64,000 nt of DNA from Entoloma clypeatum (lineage: Eukaryota > Basidiomycota > Agaricomycetes > Agaricales > Entolomataceae). The DNA lies in contig OY751492.1 in NCBI GenBank assembly GCA_963565915.1, positions 2,294,001 to 2,358,000 of the forward strand. The letters are read 5' to 3'. The notes beneath the pieces were generated by a model. The model was not told where the DNA came from. It searched no databases and saw nothing but the letters and a program-made list of their open reading frames with translations. Of this stretch, positions 1-64,000 are shown one piece after another (position 1 is the stretch's first letter; each line of letters starts with the position of its first letter). Made by a program: the position numbers and the translations under genes.

Positions 1-1
1 T

Positions 2-904
2 GAGGTCTCCACACGAGAGGGCGAGACGAAGATACAGTTGGAGGCGTTGGTACGTCAACAGGCCGAGGGTGAGGTCGAAATGAAGACTTCCAAGGATAAG
101 ATCAATGCTCTCAAAGACGAGGTAGAGCGATTGAGGAGACAAATCCACGATCTCCAGCAAGAAAGCGCGGATAAGGAGGTCAAACTGGTCCAACTCGCCA
201 AGCAACGAGCTGAGGATAGGGAAGACCTCGCTGGCCTCAACATGGCTCTGGACTCCAAGCAACAAGAGCTAGCATTGGTCAGTTTTTTTTTCCTCTTTTT
301 TTTCCTACCTCGGCTTATCTGCGTTCATTCACAGATCAAGAGGAAGGTTGGAGTACGAGGAACGGGCGGCGGTACTCCTGCACCTCCTGTGCGAATTAGT
401 CGTCGAGATTCGTCGGCCTTTGCTACTCCGACGGTGCAAGAACGCCCCTCCTCGGTTTTGTCTGACGCTAGCAGCACTGCCAGCAAGTCTCGCAAGTTGT
501 CCACAGGTGAAACACCCGTTTCTGCCATCAAGATTCCTGCACTCGGCAAAAGCGGGCGAGTGAATGGCGTTACGACAACCATGACGGGCATGGCGAAACG
601 CATTGAAGGTTCCATGGGCCCTCCTCCTGTCGTCAAACGTGCATCGGTAGCCACCCCGACACCTGTAACGCGAGTTTCCTCGCTGTCACGGTCGAGTCTG
701 CCGTCTGTTAAACCTGCAACGACCACGGCGGCGGCGGCGGCACCCCATCGTCGAGTCTCGTCGATGGAGCAGACGCCTTCATCATCGATGAAGACAAAAA
801 ATATGCGCCAAAGTATCACAAGCCCCACACCATCTGACAAAGGGGAAAAAGAGAATGTTGACCTTACTTCAAGGCGCAGGGCCGTGCTCGCAACACCGAT
901 TTAA
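2..904 (+). CDS. 3' end of a coiled-coil protein gene with basic Ser/Pro tail (5' truncated by the window)
   Basis: The reading frame is open from base 2, so the start lies upstream. The first ~90 visible residues are heptad-like and charged (K/E/Q/R-rich, typical coiled coil) and end in QQELAL. A 57-bp GT-AG intron at 278-334 has a very T-rich interior. Because it is 57 nt and has no stop, the frame reads straight through it, and removing it joins QQELAL to IKRKVGVRGT. The remaining ~190 residues are low complexity, rich in Ser, Thr, Pro, Ala, Arg and Lys, with a short Ala run from (GCG)n near 728-741, and end at a TAA at 902-904. A coiled coil followed by a basic Ser/Pro tail resembles spindle or microtubule-associated proteins, but that is inference only; I do not recognise the protein. 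Confidence 0.7.
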   Translation, partial: EVSTREGETKIQLEALVRQQAEGEVEMKTSKDKINALKDEVERLRRQIHDLQQESADKEVKLVQLAKQRAEDREDLAGLNMALDSKQQELALVSFFFLFFFLPRLICVHSQIKRKVGVRGTGGGTPAPPVRISRRDSSAFATPTVQERPSSVLSDASSTASKSRKLSTGETPVSAIKIPALGKSGRVNGVTTTMTGMAKRIEGSMGPPPVVKRASVATPTPVTRVSSLSRSSLPSVKPATTTAAAAAPHRRVSSMEQTPSSSMKTKNMRQSITSPTPSDKGEKENVDLTSRRRAVLATPI

Positions 905-1178
905 TCTCATTCTCCCTAAAAACATACTCATATATTTTTATTTTTCATGAACACTTTTCTTGAACTTATTTCCGTTCACTGTCACTATATCGTTGTCTCC
1001 ATGCTCTGATATGACCCTCAATTCGTTCTACGAGATACTTTCCTATGCATTTGGTGCCCACACTCCTGGACATCTCTCTTTCGTTCATATTCTTATGGCA
1101 CCTCTTCCCGTTAAACAATTATGCTGCACGTACTATATACGTACAAATAGAGAATTCTCAACCATGAGAAGCTAGCGT

Positions 1179-4100
1179 CTAGATCGAAGGAAGAAAACCC
1201 GTAGACTGCCAATAGCACAACCACTTGTCTATCTCTTCGGGAACAAGTCTCGTTACACTCCCTGCTCTGAAAGCTGGGGAGGCAGCTAGGGTTTGGCGGA
1301 AATCCAGGTTGGGAACAGCCATAGCATCTCTCGTATCACTTTCTTTCAAGACAACGTCTCTATAGAACCCGAGTATCTTTGCGGCTGGAATGGACGACAA
1401 GTCGGCAGTTGATGACTGGGCAAGGCCTTCCAAGGTTTCTACCCATGAGACGTACGGCCGGAGGGGAAGCTTCAGTATTTCGCCGATGGTGCTGAAAACG
1501 TCATGGCTAGATACAGGTCGAGGATGCACCAGATGAGCGGTTGCAGATGGGATGTTGGCAGAACGAAGTTCTAGGAAAGTCTCGGCCGCGAAATCCAAAG
1601 GAACCCACGACGCAGTCTTCAAATATAGATACTGCTGAGGAAGCATGATAATCAAAGACAGAGCAAACGTACTCCTCGAATATCCGGAAGAAATCCCATC
1701 TTCAAACTTGATTTGACGATTGCTGGCATCCAGTCTGAAGAGTTCCAACACCCATTGATTCCGCCGCTGACCTGGCCAAGTCGCACGACAATGGGGCGGA
1801 GAGCCGTGGTCTTCGCTGCTTCGTAGAGGATGTGCTCTGCCACCCACTTTGATTCGGCGTAACCATTGCCGAGTGGAACGCTGGGATCCTCAATCGGAAC
1901 TTCCGGAATAGGCTCCTCAGGAATATTATCTACCGGACAGGTCAACCTGGTCCTTGAAAGTGTAAATTTGGGATATCATACTTCTAAATATTCCAACAGA
2001 ACTTGCGAACAGAAGTCTTGGGGGTGCCGCTTTTGGGGAAGAAAGAGCTAGGTCAACTAGGGAACGGACGCCGTCAATAACCTTCCTAAAAGAGATAAGC
2101 GACAAGTTGAAATCGACACGCCATGCTGCGGGTCGTCAGACTTCATGTGTCTATTCAACGGGAACAAAACTCACCGATATGGAAGATGTGGGTGACGGCC
2201 GCACGCATCTGCTTTCGAGGTTGGACTGAGTGGATTGTACTCGGAAGGCTGGGAAGAAAACTTGCCTCCTCTAGAAGCGCAGGACCTATTATAAGGCCAT
2301 CTTTAGTCAGATCGCCTTCGACAAGTGTCACCTTGGCGTACTTCGCAATCTTCGGGTCGTATCCTCGCGATGCCAAAGCCTCTTCTTGTCGCTGTAAGAT
2401 ACCGACGTTCTCGGAGGATCTGTTCAAAGCGTAGATTCTTTCGACAGAATCACACGCTACAAGTTTCGCTAGTACCGCAGTCCCCAGTGCTCCAGTAGTC
2501 CCTGTTATGAGAACGACATCGAAGGAGCCTGACTTGGCACCTTCAACGCCTCTGTGTGCAGGGAAATTCGCAATGTAAGGTGCCAAAAAAGACTTTAGAT
2601 CTTCCCTGCGGACTACTCCGTTGTTCAAGTCCTGCTTGTCTGGATTGTGAGGGTTGCTCTTCGAAATGATATGGTTTGCAAGCGACCAAATGGTTGGGTG
2701 TTCGTATATGAAACTTGAAGGTAAGTCCGTCTTTGTCGTCGATCTGACAGCCTGAAGAATCTTCTGTCTTATCCACATTGCTTGCAAACTGTGGATGACT
2801 TTGTCATGAAATCTTCGGGGTACTCATCCACGCCTCAGGCTCACCTGTCACACCCCTTATCAAAGATATCTTCATTGTCTTCTGCGGGAGTCTTTAAGAC
2901 CTCATTTACGACGGATCGGATAAAATCGAGTAAAGTTTCTGCCGTCCATTCCAATGGAGCTGTAGTATTGGAGCCTTTCTCTAGATCGGCGTACAACCCT
3001 TCTATTTCAGCACTATAGTTTGATAGTATGACCGAGCGACGTGGACTGCCTTTCGCATTGAAGAGAAACGGCTTGGAAGAACTTGCAACTATGATCATCT
3101 GTACAATAAGCCGCCTTTAATCACCATCAAATGATGCCAGACGTTGAGGATGTCACCTCTTTGAATAGACGGGAATGTGTCGGAGCGGTTGCATTCATTG
3201 CTTCCATGTAAGGCCTCCATTGTTCAAATTAGATACTTATACTCAATCAGATATACAGGAGAGGACGTACTGCATGGTATTCCGAAATGCTTTTAGTTTG
3301 TCAACATCTTGAGGATCAAAATAGTGCTTGTTCTTTATCTCTATGAGGACACCGATTTGGAACTTTCCGCGGCCGAACATGACGAGTGACGATATGTGTG
3401 GGTGTTGACCTAAGATAGCCTCTATCAAAACAAGCGACATGAGATGATATAGTGAGTGGTATTGCGAAGTTCTCCTACCTAACGGCCCAGGGTTTGTCTT
3501 CATCATGAATCTCGTAAGTCATGAAAGGCGGGTGGATGGAAAAGTTGAACACCTTTTCGCCAGTACTGAGAGTGATTTGATCATCTAAGCGACCCAAAAT
3601 CTTCCATTTTCCTGGTTCGGTAGGGTGGGGAGCGACCAAATCACTTGACGCATATGCTGGTTCGCCTTTGAATGTTGTATTGAGCACCGCAAGCTCTGTA
3701 GTGGCTCTTGCCTACGAATACACTTGGTCGCTGCTCTACTCATGAAAGTTTGTCACGTACAACTGCGACAAGTTCATATGTACCATCACCAAGGGCAACA
3801 AATTCCACTGCACATTGAGGGTTTATATAGAAATATTCCCAATCAAGTCCCGGATGATCTGTCGCCAAATCAACCAAGGAGACATCGATGCCATTGTGAC
3901 TTACCAGGGAATACATAACTATATGGACCCGTTTCGGACCTATGTATACGTGAGACGAAGGCAGATGATCAACAACATGCGAAGACTTACGCGCCACATA
4001 ATATATAGATTGCAACTCCTTCCCTTGCAAGATAGTCTCCGACGGCTTTTGACAGAGGAGCTCCGCCAAATATCTAGAGATGTCAGCGTCAAGATTGAAG

Positions 4101-5376
4101 ATCAATGTCATTGATGGAACGAATTATCTACTTACAAGTCCCTTTGATTCTTTGAAGAATGATAATTTTGAAGAGTCCCGACTCCAGCCCTAAGGCAGAG
4201 TTAACAGAATTCGAACGGTCAGAAGTGAACTTGCCTCGAAAAATACGGGAGGTCCAAAAATGTATGACGGATTCGTGGCCAGAAAGCCGTTCCAAGCTGC
4301 TTCCGGCGTTGGGATCACTGTAGGGCTGACAGGAGGAAACGTTGCCATAACTAAACCGGTTGATGCCTAGATCAGTCATTAAACCTCGAAAGGCCTGATG
4401 ACAAAAGACGTTGGGGACTTCACGATACTCACCAACCAGAAAATGAAGCACAACCCTATGCCATGATGCATGGCAAGAGCATGGCAGCCGAATACCTTGC
4501 TCAAAAGGTCGTGTTTACCGAACACTGTAGGACGTGTCTATAAAAAGAGAAAAAGACAAACAGCTCTTTGAACATACATGGCATAAGTGAGGCTTGCAGC
4601 TGCAAACGATCGTTCCAAGCTATCGGTTTTGGAAACGAGGTAGACCCTGGACAATCAAACAAGACTCTGAAGCCCGCCGATTATGCAAAGCAGAGAACAC
4701 GCACCAGACGAATGCACAATCAGTCTCGGTACAGAGTAATCCTTCCGCACGGGTGGCAACGAGGAAAATTCACTGTGGGAGTTGAATATGTCCTCGTGGG
4801 TAGGCATCCTGCACATTTGAACATCGTTGTGGTCCAGCCCACGGAGTGCTGTTCTCGCAAGCTCCTTTATTGCTGGTTCGCCGCTCACAAAGAGGTGTGA
4901 TACACGCGACTTGGCGAGAAGATGTACCAGGGCAGCCGGGGAATTACGAGGAGAGATGACAAAGGGAATTATTTCGGCGCGTAACATGCCCAAAACTGTC
5001 GTAAAACATGTTATAGTGTCTGAAATTCACCATCAGCAGAAGAGTATATTGAATGATACATGCTCGCCTTACCTGTCGTAGCGAGGACGCCGATGGTTGG
5101 GCGAGGGTGATTAGGGTCTTGTAGATCAATGCCAACTGCTTTACCAACAAAGCGAGCTGCGTTGTATGCAGCAGGGACGACCTCCTGAAATGTGAGGTGG
5201 GTAAGGCCAGCCGAATTAGCGAAAACAAAGACGGGATGGTTCGGATTGTTCTCGTAGTGGAAGTCGTAGAGTTCCGATACTGTCAAAGAGCCGTCCAATG
5301 GTGGGGTTACATACCCTGCGTGGTTATCGTCCCGGAGGTGAATGCGAGAACTGGGTGGTTGCAAGAGGAAAGCCAT
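1179..5376 (-). CDS. NRPS-like enzyme, adenylation-thiolation-reductase (A-T-R)
   Basis: A multi-exon gene for a carboxylic-acid-activating reductase: the A domain adenylates an acid, the T domain carries it as a thioester, and the NAD(P)H-dependent R domain releases an aldehyde or alcohol. The start at 5376 begins MAFLLQPPSS. The A3 loop HSSG/STSFPKPIAW is rebuilt by splicing near 4620-4700; the A10-like end is near 3060-3090. The phosphopantetheine site GCDSLQAMW is rebuilt across an intron near 2787-2830, with the Ser codon split AG|T. The reductase shows the nucleotide loop GTTGALGT (about 2500) and the YxxxK motif GYAESKWVAE (about 1850). The last intron is 1617-1672 and gives DIRG|TASWVPLDF; the stop is at 1179. 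There is no condensation domain. The family includes Lys2-like and aryl-acid reductases; the substrate cannot be told from sequence. Exon boundaries in the middle of the A domain are not all resolved, and I cannot exclude a small lesion there. Confidence 0.85.
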
Positions 5377-6039
5377 GGCGTGACAGTCAAATTAGGTGCG
5401 TATGTACAACCTGAGAGACACGACGCAGAGGTTCAATTGAAAAGCCATCTTGAGGAGGGTTTTCATCCGATTGACATGGGCTGAGTAAACAGGTACGACT
5501 TCATCGGAGATTGACGCGAGTAGATAAAGCAATATTTTCTTCTCCTTCCCGTCACGCCTGTAAAATACATCAATAATGCCAACGAATGCAAAGGCCACAG
5601 AACCCATACCGCGTGAGGACCTCAACACCGAAGTTGCTTACTCGGAAGATTGCAATCACGGAGGTAGCAGCGCATCAAGTGTCAACTCCTTGTCAGGCAT
5701 TTGTTGCTCGCATGGATGAACATTCGAATTATTGGCTGCTGGGGACAGAATGCTTGTCAGAAGAAGAAATACTCCCACTCAATTCTAGTTTATTTCTTGT
5801 GTGGTCGAGCGAGGGTGTACATGTGGTGTCGAAAACTTTTGATGGAGAAAGGAGCCAGGCGACTCCCGGCAATCACCCGATGCTGTCCACTGTTTCTGTC
5901 GCAACCCGCCTATCGTAGCTGGAAGTCGTCGTGTCGACAAATGATTGGTCGAACTTCAACTTGAGATCATCGCAAAGTTTTCCCTTGAAATAAATCCGGT
6001 CCCGCCACGTTGAACGCTGGTTGACCTGCTCTGACCGTC
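5377..6039. promoter_or_regulatory. Divergent intergenic region between the NRPS-like gene and the permease gene
   Basis: This 0.66-kb stretch separates two genes transcribed away from each other, so it must hold both promoters. I see short chance ORFs but no convincing exon and no clear TATA or CCAAT arrangement. Part of the left side may be 5' UTR of the NRPS-like gene. Confidence 0.4.
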
Positions 6040-8768
6040 ATGAAATTCAAAACCACAGGACCTCCTCCTATCAAGACCGACAACGATGACGAGGAGCTTG
6101 TCGCATTGGGCTACGTGCCTTCATTTAAAAGAGAGTTTTCCAACCTGGCCACGGTATACCCTCAACCGACCTTCCCAAATACCTCATGTTCCTGATCATA
6201 TCATGATGAACAGATAAGTTTCGCATTCAGCATCATGGTGCGATCAGTCCTACGAATACGCTTTTTGTGTTGTCCCAATGATCCTACGGTAGGGCGTTTG
6301 CTCAAGCATTGCCACAACGTTCAACACACCTCTGCTGCTCGGTGGTCCCTCATCCGTAAATATACACACTTTCAGTATCGAATCCTCCGTCTGCTCACTC
6401 GGTTCTTAGGTGGTATGGTGTTGGATCTTGGGTGCCGTGATGTGCTTCACCCTCGGTTCAAGCATAGCTGAGATCGTTAGCGCGTACCCTACGTGCGGCG
6501 GATTGTAAGTGAATCCTGTCCAGGCTACTCGCAACCTACAACGTTACCATCAGATATACAGCGTCTGCTCGCTTGTGTCCAAAAAAGCATCGAGCGAGGG
6601 TATGCAAGCACGCTTTGTTTTTTTTTGTGACACGACAACCAAGGTTATGCACAGGTTGGATGGCTAGTCGGATGGCTCAATATTCTCGGTCTGTGATTAC
6701 GCCTTCAACGTGCACAACTTCAATTGACGCATTTTATCATTCAAGGCCAGATTGCCGGTGTGTCATCGACGGAATTCGGTCTGTCTAACATGATCTGGGC
6801 GGCGGTAGTCGTTGGAAAGGTAACGGTACTGCTTCTTTCGTGCCGTCCTCTACAACGACTCATATTACCGGGCTGCTCAGGACAGCAACTATGTCGTAAC
6901 TCAGGTATTTCTAGACACCCATTGGTCCCTTGAATCACTTCATTCTCAATGGCATACAGGGAATGGTTGTTGGGCTATTTGTTGCACTTTTGGTCCTTCA
7001 CGGCTTCTTGGTAGGATTCAATCAATATCGGTTGGGAAAGTCATAACCCTCTTCACATAGAATTCACTTGCCACGCGGTATCTTGCGCAATTGACCAAAG
7101 GTTTTGTGTTTATTAACCTCGGAGCTACATTCCGTAAATCCCGCCTACTGCTTTTGCTATCGCTTAACATGCTTATTCATTCTAGTAATCATTATCGTCC
7201 TCCTTGCAACCACTCCGCGCGCCGAGATGCATGCCACAAGTTACGTTTTCGGAAGTGATGGGCTCGTGAACCAAACAGGAGGATGGAATAACGGCCTTGC
7301 TTTCCTATTCGGATTATTAAGTGTGCAGTGGACGGTGCGTGATCGAAATTTGATGCGAAGTATGATATTGACCTTCATACATTTTCAGATGACGGTAAAA
7401 TTCTTCCGATAATTTCTTTGCATAGGACTGAATCACCCCTCAGGACTATGATGCAACTGCTCATATATCGTAAGTTCGATTTACGACGATATCCTGTTTA
7501 ACAATTGCGTCGCTTTTGGACAGGGAGGAAGTGCGCCGTGCAGCCTATGCAGGTATGTAGATGTCGATGATACATCGCTATACTTGAAAGAATTTTACCA
7601 ATAAATCCCACAGCCCCTTCAGCAATCTTCATCGCTGGTGTGTAGATCATATCACCAATTCGCCCTGACCCTTAGCCCTCCTCTCAGTGATTGGGACGGG
7701 CCTTATCGGTTGGTTATTCAACATTGTTTTGGTTCTCTGTTCTGGACCTCTGTATGTACTGCAGTACCGCCTGGACCTAATGGCTGAATTATTTTCGAAA
7801 CAGTGCGGACCTACCCGGACCTTCTGGATCTGCAGTTCTTCAGGTACATCATCATTATTCGCCGAATTAATACCGTTGATGATTCCAAAAAGATCATGTA
7901 TTTACGAATGGGCAAGACTGGCGCCTTGATTCTTTGGGTAATTCGTCAATATCTTTGGTCGTCTTAATGGATGCTTATCATTTTCAAAGGCTTTGGTGTG
8001 CCTAACAGCCTTCTTTGTCGTCCAAACGGCTCTTCAGGCCAACTCGCGTACTATCTACGCCTTTAGCCGTGATCATGGTACGCCCATGTTGCATCATCAT
8101 CCTTGCATCAAGTGATTGAGCTGCACCACGAAGGCCTCCCCGATCGCGGCTACTTTGGCCATGTATCGCATATGACATCGACACCGCTGCGCGCAATCTG
8201 GCTGTGCACATTCGTTAGTATCCTTCCTGGCCTTCTGGACCTGGCCAGTCCAATTGCTGCCAATGCCATCTTCTCTCTGTGTGCGATAGCACTGGACTCG
8301 AGCTACATCATCCCCATATTCTTGCGTCGTGTGTTCCACGACCACCCGGACGTCATGTTCAAGCCTGGTCCTTTCAGTCTGGGAAATGGTCTCCTCGGAA
8401 AGGCCTTCAACTGGACTTGCATAACGTGGACTTTGTTCGTGTGTGTCATCTTCTCGTTTCCGACTGTCCTCCCGGTCACGGGAGCGAACATGAATTATGC
8501 ATCCGTGGGTCCCCATCCTTGTTGCCGGCTCTCTCTCTCTAATGATTGGTCCCAAAGGCTATCACCGTTGGCGTTTTGCTCTTTTCAGGGTGTGTTTTGC
8601 ACCACATCACTTTCTTCGTTCGTACAGTTGATCGGTTTTTGCAGCGCATGGTACGCCCTCGCTGGGCACAAGCACTACGTCGGGCCACAATCCAACCTTC
8701 ACCAAGCAAAGACAAGCGAAAAAGAAGAGTCCATCGAGACAGATCACACGGTCAAGCACGACGCCTGA
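6040..8768 (+). CDS. APC-superfamily amino-acid permease (GABA/choline-type)
   Basis: A plasma-membrane (or vacuolar) amino acid/polyamine/choline transporter of the fungal ACT-type permease family (UGA4/HNM1-like), expected to have 12 membrane spans. The start at 6040 gives MKFKTTGPPPIKTDNDDEEL, and an early exon reads ALGYVPSFKREFSNLAT. Splicing many 50-60 bp introns yields ISFAFSIM, SSIATTFNTPLLLGGPSSV, SSIAEIVSAYPTCGGL (the conserved AYPTxGG motif), VGWLVGWLNILGQIAGVSS, FINLGATFLIIIVLLATTPR, WNNGLAFLFGLLSVQWT, IFIAVIGTGLIGWLFNIVLV, NSRTIYAFSRDHGLP and PIAANAIFSLCAIALDSSY. The C-terminal exon ends in a charged tail closing with HTVKHDA before the stop at 8768. All recognisable family blocks are present in order, so it looks functional. 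About ten introns; individual boundaries are partly approximate. The substrate is not predictable. Confidence 0.85.
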
Positions 8769-11700
8769 AAAAAGGGTCTCAACCTGCGGACATCAATTCT
8801 GGTATCTTATTGACATATAACCCTTAATGAGCGAGATGAGCTATTGACATCTCATATCGCTTTCTAACTACTCATACAGATTTTACAAACTTGGGATTTA
8901 CATACATATATCTACCCTGCAAATGGATGGTTTTCCAGATTATCGACATTTTGCAATGAGACTCCGGGTGTTGACCGACGCGCTCGCTGGTGCACGGTAC
9001 CCTGTAGTGCATCCCTCTTCAAGGGTCGAAGCACATCCTCAACTCTTTCGATGGCCTTATCCCATACATTCCCATTGACCAAGGTTCTAATGCTCTCTAC
9101 TGCAAAAATATGGGTCCCTCGGCCATAATTATCATGATTCGTGGTCATCGGACGGCGATGTTCTGCTACCGAGGGCTCTCAGGCTGGGCATGAACATGAA
9201 ACGGCTTCTTTAACTCCAGCTGACCTCACCACACTGGCAATACTTCCCGGGTGGCTTTACTCTTCACCGATGGCCGTGCAATGTTCGCTTGTTGTTCCGA
9301 AAAGTCTGGCATCATGATCATGATAAGGCTGAAACTCAGGCTTCGACCCAAGCTTTTCCTCTTTCGGCATCGAGAGCTGAGGCGGCAACTTTTTCTTCTC
9401 TATCGTGGGGCGTTGGTCTTGGCGAACGCCACTATTCGCCTTATCGCGGACCTGGATGTAACGGCAACCGCGCGGTCTCTTCCACTGGCAGTCAGGCTTC
9501 AATGGTAAGTATCAGCGATAAATCAGCGAGAGGGCTTCTTGCAACTCGTTCATCTGTTTCGGTCGTTGTCTTGACGGCCTCATCTTACGGCTCACGATGA
9601 CCGGAAAGTTATTTCATTCTCGATAATAAATCGACGACCCCTGTTCCCTTAGAAAACGTTCTGGACTTTATGTTGGGCTTGGCAACGAACCCTGCACTCG
9701 CATCCGTCTTCTTTTCTTTTCAGCTCCAAAAAAGTTGAAGAAGAAAAAGTTGGGTGAAACTGCAGATTTGCGCGACAGCTGTATCATGGCCCCTATTAGC
9801 CCACCGCCCCGCGGCCCGTGTCCACGTTCGTGTAACTGCTGAGATGCCTAGACCCGCCTCAAGCTTGGCAGTTTAACCGGTTAACCTCCATCCTAACACT
9901 GATGGGTATTGGTTCATGCAACTGCCGAGGTCCCTACCTTAAGCTACAGCTGAACCCTTTCCGCCTCGGGTGCCTTGGCTCGTTCTGTGAAGCATAATAC
10001 CAATACGAGTACGATACTCTAAGCCTGATCCTAGAATTCTAGGAGGTTTGCACTACATCCTTGGTTGGTTCTTGGCGCCGCCGACGATAACAAAGACTTC
10101 GTCGGCTTCTGTTCGCCTTCAGTGCTTCCAGCTTCTGCCAAGCCTTAGAGTCTTGCGAACTACTCTTATCCGAAGAAGTAGGCGTTCAGTCAGGATTTCT
10201 TGGCATTGTCGTAAGTTTCAAGAGCGCGAGTATACAGTCCGCCTTTCGGTGCTGCCAAGGCATTGATCAGCTTCCTCGGTCACATCTTCCCAAATGACAA
10301 TCCATGTCCTGGGTACTAATGCTCCCGATATAAACTTGAAGGTATTTATTTCTAAAGCACTCGTACATTCGCACGTTTGTGAGTGCGCTATCGATATACT
10401 GATGGCGACTTTCACGACTGCATGGGTGCAGATCATCGCATAAGAAAATTTTGTGGGAACTTCATAGGAAACAATTGAAGTGCATATCATAAATATGACC
10501 AGTTGAAGTACCCCGCATATTTATATGTTGCGGGGTATATATCCAGACATTGCTTTCTTGTACCACTGATAGTCATTGAATTGGAGCTCTAAGGGACTAC
10601 GCAAATTCACTTCACGCGCTATCGTTGCGCTACTCATTTTGAATCCATCAGTAGTTCAAGAATATGTCCAAGTGATCCCCTTTCAGGGTGAACGAGAACG
10701 AAGTTGAATCAGCCCGATGTAGTAACTATACCCCCCATAAGTGGACTCGGAGGTACGCCCATAGAGGGTCGTTGGGCCCGGGTTCTTGGTCTGTTGACAT
10801 ACGACAGCCAAAGACTATCCGAATTATATGTCACCGTTGTGTATATGATCCTTGGACTCGTCGACTTGGTGGACTCATAAGTCTCGACAATTGCCGACAT
10901 TTGGAATACACATGTAATTCAACTTGCTTTCTGAGGTGACACATAAAATAACGGTGCTTTGCACACAGTGAAGGTCTCCGTCAATAGGATCATGTGTATG
11001 ATCCTGTAACAACCTCTTATTTGACCCACATACCCGATCAGACCCTATGTTCTATTTATCGCGTTAGGGGTGGAGTGCGAGAGATAGGCAGAGGAGGCAT
11101 ACATAGTGCACCCCAAAACAGGGATATAACGACTGCAATGAAACAGAGCCGGGTTGTTACTTCTGATTTAGGGAGGTTCCACTCACCGGTTCAGGTAGAA
11201 TAGCCAACGTGTGGTCACATCCCCAATGATTTGATCAAGGGCTGAAGGGGGAATCGGGGTTTACAATGCCAGTCGTAATCTTCAGGAAGATATACGGTGG
11301 GGAAGGGATGACATAACACGCCTTGTAACTCAGGACGTAGGCGACTGGAATGGGGATCTGGGGGCTGAGTTCGTCACTTGATTGGCAAGGTGGTTGTTCT
11401 GGAATGGACAAGTCACCTGTCCTTTCAGGCACTTGGGGGGATAAGAAATAGGACGGACCGCTCAAAACCAAGGACCTGTAGATATCGCTTGCAGCTATTC
11501 GGCCGGAGTAGACTTGTGGTTCGCATACCACTCGAGTTCACTCACCGATTTGCGGACAATCTGTTGGCTTGATAGTCTTGAGATGGAACGTTCAGGATGC
11601 CTATCGTTCAATAAGCCGTGGCATCTGAAACAAGGTGGAGACGCCGAGGAGACTAGAGCAGCCACTAGTTTCTGTCATGCAAAAATTGCGGGCTTCGGGA

Positions 11701-12188
11701 GCAGGGGGAAAAGACTCCGTCCTCAGAGCACTATAGTAGCAGGTGACGCGTCAGCTGCTGGAACGATCAAGCATTGAGATTATCTATGTTACGATTCAGG
11801 CAACGGTGCTTTAGCGAAGAGGTGGGCGATGAGAGGGATTTTCGCCAACAGACATCAATTCCCATGATAGAGATGTCGGAAAATGAAATGGATTGGTATG
11901 TTTTCGCTTGGTGAAACAGATCGTAGATTCTTGCAGGAAGCTGTGACTGATGGAAGTGGCGATGACCTTGGCGTATCCGGCTCTGATGCGGGCCAGGCGC
12001 CGACATCCCGGAAATTTGCAAAAAGGGAGAGAGAATAAAAACAATGCAGCAAAGGACCAAACAAGGATCAATAAGGTACACGATCTACGCACCCACATCG
12101 ACCGTCCTTATAATGGCCAACTGCTAACAGGACTTGCTTCGAACCTTGCCCACCACTCCCCGTCGAGGCGTTGCTCACAGCGTCGACC
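8769..12188. other. Gene-poor interval, no supported gene
   Basis: No long ORF or recognisable protein. Short open stretches occur near 8925-9215 and 9290-9600 on the plus strand; the second runs into a good donor-like GTAAGT after 9505. They could be exon remnants, but I cannot assemble or name a product. A small perfect inverted repeat lies at 10509-10537. The segment just upstream of 12189 presumably holds the promoter of the next gene. Confidence 0.4.
10509..10537. repeat. Short perfect inverted repeat (9-bp arms, 11-base loop)
   Basis: TACCCCGCA at 10509-10517 is the exact reverse complement of TGCGGGGTA at 10529-10537, with an AT-rich loop between. It lies in the gene-poor interval. 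It may be a minor hairpin, or chance. Confidence 0.35.
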
Positions 12189-12968
12189 ATGTCTCCCCGC
12201 CCTATCCTGAAACGGTCACCCGCCCCTAGCCATCGCTCTCGTAACGCCGTCCACTTTCCCCCCTCACCATCCCTCACAACTCACACCTTTGCCGTCTACT
12301 CTGCCACTGCATACGACCGTTCTCCCATTGTTGTTGCTCCAAACGGCTGCGCCCTTCCTGAACGCGGATGTCCAGGCCGAACCTACACTCTCGAAGAAGA
12401 GGCGTCCTCGATACCAGATATCCAAAAGAGACATCTGCATGCCACCCGCGAGCGACATCCACGCGCTCTGATCTCTCGAGAAGATACCCCAAGACGCACA
12501 TATCCCCCTCTCCCACCATTAATACCAGACCTTTCTTCTGAATCCGACGAGAGCGACAGCTTTCTCTATACCCCGCTAGAAACCTCTTCAGCCCATCATA
12601 TCCACGGTCTCGCTATTCCTCAAGCCAAATACCAAACATTAGAATGTGCATCTTATGCACATGGCTCCATCTCTCCTCCCTCTGCACTTTCGTTCCTTCC
12701 CCACCCCCCTTCATCACCATCTCGTGCATCCTATGATCATGGACTCTCTTATGACGACCATCATCTCGCCAAATATAAACCTCGCCGAGAGCGAAAGAAC
12801 GATAGTTCCCGTACTCCCGACCGGATACCAATCGAGACAGGCGACCTGCCAGTCATCGCCACGCCTACCAAAAGTAGGAGAAGCAGGATTGCAGGGCTGA
12901 GCAAATGTCTCTCTGCTGCCCAGTCCAGCTTTCGCGTCGAAGACGACGGTTGCCTCGGAGGTTTTTAA
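12189..12968 (+). CDS. Intronless gene for a 259-aa basic, Ser/Pro-rich protein of unknown function
   Basis: One uninterrupted frame from ATG 12189 (MSPRPILKRSPAPSHRSR) to TAA at 12966-12968. The N-terminal block reads NAVHFPPSPSL, then AYDRSPIVVAPNGCALPERG and CPGRTY, then a Ser/Asp-rich acidic segment SSESDESDSF, a His/Pro/Ser-rich middle, and a basic stretch KSRRSRIAGL before the C-terminus DDGCLGGF. The compact blocks VHFPPSPSL, APNGCALPERGCPGRTY and the terminal GCLGGF look conserved and I associate them with unannotated proteins of other mushrooms, but that is from memory and unverified. No signal peptide or membrane span is visible, and Lys/Arg clusters would suit a nuclear protein. 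The in-frame TTG at 12171 is a poorer start than the ATG. Confidence 0.7.
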   Translation: MSPRPILKRSPAPSHRSRNAVHFPPSPSLTTHTFAVYSATAYDRSPIVVAPNGCALPERGCPGRTYTLEEEASSIPDIQKRHLHATRERHPRALISREDTPRRTYPPLPPLIPDLSSESDESDSFLYTPLETSSAHHIHGLAIPQAKYQTLECASYAHGSISPPSALSFLPHPPSSPSRASYDHGLSYDDHHLAKYKPRRERKNDSSRTPDRIPIETGDLPVIATPTKSRRSRIAGLSKCLSAAQSSFRVEDDGCLGGF

Positions 12969-15900
12969 TTATTTTAGTCTCTTGCTGTCCCCTGCATTCA
13001 ACCCCGCTGGCATAATCGCTTATTATCCCAATAATACAGCATACCCCCTGCCTACATCCCTCTTCCACGCTGCTGCCGTTCATACATTCAAACCCCTCGC
13101 TACCCCGCCCGTTGTCAGCAAGCTATCTTTTCTTCGTCACGCTTACCTGCATATTGTCCCAATTGGACATGTACAACATACTATTCAGCACACTTGTACC
13201 ATAATCATCAGCATCAGCATGCATAGACCCAAAATATACCGCCCGTTCTACACTTGGACACATTCATTTGATTGTTATGTTCTTGGAGACGCTGTTCCTT
13301 TGATCATCCGAATCTGAACCACCATGTGACGAAACAAACTGATTCCTTGTCATTCCCAATCTTGAGCGTTTGTCGCACTCTTCGTTGGTACCAAAACTTA
13401 GCTGAGCCGAAGACTGAGGACTCTGGTTATGCGAACACGACCTCATCGGAGCAAATCCACACTTGACCGTTCTAGGACGCTCCATCATCGCGCGCCTCGG
13501 ATCAAGTACTGGCAATGCACTAATGGGTTATCTTGGCGTGAAACACGATACAAGCACAAGGATACGTTCTTTGGCGCATTTGGCTTGTTCACTTCGCTAC
13601 TTTCATCTTGAATCCCAGGACTATCATCGACCAGTTGTCAACCTCGGTCGTGGCCTTGACTCCTTGTGGAATGCAATTCAATTATCAGGTGTCCGAGATA
13701 TCACCGTCATCATCGAAGCTTCGAGTGGACTTCGGGCGCTCGGGAGGTCGAAAGAGGGTGACAGTTTCGAATCGGGAGAACCATCCTGAGCTGCAACGTT
13801 TCCTCATGTCATTCGCTAGGAACAGGAAACTCATGACAACAGCCTTGAGGCGGTTTTGTTGTGCTGACATATAAATTCATCATTGCGACGTCGGACACGG
13901 GCAGGTTCTGGAATCTTGATGAGCACCCAACACGTAGCGAGAGAAGGACCATATGAAGGTGAGCTCTGCGACATGGACACTGACAGGTCAGACTTCATGG
14001 AAGACCGGAGCGGTGGAGCCTGCTTGGAGCCCGCACACCCGGGCTTGAGTTGTATCAACCACTATCCCGGCAGCCGCACTGGTCAGGCGACCTTGGACCC
14101 CAAGCTTGTTGACAGAAACCTTCATCAAATGTTCACTGCGGTCTATTTTTGGAGTATTACCCTGATGGGTCCCTCTCGGGCTTGCTGCCTTGTCAGTACC
14201 AGCCAAAAAAGGGCGAAGCTGGGGCTTTTTGCTTCCCTGTTTTCCCAACGATGCGCTCGGTCTGCGATCTCTTCGAAACTCTCCGACAATATTTTTACTA
14301 TAAACGACGCCGCAGTATTCTTCTTTTGTCAACTTGCTTTCGCCCCTTGCTCCTGAATTAGGAGGCATCCTGTGCTGTATATCTTAGACCTCCAAGTGGC
14401 CTGAAGTAGGGGTGTTCAATTCTTAGTTCAGTTCACGAGTTCAGTTCACTCTCGCCAGGTACCACCAATTCTTGGAAGACCATACGTACTGCGAAAACGA
14501 ACTCGGTCGCAACCGGAAAATGAACGGGTGCACTCAATTCTTACTTCACCCACTTATTTTTGCATCAAAACGGGGGATGAACTATAGGAATTGGACACCC
14601 CTAGCATGTAGGCGACTTGGGCGATATCCCCCGGTCATCCGAATTGACCCTCTGAGAATTAGATCCAACATCAATTTGTTGTCTCCAGCTCCCTACGACT
14701 GTCTCATGACCAGTTTGTGTGTTACCGTCTTCTTGTAATTTGATTCCTTCCTTGAGTATGACGCCTTTGAATCGACAAGCGAGTTCCGTTTTTTCCAATT
14801 CGCTAGGAGTTCGGGTATGAACTGCCGACATCGGTGACATCATCAGGTACCCAGCGACAGCGATCTTCGGACCCTGCAATTGTGCATGCTGATCCCACCC
14901 CCCATGGCCCATACCTCGTGTTTTCAGGTATGACGGAACTTTCTGGCCATATGGAAATTCTATCATTGTCTTCTCATAGCCGTGGCCCGCTGTCTGGGAC
15001 TTACATCGCGCCCTGGGTCTGGACTGTTCTACCCCACGACAGCCCACTCTTCAGTGACATCCCCCGCTGCGAAAGTAGAGGAATGTTTAACTTGACTCTA
15101 TCTGTGGGGATCGTTGGAAGTTGGAGGCACTGCAGGACCGAGCCCTCCTCCTGCCATTTCGATTGATTATGATCGTTATTACAGAAAATGGTGCCCTCGT
15201 AGGTTTTACGGTCATACACTGGTCGTGGTGCATGATTTTCCGAAGACACCAAGTACATTTGTTTAATCAGATCTCCATAGATTTAACGCGACTCCGCAAG
15301 GTTTTGATATGCGACGTTTCGCCTGTTCAGAAAATCATATCTTGATCGTTGGAGTCTCGAGCTGTCGGCCTTCGTTGTGTGCGTGCATGTTAGATATGTA
15401 CTTCGTGCACATTTACCTCCGTTACTTGCTCCTAAGCGGGTTAGGTTTTCGCCGCCCCCGTTTGGCGTTGGTTGGAAAGTTTGACTCATGTTGGCCGCCT
15501 TAGACCGACTTTGAAGCCACTAGGAATCAAAAATTGACGATTGTGTTTTGTCAACCTATGTTCGCTGGGGTCGAGGGCTTTCTTACTAGTTTAAAAACTA
15601 TCGGTGCATTTTCCCTGTTGCCATTCCAGACGACTTATGATAAAGTTATCCCATTGAAGGCAAGTACGATGTTACGTTCAATAGCGAGGCTCACTAGACT
15701 TGAGTACTTGATAAAATGGTTAGCCCAGATTGGAAAGTTCGTGCTCTGACTCTGTCCTGCCAGATCCCCTTGCTCTTCCCTTTGCTCGTATGCGACAACG
15801 GTCCCTAATAAGACACAGTGAGCAACTCAGAGCAAGCGTCGGACACCCGGCTAGCAGTACAATCATTCCGCACGGAAGACGAGTTGTGGGACGCCGTTGA

Positions 15901-16056
15901 TTGTTCAAGGTAGGTCGCCCGGAGTCCAAATCATGTGCGCAGACGGAGGTGCCGATTGCGGCCGGGATCTCTTTAAGTTGCTCACCATCCCTCAAGTCGC
16001 GATCTCTTTATCCTCGTCCTCATCCTCGTCTACTACAACTCTAACAATAAGCAAAA
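12969..16056. other. Intergenic interval of about 3 kb with one MITE-like element
   Basis: No supported gene on either strand; the open stretches are short and of unconvincing composition. It contains the 193-bp inverted-repeat element at 14409-14601. Immediately upstream of 16057 a C/T-rich tract (about 16000-16045) runs into ACAATAAGCAAAAATGG, a typical fungal pyrimidine-rich promoter/leader for a highly expressed gene. Confidence 0.5.
14409..14601. mobile_element. MITE-like element with terminal inverted repeats and TA target duplication
   Basis: The left end GGGGTGTTCAATTC (14409-14422) is the reverse complement, with one mismatch, of the right end GAATTGGACACCCC (14588-14601). Both ends are flanked by TA (14407-14408 and 14602-14603), the target duplication used by Tc1/mariner/pogo-type transposases. 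The element is 193 bp and has no coding capacity. Internal copies of GTTCAGTTCAC occur near the left end. No second copy was noticed in this window. Confidence 0.65.
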
Positions 16057-17573
16057 ATGGTCAAAGCTGTCGTTCTTGGAGCTGCTGGTATGCAAACCTC
16101 GATCAATCTTGTGGTGTCATCTGATCGTATCTTTCTGATCTAGGCGGTATCGGCCAACCTCTTGCTCTTCTCTTGAAGGCCAACCCGCTCATCACAGAGG
16201 TACGTTCATGATTCTAAATCCACTATATTTTCGTCTCACTCTGTGGGTTTAAAAAAAGCTCGGCCTGTATGATATTGTCAACACCCCAGGCGTCGCCGCC
16301 GATCTCTCCCATATCTCGACCCCTGCCAAAGTCGAGGGCTATCTCCCTCCCAATGACGGTTTGAAGAAGACCCTGACTGGCGCGGATGTCGTTGTGATCC
16401 CTGCTGGTGTTCCCAGGAAGCCCGGTGTACGCCCACTCTTCTTCTCACATGACCTTTCCCGAATCCTCATGCGACTTTTTAATAGATGACAAGGTGAGAT
16501 AAAGTTTACATGACATGCGTGCTACTATTATTATGGGGATTGTTGACGCCGTGAATGACCACAACAGAGATGACTTGTTCAAGGTTTGTGCCCTCTTTAA
16601 AACGTCCTATATTTTAGAGGGCGACCCTGACGAGGGCTGGAACACGTTTAGATCAACGCTGGAATCGTGAAGGACTTGGCCACCGGAATAGCGACGGTTG
16701 CACCCAAGGCGTTTGTCCTTGTGATTTCCAACCCTGTAAACTCCACAGTCCCCATCGTCGCTGAGGTTTTCAAGAAGCACGGCGTCTATGACCCCAAGCG
16801 CATCTTTGGTGTGACAACATTGGATGTCGTCCGTGCATCCACTTTCGTAGCTGAGATCCTCGGCGACCTCTCCCTGTCGAAGGAGGTTGTCGTCCCTGTT
16901 GTTGGCGGTCACAGCGGTGTCACCGTATGTTTGTCAAACTGCTTTCAATCGAAAGACTGCTGATTAGTATAAATGCTAGATTGTTCCCCTTCTCTCTCAG
17001 TCCTCGCACCCCCTTCCGGCCAGCATCTCGACCCCAGACTTCGAAACTCTTGTCAAACGCATCCAATTCGGCGGTGATGAAGTTGTCAAGGCCAAGGATG
17101 GTGCTGGGTCTGCGACTTTATCGATGGCGTATGCTGGCGCTGAATTTGCCAGCAAAGTCATCCGGGCCTTGAAGGGCGAGAAGGGCATCGCTGCCCCTAG
17201 TTTCGTCAGCCTGTCAGCCGACGCAGTTGGAGGTGCCGCCCTAGCAAAAGAACTTGGACCGGAGGTCGTTGACTTCTTCTCGTCCACCATTGAGCTCGGT
17301 GTAGGTTTTAAACAAGATGGGATGATGTCTGTTTACTGATTAGTTTGACCTCGGATGTAGGCTGAGGGTGTCGTCTCGATTAAGCCTCTCGGCAACATCA
17401 CGGAGGCAGAGAAGAAGCTCGTATCGGCTGCAATTCCGGAACTGAAGACCAATATCGAGACTGTATGTGCTGTCTGCCCAAAATTATTGCCTGAAATGCT
17501 AATCAGGCCTCAATAGGGCGTCAAATATGTTATTGATTTCTATAAGAAGGAAGAGGAGTCGTCTAGACTGTGA
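16057..17573 (+). CDS. Malate dehydrogenase with C-terminal peroxisomal signal SRL
   Basis: NAD-dependent malate dehydrogenase (malate + NAD to oxaloacetate + NADH). Nine exons: 16057-16087, 16144-16199, 16259-16426, 16486-16493, 16568-16583, 16652-16924, 16980-17300, 17361-17462, 17517-17573; the total of 1032 nt gives 343 aa. The N-terminus [20 protein letters not shown] starts directly at the Rossmann fold, with no mitochondrial transit peptide. Active-site blocks: [11 protein letters not shown] then MTRDDLF (loop Arg, encoded by two tiny exons), [14 protein letters not shown] (substrate-binding Arg/Asn region), [13 protein letters not shown], and VVGGHSGVT with the catalytic His. The protein ends [12 protein letters not shown] fits the PTS1 consensus (S/A/C)(K/R/H)(L/M), so a glyoxylate-cycle or beta-oxidation NADH shuttle role in peroxisomes, as for yeast Mdh3, is inferred; a cytosolic enzyme remains possible. 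Confidence 0.93.
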
Positions 17574-18214
17574 ATTTTCAACGTGTCGTGCGGGTTCGAT
17601 AGATGGATTGAGTTTGTAACCATGTACATGTATAGAATTAACAGGCAGCCTTGAATCGAAGTTAGATTGGCAGAGTGGCATATCGGCCGGCCTTGAATAT
17701 CATGTTGTGGGCTGTACTTGGCCTCAAGATTGTCTACTACCGATCGAAAGAATGAAGACCACCGGAAGTGATACTGTATTACTAAGAGATGCCACGTACC
17801 AGATCTTCGTTTAAATAGGTTTCGCGGTTTAAATGATTGTGGCGTGGGAATGTTGATGATGACTGACAAGTCACAAGGTTTCTGGTCACGACAATCGTGA
17901 CTTTCACGTTCCCCTCCCCGTGCTCAAGACAAGAGTCCCTCCTCCTAGCTCCCCTAAGCGGGATCTCCTCAAAACACCCTTGTTAAATCCTTGGGTACAC
18001 TTCAGCAAAGTTACCTCCATTTTCGAAGACTACTTCCTTTTTTTTTGGTGTATCAAAGTACGATTGTTCACTTTCCCGCCTCGGGGGTTTACCTACATCG
18101 TTCGCCAACTGCTCAGGTAGACCATTTTCGCCCCGTCGCCGAATCGGAAAGAAATATTCCAGCATCCAAGGCCCTCCGTTAACACTCGAACGTCTCCGGA
18201 AACCATCAGTTCGA
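17574..18214. other. Intergenic region between malate dehydrogenase and the bHLH gene
   Basis: This 0.64-kb stretch holds the 3' UTR of the dehydrogenase and the promoter and leader of the bHLH gene. I see no further gene. Confidence 0.4.
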
Positions 18215-19594
18215 ATGGCTCCCGCTGTTCCACCCAATCACGATCAAGCCTTGTCTCACAGTCCCGCCAACCCGCCTCCCCAGCACCCATCGCAGCTCCC
18301 GCCCGGAGCTGCATTCTCTCACGAGATGGGCGTACAACTCGCCGGCCTCGATTCCGCTCAGATCATCAATCTCCTGCGTAGTCTGCCTGGCTTCAACAAG
18401 GTGATATTTGGTCTCCCCCCTCTTACTCGTCTCAACTTCGTATTTCCATTTTCAAATACCACAAACGCGCCTCGAGAACACTTGTAGTCGTTAATTAGCC
18501 TACACGTGACTGTCGCGATAGCACGAGCATTGTCGAGGCAGTCACGAGCAGGGGTACCCTCCCTCCGATTCCGAACCCCTCGCGAAGAATTTCAACGCTT
18601 ACTCCTCTTTTCCTTCTAGTCAAACGAACCAGGAAACCTCAAAGAGGATGCCGCACAAACACTTTCCAACCTCTCTCAATCCCCCTACCAAGCTTCAGGC
18701 CAACATCCCTATCCGGGTCCACTTCCCGGTATTAACGATCCTGGTCCATCCTCTCATCCTAGAGGCCCACCTAATCTTGGCCAGCTTTCTGCTTTGGCCA
18801 TGTCTGCGACTCCCGCTGCTGCTGCTGCTGCTGCCGCCGCCGCCGCACAGCGGGCAGACCAACCGCAGGAAATGGAAGAGGTCAGTGAGGATGATCATCG
18901 TGGACAACCGGGTGGAAGTCCTTCTCTAAAAGATTCACCTTTATCTGCTTCGCCTGCCACTACCAGACGGGGAGGCAGAAGTGCAACGATGGGCAGCGAT
19001 GAATGGAGCCGACAACGCAAAGACAATCATGTGATTTCCCTCCCATACTTTTTTTCACCTTGGACTTTGCTTTTGACACCCATCTTTCAGAAAGAGGTCG
19101 AGCGCCGTCGCCGAGGGAATATCAACGAAGGCATCAACGAGCTTGGGCGAATTGTACCCAACGGGTCAGGCGAGAAGTCGAAAGGTGCCATCCTCGCTCG
19201 CGCCGTCCAATATATCCACCATTTGAAGGAGAACGAGGCTAGAAACATCGAGAAATGGACGCTAGAAAAGTTGCTCATGGATCAAGCCATGGGTGATTTG
19301 CAGACTCAATTAGAGGAGCTGAAGAAGGCATGGGAGAGCGAGAGCCTGCAGCGAATGAGGGTTCAACAAGAGCTCGAAACGTTTCAGGCTCAGCATGCCG
19401 CCGCGATGGCTGCCAATGCGAATACTGGAGGACCAGTACATGCTCACACACAGGCGCAAACGCAGCATAAACAGCCTCAGCCTCCTGGTAACGCCTCGGC
19501 CCAAGCGAAGGGCGAGTCGTTGAAGAGAAATGGCGAGGCTGTTGCGGATGCCGAGTCTGGCGAGAAGGATGGGAAGAGACCACGAACAGGGTAA
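18215..19594 (+). CDS. bHLH transcription factor, Cbf1-like
   Basis: The start ATG 18215 gives MAPAVPPNHDQALSHSP. The first exon ends ...SLPGFNK at 18400. A later exon begins at about 18620 with SNEPGNLKEDAAQTL and contains a poly-Ala run encoded by (GCT/GCC)n at about 18813-18848, followed by an acidic segment. A 60-bp intron at 19031-19090 joins QRKDNH to KEVERRRRGNINEGINELG. That basic region and helix 1 contain the H-E-R pattern that reads CACGTG E-boxes, and QRKDxHKEVERRRR matches the yeast Cbf1 subgroup. Helix 2 (KGAILARAVQYIHHLKENE) leads into a coiled leucine-zipper-like stretch, then a Gln/Ala-rich tail and a basic end KDGKRPRTG. Stop at 19594. Cbf1-type factors control sulfur-amino-acid genes and bind centromere CDEI sites in yeast. 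The stretch 18401-18619 may hide one or more small exons that I could not place. Confidence 0.85.
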
Positions 19595-21065
19595 AGTGGT
19601 CCGTCGCGGTTTTTCGTGCGTTTCATGCCGCCAGATATTCTCCGCCCCGTCATCTGTCAAGTGTACCTCTCTATCTCTTCTCGTACCTGTGGACTTCTAT
19701 GTAAATAGTACTTGGCTGATATGTCACACCATATGCCTCTTTTCTACTCCCCATTTTCGACTCCCTTGCTGCTTTCCTTCGATTTCATTGCAACTTTACC
19801 TCTGATGAATGTATCTAATAATATATTGGTTCAGAGATTGTGTATGGGTGCGATCCTGACCTCAGCTTTGACACTCTTATGATTTATGATTTATACCAAC
19901 GAACATTCTTCGTCAATCCCATGTCCCCCGATACCATTTCCTTCACGAAATTGTCCAACCACGTTTTCAACCTGATTCGCATTGACTCAACGTGGAGTAC
20001 CTCTAAGGATTCCAAGCCAAGCCACCTGAATAAGCCAATGAATGGCAGATCTATGTGATAGATGCTTCTGTTACTGTGAGTTGAAAATACGAGTCGAAAA
20101 TTAGGATGTGCGAATCTTCAACCTCTCACTCCATGCCCGGAGTTCAAGTGATGCGTTGCGACGAATTTCAAAGCACTGGATAGGCTCCCCTCTTTGACCT
20201 ACGAATTGGATTGAGGACATAACGGCACACACATTGTAGTGTCGACCCGAGAAAGCAACATGTATCATGCTTGACGCGGATGAACCAAACCAAGTAGTTC
20301 AGGGGGGAGGAGTCGCGCGATGATGCTGAGATAATTGCGCTGCAAGTTGTTAGCTAGAACCTTTTGTCACCGGACGGCATATTCAAAGTGCATTGGGGGA
20401 TGAGGCCAAGTCGGGGACGGCGAGGTCGATATTCAATTGTGGTCATAGCGTGAGCGAGCGTAAAAGAGAAACCAGGATCAAAGTGTCGTATATGATGTAG
20501 GTGCCAGGGCGGAGGAAGCCACACCAAGAACAGATACTTCGACTGAGTGGGAAGATTCAAGAAAGGGGTGTAGGAGCTGAGCTCGTGAAAAAGGATGGGC
20601 TGCCAGGGGCCGGTGAGGTCAATTCAGAGACGACGGGAAGGTAATGGAAGGTAAATATGAAGATGCAAACCAAGTGTCTATTTTACCGTTGGGGAGCAGC
20701 TTGTTGGGCGATGCGGTGGTTCTCCTGCAGAGGTACGTGGAACGGGATATTTTCGCATGCACCCTATCATGGTGAAATATCTCGTCAGAAAACTACAAGG
20801 TAATGAAGGGAGTGAAAAGCCACCGTACGCCTGGGGACCGCTTCAGGCCGCTATTTGAATCTTGATTCATTCTATCATCCAACTTCACCATGACACCAAG
20901 AGATCAATTGCTTCATTGGAATGACCCGGGCTCTTTGATCACCAGCACAAGGCCTCGGACGGTTCGAAAATGCTTTTGTGGACTTGGGTATTTCTGATGA
21001 GGGATACGAGTGTCAAGGACTGCGTTCAAAGATGGGAGAGCTGCTAGGCGGTGGAGGAGTGAATG
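19585..21065. repeat. 3' flank of the bHLH gene, copy 1 of a direct duplication
   Basis: From the last codons of the bHLH gene (AACAGGGTAAAGTGG) rightwards, the sequence aligns block by block with 22970-24665: for example CACACCATATGCCTCT, TTCCTTCGATTTCATTGCA and CAAGGATTCCAAGCCAAGCC occur in both, in order. Many substitutions and indels not in multiples of three separate the copies, so any ORF inside (for example on the minus strand at 20354-20560) is not conserved as coding sequence. No supported gene is present within it. Confidence 0.7.
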
Positions 21066-21440
21066 AACGAGTTGATCCCCCTTTTCCGAGACTCGTTCGT
21101 TGTGCTATAAGCGTTTCCTATATCATGGCACAACGGGGGAGGTCAACGCACGTCCCAGCCCGAAGGGGGTTGTGTTCGACCACTGGTCATCGATTTTGAT
21201 TGGGGAAGAATCGGGGGAACAGAAAATGTGAGTTAAAATGACGAGAGACGATAAAAGTCGGGAGACACATTTATGAAGAACACTGGGCAATACATCCTTC
21301 GCGAATGAAGTCTACGCTGCAATGGGCCGGGTGACTTTCATTTCAAAGCTGAGTCCGTGGTTTACTCTTGATTCCGACGTGAATGACGAGTCTTGTCAAG
21401 TTCAGACGGCTTCTCAATACTTTAGCACACCTCGACCACT

Positions 21441-22645
21441 ATGGTCCGGTCGATTCGTGCATCAGTCGTGCAAGCGTGCACAGCAAAATACTCTCTTGAC
21501 GATACCCTCTCCAAACTCGAGTTTTTGACTCGCCTGGCCCACAACCGAGATAGATCTCAGCTATGCGTATTCCCAGAAGCGTTGCAAGTGGCATTTTCAG
21601 TTCTCACCCGTTCGAGTTGATTCTCATCAGTGCATATGTAGTATTGGCGGTTATCCCAAGCACTCCACGTTCGGTGCAGTCGTCGGAGAACGCAGCGAAA
21701 CAGGGCGCGACGAATTCGCGAGATATTGCAATGCCGCAATCGACATTCCATCCCCTGCCATCACACGGATAGAAGATGTGAGTCGAGACACTGGTGTGTT
21801 CCTGGTCGTCGGTGTTATTGAACGTGGGGGCGGCACACTCTACTGCACCGTCGTATTCGTCGACCCAATGAAGGGCTACATCGGAAAACACCGAAAGCTC
21901 ATGCCCACTGGAACGGAGAGGCTCATCTGGGGCCAAGGCAATGGCTCCACGCTTCCTGTTATTGACAAGGACTTTGGGACGGCCGATAAGCCCTTGAATA
22001 CCAAAATATCAGCAGCAATATGTTGGTGGGTGCCAGTGCATACTCAACTTGGATTTATCTGTATCAAGCCTCGCTCAAATGTAGGGAAAACTATATGCCT
22101 TTGTGTGAGCGTCTTCTTCTCTGGAAAGCATATCTATTCTGATACTTGTAGTGCGTACTTTCTACTACAGTCAGGGTACACAGCTCCACTGTGCCCCAAC
22201 AGTGGACTCGCGCCCAGAATGGCAAAGCACTATGCAGCACATAGCTCTCGAAGGCCGCTGTTTTGTTCTCGCTGCATGTCCATTTGCGCAGGTGATTATC
22301 AAATAGCATTCCACCCTACATCATTGACTTCTCCGCAGGAGAAGGACTACCCGGATGACCACCCTTTTCCGTCCAATGTGGAACGCGATCCACACAACGT
22401 GATGATTGCGGGAGGCAGTGTTATCATCAGCCCTCTGGGGAAGATCCTTGCTGGACCGTTGCGTGGCAGTGAGGGCATTCTGTCGGCCGAACTGCATCTC
22501 GACGATATAGCGAGAGGGAAATTTGACATGGACGTATGTGGGCACTACTCTCGAGATGATAGTAAGCTGTTGAAAACCATCTACTTCTCGGGTCGTTTTC
22601 ACCAAGTTCCTAGTATTCCAACTGAAAGTCAACATTCCGACGTAA
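21441..22645 (+). CDS. Nitrilase, copy A (carbon-nitrogen hydrolase family)
   Basis: Six exons: 21441-21580, 21642-22025, 22085-22104, 22152-22291, 22339-22561 and 22614-22645; 939 nt, 312 aa, no stop or frame break. The N-terminus is MVRSIRASVVQACTAKYS. The nitrilase triad is visible: Glu in CVFPEA, Lys in HRKLMPT and Cys in AAICWENYMPL; the family blocks IGGYPKHSTFGAVVGER, CAPTVDSRPEW, ALEGRCFVLAACPFAQ, NVMIAGGSVIISPLGKIL and DVCGHYSRDD are all in order. The length matches fungal aliphatic/aromatic nitrilases (about 310-350 aa), which hydrolyse nitriles to acids plus ammonia (cyanide hydratase relatives are also in the family). The active-site segment ENYMPL sits on a 20-nt micro-exon. Differs from copy B at only a few codons. 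Confidence 0.88.
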
Positions 22646-22904
22646 CTTTGAACTTTGAACTGTGGCGGTAAACTTGACTGACATTCGGTCACGACCTTTG
22701 CGTTGTATTTCATGACCGTCGTCTGTTAATTATACACACCATCCTTATTCGTCCACGAAACGCCTTGTCAAAGCTACCATTATTGGTGCTCTCGCAGTCC
22801 TCTACTTTATTGTTTTACTTCAGAGAGGCCAGAGCCTTCGATCAATCAATGGTTCATGCAAACTCGGGCGTTTGACCAAGATAATCCATTCCCATCAAGA
22901 CATA

Positions 22905-22969
22905 ATGGCTGTAGCCTCTACTCGATTTACCCCAGACGACGAACTCGAACTCCTTTTCTGAGGACCTTA
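22905..22969 (+). pseudogene. 5' fragment of GNA1 (duplication scar)
   Basis: ATG 22905 gives MAVASTRFTPDDELELLF then TGA at 22959-22961. It matches the first 18 codons of the intact GNA1 at 28736-28063. A 2-bp loss relative to the intact gene creates the stop, and homology ends about 8 bases later at the junction to the duplicated bHLH 3' flank. It is not a functional gene. Confidence 0.85.
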
Positions 22970-24665
22970 ACAGGGTGAAGTGGTTGATCGCGTTTCTTCG
23001 TGGGTTTCATCCTGCCAGATATGTTACACCATATGCCTCTGTTCTACTTCCCATTTTTCGACTCCCTTTCTGCTTTCCTTCGATTTCATTGCAGCTTTAC
23101 CTCTAATATATTGGTTCCGAGATTGTGTAGGTGTGCGATCCTGATCTCAACTTTGCCACTATATCATTTATGGTCTATACCAACGAACTTTCCTCGTTGA
23201 TCCCATGTCCCCCGATACTATTCCTTTCACGAAACCCCCGAAACTGTCCAACCGCGTCCTCAGCCTGATTCGCATTGACTCAACGTGGAGTACCTCCAAG
23301 GATTCCAAGCCAAGCCACCTGAATGAGCCGATGAATGGCAGATCTATGTGACAAATGCTTCTGTTACTGTGAGTTGAAAATACGTTGGGATGTGCGAATC
23401 TTTAACCTCTCGCTCCATGCCCAAAGTTCAAGCGATCTCGTAGCTGCATTGCGACGAACTTCAAAGCACTGGATAGGCTCCCCGATGATATTGACCTACG
23501 AATTGGATTGAGGACAGAATGGCACATATATGGAACACACTGTTATCGACCCGAGAAAGCAACATGTACCACGCTTGACGCGGGATGGACCAAACCAAGT
23601 AGTTCAGGTGAACAAACCAACCGGCGGCATCGGGAGGGGGGCGGGGGTCGAGATGACGCTGAGATACTTGCGCTGTGCTTTTGCATCCAATGCGACTTCC
23701 AGTGAAGAGCATACCCCCCCTTTTTCTGGGCTCGGTGTCTGGTGAAAGCGGGCGGACCTAGTATCCGTCAAAACCTTCTAAGGACAAGTCAGAACAAGAA
23801 TTACATAGGTCCTCGTTCAAGAGACTATACCTGGTTTCTAGTGTGTTAGGGTATCGAACCTTGACACGGACATGAGACTAAAAGCCCCCAGTAAATCTCC
23901 GCAATTAGCAATTAGCAAAGGACAAGTTGTTTGCGAGAACCTTTTGACATATTCAAAGTGGATGGGGGGACGAGGCCAAGTCGGGGACGGCGAGGTCGAT
24001 ATTTGTGGTCATAGCGTGAGAGCAATGTGAACGTCCGTGTACAGAGAAAACAGGATCGAAGTGTCGTGGGTGCCAGGGCGGAAGGAGCCGCATCAAGGAC
24101 AGATACTTCGACTGAGTGGCAGATTCAAGATAGCAGCTGAGCTCGTGAAAGAGGATGGGAAATTGTTGCTGCCAGGGGCCGGTGACGTTGTCAATTCGGA
24201 GACGACGGAAGGTACATATGAAATGCAAACCAGTTGTCCGATGTTTTACCGTTGGAGAGCAGCTTGTTGGGGTTGTTGGGGTCGTTATTGGCGATGCGGT
24301 GGTTCTCTGCAGAGGTACGTGGAACGGGATATTTTCGCATGCACCGTAACATGGTACTACTCGTCAGAAAACTAGAAAGGAAATGAAGGGAGTGAAAAGC
24401 CACCGTACGCCTGGAGGCCTCTATCCGAATCTTGATACATTCTATAATCCAACTTCACCAAGAGATCAATTCCTGTCTTCACTGGAATGACCTGGGCTCT
24501 TTGGTCACCAGCACAAGGCCTCGGACGGTTCGAAATTGGTTCGAAGATGCTTCTGTGGACTTGGTATTCTTGATGAGGGGCTGAAGGACCCAGAGCTCGT
24601 CAAGGACCACTTTTAAGGATGAAGGAGCTGCTAGTGGTGGCGGAGGGCTAAGCCGCAGTGATGAA
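22970..24665. repeat. 3' flank of the bHLH gene, copy 2 of the direct duplication
   Basis: It begins ACAGGGTGAAGTGG, corresponding to the last codons and stop region of the bHLH gene, and runs parallel to 19585-21065. It carries about 200-250 bp of extra sequence near 23675-23925 that is absent from copy 1. Nothing in it looks like a maintained reading frame. Confidence 0.7.
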
Positions 24666-24759
24666 CGAACATCACAGACAGTCACAAGAAACTCCGAGTC
24701 GCTGTTCGAGTCTTCTTCATACAGTAACACTCACCGTTTGAGTCTTCATACCACTCGCA

Positions 24760-25973
24760 ATGTCGAAATTCACCTCTCCCAATCCTCTTGTCATCATATT
24801 TGGCTCCTTGGCGGATACAAATGAAGACGGACACCTACCGCTAAACCATCTGGCACTGTGCAATGACTCTGCAATCAAGTTAGCTCTATCAATGAAGAAG
24901 GCCACCAACATTGTTAGAAAGGCTCATAGAATGGTATCCAATAACCCAATGCATGTATACTTCATCTGAGAACCAAATACAATCAAACTTGTGGAATTAC
25001 AGGCTAGACATTCAAACCTACCAAGATTTTTTGCGTCCCTGGGTGCCTCGGGGCATTATCGGAGGGTCCGACGAATCAGTCTTACAGTATAGCTTTCCCA
25101 CCTATGGCACCAACAGGCATATGGTTCGGATGATGGATTGCATTGGTGACTGTCTTGTCTTGGACTTTGCTTCCTCTTCCTCTACTCATGCCTTTGTTCA
25201 AGACATTCTGGCCACAAACTGCTATGGAGATATCTGCCGCCGCTTAAATGCTCTTCATCCTGGACAAAAGGTGTTGCCACATCATCCTTTCTATCATGTA
25301 TTGTGGCTGATTATTCACAGTTGCCACTCCATTTGGCTGGTACAGAGAATGGAATACTCCTGGTGCGCATATCAGAAGAGATTTTGAAAGTAGACCCCTT
25401 GAGACAATCATTGCCCAGATGTTCTTCATCATCAATTTTCTTGCCAAATATGGGACATCTTTTGATCTTGGCATAGAACATTCGATTCAGGCATTCAAGA
25501 ATACGTTTGCTGATGCCCTTCCAAAGAAAACCCAAGATATAGGTGGCGAATGGCCAGTTGTTCCTGAGAATATAGATTTAAAGTGAGCAGAGTTCAGCCA
25601 GTATCACATCACATTTGACTTCCACCCCAGATCCATTATTTTTGTGGAACCATGGTTGCCACTTCCCACCAGGCTTTTATCATTTGTCAATTACCCATGC
25701 AGACCCCCTTACTACGGCATCCACCCCCGCAAACCCATCCATATAAAGCACCCAAAGTCACTATTGGTCCACATTACAGACGAAAAAATCAATAGAGACT
25801 ATCGAGAAGAGATCTGTATATCTGGTGACAACCTAGAGACACTGTCAGTCCCCAATGTAAGCTCTATTATGTTTTGTTCCTTTATGGCAGTCCTTGACAT
25901 TCTGGCACTGTCAGATATGTGATCCTACATTCGAATCTGGCATTGTAAAGTTCTTGCAAGATGTCTATGCTTG
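24760..25973 (+). CDS. Unrecognised multi-exon gene, structure partly uncertain
   Basis: A chain of plus-strand open segments joined by good GT-AG introns. The start at 24760 gives MSKFTSPNPLVIIFGSLAD; a middle part includes YQDFLRPWVPRGIIGGSDES. After an intron ending at TTCACAG (about 25320) comes ATPFGWYREWNTPGAHIRRD, then ETIIAQMFFIINFLAKYGTS. An intron at 25584-25630 joins IDLK to SIIFVEPWLPLPTRLLSF, followed by YREEICISGDNLETLSVPN. A final intron ending in TGTCAG just before 25916 gives ICDPTFESGIVKFLQDVYA and a TGA. Phase and boundaries between about 24930 and 25330 are ambiguous: two frames look equally plausible, so a frameshift is possible. I do not recognise any domain. It lies between the duplicated flank and the kelch gene. 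Confidence 0.45.
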
Positions 25974-26145
25974 ATTGTGGTAAACATTGGTACATGTTTT
26001 CTGTAACGGCAGTGTAGACTGTGCCGAGTACATCTCTGCCTCCATGTTATTGTGATGCACTTGAATCGATTTTTTCTGCCTTGCGTACGGCCGACTGCAG
26101 TTGCGAAGTAAATATATTGATGACCAAGGTTGTCCTCACGACACA

Positions 26146-27745
26146 ATGAGCATCTCGCGCAGGCTCAGCGATGTACCCGAGGAAGGGTCGTTCAATCCAT
26201 ACCCAGGCAACTCACCGTATGCGAACCCCACGAGTTCCGCCGCGTCCTCAACCAACACCCTTGGCATTCCCCACCACTCCTCGCGCTCAAGCGCAGGTTC
26301 AAAGAGGACACCAAGCCTGCGAACCGTTGGCCAACCATCCTCCTCGAATCCCTCACCGACATCAGCATCGGCTGCCCCACCATCGCCTGTTGCATCAACA
26401 GCAGAAGGCGACAACGTTTCGCTGGGCCCTGTCAAGCGCAAGTCCTCGTCCAATTCCACAAGAGAGCGCGACCCCTCGTCCCGCTCGCGGAGAAACCCCC
26501 ATTCGGGCCAACACCGTGATCGATACAGAGCTGTTCCTGCCTTGCCGCATGATAAAGACGCAGACGTCGCGCCAAGTACAGGAATGTACTGGAGCCGTGC
26601 GCCTGTGCACGGCCACATCCCGCCTCGGCCTATGCGCGCACACACGGTGACACTCGTGGATTCGATTGCGTGGGTGCTGGGTGGATGGGACGATCGGGAG
26701 CATACGAAGGGTCTCAAGACAATATATTGCTTTGACACCGGTACGTATCCATCCACCCTATCAGATTCTCCTTCTTCCATAATCTCATATATCATGCAGA
26801 AACCATGCAATGGACAACACGCGACACAATAGGCGAGGTTCCTCCACCATCTCGCGCGCATACCGCCACCCTGCTCGACCGGAAAATCATCATCTTCGGC
26901 GGGGGTGTCGATGAGTCCTACTACAACACCGTTGCCATCCTAGACACTACCACGCGTCATTGGTCGCGCCCTCCCATCTCTGGGACGCCGCCTGCCCCCA
27001 GGCGATCACACTCTGCCGTCTTGTACGGCCAGAAAATCCTCATTTTCGGTGGCGGTACAGGGGTGACGGCGTTGAACGACGTCTGGGCGCTGGATGTGTC
27101 GCAGCCGCATCGTCTGAAGTGGGAAGAAATCAAGACGAAGGGTGTCGCGCCAAAATGCAGGGGGTACCATACGGCGAATTTAGTGGGGCATGTGATGATT
27201 GTGATCGGCGGCAGCGATGGGATTGCACTGTTCGATGATGTCTGGCTGCTTAATCTTGGTATGTGTGACTATTCGCCCGCCGTCAAAAACGTGTTTTTTG
27301 AACATTCGGATAGAAACGCGCGAATGGAAGGAAGTCAGAGTTGATCCCGACCTGGCCTGCCGACGCATCGCACACTGTGCAGCACAAGTCGGCTCGTTCC
27401 TCTTCATTACAGGCGGCTTCGATCACTCGAATTATTGTTCTGAACTCATCCCTTTCAATTTGAGTGCGTCCTATCCCTCCTTTCCAAAAATCATGAATTG
27501 TGATATGCACCACCTCAACAGTATCCCTCCAGTTTGAAAAGCGTTCAACGTACGGCAAACACCCTTCCAGTCGCGGATACCATGCCACGATTTTGGCTGA
27601 TAGCCGTCTCTTCATGTTTGGAGGCTACGATGGGGCTATGGCATATGATGAGGTGTGGACTTTAGACCTTGCAGCTGGAGCATATCTGCCGCAAGTCACA
27701 AGTTTCAATATCAACCTCGATGGTGGCAACCTTATCGAACGATGA
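26146..27745 (+). CDS. Kelch-repeat beta-propeller protein
   Basis: Start ATG 26146 (MSISRRLSDVPEEGSF). A Ser/Pro/Arg-rich disordered N-terminus of ~150 residues is followed by six kelch units, each with the GG pair and the downstream Tyr/Trp: AHTVTLVDSIAWVLGGWDD; AHTATLLDRKIIIFGGG; SHSAVLYGQKILIFGGG; YHTANLVGHVMIVIGGSDG; AHCAAQVGSFLFITGGFDH; YHATILADSRLFMFGGYDG. The first intron starts at 26741 (GTACGT) and ends at 26799; others split the propeller near 27260-27314 and 27460-27530. The stop is at 27743-27745 after NLDGGNLIER. Six blades make a closed propeller, a protein-protein interaction scaffold. Fungal relatives include Tea1/Kel1-type polarity proteins, but this one (~470 aa) lacks their long C-terminal coiled coil, so the role is open. 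Confidence 0.82.
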
Positions 27746-28062
27746 TCAATGATTTCCTTTTGCTTCTACATACATTATATTCTTGCTGAGAGCTCATGCT
27801 CTGCGAAGTTCGCAAAGCTAATCTCTCCCTCAACCAAACATATATGTGTGTGTGGGCCAAAGATACCCTTGAGTGGTCTGCTGCGAACAGACAAAGTGTT
27901 CATATGCATTGCCCTCCTTCCCGCTTAGTATAGGGGTCAGATTCTTGAGGGAGCCCGAGACGGTCGTAATCTACATGAGTTGGGACGTGCTGATCATTGA
28001 GGGTATATTTTTTCTGGAATGCGAAAACCAGTGTGAGTGTACAAGTCGGGGCGAGATCTTGA

Positions 28063-28736
28063 TCAGCTGCACTGAACACGCACCATCTGGATGCCTATCC
28101 TCTCATATCCACATTTCTCGTAAAATGCTGCACTCAAGGTGCAACGATCGTCAAATCATACCGCATACAAACGCACAAAAAACGCACCTATATTTTTCTC
28201 CCTGCAATCCAAGATGGTCTTATACGCCCCAAGCTTCTCACTCAATGCGGTTAGTGCCTGCACGATCGCAAGCCCCAGCCTCTTGCCCTGATGTTTCTCC
28301 TCAACGACGATGTCCTCCATGTGTCCTGCAAAGCCCATCCCCCGCTGAAACTTGAGCTCGAGCAGCAGGGTTCCGACCCCAGCAATCTGATCGGTCGACT
28401 TGTCTATGACCACCAGGATATAGTACTGTCCTCGACCACGAGCGCGCAAAGTCTCAAAGTGGGTGGACCAGGCAGCTGGACCAAGATCAGGAGAGGAGGT
28501 AAGGGTTGAGAGGACGTGGAGGTGACCGCGAGCATGATCGGTGGATGCCAGAGGGCGTATCTAATTCATTGGGTGTGTGTCGAGGGTCAGCTTGAATCTT
28601 GGTTGGACAAGATGAATCTCTGACGCACATGGAAGTCCGGGTGAAGAGAATTTCTCACTTCTGGGGAAATAAGGTCCTCAGAAAAGAGGAGGTCGAGTTC
28701 GTCGTCTGGGGTAAATCGAGTAGAGGTTACCGCCAT
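28063..28736 (-). CDS. GNA1: Glucosamine-6-phosphate N-acetyltransferase
   Basis: GNAT-fold enzyme that acetylates glucosamine-6-phosphate with acetyl-CoA in UDP-GlcNAc (chitin, GPI, N-glycan) synthesis; cytosolic. Three exons on the minus strand: 28736-28629, 28560-28188, 28127-28063; 546 nt, 181 aa. Splicing gives PDFH|IRPLASTDHARGHLHVL, then ILVVIDKSTDQIAGVGTLLL, GFAGHMEDIVVEEKHQGKRL with the CoA-binding Q-G-K-R-L-G loop, TILDCREKNI|AFYEKCGYE and a short tail ending MVRVQCS. The order and the EDIVV, RxxGxG-like and FYEKCGY motifs are diagnostic, and the length matches fungal Gna1 (~160-190 aa). The gene is adjacent to and collinear with nitrilase copy B upstream on the same strand; its 5' end was copied into the duplication at 22905. 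Confidence 0.9.
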
Positions 28737-30325
28737 TATGTTTTGATGGGAATAGACTATCTTGGTCAAACGCCCTAGTTTACATGAACCATTGATTGAT
28801 CGAAGGCTCTGGCCTCTCTGAAGTAAAACAATAAAGTAGAGGACTGCGAGAGCACCAATAATGGTAGCTTTGACAAGGCGTTTCGTGGACGAATAAGGAT
28901 GGTGTGTATAATTAACAGACGACGGTCATGAAATACAACGCAAAGGTCGTCAGTCAAGTTTACCGCCACAGTTCAAAGTTCAAAGTTACGTCGGAATGTT
29001 GACTTTCAGTTGGAATACTAGAAACTTGGTGAAGAAGTGGATGGTTTTAACAGCTTACTATCATCTCGAGAGTAGTGCCCACATACGTCCATGTCAAATT
29101 TCCCTCTCGCTATATCGTCGAGATGCAGTTCGGCCGACAGAATGCCCTCACTGCCACGCAACGGTCCAGCAAGGATCTTCCCCAGAGGGCTGATGATAAC
29201 ACTGCCTCCCGCAATCATCACGTTGTGTGGATCGCGTTCCACATTGGACGGAAAAGGGTGGTCATCCGGGTAGTCCTTCTCCTGCGGAGAAGTCAATGAT
29301 GTAGGGTGGAATGCTATTTGATAATCACCTGCGCAAATGGACATGCAGCGAGAACAAAACAGCGGCCTTCGAGAGCTATGTGCTGCATAGTGCTTTGCCA
29401 TTCTGGGCGCGAGTCCACTGTTGGGGCACAGTGGAGCTGTGTACCCTGACTGTAGTAGAAAGTACGCACTACAAGTATCAGAATAGATATGCTTTCCAGA
29501 GAAGAAGACGCTCACACAAAGGCATATAGTTTTCCCTACATTTGAGCGAGGCTTGATACAGATAAATCCAAGTTGAGTATGCACTGGCACCCACCAACAT
29601 ATTGCTGCTGATATTTTGGTATTCAAGGGCTTATCGGCCGTCCCAAAGTCCTTGTCAATAACAGGAAGCGTGGAGCCATTGCCTTGGCCCCAGATGAGCC
29701 TCTCCGTTCCAGTGGGCATGAGCTTTCGGTGTTTTCCGATGTAGCCCTTCATTGGGTCGACGAATACGACGGTACAGTAGAGTGTGCCGCCCCCACGTTC
29801 AATAACACCGACGACCAGGAACACACCAGTGTCTCGACTCACATCTTCTATCCGTGTGATGGCAGGGGATGGAATGTCGATTGCGGCATTGCAATATCTC
29901 GCGAATTCGTCGCGCCCTGTTTCACTGCGTTCTCCGACGACTGCACCGAACGTGGAGTGCTTGGGATAACCGCCGATACTACATATGCATTGATGAGAAT
30001 CAACTCGAACGGGTGAGAACTGAAAATGCCACTTGCAACGCTTCTGGGAATACGCATAGCTGAGATTTATCTCGGTTGTGGGCCAGGCGAGTCAAAAACT
30101 CGAGTTTGGAGAGGGTATCGTCAAGAGAGTATTTTGCTGTGCACGCTTGCACGACTGATGCACGAATCAACCGGACCATGGTGGTCGAGGTGTGCTAAAG
30201 TATTGAGAAGCCGTCTGAACTTGACAAGACTCGTCATTCACGTCGGAATCAAGAGTAAACCACGGACTCAGCTTTGAAATGAAAGTCACCCGGCCCATTG
30301 CAGCGTAGACTTCATTCGCGAAGGT
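28670..30325 (-). repeat. Inverted segmental duplication, copy B (likely the original locus)
   Basis: The mirror image of 21296-22969. It continues without a break into the full GNA1 gene, whereas copy A stops 65 bp inside GNA1. This copy therefore has the undisturbed neighbourhood and is probably the source. The right end is at CTTCATTCGCGAAGG. Confidence 0.85.
28986..30179 (-). CDS. Nitrilase, copy B
   Basis: Start at 30179 (MVRLIRASVVQACTAKYS), stop at 28986-28988, with the same six-exon layout as copy A on the opposite strand. The Glu/Lys/Cys triad blocks (CVFPEA, HRKLMPT, CWENYMPL) are unchanged. Differences from copy A that I can see are Leu for Ser at residue 4, Lys for Arg before SQLC, several silent or intronic substitutions and small indels in the last intron. 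The ORF appears intact. It lies upstream of GNA1 on the same strand, a neighbourhood shared by the truncated copy A, so this is probably the parental gene. Enzymatic role as for copy A; the natural nitrile is unknown. Confidence 0.87.
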
Positions 30326-30673
30326 TGGGAAGTCGCTCCTTTGTACATGCTTTGAGCATGTTGTCCTTCAAAGCCACATCCTCGTTTCAAAAATGAAGTT
30401 CTATAACTCATCAAACGACATACTACATTCTCCATGATACAAATAATTTACAGGATTTCAACAAGGTTTCTTTGTGTACAGAAAGGCGGCTGAGAATAGT
30501 CGGTGTTAGGCTGAGTGTTGAGGCAAAGAAAGAGAACGATGCAGGGCACGATGCTTCGAACAGTGCAAATGAGAAGTTGCTTGAGGCTAGTCGATTTTTT
30601 CTGGGATATTCGAAATGCAGGGTATCAAGCCAACTGAACACGAGTAGATGCCAAGGGATAGGCAGAACGGATT

Positions 30674-31528
30674 CTAGAACAATGACCTTAGCCTCGTGAG
30701 GATGTCGTAGTCGGCTTCCTGTTCATTAGAGTTTTCCGATGGGCGGCAAGACCAATGGAATATCGCGCCGGTGGTGTCGCGATTTCGCCATCGTAAGAGA
30801 TGCAGAAGTTGATGGTACCAATGGGTTGGCGGGATTGCCCATTTTTCGACGTCTTCGATAAGTGTTTCTTCATTCCACTGCAATCCTCCTGGGAAGCGCT
30901 GGAGCTTCGAGAACATGTAGGTGAGCACAGGAAGAGCATCTAGAGAGGGACCCCAAGCGTCCCTGTGGACACCCTTGAACCACATCTTTCCATAATGTAA
31001 GATGATTGTTCATCATATTATAAGAATGCGCACTGCACCTGTGAGAACTGCCCACCATCTGTTGGAGGTTTTAGAATGGTCGGAGCAAAAAGCCACCTGC
31101 TTTCGTCACGCATTAGTATGACAATGGTTTTTTGCATTACATTCGCAGCTATGTTGCAATCATGCAGACACCATTGGGAGGGGATCGGCGAAAGACCAAT
31201 GATCCCCTTCAAGAAGGATATGAAACCTACGGTTGCAACTGGGTCATACAGATGTACATGGATCACGGGCAAGGTCCTTGTTGACTGTTCTCCGGGTCTC
31301 TGTTTCGTCGTAAGTAATTGCCTTGTCTGCATCAAAATGGAAATGACTAAAATAGCATACATTGTGCAGTTGCTGGAGTTTGTTGATATGATGTGCAAGC
31401 TGCACAACCTCAGTAAGCTTGGAAACTATGAGAATAGTGATCTTTCGCACCAAGTTCCCAAGGAACCCCCCCTCGAGAACAACGACCTGTGTCAAAGTTT
31501 CCATCGACAACGCTGTTGAACATTTCAT
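30674..31528 (-). CDS. Unrecognised gene or decayed gene, minus strand
   Basis: Three open blocks follow one another on the minus strand: MKCSTALSMETLTQVVVLEG from 31528; VIHVHLYDPVATVGFISFLK and ESRWLFAPTILKPPTDGGQF to about 31020; and WFKGVHRDAWGPSLDALPVL with WAIPPTHWYHQLLHLLRWRN down to a stop at 30674. The blocks have protein-like composition (Trp, Pro, His rich). The change of frame between the second and third block near 30985-31020 has no obvious intron and may be a frameshift. I recognise no domain. It lies between the nitrilase duplication and the transposon nest. Confidence 0.4.
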
Positions 31529-31853
31529 CGCGCCAAGTGATTCACGGTCACGTTTACATACTTACATAACATTTATGGAGGAGATTATAAATTATACTAT
31601 CAATGACCAGGTATTTGAAACATTTTCAGTGGCAAACATATTTCTCCACGAGAACCTTACCAATTTCCTCCGGGATTGTTCGGGATCGCTTGTAATTTGT
31701 CTCTTCTATAATCCTGCAACCTTATTTTGGGAAGAAATATTGTGCTCATGTTGTCAGAGGCTTCCCGGTGAGGGGGAGTCGAAAATTCGAGGTATTTGAA
31801 ACAATCGTCACAGTATTGTCACGGTCATATTTTAGTCTCCACAAGCATTTGAC
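31529..31853. other. Short AT-rich interval without a recognised feature
   Basis: I see nothing supported between the unrecognised minus-strand gene and the start of repeat R. Confidence 0.3.
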
Positions 31854-32768
31854 CACCTGATCTTCCCACAACTTAAGCCAAATATGCCTCGTTGATCCGG
31901 TGCCTCAACAAGGCAAAACTGCCTTGAAAGCACTAAATGCCCGACACCAGCATTATATGGCAACAGAACCTGGACTGCCCCCTTTTTGATTAGCGGCAGG
32001 GTCCATATTGATTGATGAAGATCAGCCGACAAACATGCCGGCTGACTAATAACAAACAACGCGTCGTCTCCATCAATTGGCCTCATTGACCACAAAATCA
32101 TGTATCTCGGGCCATCCAATGGGTGGATTGCTTTCATATTTTGTATCCTCAATCTCAATTAAATAATACATTATATGCATTTTACAAAAGAGCAATGTTT
32201 ATTTCAACTCATGTAGGTATATATCCTGCAACTGCCAAAAAGTGAAAAAAGCGCACCTTATATTGCACTACAACCAGAAGGCCTATACCTAATATCTTTG
32301 TAGTCCTTATTTGAAACATAAATTAGGTGTGTCTTTTGTGAAAGGAATATGCCAGAAAATGTTTAGATGAACTGATCCAGCTATGTCTTCTGATTGCCCC
32401 AAAAATAATGATGCACACTTCATATCATCAGAACCGTGGAACCATTGCCTCTCATATTCTGCCACTGTAGATAATATATATAGAAGATGTATTTCACCGA
32501 AGGAATAAGTGAGAAAATGCCTAGATCTATTTCTAGAGGTATATGCTTTCAACCACCTGTATTTCCAAATATGCACCATATTCCAGCAAAGGCATGGAGA
32601 ATATCCCTCTGACCTTTTAGACCCTCTTAGATTTGAAGTATATGAGATAATATTGACCAAAGGAATAAGGTGGAGTATATATGTAGACTATTTTATAAGA
32701 ATTCTGTCCAGTCAAGTATTCTCCATCTACAATACACATCATGAAAGTGTTGGAAAGGGGCAAGAGAA
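31854..32768 (-). repeat. Repeat R, copy 1 (uninterrupted)
   Basis: Reverse complement of 47793-48605 plus 60913-61008. On the + strand it starts near CACCTGATCTTCCC and ends near GGGGCAAGAGAA. It is AT-rich and without a convincing gene, although a 117-codon frame is preserved in both copies. It represents the version without element D: the sequence equivalent to the D insertion point reads (on the minus strand) GCCATATAATGCTGGTG. Confidence 0.7.
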
Positions 32769-32902
32769 TAAGTGAGGAAATGCCTAGATCTTATTTCCAA
32801 ATATGCACCATATTCCAGCAAAGGCATGGAGAATATCCCTCTGACCTTTAGACCCTCTTAGATTTGAAGTATATAATATTGACCAAAGGAATGAGGATAA
32901 TG
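32503..32902. repeat. Local imperfect tandem duplication inside or next to repeat R
   Basis: The block starting GAATAAGTGAGAAAATGCC at about 32503 recurs at about 32765 as GAATAAGTGAGGAAATGCC, including CATATTCCAGCAAAGGCATG. The second unit lacks about 25-30 bp. The period is about 262 bp. Confidence 0.6.
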
Positions 32903-33071
32903 TCTGCAAACTACTTTATGAGTGTATGTCCTTACATATCCATCAGCGAACCTACATTTTACTCCTGGGAGCTCATATGAGCATCAACGAGCCAAAACGA
33001 GTGCATCTGAGTTGCGATCCGATGAGCCCCACAAGATTGGCCACCAACTCCCATGAGTAAAACTGTCAATT

Positions 33072-33604
33072 ATCACAGACTCCGACTGGGCGTCAGATGA
33101 AAACACGAGGAGGTCTACCACTGGCTTCTTCATATCACTGGCGTCTGGAGCAGTGACATGGGTATCATCGGCGCAAAAGACCATCGCCCTCTCTTCCACA
33201 GAAGCAGAGTATATGGCGCTATCAGACTGCAGTCGCGCAGCAACATGGCTGAGAAGCATGCTTGCCAAACTTGGAATGCAGATCGGATCAGTACCGATCT
33301 ACGGAGATAACAACGGCTCCGTCTTCATCGCATCCAACCCTGTAACTGAGAAGCGATCCAAGCACATTGACATGCGATTCCACTTTGTCAGAGAAAAAGT
33401 CTCCGAAGGGATAATTACGGTCGAATTCATTGAAGGAGTGAACAACCCTGCAGACCTTTTAACTAAGAATCTGGGAAAAATCCTCTTTTCCAAGTTTATC
33501 CCGTACTTCGGATTGATAAAAAACTAGGCGAAACAGAGTACCTATATATATATATGTGGGAAAAAGTAAGATGTATTTAGAAGTATGTACTAAATATGGG
33601 GGGG
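33072..33604 (+). mobile_element. Copia fragment A: 3' end of pol (RNase H) and polypurine tract
   Basis: From CACAGACTCCGACTGGGC to the stop at 33525-33527 the plus strand matches the last ~165 codons of the full copia element at 50991-52664 (SSTEAEYMALSDC, HIDMRFHFVREKVSEG, NNPADLLTKNLGK), with a few substitutions. The upstream polymerase, integrase and gag are missing, so this is a 5'-truncated remnant. A G-run polypurine tract (about 33598-33604) precedes the LTR at 33605. Confidence 0.85.
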
Positions 33605-33818
33605 TGTTGAAACTTTTCCCATCACGTAGATTAGATTAGATTAGATTACATCACGTGACCTTTACATATCTTCATTACATACTTGTTTGGTTGGTACAAA
33701 CAGTAGTACGGTATATAAGACCAGGAAACTGTCAATATCAACAAGTTGTCTCTTGACTCTTAACCAGCTCCATCGCTCTCACCAGCCTCAACCGCTCTCA
33801 CTAGCCTTACCCCCTCCA
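33605..33818 (+). repeat. Copia LTR (fragment A), left part, split by element B
   Basis: It begins TGTTGAAACTTTTCCC and matches the LTRs at 50605 and 56072 in reverse complement. It contains (ATTAG)n and a TATA-like GGTATATAAG. It is interrupted after CTCCA (33814-33818) by element B and resumes at 47084-47179. Confidence 0.88.
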
Positions 33819-34214
33819 TGTTGAGAATACATTCTAGACAGATGTCTCAACAGTCAATCACATGTCTATAGACATGAGTATTCCCATATGGAGTTACATA
33901 TGGAAGTGTTCTAGACTTAGAACAATCTAGACTCGCTCTAGATCCCTGACTCATTAGATATGTGTCAGACGTGCATAACATATGTCATGTTATGTCACAT
34001 CATGTGCTTGTCACACTATATGACTATAAGTCACATATTACCATATATGTGAGTTTATAGTTCTGCGACAGAACTCAGTTTGTACTTGTTTGTACATGGT
34101 CTGTGCGCATCCTTGTAGGTATAAATACTTGATGTATCTGTATCTACAATAACAGGACTTTTACGAAGTACCTTCATCACTCAAGCTCTCTCTTCTTACC
34201 TCCAATGTGAGTAC
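33819..34214 (+). repeat. Left LTR of element B, first part (interrupted by element C)
   Basis: TGTTGAGAATACATTCTAG to CCAATGTGAGTAC, identical in layout to 46641-47036. It continues at 41202-41243 (CTTACCCAGG to TGTTCAATA). The LTR ends TG...TA rather than TG...CA. Confidence 0.88.
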
Positions 34215-34770
34215 TGTTACACTTTTTCACCCTTTTCCTACGCACCCTCACACGATCCTTCAACCCTTGATTTCCCATCATCCCCGTTTCACTTAACTCC
34301 GACGACCCTGGGACATGTGTCCCCTCTACCAGCGCTATGACTCATACTGACTCGGACTATTCCCCTTTTAGATACATTTTCACTCGTTATCTCTGACTCA
34401 CGGCCTCGCGACCTTATCTCTGACTCTTATGCCACAACCCCTGAAAACACCTATCTAACCAATGGCTTATTTAGCTCCTGCGCAGCACCTACTTATTTAT
34501 AGCTATAGGATAACGTATATAAGACCTGTAACCTTAGAGTAGAGGTCTTCAGCTTGACCTAGGCAAACAACGCTTATTTGTCTACTACTTCGAACGCTCT
34601 CAAACTAAGTGCCTTGCGAGGACTTAGCTCTGCTTGACCCGAACCGAGTCGTCCTTCTGAGGAACTCGCTGATTGACCAAGTCGACCTATTGAGGGACTT
34701 GTTGTGGAACCAGTTCGAACCCACGTGATCCGATCTGTTGAACTTGTTGTTGTAGGCTATCGCCGTAACA
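34215..34770 (+). repeat. 5' LTR of element C
   Basis: TGTTACACTTTTTCACC to GCCGTAACA, TG...CA ends. It contains a TATA box TATATAA at 34516-34522. The expected transcript start is about 30 bases downstream, near 34547-34550. Confidence 0.95.
34516..34560 (+). promoter_or_regulatory. Core promoter and presumed transcript 5' end of element C
   Basis: TATATAA at 34516-34522 followed 33 bases later by TCAGCTTGACCT (34549-34560). This 12-mer is the exact complement of AGGTCAAGCTGA at 34773-34784, just inside the LTR, as expected if the transcript's own 5' end primes reverse transcription. Confidence 0.65.
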
Positions 34771-34772
34771 AA

Positions 34773-34784
34773 AGGTCAAGCTGA
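34773..34784 (+). other. Putative self-priming primer-binding site of element C
   Basis: AGGTCAAGCTGA starts 2 bases after the 5' LTR and is perfectly complementary to 34549-34560 in the R/U5 part of the LTR. No tRNA 3'-end complement (TGG-start) is seen at this place. This is the arrangement used by Tf1/sushi elements. Confidence 0.65.
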
Positions 34785-35064
34785 TCAACGTCGTCAACCC
34801 ACCGCGGTTTTAGACGCAAAGATTCTTCCCCGACGATCCACCTTTGGAGTCCCGTCCGACTCAGAAGACGAACAGGAGTTCGTTGACGCACCTATCACAC
34901 CACGACCACCGCCGACACCGTACAGAAGAGTAACCTCCTCTTTCGTACCAGTCAACCCCACATCACCCTCTTACCTCTCTCCGAGACGAAACCCACCGCC
35001 GCCAGCTGCTGCTGTTGCTGCATCCAGACCGACCCCAGACACCCCAAAGACCCCACTTGTAGAA

Positions 35065-35967
35065 ATGACTTCTCAAGTAAAGACCCCAGAAAAAGAAATC
35101 AAGATCAGCCCGCCGACGATCTTCAATGGAGATAGAAGGAAACTATCTGAATTTTTGTTTGACGCAAACCTATATCTGGAAATGAACGATGACATTTACA
35201 ACTCCGACAAGAAAAAGATCCTCTTCACCGTTTCGTACATGAAAGGAGGAACTGCCGGGCCATGGAAGGAGTCCTGGTACAGGGACATCACTACCGCTGG
35301 AGTCACTGTGTATCCGAAGTACGCAGACTTCATCGCGAAACTGAGGAAGTCGTTTTCCCCGGTTGACAAGGAAGGAGACGCGTTGACAATGATGAAAACG
35401 CAAAAAATGGAAGGCATGACAGCCGACGAATTCGTGGAGAAATTCAAGTTATGGGTTTCAGAAAGTCTGATCACAGAAGAAAGATCCCTTGTGGATTACT
35501 TCATGGAGGCGTTACCACACGCGCTCCGAGACAAGATCTTGGGCCTTGACAAAATCCCAAAAACAATCGACGAATGGTACACCACGGCGTCCAGATTGGA
35601 CAACCAGTGGAGAAGAGCGAAAGCAGTCGCTCAAAGACTCAGACCTGATGGGGGAAAGAAAAAGTTCAAAGTGAACTATAACCCCGCACCCCGAAACGCG
35701 CATTTCGCCCCAGACCCTAATGCCATGGACATTGACCGGCTGACTGCCGAAGAAAGAGATGACCACTTCAAGAAAGGGTTATGCTTCGTCTGCCACCAGG
35801 CAGGACACCGTGCCGATGCACACAAAGGAGGAAAAACCCCGGTTGCGAACAATACGTTCAAAAAAGCATCCGATGCATATGCCCATATCCGAGGCATTTT
35901 CAAGGACTTACCAAATGAGGAACAAGACGCCTTGATCTCCGAAATGGAGAAACAGGGTTTTCAATAA
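35065..35967 (+). CDS. Gag of element C
   Basis: 300 aa from ATG 35065 (MTSQVKTPEKEIKISPPTIF), stop TAA 35965-35967. It contains a retrotransposon capsid block (KMEGMTADEFVEKFKLWVSE) and one CCHC zinc knuckle, CFVCHQAGHRADAH, in which the fourth ligand is His rather than Cys. The frame is open upstream back to the LTR edge at 34771 without an ATG (a Pro/Arg-rich stretch), so translation could begin earlier at a non-AUG codon or the upstream part could be untranslated. Pol begins 14 bases after the gag stop in another frame. Confidence 0.9.
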   Translation: MTSQVKTPEKEIKISPPTIFNGDRRKLSEFLFDANLYLEMNDDIYNSDKKKILFTVSYMKGGTAGPWKESWYRDITTAGVTVYPKYADFIAKLRKSFSPVDKEGDALTMMKTQKMEGMTADEFVEKFKLWVSESLITEERSLVDYFMEALPHALRDKILGLDKIPKTIDEWYTTASRLDNQWRRAKAVAQRLRPDGGKKKFKVNYNPAPRNAHFAPDPNAMDIDRLTAEERDDHFKKGLCFVCHQAGHRADAHKGGKTPVANNTFKKASDAYAHIRGIFKDLPNEEQDALISEMEKQGFQ

Positions 35968-35981
35968 AGCGGCCTGTACCG

Positions 35982-38900
35982 ATGTCAGCCCCCGCTCAGT
36001 TTTCAATCTCCCTATCACCTGTAATTGTAGCCGACATGAATGACAAATCTTTTTCGATCCCCATTTCAATGTCAGGAGAAGGAGAAAGCATCGATGAAAA
36101 ACTAAAGATAAATGCCCTGATAGACTCAGGAGCAGGAGGAACCTTCTTGGACCAGAAGTTCGCCACAGCTAACCGAATGGAGCTTATCCCGCTACTAAAG
36201 CCCATTCGTGTGTTCAATGTGGACGGAACAAAGAACAAAGAAGGAACGATCACCCATTGTACATGGAAGAAAATCTGGATCGATGACAAAGAACTCGACG
36301 TCAGATTCTTGGTAACTGGACTTGGAAAGGAAACCGCCATTTTGGGTTTACCCTGGTTAAAACAATACAACCCGAAGATTGATTGGGAAAGAGGAACCTT
36401 GGATATTGAAACTATCAGGTTCAAGAAGACTCTGGCAGGGGTCATGAGGAAGAAATTTGATGAGCTCTTGGCATCAAAAGACAAAAAACCCATTGCAATC
36501 GCAGCATGGATGAAAGAAGAACCTAAGAAGATCTTCGCAATGATAGAAGAAATTGATGATGAAGAGACCCTTAAACCAAGGAAGGAGACTCTACCGGTGA
36601 ATGGACCTATCCTGAAAAGGATAGATGAAGGATCAGACGATGACCTCGACCTATTCAGGACATATGTCACAACGGACGAACCCATTGAGGATGTTTGGAT
36701 CCAAGCCAAAACCTCGATCTCCCAGAAACTCTCACACAACACGGACACCGCGGACAAACCAAAGAAAGAACTACCAGAACGATATGAGCAGTATCAGAAG
36801 GTGTTCGAGAAAACGGCATCTGAGAGATTACCGGAACATAAACCATGGGACCACGCAATTGACTTAAAACCAGACTTCACCCCGAAAGACTGCAAGGTTT
36901 ATCCTTTGTCACCGGAAGAACAAACTAAATTGGATGAATTCCTTGATGAGAACCTTCGAAAGGGGTACATCAGACCCTCGAAATCACCAATGGCATCACC
37001 TTTTTTCTTCGTGGCTAAAAAGGACTCGGATAAACTCAGACCCTGTCAAGACTATCGGCGATTGAACGAGGGAACAGTAAAAAACGCATACCCGTTGCCC
37101 CTGGTTGGAGATTTACTGGACAAACTGAAAGGAGCAAAGGTCTTTACCAAACTGGACATGCGTTGGGGATACAACAACGTACGGATCAAACCTGGCGACG
37201 AATGGAAGGCTGCATTCAAAACCAATCGAGGGTTGTACGAACCCTTGGTTGCCTTCTTTGGGCTGGCAGGCATGCCACCCACGTTTCAGGCGATGATGAA
37301 TGAAATCTTCAAAGAAGAGCTCGAAGAGGGATGGCTGCTCATTTATTTGGATGACATCTTCATCTTCTCGGTCAATGACAAAATCGACACTGAACGAACG
37401 CTCCGCGTACTAAGAAAAATGATAGAGAATGACCTCTATCTCAACCTGGAAAAATGCGAATTTGGAGTCAGGCAGTGCGAATACCTCGGACTGATTATCA
37501 AAGAAAACGAAATCGCAATGGACCCCGTTAAGTTATCGGGGATAGCAAAATGGCCAGAACCCACGACTGTCAAGCAAGTCAGATCTTTCCTCGGGTTTGG
37601 AAACTTCTATCGAAGATTTATCGGACACTACTCGGACATTGCCAAACCTCTGAATGATCTGACCAAAAAGGATCTAGAGTGGGAATGGAATGAAGACTGC
37701 CAGACGGCATTCAACACATTAAAGGACAAATTCGCGGAATCACCGGTCTTGCTCATGCCAGACACTGGCAAACCATTCATCATAGAATCTGATGCATCCA
37801 AATGGGCGACAGGAGCAGTACTGCGCCAGCAAGATGTAAATGGAGACTGGCACCCCTGCGGATATATATCGCACTCGTTCTCTGCGCCAGAGCGGAACTA
37901 TGAGATCTATGATCGGGAACTCTTGGGAATTATCCGAGCACTGGAAACCTGGAGGCACTACCTCCTTGGATCACCGTTTCCAACAGTTGTTCTATCAGAT
38001 CACAAGAACTTAACGTATTACCGGGAACCCCAGAAATTGAACAGACGACAAGCACGGTGGAGATTGTATCTCTCCGAGTTTGAACTCAAACTAGTGCATA
38101 CCCCAGGATCGAAGATGATCCAGTCTGACGCCTTGTCAAGGCGACCGGACCATATACCCGAAGAGGACACCGATAACGAAGACGTTATTGTCTTGCCAAA
38201 TGACATTTTTGTCAAAACAGTGGACCTTGAGCTACAAGGAGATATTCTAAAAGCAACCGAAAATGATGAGCTTTTCTCGAAAGCCATCACTGCCCTAAAA
38301 GAATCGGGAACGCCACCGATTAAATCTCATTTATCAGAATGGAGAACAGAAAACGGAATATTATTCTTCCGTGACAGATGTTACGTACCACCAGATGAAA
38401 CTCTGCGCCGGGAGATAACGAAACGATACCATGATTCCCTACCAAGCGGACATCCGGGACATCTAAAAACCCTGGAACTAATCAGAAGAAACTATTGGTG
38501 GCCAGGAATGTATGTGTTTGTCAAAAATTATGTTGGAGGATGTGCAACCTGCCAACAAATGAAAGTCAACACACACCCCACAAATCCTGGATTAATGCCG
38601 ATCAAAGCACAAAAAGACGCTAGACCATTCTCTCAAACGACGATCGACTTCATTACGGACTTACCCGAGAGCAACGGGTTTGACAGTATCATGGTCGTAG
38701 TAGACCATGGTTCTACGAAGGGGGTAATTTCCATCCCTTGCATGAAAACCACCGACGCGACCCTTACTGCCAAGCTTTATTTGGATCACGTATACCGAAG
38801 ATTCGGACTCCCAGACTCCATTCTGTCTGACAGAGGGCCGCAGTTTGCCTCTCAGGTCTTCAGAGAACTAGGGCGACTCCTAGGGATCAAACTAATGATG

Positions 38901-39674
38901 AGCACGGCTTATCACCCTCAGACTGATGGGGAAACGGAACGAGCAAATCAGGAACTTGAGATCTATTTCCGGATGTTCTGTTCGAACAATCCTGAAACAT
39001 GGCACGATCATAATTCAACAATGGAGTTCTGTCACAATCAAAGAACTCATTCCACGACGAAATGATCCCCGTTCTATCTGATGATGGGATACGAACCAAG
39101 AGACATACCATTGGCATTCGACAAGACAAACGTGCCAAGCGTAGAAGAACGGCTCAAAGAGCTGAAACAAGCAAGAGATGAAGCGCTGGCAGCACACGAA
39201 CTAGCCCGTCAGATGATGGCTGAAAGGTCAACACGAGGTTTCGCTCCGTTTGGAAAAGGAGAACAGGTATGGCTAGAAGGAAAGAACCTCCGAATCGGAT
39301 ACCCTTCCAGAAAACTGGCACCCAAAAGAGAAGGACCCTTCACCATTTCCGAGGTGCTTGGACCCATGACGTACAAACTGAAACTTCCAGAACAATGGAA
39401 GATCCACCCCGTTTTCCACGCCTCCTTGTTAACACCTTATCGGGAAAATGACACACACGGACCGAACTTCCACAACCCACCTCCTGATCTGATCAAAGGA
39501 GAACACGAGTACGAAGTAGAAGCAATCCTCACCCACAAGCGACAGGGCAGAGGGTACAAATATTTGGTCAAGTGGATGGGATACCCATCAAGCGATAACA
39601 CGTGGGAACCCGAATCCAACTTAAAAAGAGCCCAAGAAACGCTGGAATACTACAAACAGACCCACCACCTTTGA
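35982..39674 (+). CDS. Pol of element C (protease, RT, RNase H, integrase, chromodomain) with an in-frame TGA
   Basis: ATG 35982 starts MSAPAQFSISLSPVIVAD. Protease ALIDSGAGGTF (residues ~45-55). RT: TKLDMRWGYNNV, FFGLAGMPPTFQAMMN and the catalytic YLDD in LIYLDDIFIFS. RNase H: IESDASKWATGAVL. Integrase zinc-binding HHCC region GHPGHLKTLELIRRNYWWPG with CATCQQMK, and the catalytic D,D,E blocks TTIDFITDL, SILSDRGPQF and HPQTDGETERANQ. The frame meets TGA at 39063-39065 just after the integrase core, then continues in the same frame for about 200 codons: GPX-like and C-terminal integrase sequence and a chromodomain (EYEVEAILTHKR, YLVKWMGYPSSDNTWEPES), stop 39672-39674. The stop would remove the chromodomain unless read through. 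Confidence 0.93.
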
Positions 39675-39699
39675 ACCCAACCACCCACATCCTCTCATC

Positions 39700-40599
39700 A
39701 TGACCACCGTTTTCGATACCGCCACCAAGGAACTTCACCGACACCGCCTCTTTAGGCTCCTGACCGAACCAGAACACAATGACAGAGTGCTGCGGCACAT
39801 TGACGATGAGACTGACCAATTCTTGGTCAACACCTTGTTCGGGCTAATCACCCTCCGCCAGTTCCACTACGACACCACCGCCAATATTGCCCGACTCATT
39901 GAAGGACACATCGACACGCTCCTGGACCGAGGTGTCTACCAACAGTTTGCAAGGCTGTTCCATAACCGCACAAACACTCCCGATGTCGCCCTCCTCGACC
40001 CACCCGTAGAGAACCCTATTCTGACCACTCCCCTCCCTGATCTTGCCACCACCCCTGAACCGACCCCCATCCCTGATCCAATTCCCCTTGTTGTCAGGAA
40101 CCCTGACACCCAAATCACTCCGTCCTCTCCCGAAACCACGTCGCCCTTGACCAGCGACCGAAGCCTTTCCGACGTCAAGACCGACGTCAAGGGAAAGAAG
40201 AAATCCTATGGAGTTGTTAAACGCTCCAGAAGAAAAACCACACGCACCATCATGTCTATTCCATTAGGGCATGGATCATCATCCCAAACTCCCATCGATC
40301 TCACCAACGAACCCGATGACCTTGGCTATGAGGTTGACACGCATGGACGAGCTCACTCCCCAAGCGGACCTTGGCGTCGTCCTGCTGGATGGCCACATAT
40401 AGACAAAGGGCGCAAATGCGGCCTTTGTGCTAGGGCAGATGGACACATTGAGTGTCAATGCGGATACTATGTATGTCAGAAGTGTTGGAAGAAGGCACCC
40501 GGACACTACGATTACGAGTGCTTGGGCCCGGGTTATGCAGCGCTGGAGGATGACCAGTACGAGTTTGACGAAGACGCCATACACAACATGGCAACTTGA
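39700..40599 (+). CDS. ORF3 of element C: accessory protein with Cys-rich zinc-binding module
   Basis: 299 aa, starting 26 bases after pol (MTTVFDTATKELHRHRLFRL) and ending just before the 3' polypurine tract. Residues ~1-90 look helical and soluble (HIDDETDQFLVNTLFG). A long Pro/Thr/Asp-rich linker follows. A basic cluster GKKKSYGVVKRSRRKTTR looks like a nuclear localisation signal. TPIDLTNEPDD resembles a SUMO-interacting motif followed by acidic residues. The C-terminal module has Cys at CGLC, ECQC, VCQKC and a later EC, plus GH: eight possible zinc ligands in about 35 residues, RING/treble-clef-like. There is no signal peptide or membrane span, so it is not an env protein. Standard chromoviruses have no such ORF; I do not know a named family. 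Confidence 0.8.
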   Translation: MTTVFDTATKELHRHRLFRLLTEPEHNDRVLRHIDDETDQFLVNTLFGLITLRQFHYDTTANIARLIEGHIDTLLDRGVYQQFARLFHNRTNTPDVALLDPPVENPILTTPLPDLATTPEPTPIPDPIPLVVRNPDTQITPSSPETTSPLTSDRSLSDVKTDVKGKKKSYGVVKRSRRKTTRTIMSIPLGHGSSSQTPIDLTNEPDDLGYEVDTHGRAHSPSGPWRRPAGWPHIDKGRKCGLCARADGHIECQCGYYVCQKCWKKAPGHYDYECLGPGYAALEDDQYEFDEDAIHNMAT

Positions 40600-40640
40600 A
40601 AACATTGAAGCCGGTGACTTCAAGCATAGAAGGGGGGTAA

Positions 40641-41196
40641 TGTTACACTTTTTCACCCTTTTCCTACGCACCCTCACACGATCCTTCAACCCTTGATTTC
40701 CCATCATCCCCGTTTCACTTAACTCCGACGACCCTGGGACATGTGTCCCCTCTACCAGCGCTATGACTCATACTGACTCGGACTATTCCCCTTTTAGATA
40801 CATTTTCACTCGTTATCTCTGACTCACGGCCTCGCGACCTTATCTCTGACTCTTATGCCACAACCCCTGAAAACACCTATCTAACCAATGGCTTATTTAG
40901 CTCCTGCGCAGCACCTACTTATTTATAGCTATAGGATAACGTATATAAGACCTGTAACCTTAGAGTAGAGGTCTTCAGCTTGACCTAGGCAAACAACGCT
41001 TATTTGTCTACTACTTCGAACGCTCTCAAACTAAGTGCCTTGCGAGGACTTAGCTCTGCTTGACCCGAACCGAGTCGTCCTTCTGAGGAACTCGCTGATT
41101 GACCAAGTCGACCTATTGAGGGACTTGTTGTGGAACCAGTTCGAACCCACGTGATCCGATCTGTTGAACTTGTTGTTGTAGGCTATCGCCGTAACA
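40641..41196 (+). repeat. 3' LTR of element C
   Basis: Same length (556 bp) and, as far as I can read, the same sequence as 34215-34770; preceded by the purine tract AGAAGGGGGGTAA. Confidence 0.95.
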
Positions 41197-41201
41197 AGTA
41201 C

Positions 41202-41243
41202 CTTACCCAGGCTTCCCTGCGTATGTAGGTGTGCTGTTCAATA
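41202..41243 (+). repeat. Left LTR of element B, second part
   Basis: CTTACCCAGGCTTCCCTGCG to TGTTCAATA; together with 33819-34214 it makes 438 bp, equal to the right LTR. Confidence 0.88.
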
Positions 41244-41258
41244 GGTTATGGGCCCCGG
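41244..41258 (+). other. Primer-binding site of element B (half initiator-tRNA type)
   Basis: GGTTATGGGCCCCGG directly follows the LTR. It is complementary to the anticodon stem-loop side of initiator tRNA-Met (GGGCYCATAACC), the half-tRNA primer known from Drosophila copia. The identical 15-mer is found in the full-length copia at 56057-56071 on the other strand. Confidence 0.75.
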
Positions 41259-42516
41259 TTTGCCCGGTACAGTCTGCGCACTCTAATGGAGTTGCTGCAA
41301 CTGTCTAGCCTGTTAGATACTAACCTGGCCTAGCCAGTGAGCGCGAGTCTTAAAAGCGCCCTTTTGGGCTGCTACCGCCTCTTTAGCTAGTAGCATAGAC
41401 TAGTCTAAGTTAGTTATCTGGTTTGATACTCGGAGGTTCCAGACTAGTGAGCGCCCTTAGGGCTGCACCTAGTTCTGATGTCCAAGACTAGCAAAGCGCC
41501 CCTAGGGCTGCATCTAGTTCTTGATCTAGACTAGGGCCTTTTATGGCCTATGTCTATATTTGGACATTTTGTATAAAGCCTGTGGCTTGAGCGCCTTGAT
41601 AGGCGGCCGCCACACCCCTGTGAAAAACCCTCTCTTGTATCTGCGCCTTCATTTGGCTGCGATCTAGATTTGGGGTTTTCTCACGCTGTGTCATGTCCTG
41701 TCTGGCATTTGGTTTCAAAACCAAATTGAGTATATCTCGATGTGCTGACATTCGGACATTACGATTCTCAGGAACTTTCTGTTCCGTGAACTTTTTCGTC
41801 GATCGATCTTGATCCATTGCACCCTGTACCTGATGAAAGCACCCTTTCCGGGTTGCCTCAGGGACTTCCCATTTTTATGGTTGCACGATCTCAGATTTGA
41901 TGCTGACTCAAAATCGTTCCTAGATGAAAGGATCTTGCATCTGCTTCCATTATGGTTTCATTCAAGCAAACCATTGGTCACACCGTGACATCCGCGTTAT
42001 TCAGCGTGATGACGGTTTCCACAGACGACACCTCTGTACTCTGAATTGCATGGTCACACCACGCATTCGGAAGGTGAAAGTCACGCAACTGCGATACGGA
42101 CGGCATGCGCGCCATGTCTGTACTCGCAAATGTGGAAAGAAAAAAGCAGTATGTATCCCCATCTACATTCTCTTCATTCGTTGAACTATGACTCTAGGAT
42201 CCCTGGGCGCCACGCCCAAGTAACATCCGGAGAGCTCGAACGAGGGACTTACCGTCCCCCTTCAATCATAGTGACGAAGAAGAAAGGAGAATCACACCCG
42301 AGGTTACACCCGGGGTAATAAAGATGGAGCAATCGCCTGATCTATAGGCGACCGTCTTTATGTAAATACCACAGCATTGTGACCCCTAGTCACATAAATA
42401 AAGGCTATTACATAAACTCTCTCTGACATGTGTCACAAAACAATTCAGACAATACCTCTTATCGGTTCAAATTGGTCTTGAATATTTGCTGACCACTGTT
42501 TCTTTTAGAAACAAAC

Positions 42517-43380
42517 ATGTCTTCAATCACTTCTTTGATTGCTGTTCCCGTTCTTAACGGCACAAACTACCCTGAGTGGGCGAACACCATGTGTTCGTTC
42601 CTTAGATCTCAGGATTTGTGGCAAATTGTTGATGGTGCTGAGAAGCGACCCTTGATGTCTGCTAACCTTACAAGGAAAGCCCATACAACTAAAGTCAAGG
42701 CATGGAACATTAGGGATCAAATGGCTTTAGCCAATATTCGACTTCGTGTCGACCCGTCGATCAAACTCACCAAAAATATGTCTTCTGAGACTTGGTTTGA
42801 GTTGAAGAATAGGTTCGGACGAGCTGTTTATAAAACAGTTCTGTTTGACATTCGTGCTGCATTGTCCTTCAAACTTTCTATGAAGCGACAACCTGCAACC
42901 GAGATTGATTATCTTGATAAAATCTTTGATCATCTCGGCGCACATCATTCTATTTCTCCATCGACTCGGGCCCTAATGCTTCTATCTGCCCTCCCGTCTC
43001 CTGATTGGGATGACTTTGCCATAGAAACCCTTCTTTACAATGATGATCTCACCTATGATAAGGTTCGAGAGTTGATTGTTGAAACATACAATCATCATCG
43101 TGTTGACCCTGTTCCCGATTTGTCACTTGAGGATTACCTTTACGGCATAGGTATCTCCTATGATCCTCAACCGACATCGTGCGATGTTTTTCATCGGCCG
43201 TTTCGGAACTTATGGAGAAAGAAGTCTTTCTTATCTGCACCAGCAGACCCTGGTGCTCTGCGCTACTCTAGCTGCGTCGCCGGTCTGGTGCATGATGCCG
43301 TCATAACAGAACAATGCAAGGGTCCACCCGTCGACAATTACGACATAGCGTTTCCACGCCTGGACCTTATAACAGCATGA
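42517..43380 (+). CDS. Gag-like protein of element B (copia/UBN2-type)
   Basis: 287 aa from ATG 42517 (MSSITSLIAVPVLNGTNYPE). The N-terminal block LNGTNYPEWANTMCSFLRSQ and the middle (IDYLDKIFDHLGAHHSI, RALMLLSALPSPDWDDFAIE, LTYDKVRELIVETYNHHR) follow the copia gag (DUF4219/UBN2) pattern. No CCHC zinc knuckle is present. After about residue 225 the sequence no longer resembles gag and includes a hairpin unit at 43260-43275. It is the only element-type protein in B. Conservation of a single uninterrupted gag frame in an element without pol suggests selection for gag, as in TR-GAG elements; it may package the B transcript. Confidence 0.8.
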   Translation: MSSITSLIAVPVLNGTNYPEWANTMCSFLRSQDLWQIVDGAEKRPLMSANLTRKAHTTKVKAWNIRDQMALANIRLRVDPSIKLTKNMSSETWFELKNRFGRAVYKTVLFDIRAALSFKLSMKRQPATEIDYLDKIFDHLGAHHSISPSTRALMLLSALPSPDWDDFAIETLLYNDDLTYDKVRELIVETYNHHRVDPVPDLSLEDYLYGIGISYDPQPTSCDVFHRPFRNLWRKKSFLSAPADPGALRYSSCVAGLVHDAVITEQCKGPPVDNYDIAFPRLDLITA

Positions 43381-46069
43381 TCATTGTGTAGAACGATTGT
43401 ATTTTCTTTCTTTGCAATCAATACATTGATTTGCAATGTGTTCATATTTTGAACGAAAGAAAGAGAGATTTAAAAATGCAAATGCATTTTATGTTCAAAT
43501 AACTTATATCCAATCTGGAATAATTCCAATAAGTTGGATGTGCCGTTGAGCCACCTACTATAAAGGAAACAGCTTAATAAGCTTGTCAAGAAGACTGCAC
43601 GAGTCATTAATTTGTCTTTCTGCTGCGTCTATCTTTCCTTTTCAGGAATTAATATTCCACCTTATATTGGATAAGACAGAAAGTAATATTGTATTTGTGC
43701 GCTATGGCATTTGCATAACACTAATTCTGCGCCTTGATAGGCTGCGATAGTGTTCAGAATTGTCATTCTGGCTGCCAATATATAATACTTTATTATGAGA
43801 AGAAGAGTTTTCCAACCCTTCAATCTAAATCGATTCAAATTGGTCTAGCCAACCAATCTTGTTCCTCCACTCTTTCACCAAAAGTAGTGATGATTTGGGG
43901 CAATGCAAAGCTTCTTATCTGAACTCTCCATTTCTTGCATGGGAATGATCTCTGATGCATCTTGCGCCTTTTAGGCTGGCATTGCATTTTGACTTATAAG
44001 GCATTTGCGCTTTAATCAAGCGGCGATGGCCTTGTCAACAGAATCATATAGGGATGACCGTGATGGTACACACCCTATGGCAAAAATGGATATAGTCAAA
44101 AAATCAGATTGTATCACAGCTTACAAATATTGCTGGAATAAATCGCCTGAGAGTAATTACCTCAGCATAACTTGGAGAGTAATTCCTCCGCAGTTCGCGA
44201 TTATTTTTTCTGCATGAATTTCTGGTTTCCCAACCAAGTTCTGCATCTATTTCAGTATATGCTCTTTGAAAGCCAAAGATACATGGGAAATGATTGCCAT
44301 ACTTGACTGTGAAAAGGGGGAGAATATAGAGAAGCATTTTAAATGGCAGCATTCTGCGCTATTTGCTTTGCGATACCATTGCTAGAAGACTGATCTTTGA
44401 TCTTTTGATCTCACCATCAGATGCATTGCTTCGTATACAACACTCTATAGGTTGTACCATTAAAGGAGCGCCGTGACCGCTGCATACTTATCAAATGGTC
44501 AACTTGAACAAAAGAAAAAGCTTATCCCAGCTTATACCCCTATGATTTCTCACCCAGAAACGATGAATTCTGGATAAAAGAGAATATTATATGAATCGAT
44601 CCGTTAGTCTTATCAGACTATTGTTGGGTTCTATTCCCAAGTATATCTTCTATGATTACTTGATGAAGCATCTTAATTGATGGCTTACTAATAATGCATT
44701 AATTTGCATTATATGGTTCTTGGAATACCAAGATTACTATTGATTGCATGAAACGCATCAGAGTGCTTGTTACACTCTGGAGATTTGGATCAACCCATCA
44801 TCTGATCTGCGCCTTGTTTTGGCTGCGACAATGATCTGGTTCTTGCATTGAGTAGAGCGCCTGTGTTGGCTGCCTCCTTTGACAAAACAAGACCAAATAA
44901 CACCCTCACGCGTTATTGTTGTATCATGCAACGAACATAGTAAATCTGTGTTGATGTCTTAGAGTGGATTCTCTATTGACCTCTGAACATAAATCGGTTG
45001 TTCACCAACATAAGTATTACCAACTACAAAAGAACTACATCGCAAGTCATTTATTTGACTATAATCTGCAATATTGCTTGCACATCATCACATATAACAG
45101 TTGGCTTAATTGTCTATAAAATCTGTAAAATGTACTCCATGGAATTGGTTTTCAGGGGGAGATAATTCATTCTCTGTTAATCCTAAAACAATCCACATGA
45201 TGTTTGCTTGTCTAGCCTTTGCATAACAATGTGCGCCCCTTTGGGCTTGCCACAGTTACTAGGCTTGATTATATCTGCGCTCAAATAATGGCTGCAATAT
45301 TAATCATTGCGATTATATTTTGCAATAGCTTGGATAGTACGTCAGACGATATGGGAAACGATGACGGAACTACCAGCTGTCTCAGATATTATATTCTGAA
45401 GACTCAACGTCCACTATGACGATAAACTAGACCCTACTCCGGAACAGAGCATAAACTACCACAGTGGACTCTGAACCTAACTAGTTCATCCACATCCCTG
45501 AAGTCTGGAGTATTACACTCGACTCAGATGACATTATCTATAAGCGCATCTAAAGTGTTGCCATGATAATATTACATACTCAGGATAAAGGCACCCTGGT
45601 CTAAATCCATGGTTGTTAGCGCCTTATTTGGCAGCTTCCCAGAGTATTAATAAGCTATTTATAGCTTAGATCATGCCAAGCATGATATCATCAGTTGGTT
45701 AAATGACCCTTTGAGCCAGATCAAGTCTAACGAGCTCTTAATTGAGTTATGTCTTCTGACTTATCCCCGGCCTTAGTGCCACATGCTCTTTCCATACTAG
45801 TTCTTGCGCTACTACTGGCTGCAACTACTATGTGATCCATAAAACTGAGTACCACTATGTCTTGAGCGCCTTCTTGGGCTGCCTGCATTGGTAGTCTCAT
45901 TTTTGTGTGAATCATGGTCAAAACCATTGATACTCGTCTGGAATGACAATAAACTATCACACGTGGTTTGCTGATGCAATCAGGCCAAACACCTGACTCA
46001 GCATGGTCCGTGCGAGATAGGCAAAGCCTTAAATACGCTCCTCAAAAGGAATTTTAGAGCAGGCTTCCA
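43381..46069. other. Non-coding interior of element B
   Basis: About 2.7 kb, AT-rich, with stops in all frames and no polymerase remnants that I can recognise. Its only visible structure is the dispersed hairpin family. Confidence 0.6.
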
Positions 46070-46267
46070 ATGGCATTCTTCGCCTACTTCTCCACCGCCT
46101 TTTACACTCGCTTCGCACATGCCGACCAGTTGGCGCATGTTGCCTCGACCGACGCCAGCAGCACCACCACCACCACCACTACTGCAGCCTCCGCCGCTGC
46201 TTCTTCATCATCCTCTGGCAATAACACTGCCACGACCACCGACGATAAGACGTCGGAGAAGAAGTAA
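46070..46267 (+). CDS. Small GC-rich ORF in element B, possible captured host sequence
   Basis: 65 aa: MAFFAYFSTAFYTRFAHADQ, then a Thr/Ala/Ser-rich run and the acidic-basic end DDKTSEKK, stop at 46265-46267. Base composition is clearly GC-richer than the flanking AT-rich element DNA, and third positions are mostly C or G as in host genes. The hydrophobic N-terminus could be a targeting peptide. No hairpin unit falls inside. It could be a transduced host exon or a small accessory protein; function unknown. Confidence 0.45.
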   Translation: MAFFAYFSTAFYTRFAHADQLAHVASTDASSTTTTTTTAASAAASSSSSGNNTATTTDDKTSEKK

Positions 46268-46640
46268 AGTAGTTAGTGGTACAAAGTAATTAAAATAATC
46301 AATTACTTCAGTGGCTGCTCTAAGCGCTACACTAGGCTGCTTCAAGCGCCATTAATGGCTGCATGTTTATTGCGCTATTTCATGTCTCTCAAAGGTATTT
46401 TTATCCTTTGATGATCTATTGATCTCAGATTGACTTCTGATGAGACCTGTCTATTCTTGTTTTGGAATTAGACTCATGGGTCTCTGATAAGACCTTAAAT
46501 GACAGCGTATGCTAAACGACACAGCAGATCCCCTTTAGCGCCCTTACGGCTGCTGCCATTTATTTTGGCTCTTCACTAGGACTTGAATGTCTTCTTGTGA
46601 GCAAGTATTGAAACCTGACGGAATCACACTTGAGGGGGAG

Positions 46641-47078
46641 TGTTGAGAATACATTCTAGACGGATGTCTCGACAGTCAATCACATGTCTATAGACATGAG
46701 TATTCCCATATGGAGTTACATATGGAAGTGTTCTAGACTTAGAACAATCTAGACTCGCTCTAGATCCCTGACTCATTAGATATGTGTCAGACGTGCATAA
46801 CATATGTCATGTTATGTCACATCATGTGCTTGTCACACTATATGACTATAAGTCACATATTACCATATATGTGAGTTTATGGTTCTGCGACAGAACTCAG
46901 TTTGTACTTGTTTGTACATGGTCTGTGCGCATCCTTGTAGGTATAAATACTTGATGTATCTGTATCTACAATAACAGGACTTTTACGAAGTACCTTCATC
47001 ACTCAAGCTCTCTCTTCTTACCTCCAATGTGAGTACCTTACCCAGGCTTCCCTGCGTATGTAGGTGTGCTGTTCAATA
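46641..47078 (+). repeat. Right LTR of element B
   Basis: 438 bp, TGTTGAGAATACATTC to TGTTCAATA. Three differences from the left LTR noticed (two near its start, one near position 220 of the LTR). Confidence 0.9.
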
Positions 47079-47083
47079 CTCCA

Positions 47084-47179
47084 AACCATGTAAGTGACCA
47101 TAGCGGTATCGTAGAGTACTTCCACTGTAGCTATGTTGCTCAGTACACCTGTGGCTAGCGCCCAGGTGGAACTTCAACA
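47084..47179 (+). repeat. Copia LTR (fragment A), right part
   Basis: AACCATGTAAGTGACC to GGAACTTCAACA, continuing the LTR begun at 33605. After removal of element B and one CTCCA copy the two parts form a 310-bp LTR, one base short of the 311-bp LTRs at 50605 and 56072. Confidence 0.88.
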
Positions 47180-47792
47180 TCCACAACTTCCTTATAGTCA
47201 GTTTTGGGTGCTATAGTGGTCAGAGCTATTGGATAGGCCACAAATACATCCCATTTGATGCACAGAATAAGGGATTACCTTTTGGATGACTCACAAGGGC
47301 TAAATTGTTGTGCTGATCTTGCGTGAAGCAAATCTGGTAAAATCCCCTTCACTTTTCATTTTTCATTATAAAAGACAACTCATAGAATGAGATTTAAAAG
47401 CTCAAAATTATTCTGTGGTCTTATACAACACCTTCGCAGAGTTCTGTCCATTGGCCACTTTGACAAGCTGACAAGGTCACGAGATTTGTGTAGATTTGCT
47501 GATGCTCTCCTCAAGACAAGTACTCTCCATCTATCAGAATTGGACTATATACATATAACCAGATTGCTGGAAAGAGGTGAGAGATCACATATCTAGCATA
47601 TACAGAAGATTCCACATAATTATGTGGAGGGTGGACAGCTGACTGCAAGATATGATGTTGGACACATTAGTTGAGGTATTAGCCTATGGGTACTTGCAAA
47701 CTGTCTCATGTTGGCACCTGTATCATTCACAAACATCCAGCCTCTCTCACTCCATAAGATTGATATGAGTCTTTTATATGAGGTAGATTTGT
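47180..47792. other. AT-rich interval between the copia LTR and repeat R copy 2
   Basis: No recognised gene. Short open stretches (for example + strand 47387-47596) have no identifiable domain. It is not shared with repeat R copy 1. Confidence 0.35.
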
Positions 47793-48605
47793 TCTCTTGC
47801 CCCTTTCCAACACTTTCATGATGTGTATTGTAGATGGAGAATACTTGACTGGACAGAATTCTTATAAAATAGTCTACATATATACTCCACCTTATTCCTT
47901 TGGTCAATATTATCTCATATACTTCAAATCTAAGAGGGTCTAAAAGGTCAGAGGGATATTCTCCATGCCTTTGCTGGAATATGGTGCATATTTGGAAATA
48001 CAGGTGGTTGAAAGCATATACCTCTAGAAATAGATCTAGGCATTTTCTCACTTATTCCTTCGGTGAAATACATCTTCTATATATATTATCTACAGTGGCA
48101 GAATATGAGAGGCAATGGTTCCACGGTTCTGATGATATGAAGTGTGCATCATTATTTTTGGGGCAATCAGAAGACATAGCTGGATCAGTTCATCTAAACA
48201 TTTTCTGGCATATTCCTTTCACAAAAGACACACCTAATTTATGTTTCAAATAAGGACTACAAAGATATTAGGTATAGGCCTTCTGGTTGTAGTGCAATAT
48301 AAGGTGCGCTTTTTTCACTTTTTGGCAGTTGCAGGATATATACCTACATGAGTTGAAATAAACATTGCTCTTTTGTAAAATGCATATAATGTATTATTTA
48401 ATTGAGATTGAGGATACAAAATATGAAAGCAATCCACCCATTGGATGGCCCGAGATACATGATTTTGTGGTCAATGAGGCCAATTGATGGAGACGACGCG
48501 TTGTTTGTTATTAGTCAGCCGGCATGTTTGTCGGCTGATCCTTCATCAATCAATATGGACCCTGCCGCTAATCAAAAAGGGGGCAGTCCAGGTTCTGTTG
48601 CCATA
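47793..48605 (+). repeat. Repeat R, copy 2, left part (interrupted by element D)
   Basis: Matches 31854-32768 in reverse complement. The match stops at GTTGCCATA (48605), where the inverted terminus of element D begins, and resumes at 60913 TGGTGTCGGG, running to 61008. Confidence 0.8.
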
Positions 48606-48798
48606 GCATTAAATCGTTGCTTAATTTTGAGCCTCCAGCCATAATTCTCTAAGTCCCTCACCACCGGTGTTTGTTTGTCATCACCTTTGTTTGGCAACCT
48701 CCCATCAACGTTGCTTTTCTCCTCTCCATCAACGACCCTCCCACGCCCGCCAAAGCATCTCCAAGACCCTTCCCTGCCATCAACGGTGTTCAGCTATG
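48606..48798 (+). repeat. Left terminal inverted repeat of element D
   Basis: At least 193 bp, nearly identical to the reverse complement of 60720-60912 (differences include C/T near position 10 and a 3-base length change near 48715-48720). It runs into the N gap, so its full length is unknown. Confidence 0.85.
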
Positions 48799-48998
48799 NN
48801 NNNNNNNNNNNNNNNNNNNNNNNNNNNNNNNNNNNNNNNNNNNNNNNNNNNNNNNNNNNNNNNNNNNNNNNNNNNNNNNNNNNNNNNNNNNNNNNNNNNN
48901 NNNNNNNNNNNNNNNNNNNNNNNNNNNNNNNNNNNNNNNNNNNNNNNNNNNNNNNNNNNNNNNNNNNNNNNNNNNNNNNNNNNNNNNNNNNNNNNNNN
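48799..48998. other. Assembly gap of 200 N
   Basis: Exactly 200 undetermined bases inside the left arm of element D, probably a placeholder size. Confidence 0.98.
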
Positions 48999-49661
48999 CC
49001 TAAATATCAGTTTTTACCATGTTAAACCCATCCCGGACTTCAAACGAGCGTTGGCATTGCTCTGGCCCGACCGCTTTCAACTTGATTCCCAGCTTCCGGA
49101 TCGTCCCACGTCCTGAGTCCAGAAAGGAAATGACCCCTGTTTGGAGTCAGGACCCAGCCAATCAAATTCAAGATGTGCAATACATAAGCAAACAAACACC
49201 GTTCACTGCAGCAGACACACCTCGAAGCCCCTGGACCCAAATCGTGGACGATCGACAGTGCAACTCGACGTTTGGTGAGTTCAATCACGATTTTTTTGTT
49301 TATCTAAAGTCCTGCCCAGCAGATCCTCTCGATCACAGGAAACCCTGTTTTATTATGACATTCCATCGTGTATCCGCTCAAACACATTCACTTCGGTTCC
49401 TTCATGCGAGACTCTTCGACATTTCCTTCGACAAGCTGGATCTGGAAGTTAGATTGGAATAAGCATGGATGGAAAGGCCCAGTGTAGTGGTGATGTGCTT
49501 CAGGCAGGTTTTTTTTTGCACGGTGTGTTTCAATTCTTTTCACATCATCTCATCTTCTAACTTGTTGTGCAAGTTCCCCTAGGTCCCCTTTCCCCTCATG
49601 TAATGCATATTTACATGATCCACTGTCCTCAATACACGAATGTTACCTTTTCCTGGACCCA
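48999..49661. other. Non-coding left arm of element D
   Basis: It lies between the gap and the 3' end of the transposon gene. Nothing recognisable. Confidence 0.4.
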
Positions 49662-50599
49662 TCACATGTTACTCGATCCCTGCGCCGCCTCGAGTAACCC
49701 GATGCGGCGCTTCACCTCCGCCTCCGACCACCGCACCTTTTTCTTACCGACCAATGGGGGATGGTTGCATTTGCACCATGCCCAATTTATGCGGCCATTA
49801 CACTCGAAACGACGTGTACACAACGCCTGGGAAGAACTAAACGAAAGCACTGTCTGATTGTGCTCTGAGGTTCTTGGTGACGATTGTGATCGTTCTCGTT
49901 CCGCATCCACGGCTGCGACTCCGGCACCCTGAGTGACTCGACTCAGCAGGGGTTGAGCAGCATCTCCGTCCTGGTCGTGCTCCTCTGTGTCCTCATTATG
50001 TGGCACTGGTAGTGATTCACTGATGGGATTGATGTTCATATCAGAGTTTATCAAGTCTATCTGATGTGAGTGAACCAGATGGCCTTGATTAAGAAATTTA
50101 CTTACCTTCCTCATTGTAACAGTGGTCTTCTTCACCGGCTAGTAATTCGGGAGGTAATTCGGCAGATAATGTCATTGCAGTATTGTCCTTGGTAAGGAGG
50201 TCACGGAACAGTTTGAGGGCAGCAGCATTACCTCCTGTGAGAAGAGTCGAGCATTCTGACTTCCACGTCAGGATCCTCTTGTGATGCCGCTCTAGTTGTG
50301 ATGGCAGCTTGTAATAAATTCGTTTGTTGGAATCTACCTCGGTGCGATCTTGTTTTTCGACTTCAGAGTTCCAAAAGACTGCAAATTTTTCGAAGTCAAT
50401 TGTTTTGTGGGCTTCATGTGTGGGATAGATCTTCTTCGTATTCCGGCGAATCTGTGTGTCATGTATGTGCTGCTTGAATTCAGCATATTCAGCCAATGTG
50501 TGAACTGGGGTGATCGGATGTAGGCTACGCTGCCACAGCTGAAGGTAACGATATCGATTAACAGACTTCGTAGACAGTCGAGTGAGCATCTCAACTGGG
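49662..50599 (-). pseudogene. C-terminal part of the element D protein (separated from the rest by the copia insertion)
   Basis: Minus strand. Reading across the copia insertion point, the frame continues from ILPPRRITGSPYHQ into DFPVEMLTRLSTKSVNRYRY, then LHPITPVHTLAEYAEF and IYYKLPSQLERHHKRI. An intron near 50060-50103 leads to an acidic/Gln-rich segment and a C-terminal ECNGRINWAWCKCNHPP Cys/Trp-rich motif followed by a basic stretch GKKKVRWSEAEVKRR, stop at 49662. The TKSVNR...TPVHT...IFYKLPxxL arrangement is one I associate with the C-terminus of large repetitive mushroom proteins that also carry DUF6729 and exonuclease-like domains. Confidence 0.65.
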
Positions 50600-50604
50600 A
50601 AATC

Positions 50605-50915
50605 TGTTGAAGTTCCACCTGGGCGCTAGCCACAGGTGTACTGAGCAACATAGCTACAGTGGAAGTACTCTACGATACCGCTATGGTCACTTACATGGTT
50701 TGGAGGGGGTAAGGCTAGTGAGAGCGGTTGAGGCTGGTGAGAGCGATGGAGCTGGTTAAGAGTCAAGAGACAACTTGTTGATATTGACAGTTTCCTGGTC
50801 TTTATATACCGTACTACTGTTTGTACCAACCAAACAAGTATGTAATGAAGATATGTAAAGGTCACGTGATGTAATCTAATCTAATCTAATCTACGTGATG
50901 GGAAAAGTTTCAACA
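50605..50915 (-). repeat. 3' LTR of the copia element
   Basis: TGTTGAAGTTCCACC to AAAGTTTCAACA on the + strand. It contains four ATCTA-type pentamer repeats and a TATA-like motif GTATATAAAG on the minus strand. Confidence 0.95.
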
Positions 50916-50990
50916 CCCCCCCATATTTAGTACATACTTCTAAATACATCTTACTTTTTCCCACATATATATATAGGTACTCTGTTTCGC

Positions 50991-52664
50991 CTAGTTTTTT
51001 ATCAATCCGAAGTACGGGATAAACTTGGAAAAGAGGATTTTTCCCAGATTCTTAGTTAAAAGGTCTGCAGGGTTGTTCACTCCTTCAATGAATTCGACCG
51101 TAATTATCCCTTCAGAGACTTTTTCTCTGACGAAGTGGAATCGCATGTCAATGTGCTTGGATCGCTTCTCAGTTACAGGGTTGGATGCGATAAAGACGGA
51201 GCCGTTGTTATCTCCATAGATCGGTACTGATCCGATCTGCATTCCAAGTTCGGCAAGCATGCTTCTCAGCCATGTTGCTGCGTGACTGCAGTCTGATAAC
51301 GCCATATACTCTGCTTCTGTGGAAGAGAGGGCGATGGTCTTTTGCGCCAATGATACCCATGTCACTGCTCCAGATGCCAGTGATATGAAGAAGCCAGTGG
51401 TAGACCTCCTCGTGTTTTCATCTGACGCCCAGTCGGAGTCTGTGAATGCATAGATTCCTTTCCCTGAGTCGCCATCATACATGATTGCGTAATTTTTTGT
51501 CGCCTTCAGATACCTGCAAATATCCCTAGCCACTTCTAAATGGCGTTTGGTAGGATTTGCGGAAAACTGCGACATTTTAATCACGGCAAAACAGATGTCT
51601 GGCCTTGTTCCAATCATCAGATATAGAAGTGATCTGATGACAGATTGGTACTTTGATCGAAGTTCTGCATTGGGTTCATCTTCGGACATCATGGGTTTGT
51701 AGCCCGTAGGAAGTGGGGTATGGGTGGCGTTAGATTCGCTCATCCCCATTCGTTCGAGTATTTTCTCAAGGTAAGGTACTTGATCGATGAAGATACGTTT
51801 CCCGCGTTGCCTTATTTGGATAGAGAGAAATTCTTTCGGTTCCCCATCAGGCACAAGGTGCCCTAGGTCCCTACATTCCCATGTGGTCATGAAGGCCTTC
51901 TTTTTCTCTAGCATATATTCCTGGTTTGTGCCGAGAAAAGCAGAGTCATCGACATAGATGACGGCGATTACAATTTCCCCGTTGGTACTTTTGTGAATGA
52001 ACACTCCCGCATTGGAGTGAAGCCGGACAAAGCCGAGCTTTTTCATGGAGGAATCAAGTTCCCTCCACCAGGCTAATGTGGCCTGCTTAAGTCCATATAG
52101 AGCTTTGAATAGTTGGTACACGAGGTGTTCTTTCCCTTTTACTATGTAGCCCTCAGGCTGTCGCATGTAAATGACTTCACGGAGCGTTCCATAGAGGAAG
52201 GCTGATGAGATGTCCAAAAGTGTCATGAACCACCCTTCAAGGGCTGTCAATGCCAGTATTAGTCGGACGGTTTCATATCTTACAACTGGTGAGAAGATCT
52301 GATCAAAGTCGATCCCTTCTACCTGTGAAAAGCCTTTTGCGACGAGGCGTGCTTTCAGGCGCCTGTCGGACTTTTCGTTGTAAACCCATTTGTTCCTTAG
52401 AGCTTTCCTTCCTGCAGGCAGGGGTACTAGCTCCGTGATCACCCCGCGGCGTTTGAGCATGTCTAGCTCTTTACGTTCAGCCGCATACCAGTCTTCTTTA
52501 TTTGGAAGAGGGTATATGTTTTCATGGGACATTTCAACTTGGACTGATATTGCCTCCATCAGGAGGTCATTCATCCATGCCGTTTGACCGCCCAATCTCC
52601 GTCTTCGATCTAATTTTTCAAGATCAGACGCTGGAGTGTCTTCCCCATAGATGCTTCCTGGCAT
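50991..52664 (-). CDS. Copia ORF2: reverse transcriptase and RNase H
   Basis: 557 aa from 52664 (MPGSIYGEDTPASDLEKLDR). RT: KARLVAKGFSQVEGIDFDQI, LLDISSAFLYGTLREVIYM, and the catalytic YVDD in VIYVDDSAFLG. RNase H: AFTDSDWASDENTRRSTTGF and ALSSTEAEYMALSDC. It ends FSKFIPYFGLIKN, stop 50991-50993. The ORF is in the same frame as ORF1 (stop codon first base 52694, next ATG 52664, 30 bases apart) and the interval contains two TGA codons, so ORF1 and ORF2 are probably one interrupted polyprotein frame rather than two genes. Confidence 0.93.
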   Translation of the reverse strand: MPGSIYGEDTPASDLEKLDRRRRLGGQTAWMNDLLMEAISVQVEMSHENIYPLPNKEDWYAAERKELDMLKRRGVITELVPLPAGRKALRNKWVYNEKSDRRLKARLVAKGFSQVEGIDFDQIFSPVVRYETVRLILALTALEGWFMTLLDISSAFLYGTLREVIYMRQPEGYIVKGKEHLVYQLFKALYGLKQATLAWWRELDSSMKKLGFVRLHSNAGVFIHKSTNGEIVIAVIYVDDSAFLGTNQEYMLEKKKAFMTTWECRDLGHLVPDGEPKEFLSIQIRQRGKRIFIDQVPYLEKILERMGMSESNATHTPLPTGYKPMMSEDEPNAELRSKYQSVIRSLLYLMIGTRPDICFAVIKMSQFSANPTKRHLEVARDICRYLKATKNYAIMYDGDSGKGIYAFTDSDWASDENTRRSTTGFFISLASGAVTWVSLAQKTIALSSTEAEYMALSDCSHAATWLRSMLAELGMQIGSVPIYGDNNGSVFIASNPVTEKRSKHIDMRFHFVREKVSEGIITVEFIEGVNNPADLLTKNLGKILFSKFIPYFGLIKN

Positions 52665-52691
52665 CTTCCGAACTCATCGTTCCCTGATCGG

Positions 52692-55600
52692 TCAATCTGG
52701 TACTTGCTCGGGTTCCGGAGTGGGTACTCGCGGTTCGTCATCAGGTTCACTGGCAGGCAATTCGTTGTCTGATTCAGGTTGATCCTGTTCAATGGGAACT
52801 GGGTCATGAGGTGTTTCGTTGTGACTATTGTCGTCATTGCTGCCGGGAATGAGATCCTCAAACTCATCAGCCGGCTCTGGGTCTTCCATTTCTGGGTGGT
52901 TTTCTGGCAACGGGTCAATGTGGCATCTAGGGTACTTGCTTTCATCAAAGATGGCTTTCCCGCCCATGAAAATCGTGTTGGTCTCAGGATCCATGAAGTG
53001 GTATCCTTTGACCCCTGGTTTCGATCCGAGATAAATCATCAATCGGGATCTTGATTCCAGGGAGTTCCTACGTTTCTCCTTTGGGATATATACATATGCC
53101 TGACATCCAAATACTCTGATGCTGGACATGTCGGGGATCTCATTGGTCATCCTGAAGTAAGGGGTTTTCCATTCAAGACGCCGCATGGGGGTTCTGTTGT
53201 AGAGAAATGCTGCGTGTTCCAAACAGAATTCCCACCACATGGGCGGTAAGCATGCATCGAAGCGCAATGCCTGAGATTTTTCCCATAGTGTTCGATTGAT
53301 CCTTTCTGCTCTACCATTCTGCTGGTGCTGATATGGGAGCGTGACGTCGATCAGAATTCCATGATCGGCAAGTACATCTTTGTATTCGTCAAATTCTCCA
53401 CCTCCATCAACTCGCCACTTCTTAGGAGTAGCGGCAAATTGGTTCTGGATCATCGCAAGAAACTGTCTCAGTGCCGTAATGGCACCAGACTTTTTCCTAA
53501 GCAAGACGACCCAGACATGAGATGAAAAATCGTCCAAAAACGTGAGGAAGTATTTGTACTTGTGGTACGATGCCGTGGATATCTGTTTCAGGTCTGAATG
53601 GATCAGATCGAAGGGTTTGACAGCCCTCGTTATTGAATTGGGGTATGACTGATTCGGCATTTTCCCTTTGAGACACCCTGTGCAGCTTTCCTGTGATTTC
53701 TCACGTACTAATGTTTTGGGTACTCCTTTGGTACTGGTGGGAATCTTATTGAGCGCCTGGTCATTTGGGTGGCCAAGGCGTTTATGCCAGGTTTCGACAG
53801 TAATTTCGCTAGAGATCGCGTGGATTTGGTCATAGCGTATTTCAGTGTCTAACCAATAAATGGTTTGTCCGAGAATGTGAGGCGAGAACTGTATTTTGTT
53901 CTGTCCTTTGGAGATGTTGATTTCTCCACGCATTCCGTCTACTTTGTAACCGTGATTGAGGAAGACGCCTAGGGACAATAGGCGTGTGTCCATGTCCGGA
54001 ATGTAGAATACAGGTCGGAGAAGGTGGGTTTTTATTTCCCCATTTAGGGTATGCCATACTGGAACGGCCCCAACTCCGAGAATTTCCAGTTTCTTTCCCT
54101 TTGCAGCTGTTTGGACAAATCGCTTAGCCTTGAGGGGCCTGTAATACGCGAAGTCTTTGAACTCATGGGTAAAGTGTAATGATGCACCGGAATCTAAGAT
54201 CCACTGAGCGCGTTCTCTCTCTTTGCAGTGTGTGCAGGACGCGAAATGTTTGATATATTTTTTGTACAGATCATCACTAAAGAGATCTATACTATCTGCA
54301 TCGGTACTAGCTAATATATATTCAAACGTCTGTGCATGATTATTAGTGTTTCCCATTTGGTCAAGTTTGAGAGAAGGATGTGACAAACCATCAAGTTCGA
54401 TCAGCCCATCTTCGAATTGTTCCGGCCCCATCCGCTCGCTTTGATGGTCTATGTCCATCATCCTGAGGGAGTCATCCAAAGGCGGAGTGACTCGACGCTG
54501 CTTGGATGGTCTTCCATCTTCTTCTGGGATAATCGTATCCAGAATTCGAAGGTTTGACCCTGAGGGACGAGCACCAATGTTCCGTGCGAGTTTACGGACA
54601 TGATCGTTCTTTTTCCACACAGACAGTTTTCCAGATGGAAGTCCGGTGTACTGAGAAGGAGGCGGGTTCATGCGTTGCAGGAGCGACTGCATTTTTCCTG
54701 AATCGGGCTGTGCGGTACTTGTCGTTTTCCCGCGGCCAGTGACGGTGGTGAAGGACGGTGCCGGAAGAGGGGGGAAGTGAATGGCAGGAGCAATAAACTC
54801 AACCGTTTCTTCCACATGGTCGGACGTGTTGTCCGCATTGTTAGCGCTTTTCTTCTGATTGCGCCAGCATCCCTTTCCCTTCTTCTTTTCAGAAGCGGTA
54901 CTTGGGTCGGCCGAGTTGGGCTGCTCGTCAGCATCGTTCTGCGAGGTACTCGGCTTTTGTTGCTTTTCCCATTTGGGGTCCTGCCCCTTGCGCTTTGTCC
55001 CGGAAATTTTCCGGGCCTGCTCATTGGACGCATGAGTAGACCCGACCGAATACTTACGCCTGTATTCCGAGATGATGCTCTCGGCGACGGCCTTGTAGGT
55101 GAAATCATCGGCGTCATAGACCTGGAAAAGTGCAGTGGAGAGCGACGACCAGGCGTCGGGAATCGCATTGGCCAGGATCATTGCTTGCATCAGATCGGGG
55201 ACGACAAAGTTTGAATCGGCGAGCCAGGCAAAAAGAGACCCCAGGCGTTCGATTTCAGGAACGGGGTCGCGTCCAGACAGCTTGAAGGTGGCGGCGGCCT
55301 TGAAGTCGCCGAAGATGACAGCCGGGGATACCTTGGAGTAGGCATCCTTTAGCATTTTCCACGTGTTAAGTGCCGATGTGCTGTCTTTGATGTGTCGCCT
55401 GATCGCCTCAGAGACTTTCAGACGTATCGCTCCAAGGGCTGTGTCGTCGTCCCTAATCCAGGCCTTTTCTTCCTTGCAGAAGCCGGGCTGGTCAACAGTG
55501 GTAACCAGAACAGGAGGAGCAGCAGCAGTGGCCCCAGGGGTGGAGACCGTGGTGGTGAAGTCGGCGATGACAGGGCGGGTGATGTCGCCAGAAACAAGGC

Positions 55601-55766
55601 GCCAGACTCCTTGATGGAGGAGGTAGGACTTCATCCTTTCGGCCCAGCTTTGGTAGTCAATGCCGTCGAAGGGGGTGATGATGTCAAGAGCAGAGTGAGA
55701 GGTAGACATTGTAGATGAATCTAAAAAAGGGTTCCCAATCAGTGATGTGTTATGAATATGATTCAA
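52692..55766 (-). CDS. Copia ORF1: Gag, protease, integrase
   Basis: Up to 1024 aa from ATG 55766; a second ATG at 55709 (MSTSHSALDIITPFDGIDYQ) is the more usual gag start. Gag block AIRLKVSEAIRRHIKDSTSA. The usual CCHC knuckle region is replaced by a Lys-rich stretch with a single Cys (KGKGCWRNQKKSA), so the zinc knuckle appears lost. Protease RAQWILDSGASLHF. Integrase HHCC: TWHKRLGHPN ... SCTGCLKGKM. Catalytic core: DLIHSDLKQI, KWRVDGGGEFDEYKD and HQQNGRAERINRTL with D, D and E in order. It ends in a Pro/Glu/Asp-rich linker and TGA at 52692-52694. Confidence 0.93.
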   Translation of the reverse strand: MNHIHNTSLIGNPFLDSSTMSTSHSALDIITPFDGIDYQSWAERMKSYLLHQGVWRLVSGDITRPVIADFTTTVSTPGATAAAPPVLVTTVDQPGFCKEEKAWIRDDDTALGAIRLKVSEAIRRHIKDSTSALNTWKMLKDAYSKVSPAVIFGDFKAAATFKLSGRDPVPEIERLGSLFAWLADSNFVVPDLMQAMILANAIPDAWSSLSTALFQVYDADDFTYKAVAESIISEYRRKYSVGSTHASNEQARKISGTKRKGQDPKWEKQQKPSTSQNDADEQPNSADPSTASEKKKGKGCWRNQKKSANNADNTSDHVEETVEFIAPAIHFPPLPAPSFTTVTGRGKTTSTAQPDSGKMQSLLQRMNPPPSQYTGLPSGKLSVWKKNDHVRKLARNIGARPSGSNLRILDTIIPEEDGRPSKQRRVTPPLDDSLRMMDIDHQSERMGPEQFEDGLIELDGLSHPSLKLDQMGNTNNHAQTFEYILASTDADSIDLFSDDLYKKYIKHFASCTHCKERERAQWILDSGASLHFTHEFKDFAYYRPLKAKRFVQTAAKGKKLEILGVGAVPVWHTLNGEIKTHLLRPVFYIPDMDTRLLSLGVFLNHGYKVDGMRGEINISKGQNKIQFSPHILGQTIYWLDTEIRYDQIHAISSEITVETWHKRLGHPNDQALNKIPTSTKGVPKTLVREKSQESCTGCLKGKMPNQSYPNSITRAVKPFDLIHSDLKQISTASYHKYKYFLTFLDDFSSHVWVVLLRKKSGAITALRQFLAMIQNQFAATPKKWRVDGGGEFDEYKDVLADHGILIDVTLPYQHQQNGRAERINRTLWEKSQALRFDACLPPMWWEFCLEHAAFLYNRTPMRRLEWKTPYFRMTNEIPDMSSIRVFGCQAYVYIPKEKRRNSLESRSRLMIYLGSKPGVKGYHFMDPETNTIFMGGKAIFDESKYPRCHIDPLPENHPEMEDPEPADEFEDLIPGSNDDNSHNETPHDPVPIEQDQPESDNELPASEPDDEPRVPTPEPEQVPD

Positions 55767-56056
55767 GAAAACAATTAAATGATTCCTTATGACATATTCC
55801 CTTTAGGAATAGCGGTCACGGGAAAACCCTTTATATGTCGGAAACGTATAAGGTGCGATCAATGTTTCCACATGGAGTGTACTAGGTCAATCCCCTTAGG
55901 GACGTCTCATGACAGGTACTTGTCGTAATGACGTTCCCAGGTTCATATGTGAAGAAGTAAGACTCAGAACCTAGATCTTTCGATCGGTTCTTTGCCAACC
56001 AGGGTAGAGTGGGCAGGTACTCGCTGTTGCCAGCGTTTCCCAAGTCCCTCTGCTAT

Positions 56057-56071
56057 CCGGGGCCCATAACC
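56057..56071 (-). other. Primer-binding site of the copia element (half initiator-tRNA type)
   Basis: On the minus strand GGTTATGGGCCCCGG follows the 5' LTR directly. It is the same 15-mer as in element B at 41244-41258 and is complementary to the anticodon loop region of initiator tRNA-Met. Confidence 0.78.
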
Positions 56072-56382
56072 TGTTGAAGTTCCACCTGGGCGCTAGCCAC
56101 AGGTGTACTGAGCAACATAGCTACAGTGGGAGTACTCTACGATACCGCTATGGTCACTTACATGGTTTGGAGGGGGTAAGGCTAGTGAGAGCGGTTGAGG
56201 CTGGTGAGAGCGATGGAGCTGGTTAAGAGTCAAGAGACAACTTGTTGATATTGACAGTTTCCTGGTCTTTATATACCGTACTACTGTTTGTACCAACCAA
56301 ACAAGTATGTAATGAAGATATGTAAAGGTCACGTGATGTAATCTAATCTAATCTAATCTACGTGATGGGAAAAGTTTCAACA
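56072..56382 (-). repeat. 5' LTR of the copia element
   Basis: 311 bp; differs from 50605-50915 at one position that I can see (GGGAGTACTC versus GGAAGTACTC). Confidence 0.95.
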
Positions 56383-59300
56383 AAATCCTGGTGATATGGC
56401 GAGCCAGTGATTCGACGGGGTGGAAGAATGGTGATGTTGTATTTTTCTGCAAGCTGGGAGGAGAGTGGAACAATTCCAAAAGTTTCAGCCGTTGCAATCC
56501 GCGTTCAGAGAACATGAGGTGCTGGAAAAGAGGGAGTAGTTCCAGTCTCAATGGCAAGCTCGACGATCCTGTCTGTTGTCCAAAGATCAAAGTGCTGAGA
56601 ATATTTCTTGCTGGTTCTGTTGTGGTACCCGACCTATTCAAAAGCAATTAGTATATGTGCTGTCTTAGAAAAACAAATACTATACTGTGCAATTGCGACG
56701 CAAAATCCAATTCAGAAGAAGACACTCGGCCAGCTCAGGTGAGGCCTGGAGAGAACCAAAAACACGATGAACAGTCATGTGAACCCCGCCCTCAACAGAG
56801 TTGGTTCCTCGGATGGTACAATAGATATTCAGACCGTCCTTGTCCTTACCCATCCTGTAGTAGAGGACTACATCAGATGGGTCTGACAGGTAACCGAGTG
56901 TGGCTGCTTCAACCAAACGGTCAGCCATTGCACAAGCATCTTTGGAGGAAAATGGCTTCTTGTGACCATTCGCAGTGCATATAATACCCTTGTATCCATC
57001 AAAAAGCAACCGAAGATGTTGCACAAGAATCTCTCGAGGGGGGATGAGTCTTCGTATCTGGCGATTGAGTGAAGTGCCTTTCGCCCGCTTTGCATACTCC
57101 CAACTGATACCTTTTGCATCAAGTACAGCACAAACTTGAGCTTCATCATCTTTGTCACGGATAAAAATTGCTTCAGAGAAATCATGGGAAAAGGAGTCGA
57201 AAGCTGAATGCATCTTTGAGAGAAGTCGTAGAAGGCGATCCATGAAGTGAAATGGATCATCGAGTACACATGTTGGTTTTTTCGCCACTGCACTGGATTC
57301 GGGAGAAAGTTCTGGAATTGTCCGATCCATCTATTGCAAGCAAGTCAGCAAGCAAACAATACTCATAAATATTTGCATTACCTCCTCGCCAAGACAATCA
57401 TCCACTAATTCGAACCCACCACTGTCATCTTCATCATCATTGATATCTTGACTCCAAGTCTCACCATCAGATGGAATAGAAAGTGTGAAAGGTGACTCCT
57501 GGCCAGTATATGGTGGAAGTGGGGCCAGATCTCCAAGTACACACTCAGTAGATGAGGCCAAGGCAGGTGGGGTTTCGTTTCGTGTTCGAAGTGTTGAAGT
57601 AGTGACAACAGCCCGTGCACCATGATTGAAAATCCATTGGATAGACTGAGAATGAAGGCTGTGGATGCATCCAGGTGTAAGAACCTTGGTCAACTCAATG
57701 AGGGAACATGTCGGAGTGATGTTGATTTGTCAAAGTCCGCCATTGTCATCGTCAATGACTTTGATGAACCGGGGATGAGGCCAAACAAGGCGACCTTCTG
57801 CGACAGGCTTGTTCCCTTGAAATAGTGTAACAAGATGGCCATCTTTTTGTATCTGGAAGGGTACCAAGGGAAGCCCAACAGAATCAAGATTGCTAAGAGA
57901 GTGATAAACTTGCCAGATAGACTCAATATGTGTATGAAGCTGCTGGATGTAGTTGGTGGAGTCCCAAGAACTTGAAGATGAGGTGGGAGGTGAGAACGAC
58001 TTTTTGAGAACAGTTCCAACCAGAACATGAAGAGAAGGTACCGCATCCCGAATGGCGCCTTTCAACTTTGCATGCTGACCAAGTTCAATAATGGCAGGAT
58101 TTGACCTGAGCGAGCTTTTGATGTCGGTATCATTATATGCAGCTGCAAGATCGTGAAGACTTTGCTTGACATTGCATCCCAATTTGATAACCAAGTTACT
58201 GGTTAAGATCACATGAAGTGACTGTGGAAAGTGTGCTCGTGTTGCAAATTCTGTTGTCTAAACATAAGAAATCAGCATCGTTTATGATTTTTTTCATAAT
58301 AAAGATTACTCTAAAGACAATATTGCTACTTGATGTGCGCAGTTGGATTGCATCAATCCCTGTATGACAATTGGACTGAATTGCAATAGCCATTACGTGA
58401 ACCTGAGATGGTGAAGCATTGACTTTTTCAAGAATCTCATCACAGAGAGAGTCCATCAAGAATGTATCATTTGTAAATCAGGTTGTGACAGTATCGTCGG
58501 AGCACCGGAATGGTGGTAGATCTGTGAAGAGTGTAACGTGCTCAACATCTCGTGTTAAAGATGGTGTGATTGTTTCGTGAAATCCTTGCTCGCCTACAAA
58601 ATTTGATAAACGAGAAAGAGAAGTTGACAAAAGATAACTCACTTTGTGGACTGTCGGTATAGATGAGACTACAGCTAGGATGGCCATTTTCCTCGAGTCC
58701 TTTTGCTACACCTTTCAGCTGATCCACGACAAAGGCTAGCGACTTCGATGGAACCATAGAAAGTGAGTGGATCTCTTCAAAGTGATTGACATTGGTATAA
58801 GATGCCTCATGGATCCGTTGACCCTTGAGCCCACCATATACTTCAGATACTACGAAAAATCAGTATGCAAGTTCTTCCATTCTATCAGAAACATACATCA
58901 AAAGTGTGATCAACTTTCATTACATTTGCTGGCAGACAGGCTTGTGCACGTTCAATAAAAACTCGATGCGCACTAACCCAGTCCTTGAACATGGCTTTCA
59001 GATACTGGACAGATGGAGGCGACGCAGCATATCGTAGTTTATCAGAAAATGTAGAGAATGATGGTATCTGCAGGGCACCATGCAGGCCGTAATGGCGTGC
59101 AGCATCGAGATACATGAATTCAAGCTCTGCATGGTGCTTGCGCTGCAGCTCAGCCATCATTTCTGAGAACGGAGATGGTCCAAACCGAGTCGCAAATGTA
59201 TTGCACATTTGTGACATGACTCCCTTGTCGATGGCACCACATGCACTGATGTATGCTGGAAACACGCCTGTAGCACTTGACTGTGGGACTGAATAGGTTA

Positions 59301-60452
59301 CGTACCAGGAAAGGCCATCGCGACCCAATGCGGGAGCTGTGCGATAATATGGGGATCAGTACCCTGCCAACTTTTTCCACACCCCGGGCTCTCCTGACGG
59401 CTCGCTTTACATAAAAAGCGGTTCGTTAGAAGCCAATAGTCGGTGGGAAAGCACTTGACACGTCTCGCAATGGGGTTATCATTATAACCTAGAGAAACCT
59501 GGTTATGACGATCGAGCAAGAACACTGTGTCGTACCATTTTTTGTTAGATGGCTGCCCCAGGTACATTTGAAATAGTCTGGTGCACCAGGTAGAAAGGGG
59601 GGAAGCCAGACAAAGATATCCCGAGCACAAAGACGATCAGGTTGCAGCCCGTTCAAAGCAGCATCGTGAAGTATGAAGACAGCATGTTTTGTTCGATGAA
59701 AGAAGTCGCCCCGTCGATAGCAATCAGGTTGGCCATGTAAATCGACTTGTTTCTTGATATCTCGAAGTGCAGCATGGAGGTGTTGGTGAATAGCTGACTC
59801 GGTCCGAACCTCAGATGATTCCGTCTCCAGCTCAGCCGCCGCTGCAGCGTCCTCCGTCAACTCCAAAATCTCATTGGAGAGGCTGTCATCGATGAAATGT
59901 GTGCCAGTCGTGATGTCGGCATATTCATCGTGGTCACATATAAAGGTAAGCTTGTCTTGAAGCTGTGTGTAAGCCGCCGTCGATAGGCAAGCGCCGTTTT
60001 GTTCATCCGGCACACCTGAATGGATCACCAGTCAGTATCCTACGGCATATCCATTCTTGGTGGCGACATACCAGATTCCCCATGTGAGCCAACATTTGCA
60101 TTGTTCATTCCTTCCCTATCTCCTTGTGGTGCACTACCCGAAGGTGTTAGATGGGCGTCGTTTGATTGCCCCATTGGCACGGCTGGCTGTTCAATGTGTA
60201 TTCCAAGTCGAGGTGCGAAGAAACCCACTGCTGGGACCCTTGATGGCTGAACAGGCACGGAAGCTGATGACACAGCAGGGCGTAGAGGATTGACGTGGGA
60301 CCCAACAGCTGATGCAGCCCGACTCGAAGGGCGTGTTGCAGTTGGAACTTCCTTCCTTTTGCGGCCTGCATTCGCGCGCGCGCCACCCCAATTAGCACTT
60401 CATTGACGTTGACCGGATTGGGTCGTTGATGTGTTTGATGCTCGCATATCAT
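56383..60452 (-). pseudogene. Element D gene, main part: DUF6729 / transposase-like / 3'-5' exonuclease-like protein, disrupted
   Basis: Minus-strand exons, 5' to 3'. Basic Ser/Pro N-terminus (RKRKEVPTATRPSS, 60370-60300). An acidic helical part, then CARDIFVWLPPFLPGAPDYF, KCTWGSHLTKNG|YNDNPIARRVK and WLLTNRFLC...GCGKSWQGTDPHI, typical of DUF6729, though a Trp stands where a second Cys might be expected. TFATRFGPSPFSEMMAEL and KVDHTFD (58,930). GGLKGQRIHEASYTNVNHFEE (58,830). SKSLAFVVDQLKGVAKGLEE and IYTDSPQ (58,630). Exonuclease-like GIDAIQLRTSSSNIVFR (58,350) and LVIKLGCNVKQSLHDLAA. Then RLPIPP-type linker and DGLNIYCTIRGTNSVEGGVH (56,800). Between FD and GGLKG (about 58840-58850) the frame does not join at any intron border I can find, and the copia splits the 3' part, so this copy is inactive. 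Confidence 0.65.
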
Positions 60453-60719
60453 TCATCCCGGAAAAAAACAAAGTTACAGATTTGAGGAACGACAACCGAC
60501 GACGACGACTGACGCGTCGGCTTCTCGGTCGCACTCTCTCACGGTCGATCTGAGTGGCTGTGTGTCCTGACTCCAAATCGGGAGTCAGGCAGCCACAGGA
60601 GCGTGACATGAGCCTGGGAATGTGCCAAAGAGGGAAACGAGAGGCGTTTGATGATGAATAAGGGTCCACGAGACACATTGATGGCAGGAAAGGGTTCGGG
60701 AGGTGCTTTGATGGCGCGG

Positions 60720-60912
60720 GAGGACATAGCCGAACACCGTTGATGGCAGGGAAGGGTCTTGGAGATGCTTTGGCGGGCGTGGGAGGGTCGTTGATGGAGA
60801 GGAGCAACATTGATGGGAGGTTGCCAAACAAAGGTGATGACAAACAAACACCGGTGGTGAGGGACTTAGAGAATTATGGCTGGAGGCTCAAAATTAAGCA
60901 ACAATTTAATGC
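60720..60912 (-). repeat. Right terminal inverted repeat of element D
   Basis: Mirror of 48606-48798; ends ...CAACAATTTAATGC at 60912, followed by the resumed repeat R. Confidence 0.85.
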
Positions 60913-61008
60913 TGGTGTCGGGCATTTAGTGCTTTCAAGGCAGTTTTGCCTTGTTGAGGCACCGGATCAACAAGGCATATTTGGCTTAAGTTGTGGGAAG
61001 ATCAGGTG
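60913..61008 (+). repeat. Repeat R, copy 2, right part
   Basis: TGGTGTCGGGCATTTAGTGC to GAAGATCAGGTG, continuing the repeat broken at 48605. Confidence 0.78.
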
Positions 61009-61687
61009 CATTTGACACATCACGTCCACGTTGATAATTTAGCGCCCCCTTACGCGATTCAAACACTGCTTGGAAGTGTCACTCTAATGTCACTCCAGGA
61101 GCATAGTTCGGTGTCTCCTGCTTTAACAAACGCATTCTGAGACCTGAGCTCCGGGATTTGAGGTCCCCTCATATTGCCAAAAAGGCTCCGTGAACCGAAC
61201 CTTAAGTAGTCCAGAGGATCTGGATAGATCTAGCCATCACTGCCATATTTACACCAGTTTTCCTTGCGAAAAATCACCAAATTGCCTCTCAAGCAGGCTC
61301 TCTTCAATTTCCCTGCTCAAAAACTTGGGATCCAGTATTATGATATAAAGGATGATGTGTGCCAAACCCTGGAGGTAGAAGTGGAATGTGGAAGGAGGTA
61401 GTTGAGATTTTCAAATACTGTTTGTGTTTCAAATAAGATAGGGAACATTAGTCTCCCGTAGGCAATGGACTATTATGATGGACTCGCGTTACTCGTCTTG
61501 TATAATAGTCTGCTTTCACGCGCACCCTGGATACCGGGGTATAGCCAAAGCTATCGATATCGTCCAAAAAAGGCGATTCATTACATAAGACTGCTATGCA
61601 CATGACAGTACATGACTTTGTTGATTGACAAATTTGCACAGTCCAAGTGTCATCATCATCTCGCGTCGCGTCACTGGTCAATGCAGC
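61009..61687. other. Intergenic interval, nothing recognised
   Basis: No supported ORF, repeat or structured element apart from the edge of repeat R. Confidence 0.4.
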
Positions 61688-62440
61688 ATGGAAGAGCAGC
61701 GTAATTGGTTCCGTTTACCATCCACTCCAAATCCACAACCAGGAAGCCACTTGGAACCCTCTTCTTCCTATCTCACTGGCCAACTCACTCCTTTTTCCTC
61801 CAAAACATTCCAAGTCCCTCAATGTCGACAGGCTTTCAGTACCCAATATTCTGTGACTGGGCGCATTCCTATGAGTCCTCGAGCAGCTGCAGGCAAGAGA
61901 AGGCATCCATCTGATAAGGAAAACGAACTCCCCACCCTACCATCTGCTGCCAACCATCTACCCTTGAAGAAACAGAAACGCACCCCAAGGCCGACCGCCA
62001 GTCCCTATGGGGGCAACGAGACGTCTGAATGCCGTGGGACAGAGCCAAAGAGAATGCGACAGGAGAAGTTAGACGACAGACGATCCACTCCACTGGCTTT
62101 ACATTGGGCACATTCCTCCTCGAGGTCTTCTGTAATGATGTTTCTCAGTCCGTGAGCCATGGAAAGACGGTCAGGTGGTTTCTAGCTGGAGAATACCCTG
62201 CACTCGTACTAGAAGCCTGGTACAAGTCTCCTGGTTGCAAAAAATTCACTGATCATCCACTCATGTACTCTACAACCACCTCGTATGAGAAAATACAACC
62301 AACCCTATGTTAACGTCATTTGCTGCTCAGATTGCTGGCTCCATTAGTTCACGAGGCGAAGCAGGCTGTCGACATATTCCTTCAAGTTGATAGTCATGTG
62401 GCTCCACAGATGGTTGACAATGCTCCAGTAGAATGCTCTT
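61688..62440 (+). pseudogene. Decayed copy of a repetitive mushroom gene family
   Basis: The first frame from ATG 61688 reads MEEQRNWFRLPSTPNPQPGS, GKRRHPSDKENELP and a basic Pro-rich stretch. The product then continues in another frame: HSTGFTLGTFLLEVFCNDVS, KTVRWFLAGEYPALVLEAWY, DHPLMYSTTTSYEKIQPTLC. A third frame supplies LTSFAAQIAG. Two frame changes without introns show decay. The blocks TLGxFL, LxAWYxSPxG, PLMYSTTTSY and LTSFAAQ are ones I remember from a multicopy family of uncharacterised, probably transposon-related proteins in Agaricomycetes; I cannot verify this here. A further in-phase remnant continues to about 62590. Confidence 0.5.
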
Positions 62441-62790
62441 GACATGAGCACGTCCAAAAGGAGTGTTATGAAAAGTTTTCACACTGATGGAATTGCAGGA
62501 GATGAGTCTGGAAGAGAAAAGTTGGTTTCATTGGAAATTCTACAATACTACACTGAACATGAGACATCAAGTGAGACAGCGCAACACGCTAATTAAAGGG
62601 CGCGCTGCATCAATTTGGCTGTGCTTGGTCAACACATGATTTGCACATGATGCATTTCTATATCACAATTCAGGACCCGTACGTGAAGACAGACTAAGGG
62701 AACATGCACATTGCACAACCAATGGCATCACATGTTGTTACTCTTCTGTGATGCTGGGCAGGATTGTCCACCTGACTTACCCACCCTGTC

Positions 62791-62839
62791 AGCTTAATAA
62801 TACTGGGACGTGGGGTCCCTGCCCTGGTATTATTAAGCT
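62791..62839. repeat. 49-bp compound inverted repeat
   Basis: AGCTTAATAATAC (62791-62803) is the perfect reverse complement of GTATTATTAAGCT (62827-62839). The 23-base loop itself contains GGGAC...GTCCC, giving a nested hairpin. It could be a MITE end pair or a transcription-related hairpin. Confidence 0.55.
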
Positions 62840-63384
62840 CGACTACAATGTAGACCCAACACCAGCCTTAAATCAGGCCCTACCGCCACCAAAAGACTTC
62901 ACAGCACCAAGTCCCTCTGACATATTTGGGAATGCGACATCAGCAAAGTGTTATGCTTAACAAACCATTCCAAGGTTCGGGCAGAGTATGCAGGAAAGTG
63001 GAAAGGCGAAGAGCAAAGTGATTGCTAAATCTAAGGAATCTACTATAGTACAAGAGGTTTATATAGGTACTGACTATAGGCGGTAGCGGATGAGTCAGTA
63101 CTGCGGAAGGCAGTGCGCATGAGTAAGGCGACTGCAGAAGGCTATGTACAGTGAGTAAGCTGACTGCGGAAAGTGAGTCAGCGCTGGAGCGAAGTATACT
63201 AAAGGGGATGACGAAGTAATGTAATGAGTCAGACTGGAAATCGAAGGTTGCGAAAGTAGACATTAGACATAGTAAGCTCGTAAGAGGGCGCCGAGTCGGG
63301 CCGATAAGTAAAAGATATGACGTGGTCCTCATACCATAGAGTCCGTAACATGTTCCCCTCTCCAAGCTCTGTGTCCTCACAGAG

Positions 63385-63756
63385 TCACTGTCCCCATCCC
63401 TCGTTGTTGCCGGGATCGGACCAGTTCAGACTTTCCTTGAGGCTCCAATCATATATCAACTCCTCGTTGATGGCTACGGCGAGTTCGAGGCCTTTGATGG
63501 CCAGCCGAATGCGTCGGTTTTCGATGACGAGGGTGCTGGTGTAATTTCCGAGAATTTGTTTTTCCTCGGGAGTCGGGGCGACGGGGAGATTGGACAGCGA
63601 GTGAAGCCGGATATGCATCTGGCGATGGAGGAGGTCGGCGAGGGAAGTTTCAAGGGCATGGATTTGGTCTCTCATGGAGAGTGCTTCGTTCATAAGGGCG
63701 GCGATGGCGGGGTTGATGTCGGTGGTGGAGGTGGAGGTGACGATGGTGTTTGACAT
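63385..63756 (-). CDS. Short intronless ORF, possible small helical protein
   Basis: 123 aa from ATG 63756 (MSNTIVTSTSTTDINPAIAA), stop 63385-63387. Residues ~15-45 (AALMNEALSMRDQIHALETS) and ~70-105 (IENRRIRLAIKGLELAVAIN) look like amphipathic helices with heptad spacing. It ends Trp-rich (YDWSLKESLNWSDPGNNEGW). Composition and length are credible for a gene but I recognise no family. It could also be the 3' exon of a longer gene. Confidence 0.45.
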   Translation of the reverse strand: MSNTIVTSTSTTDINPAIAALMNEALSMRDQIHALETSLADLLHRQMHIRLHSLSNLPVAPTPEEKQILGNYTSTLVIENRRIRLAIKGLELAVAINEELIYDWSLKESLNWSDPGNNEGWGQ

Positions 63757-64000
63757 GGCGGTGAGGATGGTTGAGAGATAAAAGAAGAAGGGGGAGGCTA
63801 TATTGGGCAGGGGAAAAGACTAGAGCGGGGAACTCGGTGTGTGGTTGACTGATGAGGTCGATACTTGTCATGGATTCTGAGAGCTGTCTTTTATCGTGGG
63901 CGAGATGGGTTCTGCCGATGGAAATCACGGATCAAATCTTGAGCGTTCTGAACATTAGTTCGAGGTTCCCATGTGTTCTCTTCTGGACCATATCCTTCCT
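63757..64000. other. Window end, no supported feature
   Basis: Likely promoter or leader of the small minus-strand ORF. Nothing else is seen. Confidence 0.3.

Follow-up and report, generated by a model that had tools for sequence, protein, structure and literature searches.

Organization of the locus

The locus was studied in a 64,000-nucleotide window, the whole stretch of Entoloma clypeatum DNA that was analysed. It contains element B, whose 5' LTR is split by the insertion of element A (Table 1). Element A lies outside the hairpin-bearing region and encodes a gag-type ORF with the Pfam domain DUF4939 and, at a score short of the cut-off, Ty3_capsid. The LTR coordinates of element B, as distinct from its letters, imply a 5-bp target duplication. 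Element B is present in at least 36 copies.

Table 1. Features of element B and neighbouring sequences (positions in the window)
Feature	Position	Strand	Basis
Element B 5' LTR, first part (interrupted by element A)	33819..34203	+	300-nt direct repeat 33819/46641, 99%
Element A, Ty3/gypsy-type, inserted in B 5' LTR	34204..41196	+	LTR pair 34204/40630
Element B 5' LTR end	41197..41243	+	47-nt repeat with 47032-47078, 100%
Primer-binding site (PBS) GGTTATGGGCCCCGG; identical 15 bases in family C	41244..41258	+	PBS string at LTR border
Extra unit near PBS, A-T inner pair instead of C-G	41276..41298	+	read by eye; scan reports inner part at 41278; compared in other copies
Unit GCGCCCTTTTGGGCTGC	41356..41372	+	exact pattern; covariance model
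Unit; diverged copy X (L069) has same arms, fourth tip pair G-C not C-G	41451..41466	+	exact pattern; covariance model; pairwise comparison
Unit	41496..41511	+	exact pattern; covariance model
Unit, G bulge	41591..41607	+	relaxed pattern; covariance model
Unit	41643..41660	+	exact pattern; covariance model
gag ORF, 287 aa, copia type	42517..43380	+	PF14223 3.7e-11, PF13961 1.1e-6
Unit, T-A third pair, within gag 3' end	43260..43275	+	relaxed pattern; covariance model
Unit, 7-bp outer arms AACACTA/TAGTGTT	43729..43745	+	exact and relaxed pattern; covariance model
Unit, 2-nt bulge (TG here, TA in other copies)	43964..43980	+	relaxed pattern; outside model, missed by model
Unit, T-A third pair, G bulge (A in many other copies)	44007..44024	+	relaxed pattern; covariance model
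Unit	44809..44826	+	exact pattern; covariance model
Unit	44857..44873	+	exact pattern; covariance model
Unit, TT bulge	45233..45250	+	covariance model E 0.92 (counted as part of model); other copies
Unit, T-G third pair	45277..45295	+	exact pattern; covariance model
Unit, A bulge	45619..45635	+	relaxed pattern; covariance model
Unit, homologue of C unit 2 at L071 384-400	45806..45822	+	B/C comparison; held-out C unit 2 found by model
Unit, homologue of C unit 1 at L071 298-313	45866..45882	+	B/C comparison
Second ORF of element B, 65 aa	46070..46267	+	ORF comparison across B loci
Unit	46324..46340	+	exact and relaxed pattern
Unit	46346..46362	+	exact pattern; covariance model
Unit	46538..46553	+	exact pattern; covariance model
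Element B 3' LTR	46641..47078	+	direct repeat; comparison with family C

Besides gag, no ATG-started ORF of at least 120 aa is found in 41244-46640, and neither integrase nor reverse transcriptase was found in B. No CCHC zinc knuckle was seen by eye in its Gag, the interior contains no tandem repeats, and a search for relatives of B Gag (644 candidates) gave none at E 0.001 among 5.8 billion proteins. The initial annotation described the element as gag-only. This agrees with the lack of a detectable pol, but a second, short ORF has to be added. It is open for at least 61 aa from the same ATG in all 30 B loci examined. It is also found in L070, where the first 27 codons differ by 3 synonymous and 2 other changes; its start string was not found in L069. 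TR-GAG elements carry a gag-like ORF only. From its LTRs, PBS and copia-type Gag, and with no integrase or reverse transcriptase detected, element B is, as judged from sequence, a non-autonomous, TR-GAG-like copia-type LTR retrotransposon with gag and without pol.

A one-stranded family of bulged hairpins

About 20 units facing the same way had been annotated at 41356-46553, 13 of them exact. The pattern GCGC[C/T]-N4-9-GGCTGC has 13 matches in the window, all on the plus strand and all in B at these positions, versus 0.21 expected from shuffles; none of 100 shuffles reaches 13. The relaxed pattern, searched in the whole window, gives 18 plus-strand matches, all in B, and two on the minus strand (46327 and 46349); a relaxed reading yields 18-21 units in B. 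To the annotated list should be added those at 41276 and 45233 (TT bulge). A further unit is perhaps present at 41839. The covariance model has 18 matches in the window at E up to 1, again all on the plus strand of B.

A permissive scan, with the outer GC/GC and the 3' T bulge fixed and the three inner pairs free, gives 20 matches in B sense, some of them surely due to chance (shuffle mean 2.5, largest 7), and 1 in B antisense versus 1.9 expected. Element A gives 3 matches (mean 1.0, largest 6), and the remaining 50.5 kb shows no excess (21 and 19 per strand versus about 19 expected). No units occur in the copia element located at 50.6-56.4 kb, and Rfam gives no match above gathering score in the window. 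Genome-wide, the pattern is found 554 + 487 times versus 196 + 179 for the reversed control, and for one exact tip the count is 247 versus 0.

Each unit is composed of a near-invariant bulged G+C tip (GC-GCY...RGC-bulge-GC) carried by self-complementary arms that are private to the unit. The annotated 5-bp bulged stem thus corresponds to the tip, but the units are longer. The place of the bulge is constant, its letter is not: T is most frequent, as first noted, but A, G, C, TT, TG and TA also occur. The statement that the units avoid the main gag ORF has to be qualified by unit 43260, inside its 3' end.

The arms pair better with their own partner than with others. As good a pairing is reached in 0-1 of 100,000 permutations for 18 units, in 0-23 of 100,000 for the 15 units left when three flank-sharing neighbours are dropped, and in 0 of 20,000 when pairing is expressed as hairpin energy. 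The median unit energy is, however, also attained by 26% of random anchors placed in B. The model alignment has 18 rows (17 B units and C unit 1, or C1); alignments A1 and A2 omit 41276, 41839, 43964 and 45233, with their odd bulge or variant, and A2 also omits C unit 2 (C2). In the model pairs, 89.7% of cells are paired versus 81.6% in shuffles, and the covariation score is 0.259 versus 0.126; no shuffle out of 500 reaches either value. There is no excess of pairs changed on both sides (shuffles as good in 242/500) or of further pair types (152/500). The stem changes reported earlier are confirmed: among the 18 rows, the third inner pair is C-G 13 times, T-G 3 times and T-A twice. Pairing of the first loop bases, also reported, is found in 11/18 rows but fails in 7/18. 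The pair -2:+1, outside any search pattern, is Watson-Crick in 12/19 units, with all four kinds represented (permutation P 0.0008; 0.085 after correction for 64 offsets).

Units in the autonomous family C

Family C, also of copia type and not noticed in the initial annotation, has one unit just before and one just after its PBS, the only two found in the 700 bases of C examined. An RVT_2 match lies 4.85-6.04 kb downstream of at least 29 of the 40 leaders scored, a minimum obtained with 80 of 150 RVT_2 rows, and 24 of these 150 rows correspond to a 1745-aa open frame without stops. Among the matches listed are five complete C copies; four have no exact unit beyond one per LTR and one has one more, versus 13 in the B copy of the window. 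C and B LTRs are 77% alike in U3 and 83% over 42 nt at the LTR end with the PBS. The two families share cis signals (U3, LTR end with PBS, units), as helper and satellite would. The PBS string GGTTATGGGCCCCGG itself occurs 868 times in the genome as exact matches and is not specific to B and C; it was dropped as a link between them. B gag is not detectably like C gag: none of the 38 distant gag rows used falls in the 40 C copies listed, 136 of 1145 candidates having been scored in the underlying search.

C2, held out of the model, was found by it at E 5.3e-7 in 10.2 kb. In two-sequence consensus structures, C1 and B45866 have 10 pairs the same, 2 single and 3 double changes and no breaks; C2 and B45806 have 11 pairs the same, 2 double changes and no breaks. 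Energy and doubles together are reached under random-mutation nulls in 0-1/1000 cases for C1/B45866 and 34-57/1000 for C2/B45806. A null that keeps the observed sites and redraws the letters reaches the observed results in 58/1000 and 144/1000, respectively, and doubles without breaks alone arise by chance in 51-287/1000. Of nine arm pairs drawn up by hand for C2/B45806, two form in B and not in C; the consensus structure omits both. Both C units lie in one open reading frame (MPSYRYILSALWAAYV...FALLLAAS) and are therefore also under coding constraint. This upstream ORF (77 candidates) has no relatives at E 0.001 among 5.8 billion proteins.

Single orientation, self-matching arms, compensation between families and recovery of the held-out C unit bear out the proposal of a strand-specific RNA hairpin family. 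The units are likely true stem-loops of a presumed sense transcript.

Conservation among B copies and subfamily B2

Absence of the units from other B copies had been named as evidence against the family. Each unit is kept in the 29-37 copies compared for it, but in the diverged subfamily B2 most of these positions have changed or are missing. Of the 19 units scored, a set that includes a weak one near 44467, 13 lie outside the blocks in which B and B2 can be aligned (P 0.0003, or 0.014 with the gag block left out). In recent B copies, variants present in at least 3 copies are fewer in stems (4/190 sites) than in loops (9/114, P 0.02), but not significantly fewer than in flanks (54/1520, P 0.40). 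When any variant is counted, stems are not quieter (stems 0.15, loops 0.15, flanks 0.12). Stem conservation among recent copies thus holds against loops only and was set aside against flanks. X70 and B41451 share 20 pairs in their consensus structure, with 1 single change, 1 double change and no breaks. A second class of hairpin with a different bulge, GCTGAGC..GCTCGC, is present in B2 and has 78 genome matches versus 16 for the control; the matches listed give no support for such type-2 hairpins near the PBS of an autonomous family.

Comparison with known systems

Besides MS2, STNV and parechovirus are reportedly cases of dispersed packaging signals. Such signals in RNA viruses, like the units of B, are numerous stem-loops that have a small recognition feature in common but are otherwise dissimilar, and the feature of MS2 includes a bulged base (PMC6281560). 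B likewise has many stem-loops with a common feature on one RNA, if one transcript spans them. The viruses use their own coat protein and their signals were tested by binding or cross-linking, whereas B is an LTR element known from sequence; the viral signals share loop letters, whereas the units share a bulged G+C stem (PMC6281560).

Among LTR elements, Ty1 combines 5' hairpins in a copia-class RNA, in a packaging, dimerization and priming domain, with a dependent mini-Ty1 mobilised in trans by a helper, but its domain is pseudoknotted with two kissing hairpins, unlike the roughly 20 dispersed, similar hairpins of B (PMC5454406). The B/C pair can also be likened to barley BARE2, a non-autonomous copia family using the particles of BARE1 with packaging and dimerization signals conserved; BARE2, however, cannot make Gag, whereas B keeps a gag ORF, without pol, and has its putative signal multiplied (PMC3735527). 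LARD (PMC3411680) and TR-GAG elements resemble B in their LTRs, PBS and long non-coding interior, but no hairpin array like that of B was found in the descriptions consulted. More generally, searches of the open-access literature for hairpin arrays and for helper packaging in LTR elements listed nothing comparable.

The PBS of B and C presumably resembles a match to the tRNA-iMet anticodon loop. A PBS of this kind is common to fungal Helenus and Copia families, and Helenus elements are dependent LTR elements, as B would be; they have a tRNA-like sequence in their LTRs, whereas B has gag and hairpins (PMC10886601).

Possible roles of the hairpins

The units may be sites at which the RNA is recognised, probably by Gag or Gag-Pol for capture into particles, and which were multiplied in a dependent element; we give this reading a probability of about one half. 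The suggested packaging, Gag-binding or helper-capture role gains weight because autonomous C has a unit on both sides of the PBS. The hairpins are common to related copia-type LTR elements, with a PBS-flanking pair in C and about 20 copies in B. The candidate binder, which would gather genomic RNA into particles, is the Gag or Gag-Pol made by C, or the Gag that B encodes. Since a related autonomous element has the hairpin near its start, the array suggests that B multiplied a capture signal: a leader unit of a C-like ancestor would have been amplified, and B RNA would offer many capture sites to machinery that B does not itself encode. Transcription, protein binding, the dependence of B on C and the direction of multiplication are all four points that we infer.

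It is somewhat unlikely that the hairpins are real but serve RNA stability, nuclear export, translation of gag or the small ORF, or silencing escape or attraction. Such roles share the structural evidence (self-matching arms, compensation, model pairs, held-out C unit) and would suit units scattered through the interior and not confined to the leader. They fit less well with the 700 bases of C examined, where the only two units found flank the PBS, a region that holds packaging, dimerization and priming signals in Ty1, Ty3 and HIV-1 (PMC5454406, PMC11381356).

A selfish or neutral micro-repeat spread by template switching during reverse transcription, with the bulged palindrome as a by-product, would explain why B 45765-45882 resembles both C leader units, with their order exchanged, and why units lie mostly in non-alignable B/B2 gaps. 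However, copies of one repeat would share their arms, whereas these are private yet self-complementary; together with the single orientation and the compensated changes between families, this makes such an origin distinctly improbable. A relic or side effect of coding, in which the units derive from hydrophobic codons (Ala-Leu-Leu-Leu-Ala-Ala or Ser-Ala-Leu-Trp-Ala-Ala) of a C-like upstream ORF, agrees with the shared frame of the C units and with B 45765-45823, where one frame can still be translated into a similar peptide. It is very improbable, as B units of 16 to 19 nucleotides cannot share one frame, the B interior has no long ORF aside from gag, and coding leaves the self-matching arms unexplained. 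Chance or composition, to which only the G+C-rich patches point, is a negligible source of the motif and was rejected on the shuffles, the genome control with its single-tip count, and the permissive scan.

If the units are capture sites, B might outcompete its helper by signal number: with about ten times as many copies of the hairpin that flanks the helper's PBS, each on private arms, B RNA would win the particle protein, and the second hairpin class of B2 would look as if the recognised shape had switched. We consider this extension less likely than not. The sequences that direct packaging in LTR retrotransposons are described as ill-defined for Ty1 (PMC5454406) and Ty3 (PMC11381356). About 20 near-identical tips on different arms, together with the PBS-flanking pair of C, provide natural variants from which the recognised shape might be worked out, and the array could reveal how an element that exploits another parasite comes out ahead.

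Hairpin units in the interior of element B

Element B, a gag-only copia-type LTR element, carries an array of bulged hairpin units, each named here by its start in the window. Thirteen matches to the motif GCGCY-N4-9-GGCTGC occur in the window, every one of them on the plus strand and within B; 0.21 are expected and 0 of 100 shuffles reached 13. A relaxed pattern gives 18 plus-strand matches, all within B, and two on the minus strand of the window. A scan with free inner pairs finds 20 units in B sense (2.5 expected) and one in antisense, with no excess over expectation in the window outside B. A covariance model of 47 positions and 7 pairs was trained on 18 sequences, 17 of them from B. At E ≤1 it yields 18 matches in the window, all plus-strand and within B. 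Sixteen are training units, the others lying at 41824 (E 0.46) and 45231 (E 0.92); the match list lacks training unit 46324, whose span overlaps that of 46346. Because pattern, free-pair scan and model matches agree, the place, number and strand that the initial annotation gave for the units are borne out.

Features of element B and related elements (window positions unless stated)
Feature	Position	Remark
Window	contig C11 2294001-2358000	genome 60.1 Mb, 20 contigs
5' LTR of B	33819-34203 plus 41197-41243	split by Ty3-type element A
B interior	41244-46640	287-aa copia-type Gag and second ORF
PBS (primer-binding site) string	41244-41258	15 bases
Second B ORF	46070-46267	65 aa, begins MAFFAYFSTAFYTRFAHADQLAHVAS..., near B 3' end
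3' LTR of B	46641-47078
Additional ORF of element A	39700-40599	299 aa, downstream of pol; C-terminal part cysteine-rich
Run of N	48799-48998	about 200 bases
C unit 1	L071 298-313
C unit 2	L071 384-400
C open frame	L071 273-698	142 aa to piece end; hydrophobic start, begins before PBS
Second-class hairpins	L069 sense 186, 345, 3699, 4876	sense = minus strand

The 299-aa ORF of element A has no Pfam match at E 0.001.

Structure of the units

The initial annotation described a 5-bp tip; folding puts the tips on longer arms (for example AACACTA/TAGTGTT in unit 43729). Each unit's 5' flank was paired with every other unit's 3' flank. A unit's two arms fit each other better than they fit the arms of other units: 0-1 of 100,000 permutations were equally good with 18 units, and 0-23 of 100,000 with 15 units, three flank-sharing neighbours being removed. 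Random anchors in B give P up to 0.003. A hairpin-energy version of the arm test on the units gives 0 of 20,000 permutations, but the median unit energy is reached by 26% of random anchors.

Four pairs are invariant among the 18 aligned tips. The third inner pair is C-G in 13, T-G in three and T-A in two; the fourth tip pair is formed in 11 and unpaired in seven, and pair -2:+1 in 12 and six, respectively. Paired-cell share and covariation score both exceed all 500 shuffles; the counts of double-sided pair changes and of additional pair types do not beat the shuffles. Of 19 units, 13 can instead make the pair -1:+2 (P 0.013). Since -1:+2 and -2:+1 are mutually exclusive, either may be the lower register of the stem.

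The string GCGCYGGTTAWTCCGGCTGC occurs in fourteen copies (G000 C1:742866, C1:3068101 and 12 other places). They have the bulged geometry of the units with a longer inner stem, and their host is a repeat.

Copies and diverged relatives of B

Full-length matches to a 1.94-kb piece of B, at 95-100% identity, lie in at least 36 places including the window, a lower bound from 40 scored candidates of 114. Stop-free interiors are seen in 27 of the best 30 gag rows. The N-terminal part of the 65-aa ORF is present in 30 of 30 loci, its C-terminal end varying through frame changes. Variants were compared in 29-37 deduplicated copies per unit. Those in at least three copies affect 4/190 stem, 9/114 loop, 3/21 bulge and 54/1520 flank sites (stem versus loop, P 0.02; stem versus flank, P 0.40). 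Counting any variant, stems (29/190) are no quieter than loops (17/114) or flanks (180/1520).

Two older copies, L069 and L070, have gag 69% and 67% identical; alignable blocks are 85-90% identical between them and 75-89% between each and B. L070 also retains the N-terminal part of the 65-aa ORF with few changes. With the model, L069 has five sense units (E 0.003 or better) and one antisense match (0.04); L070 has two units, both sense (0.0002 and 0.05). One diverged-copy unit retains the arms of B 41451 with the fourth tip pair changed from C-G to G-C. Unit positions turn over between B and this subfamily, because 13 of 19 units in B have no place in the alignable blocks. The subfamily carries a second hairpin class, GCTGAGC..GCTCGC, with a T bulge on the 5' side and private arms clear at L069 3699 and 4876. 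Genome-wide it has 39+39 matches versus 8+8 for the control.

Units in an autonomous copia family

The exact tip GCGCCCTTTGGGCTGC occurs 247 times in the genome (reversed control, 0); the matches listed often come in pairs with about 6.4 kb between them. In the autonomous family, C, the leader piece L071 (700 bases) includes an LTR end whose U3 resembles that of B at 77%. One unit ends 20 bases upstream of the PBS; the second, outside the training set, begins 50 bases after the PBS start (E 5.3e-7). An RVT_2 domain lies downstream in at least 29 of 40 scored leader copies, mostly at 4892-4895 bases, a lower bound since 80 of 150 RVT_2 rows were compared; a stop-free 1745-aa open frame is present in 24 of the 150 rows. 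On these sequence grounds, C is a copia family still encoding its own polymerase. Genome-wide, the PBS string has 868 matches (control, 0), probably reflecting one primer that serves many copia families.

C unit 1 and B 45866 differ at 5 of 15 pairs, with three double changes and none broken. C unit 2 and B 45806 differ at 2 of 13 pairs of the consensus structure, both double and none broken; two further arm pairs of B 45806 are unformed in C unit 2. Under the strictest null, with only letters redrawn, these results were reached 58 and 144 times in 1000, so that compensation alone is suggestive and becomes strong only in combination with the arm test. Likenesses of both PBS-flanking C hairpin segments lie at B 45765-45882, but with their order exchanged, as if they had been captured through recombination or template switching.

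Origin and putative function

Chance and tandem repetition, among ordinary explanations, do not fit the unit family. Neither does a coding relic: both C units fall within one open frame crossing the PBS, and the translation of B 45765-45823 closely resembles a portion of its peptide, but coding cannot explain the B array because unit lengths are 16-19, there is no common frame and the arms match themselves. A search of 5.8 billion proteins (77 candidates) found no relatives of the C frame at E 0.001. We conclude that the units are a real, strand-specific family of predicted RNA hairpins; no description of such an array was found in the open-access papers searched.

Their putative function is plausible. 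In our thinking, B may have multiplied the capture site of a C-like helper. This proposal draws on published work in which copia-class and retroviral RNAs have their packaging, dimerization and priming signals among hairpins near the 5' end (PMC5454406, PMC11381356), and viruses can assemble by means of numerous scattered stem-loops that have a feature in common (PMC6281560). Of the distant gag matches that were checked, none fell inside a listed C copy; B Gag is therefore without detected likeness to that of C, which counts against helper capture. Under the helper-capture proposal, the units would bind protein and mediate packaging, and B would depend on its helper. BARE2 shows that a copia family is able to live on a relative's particles (PMC3735527), and the proposal draws on this as well.
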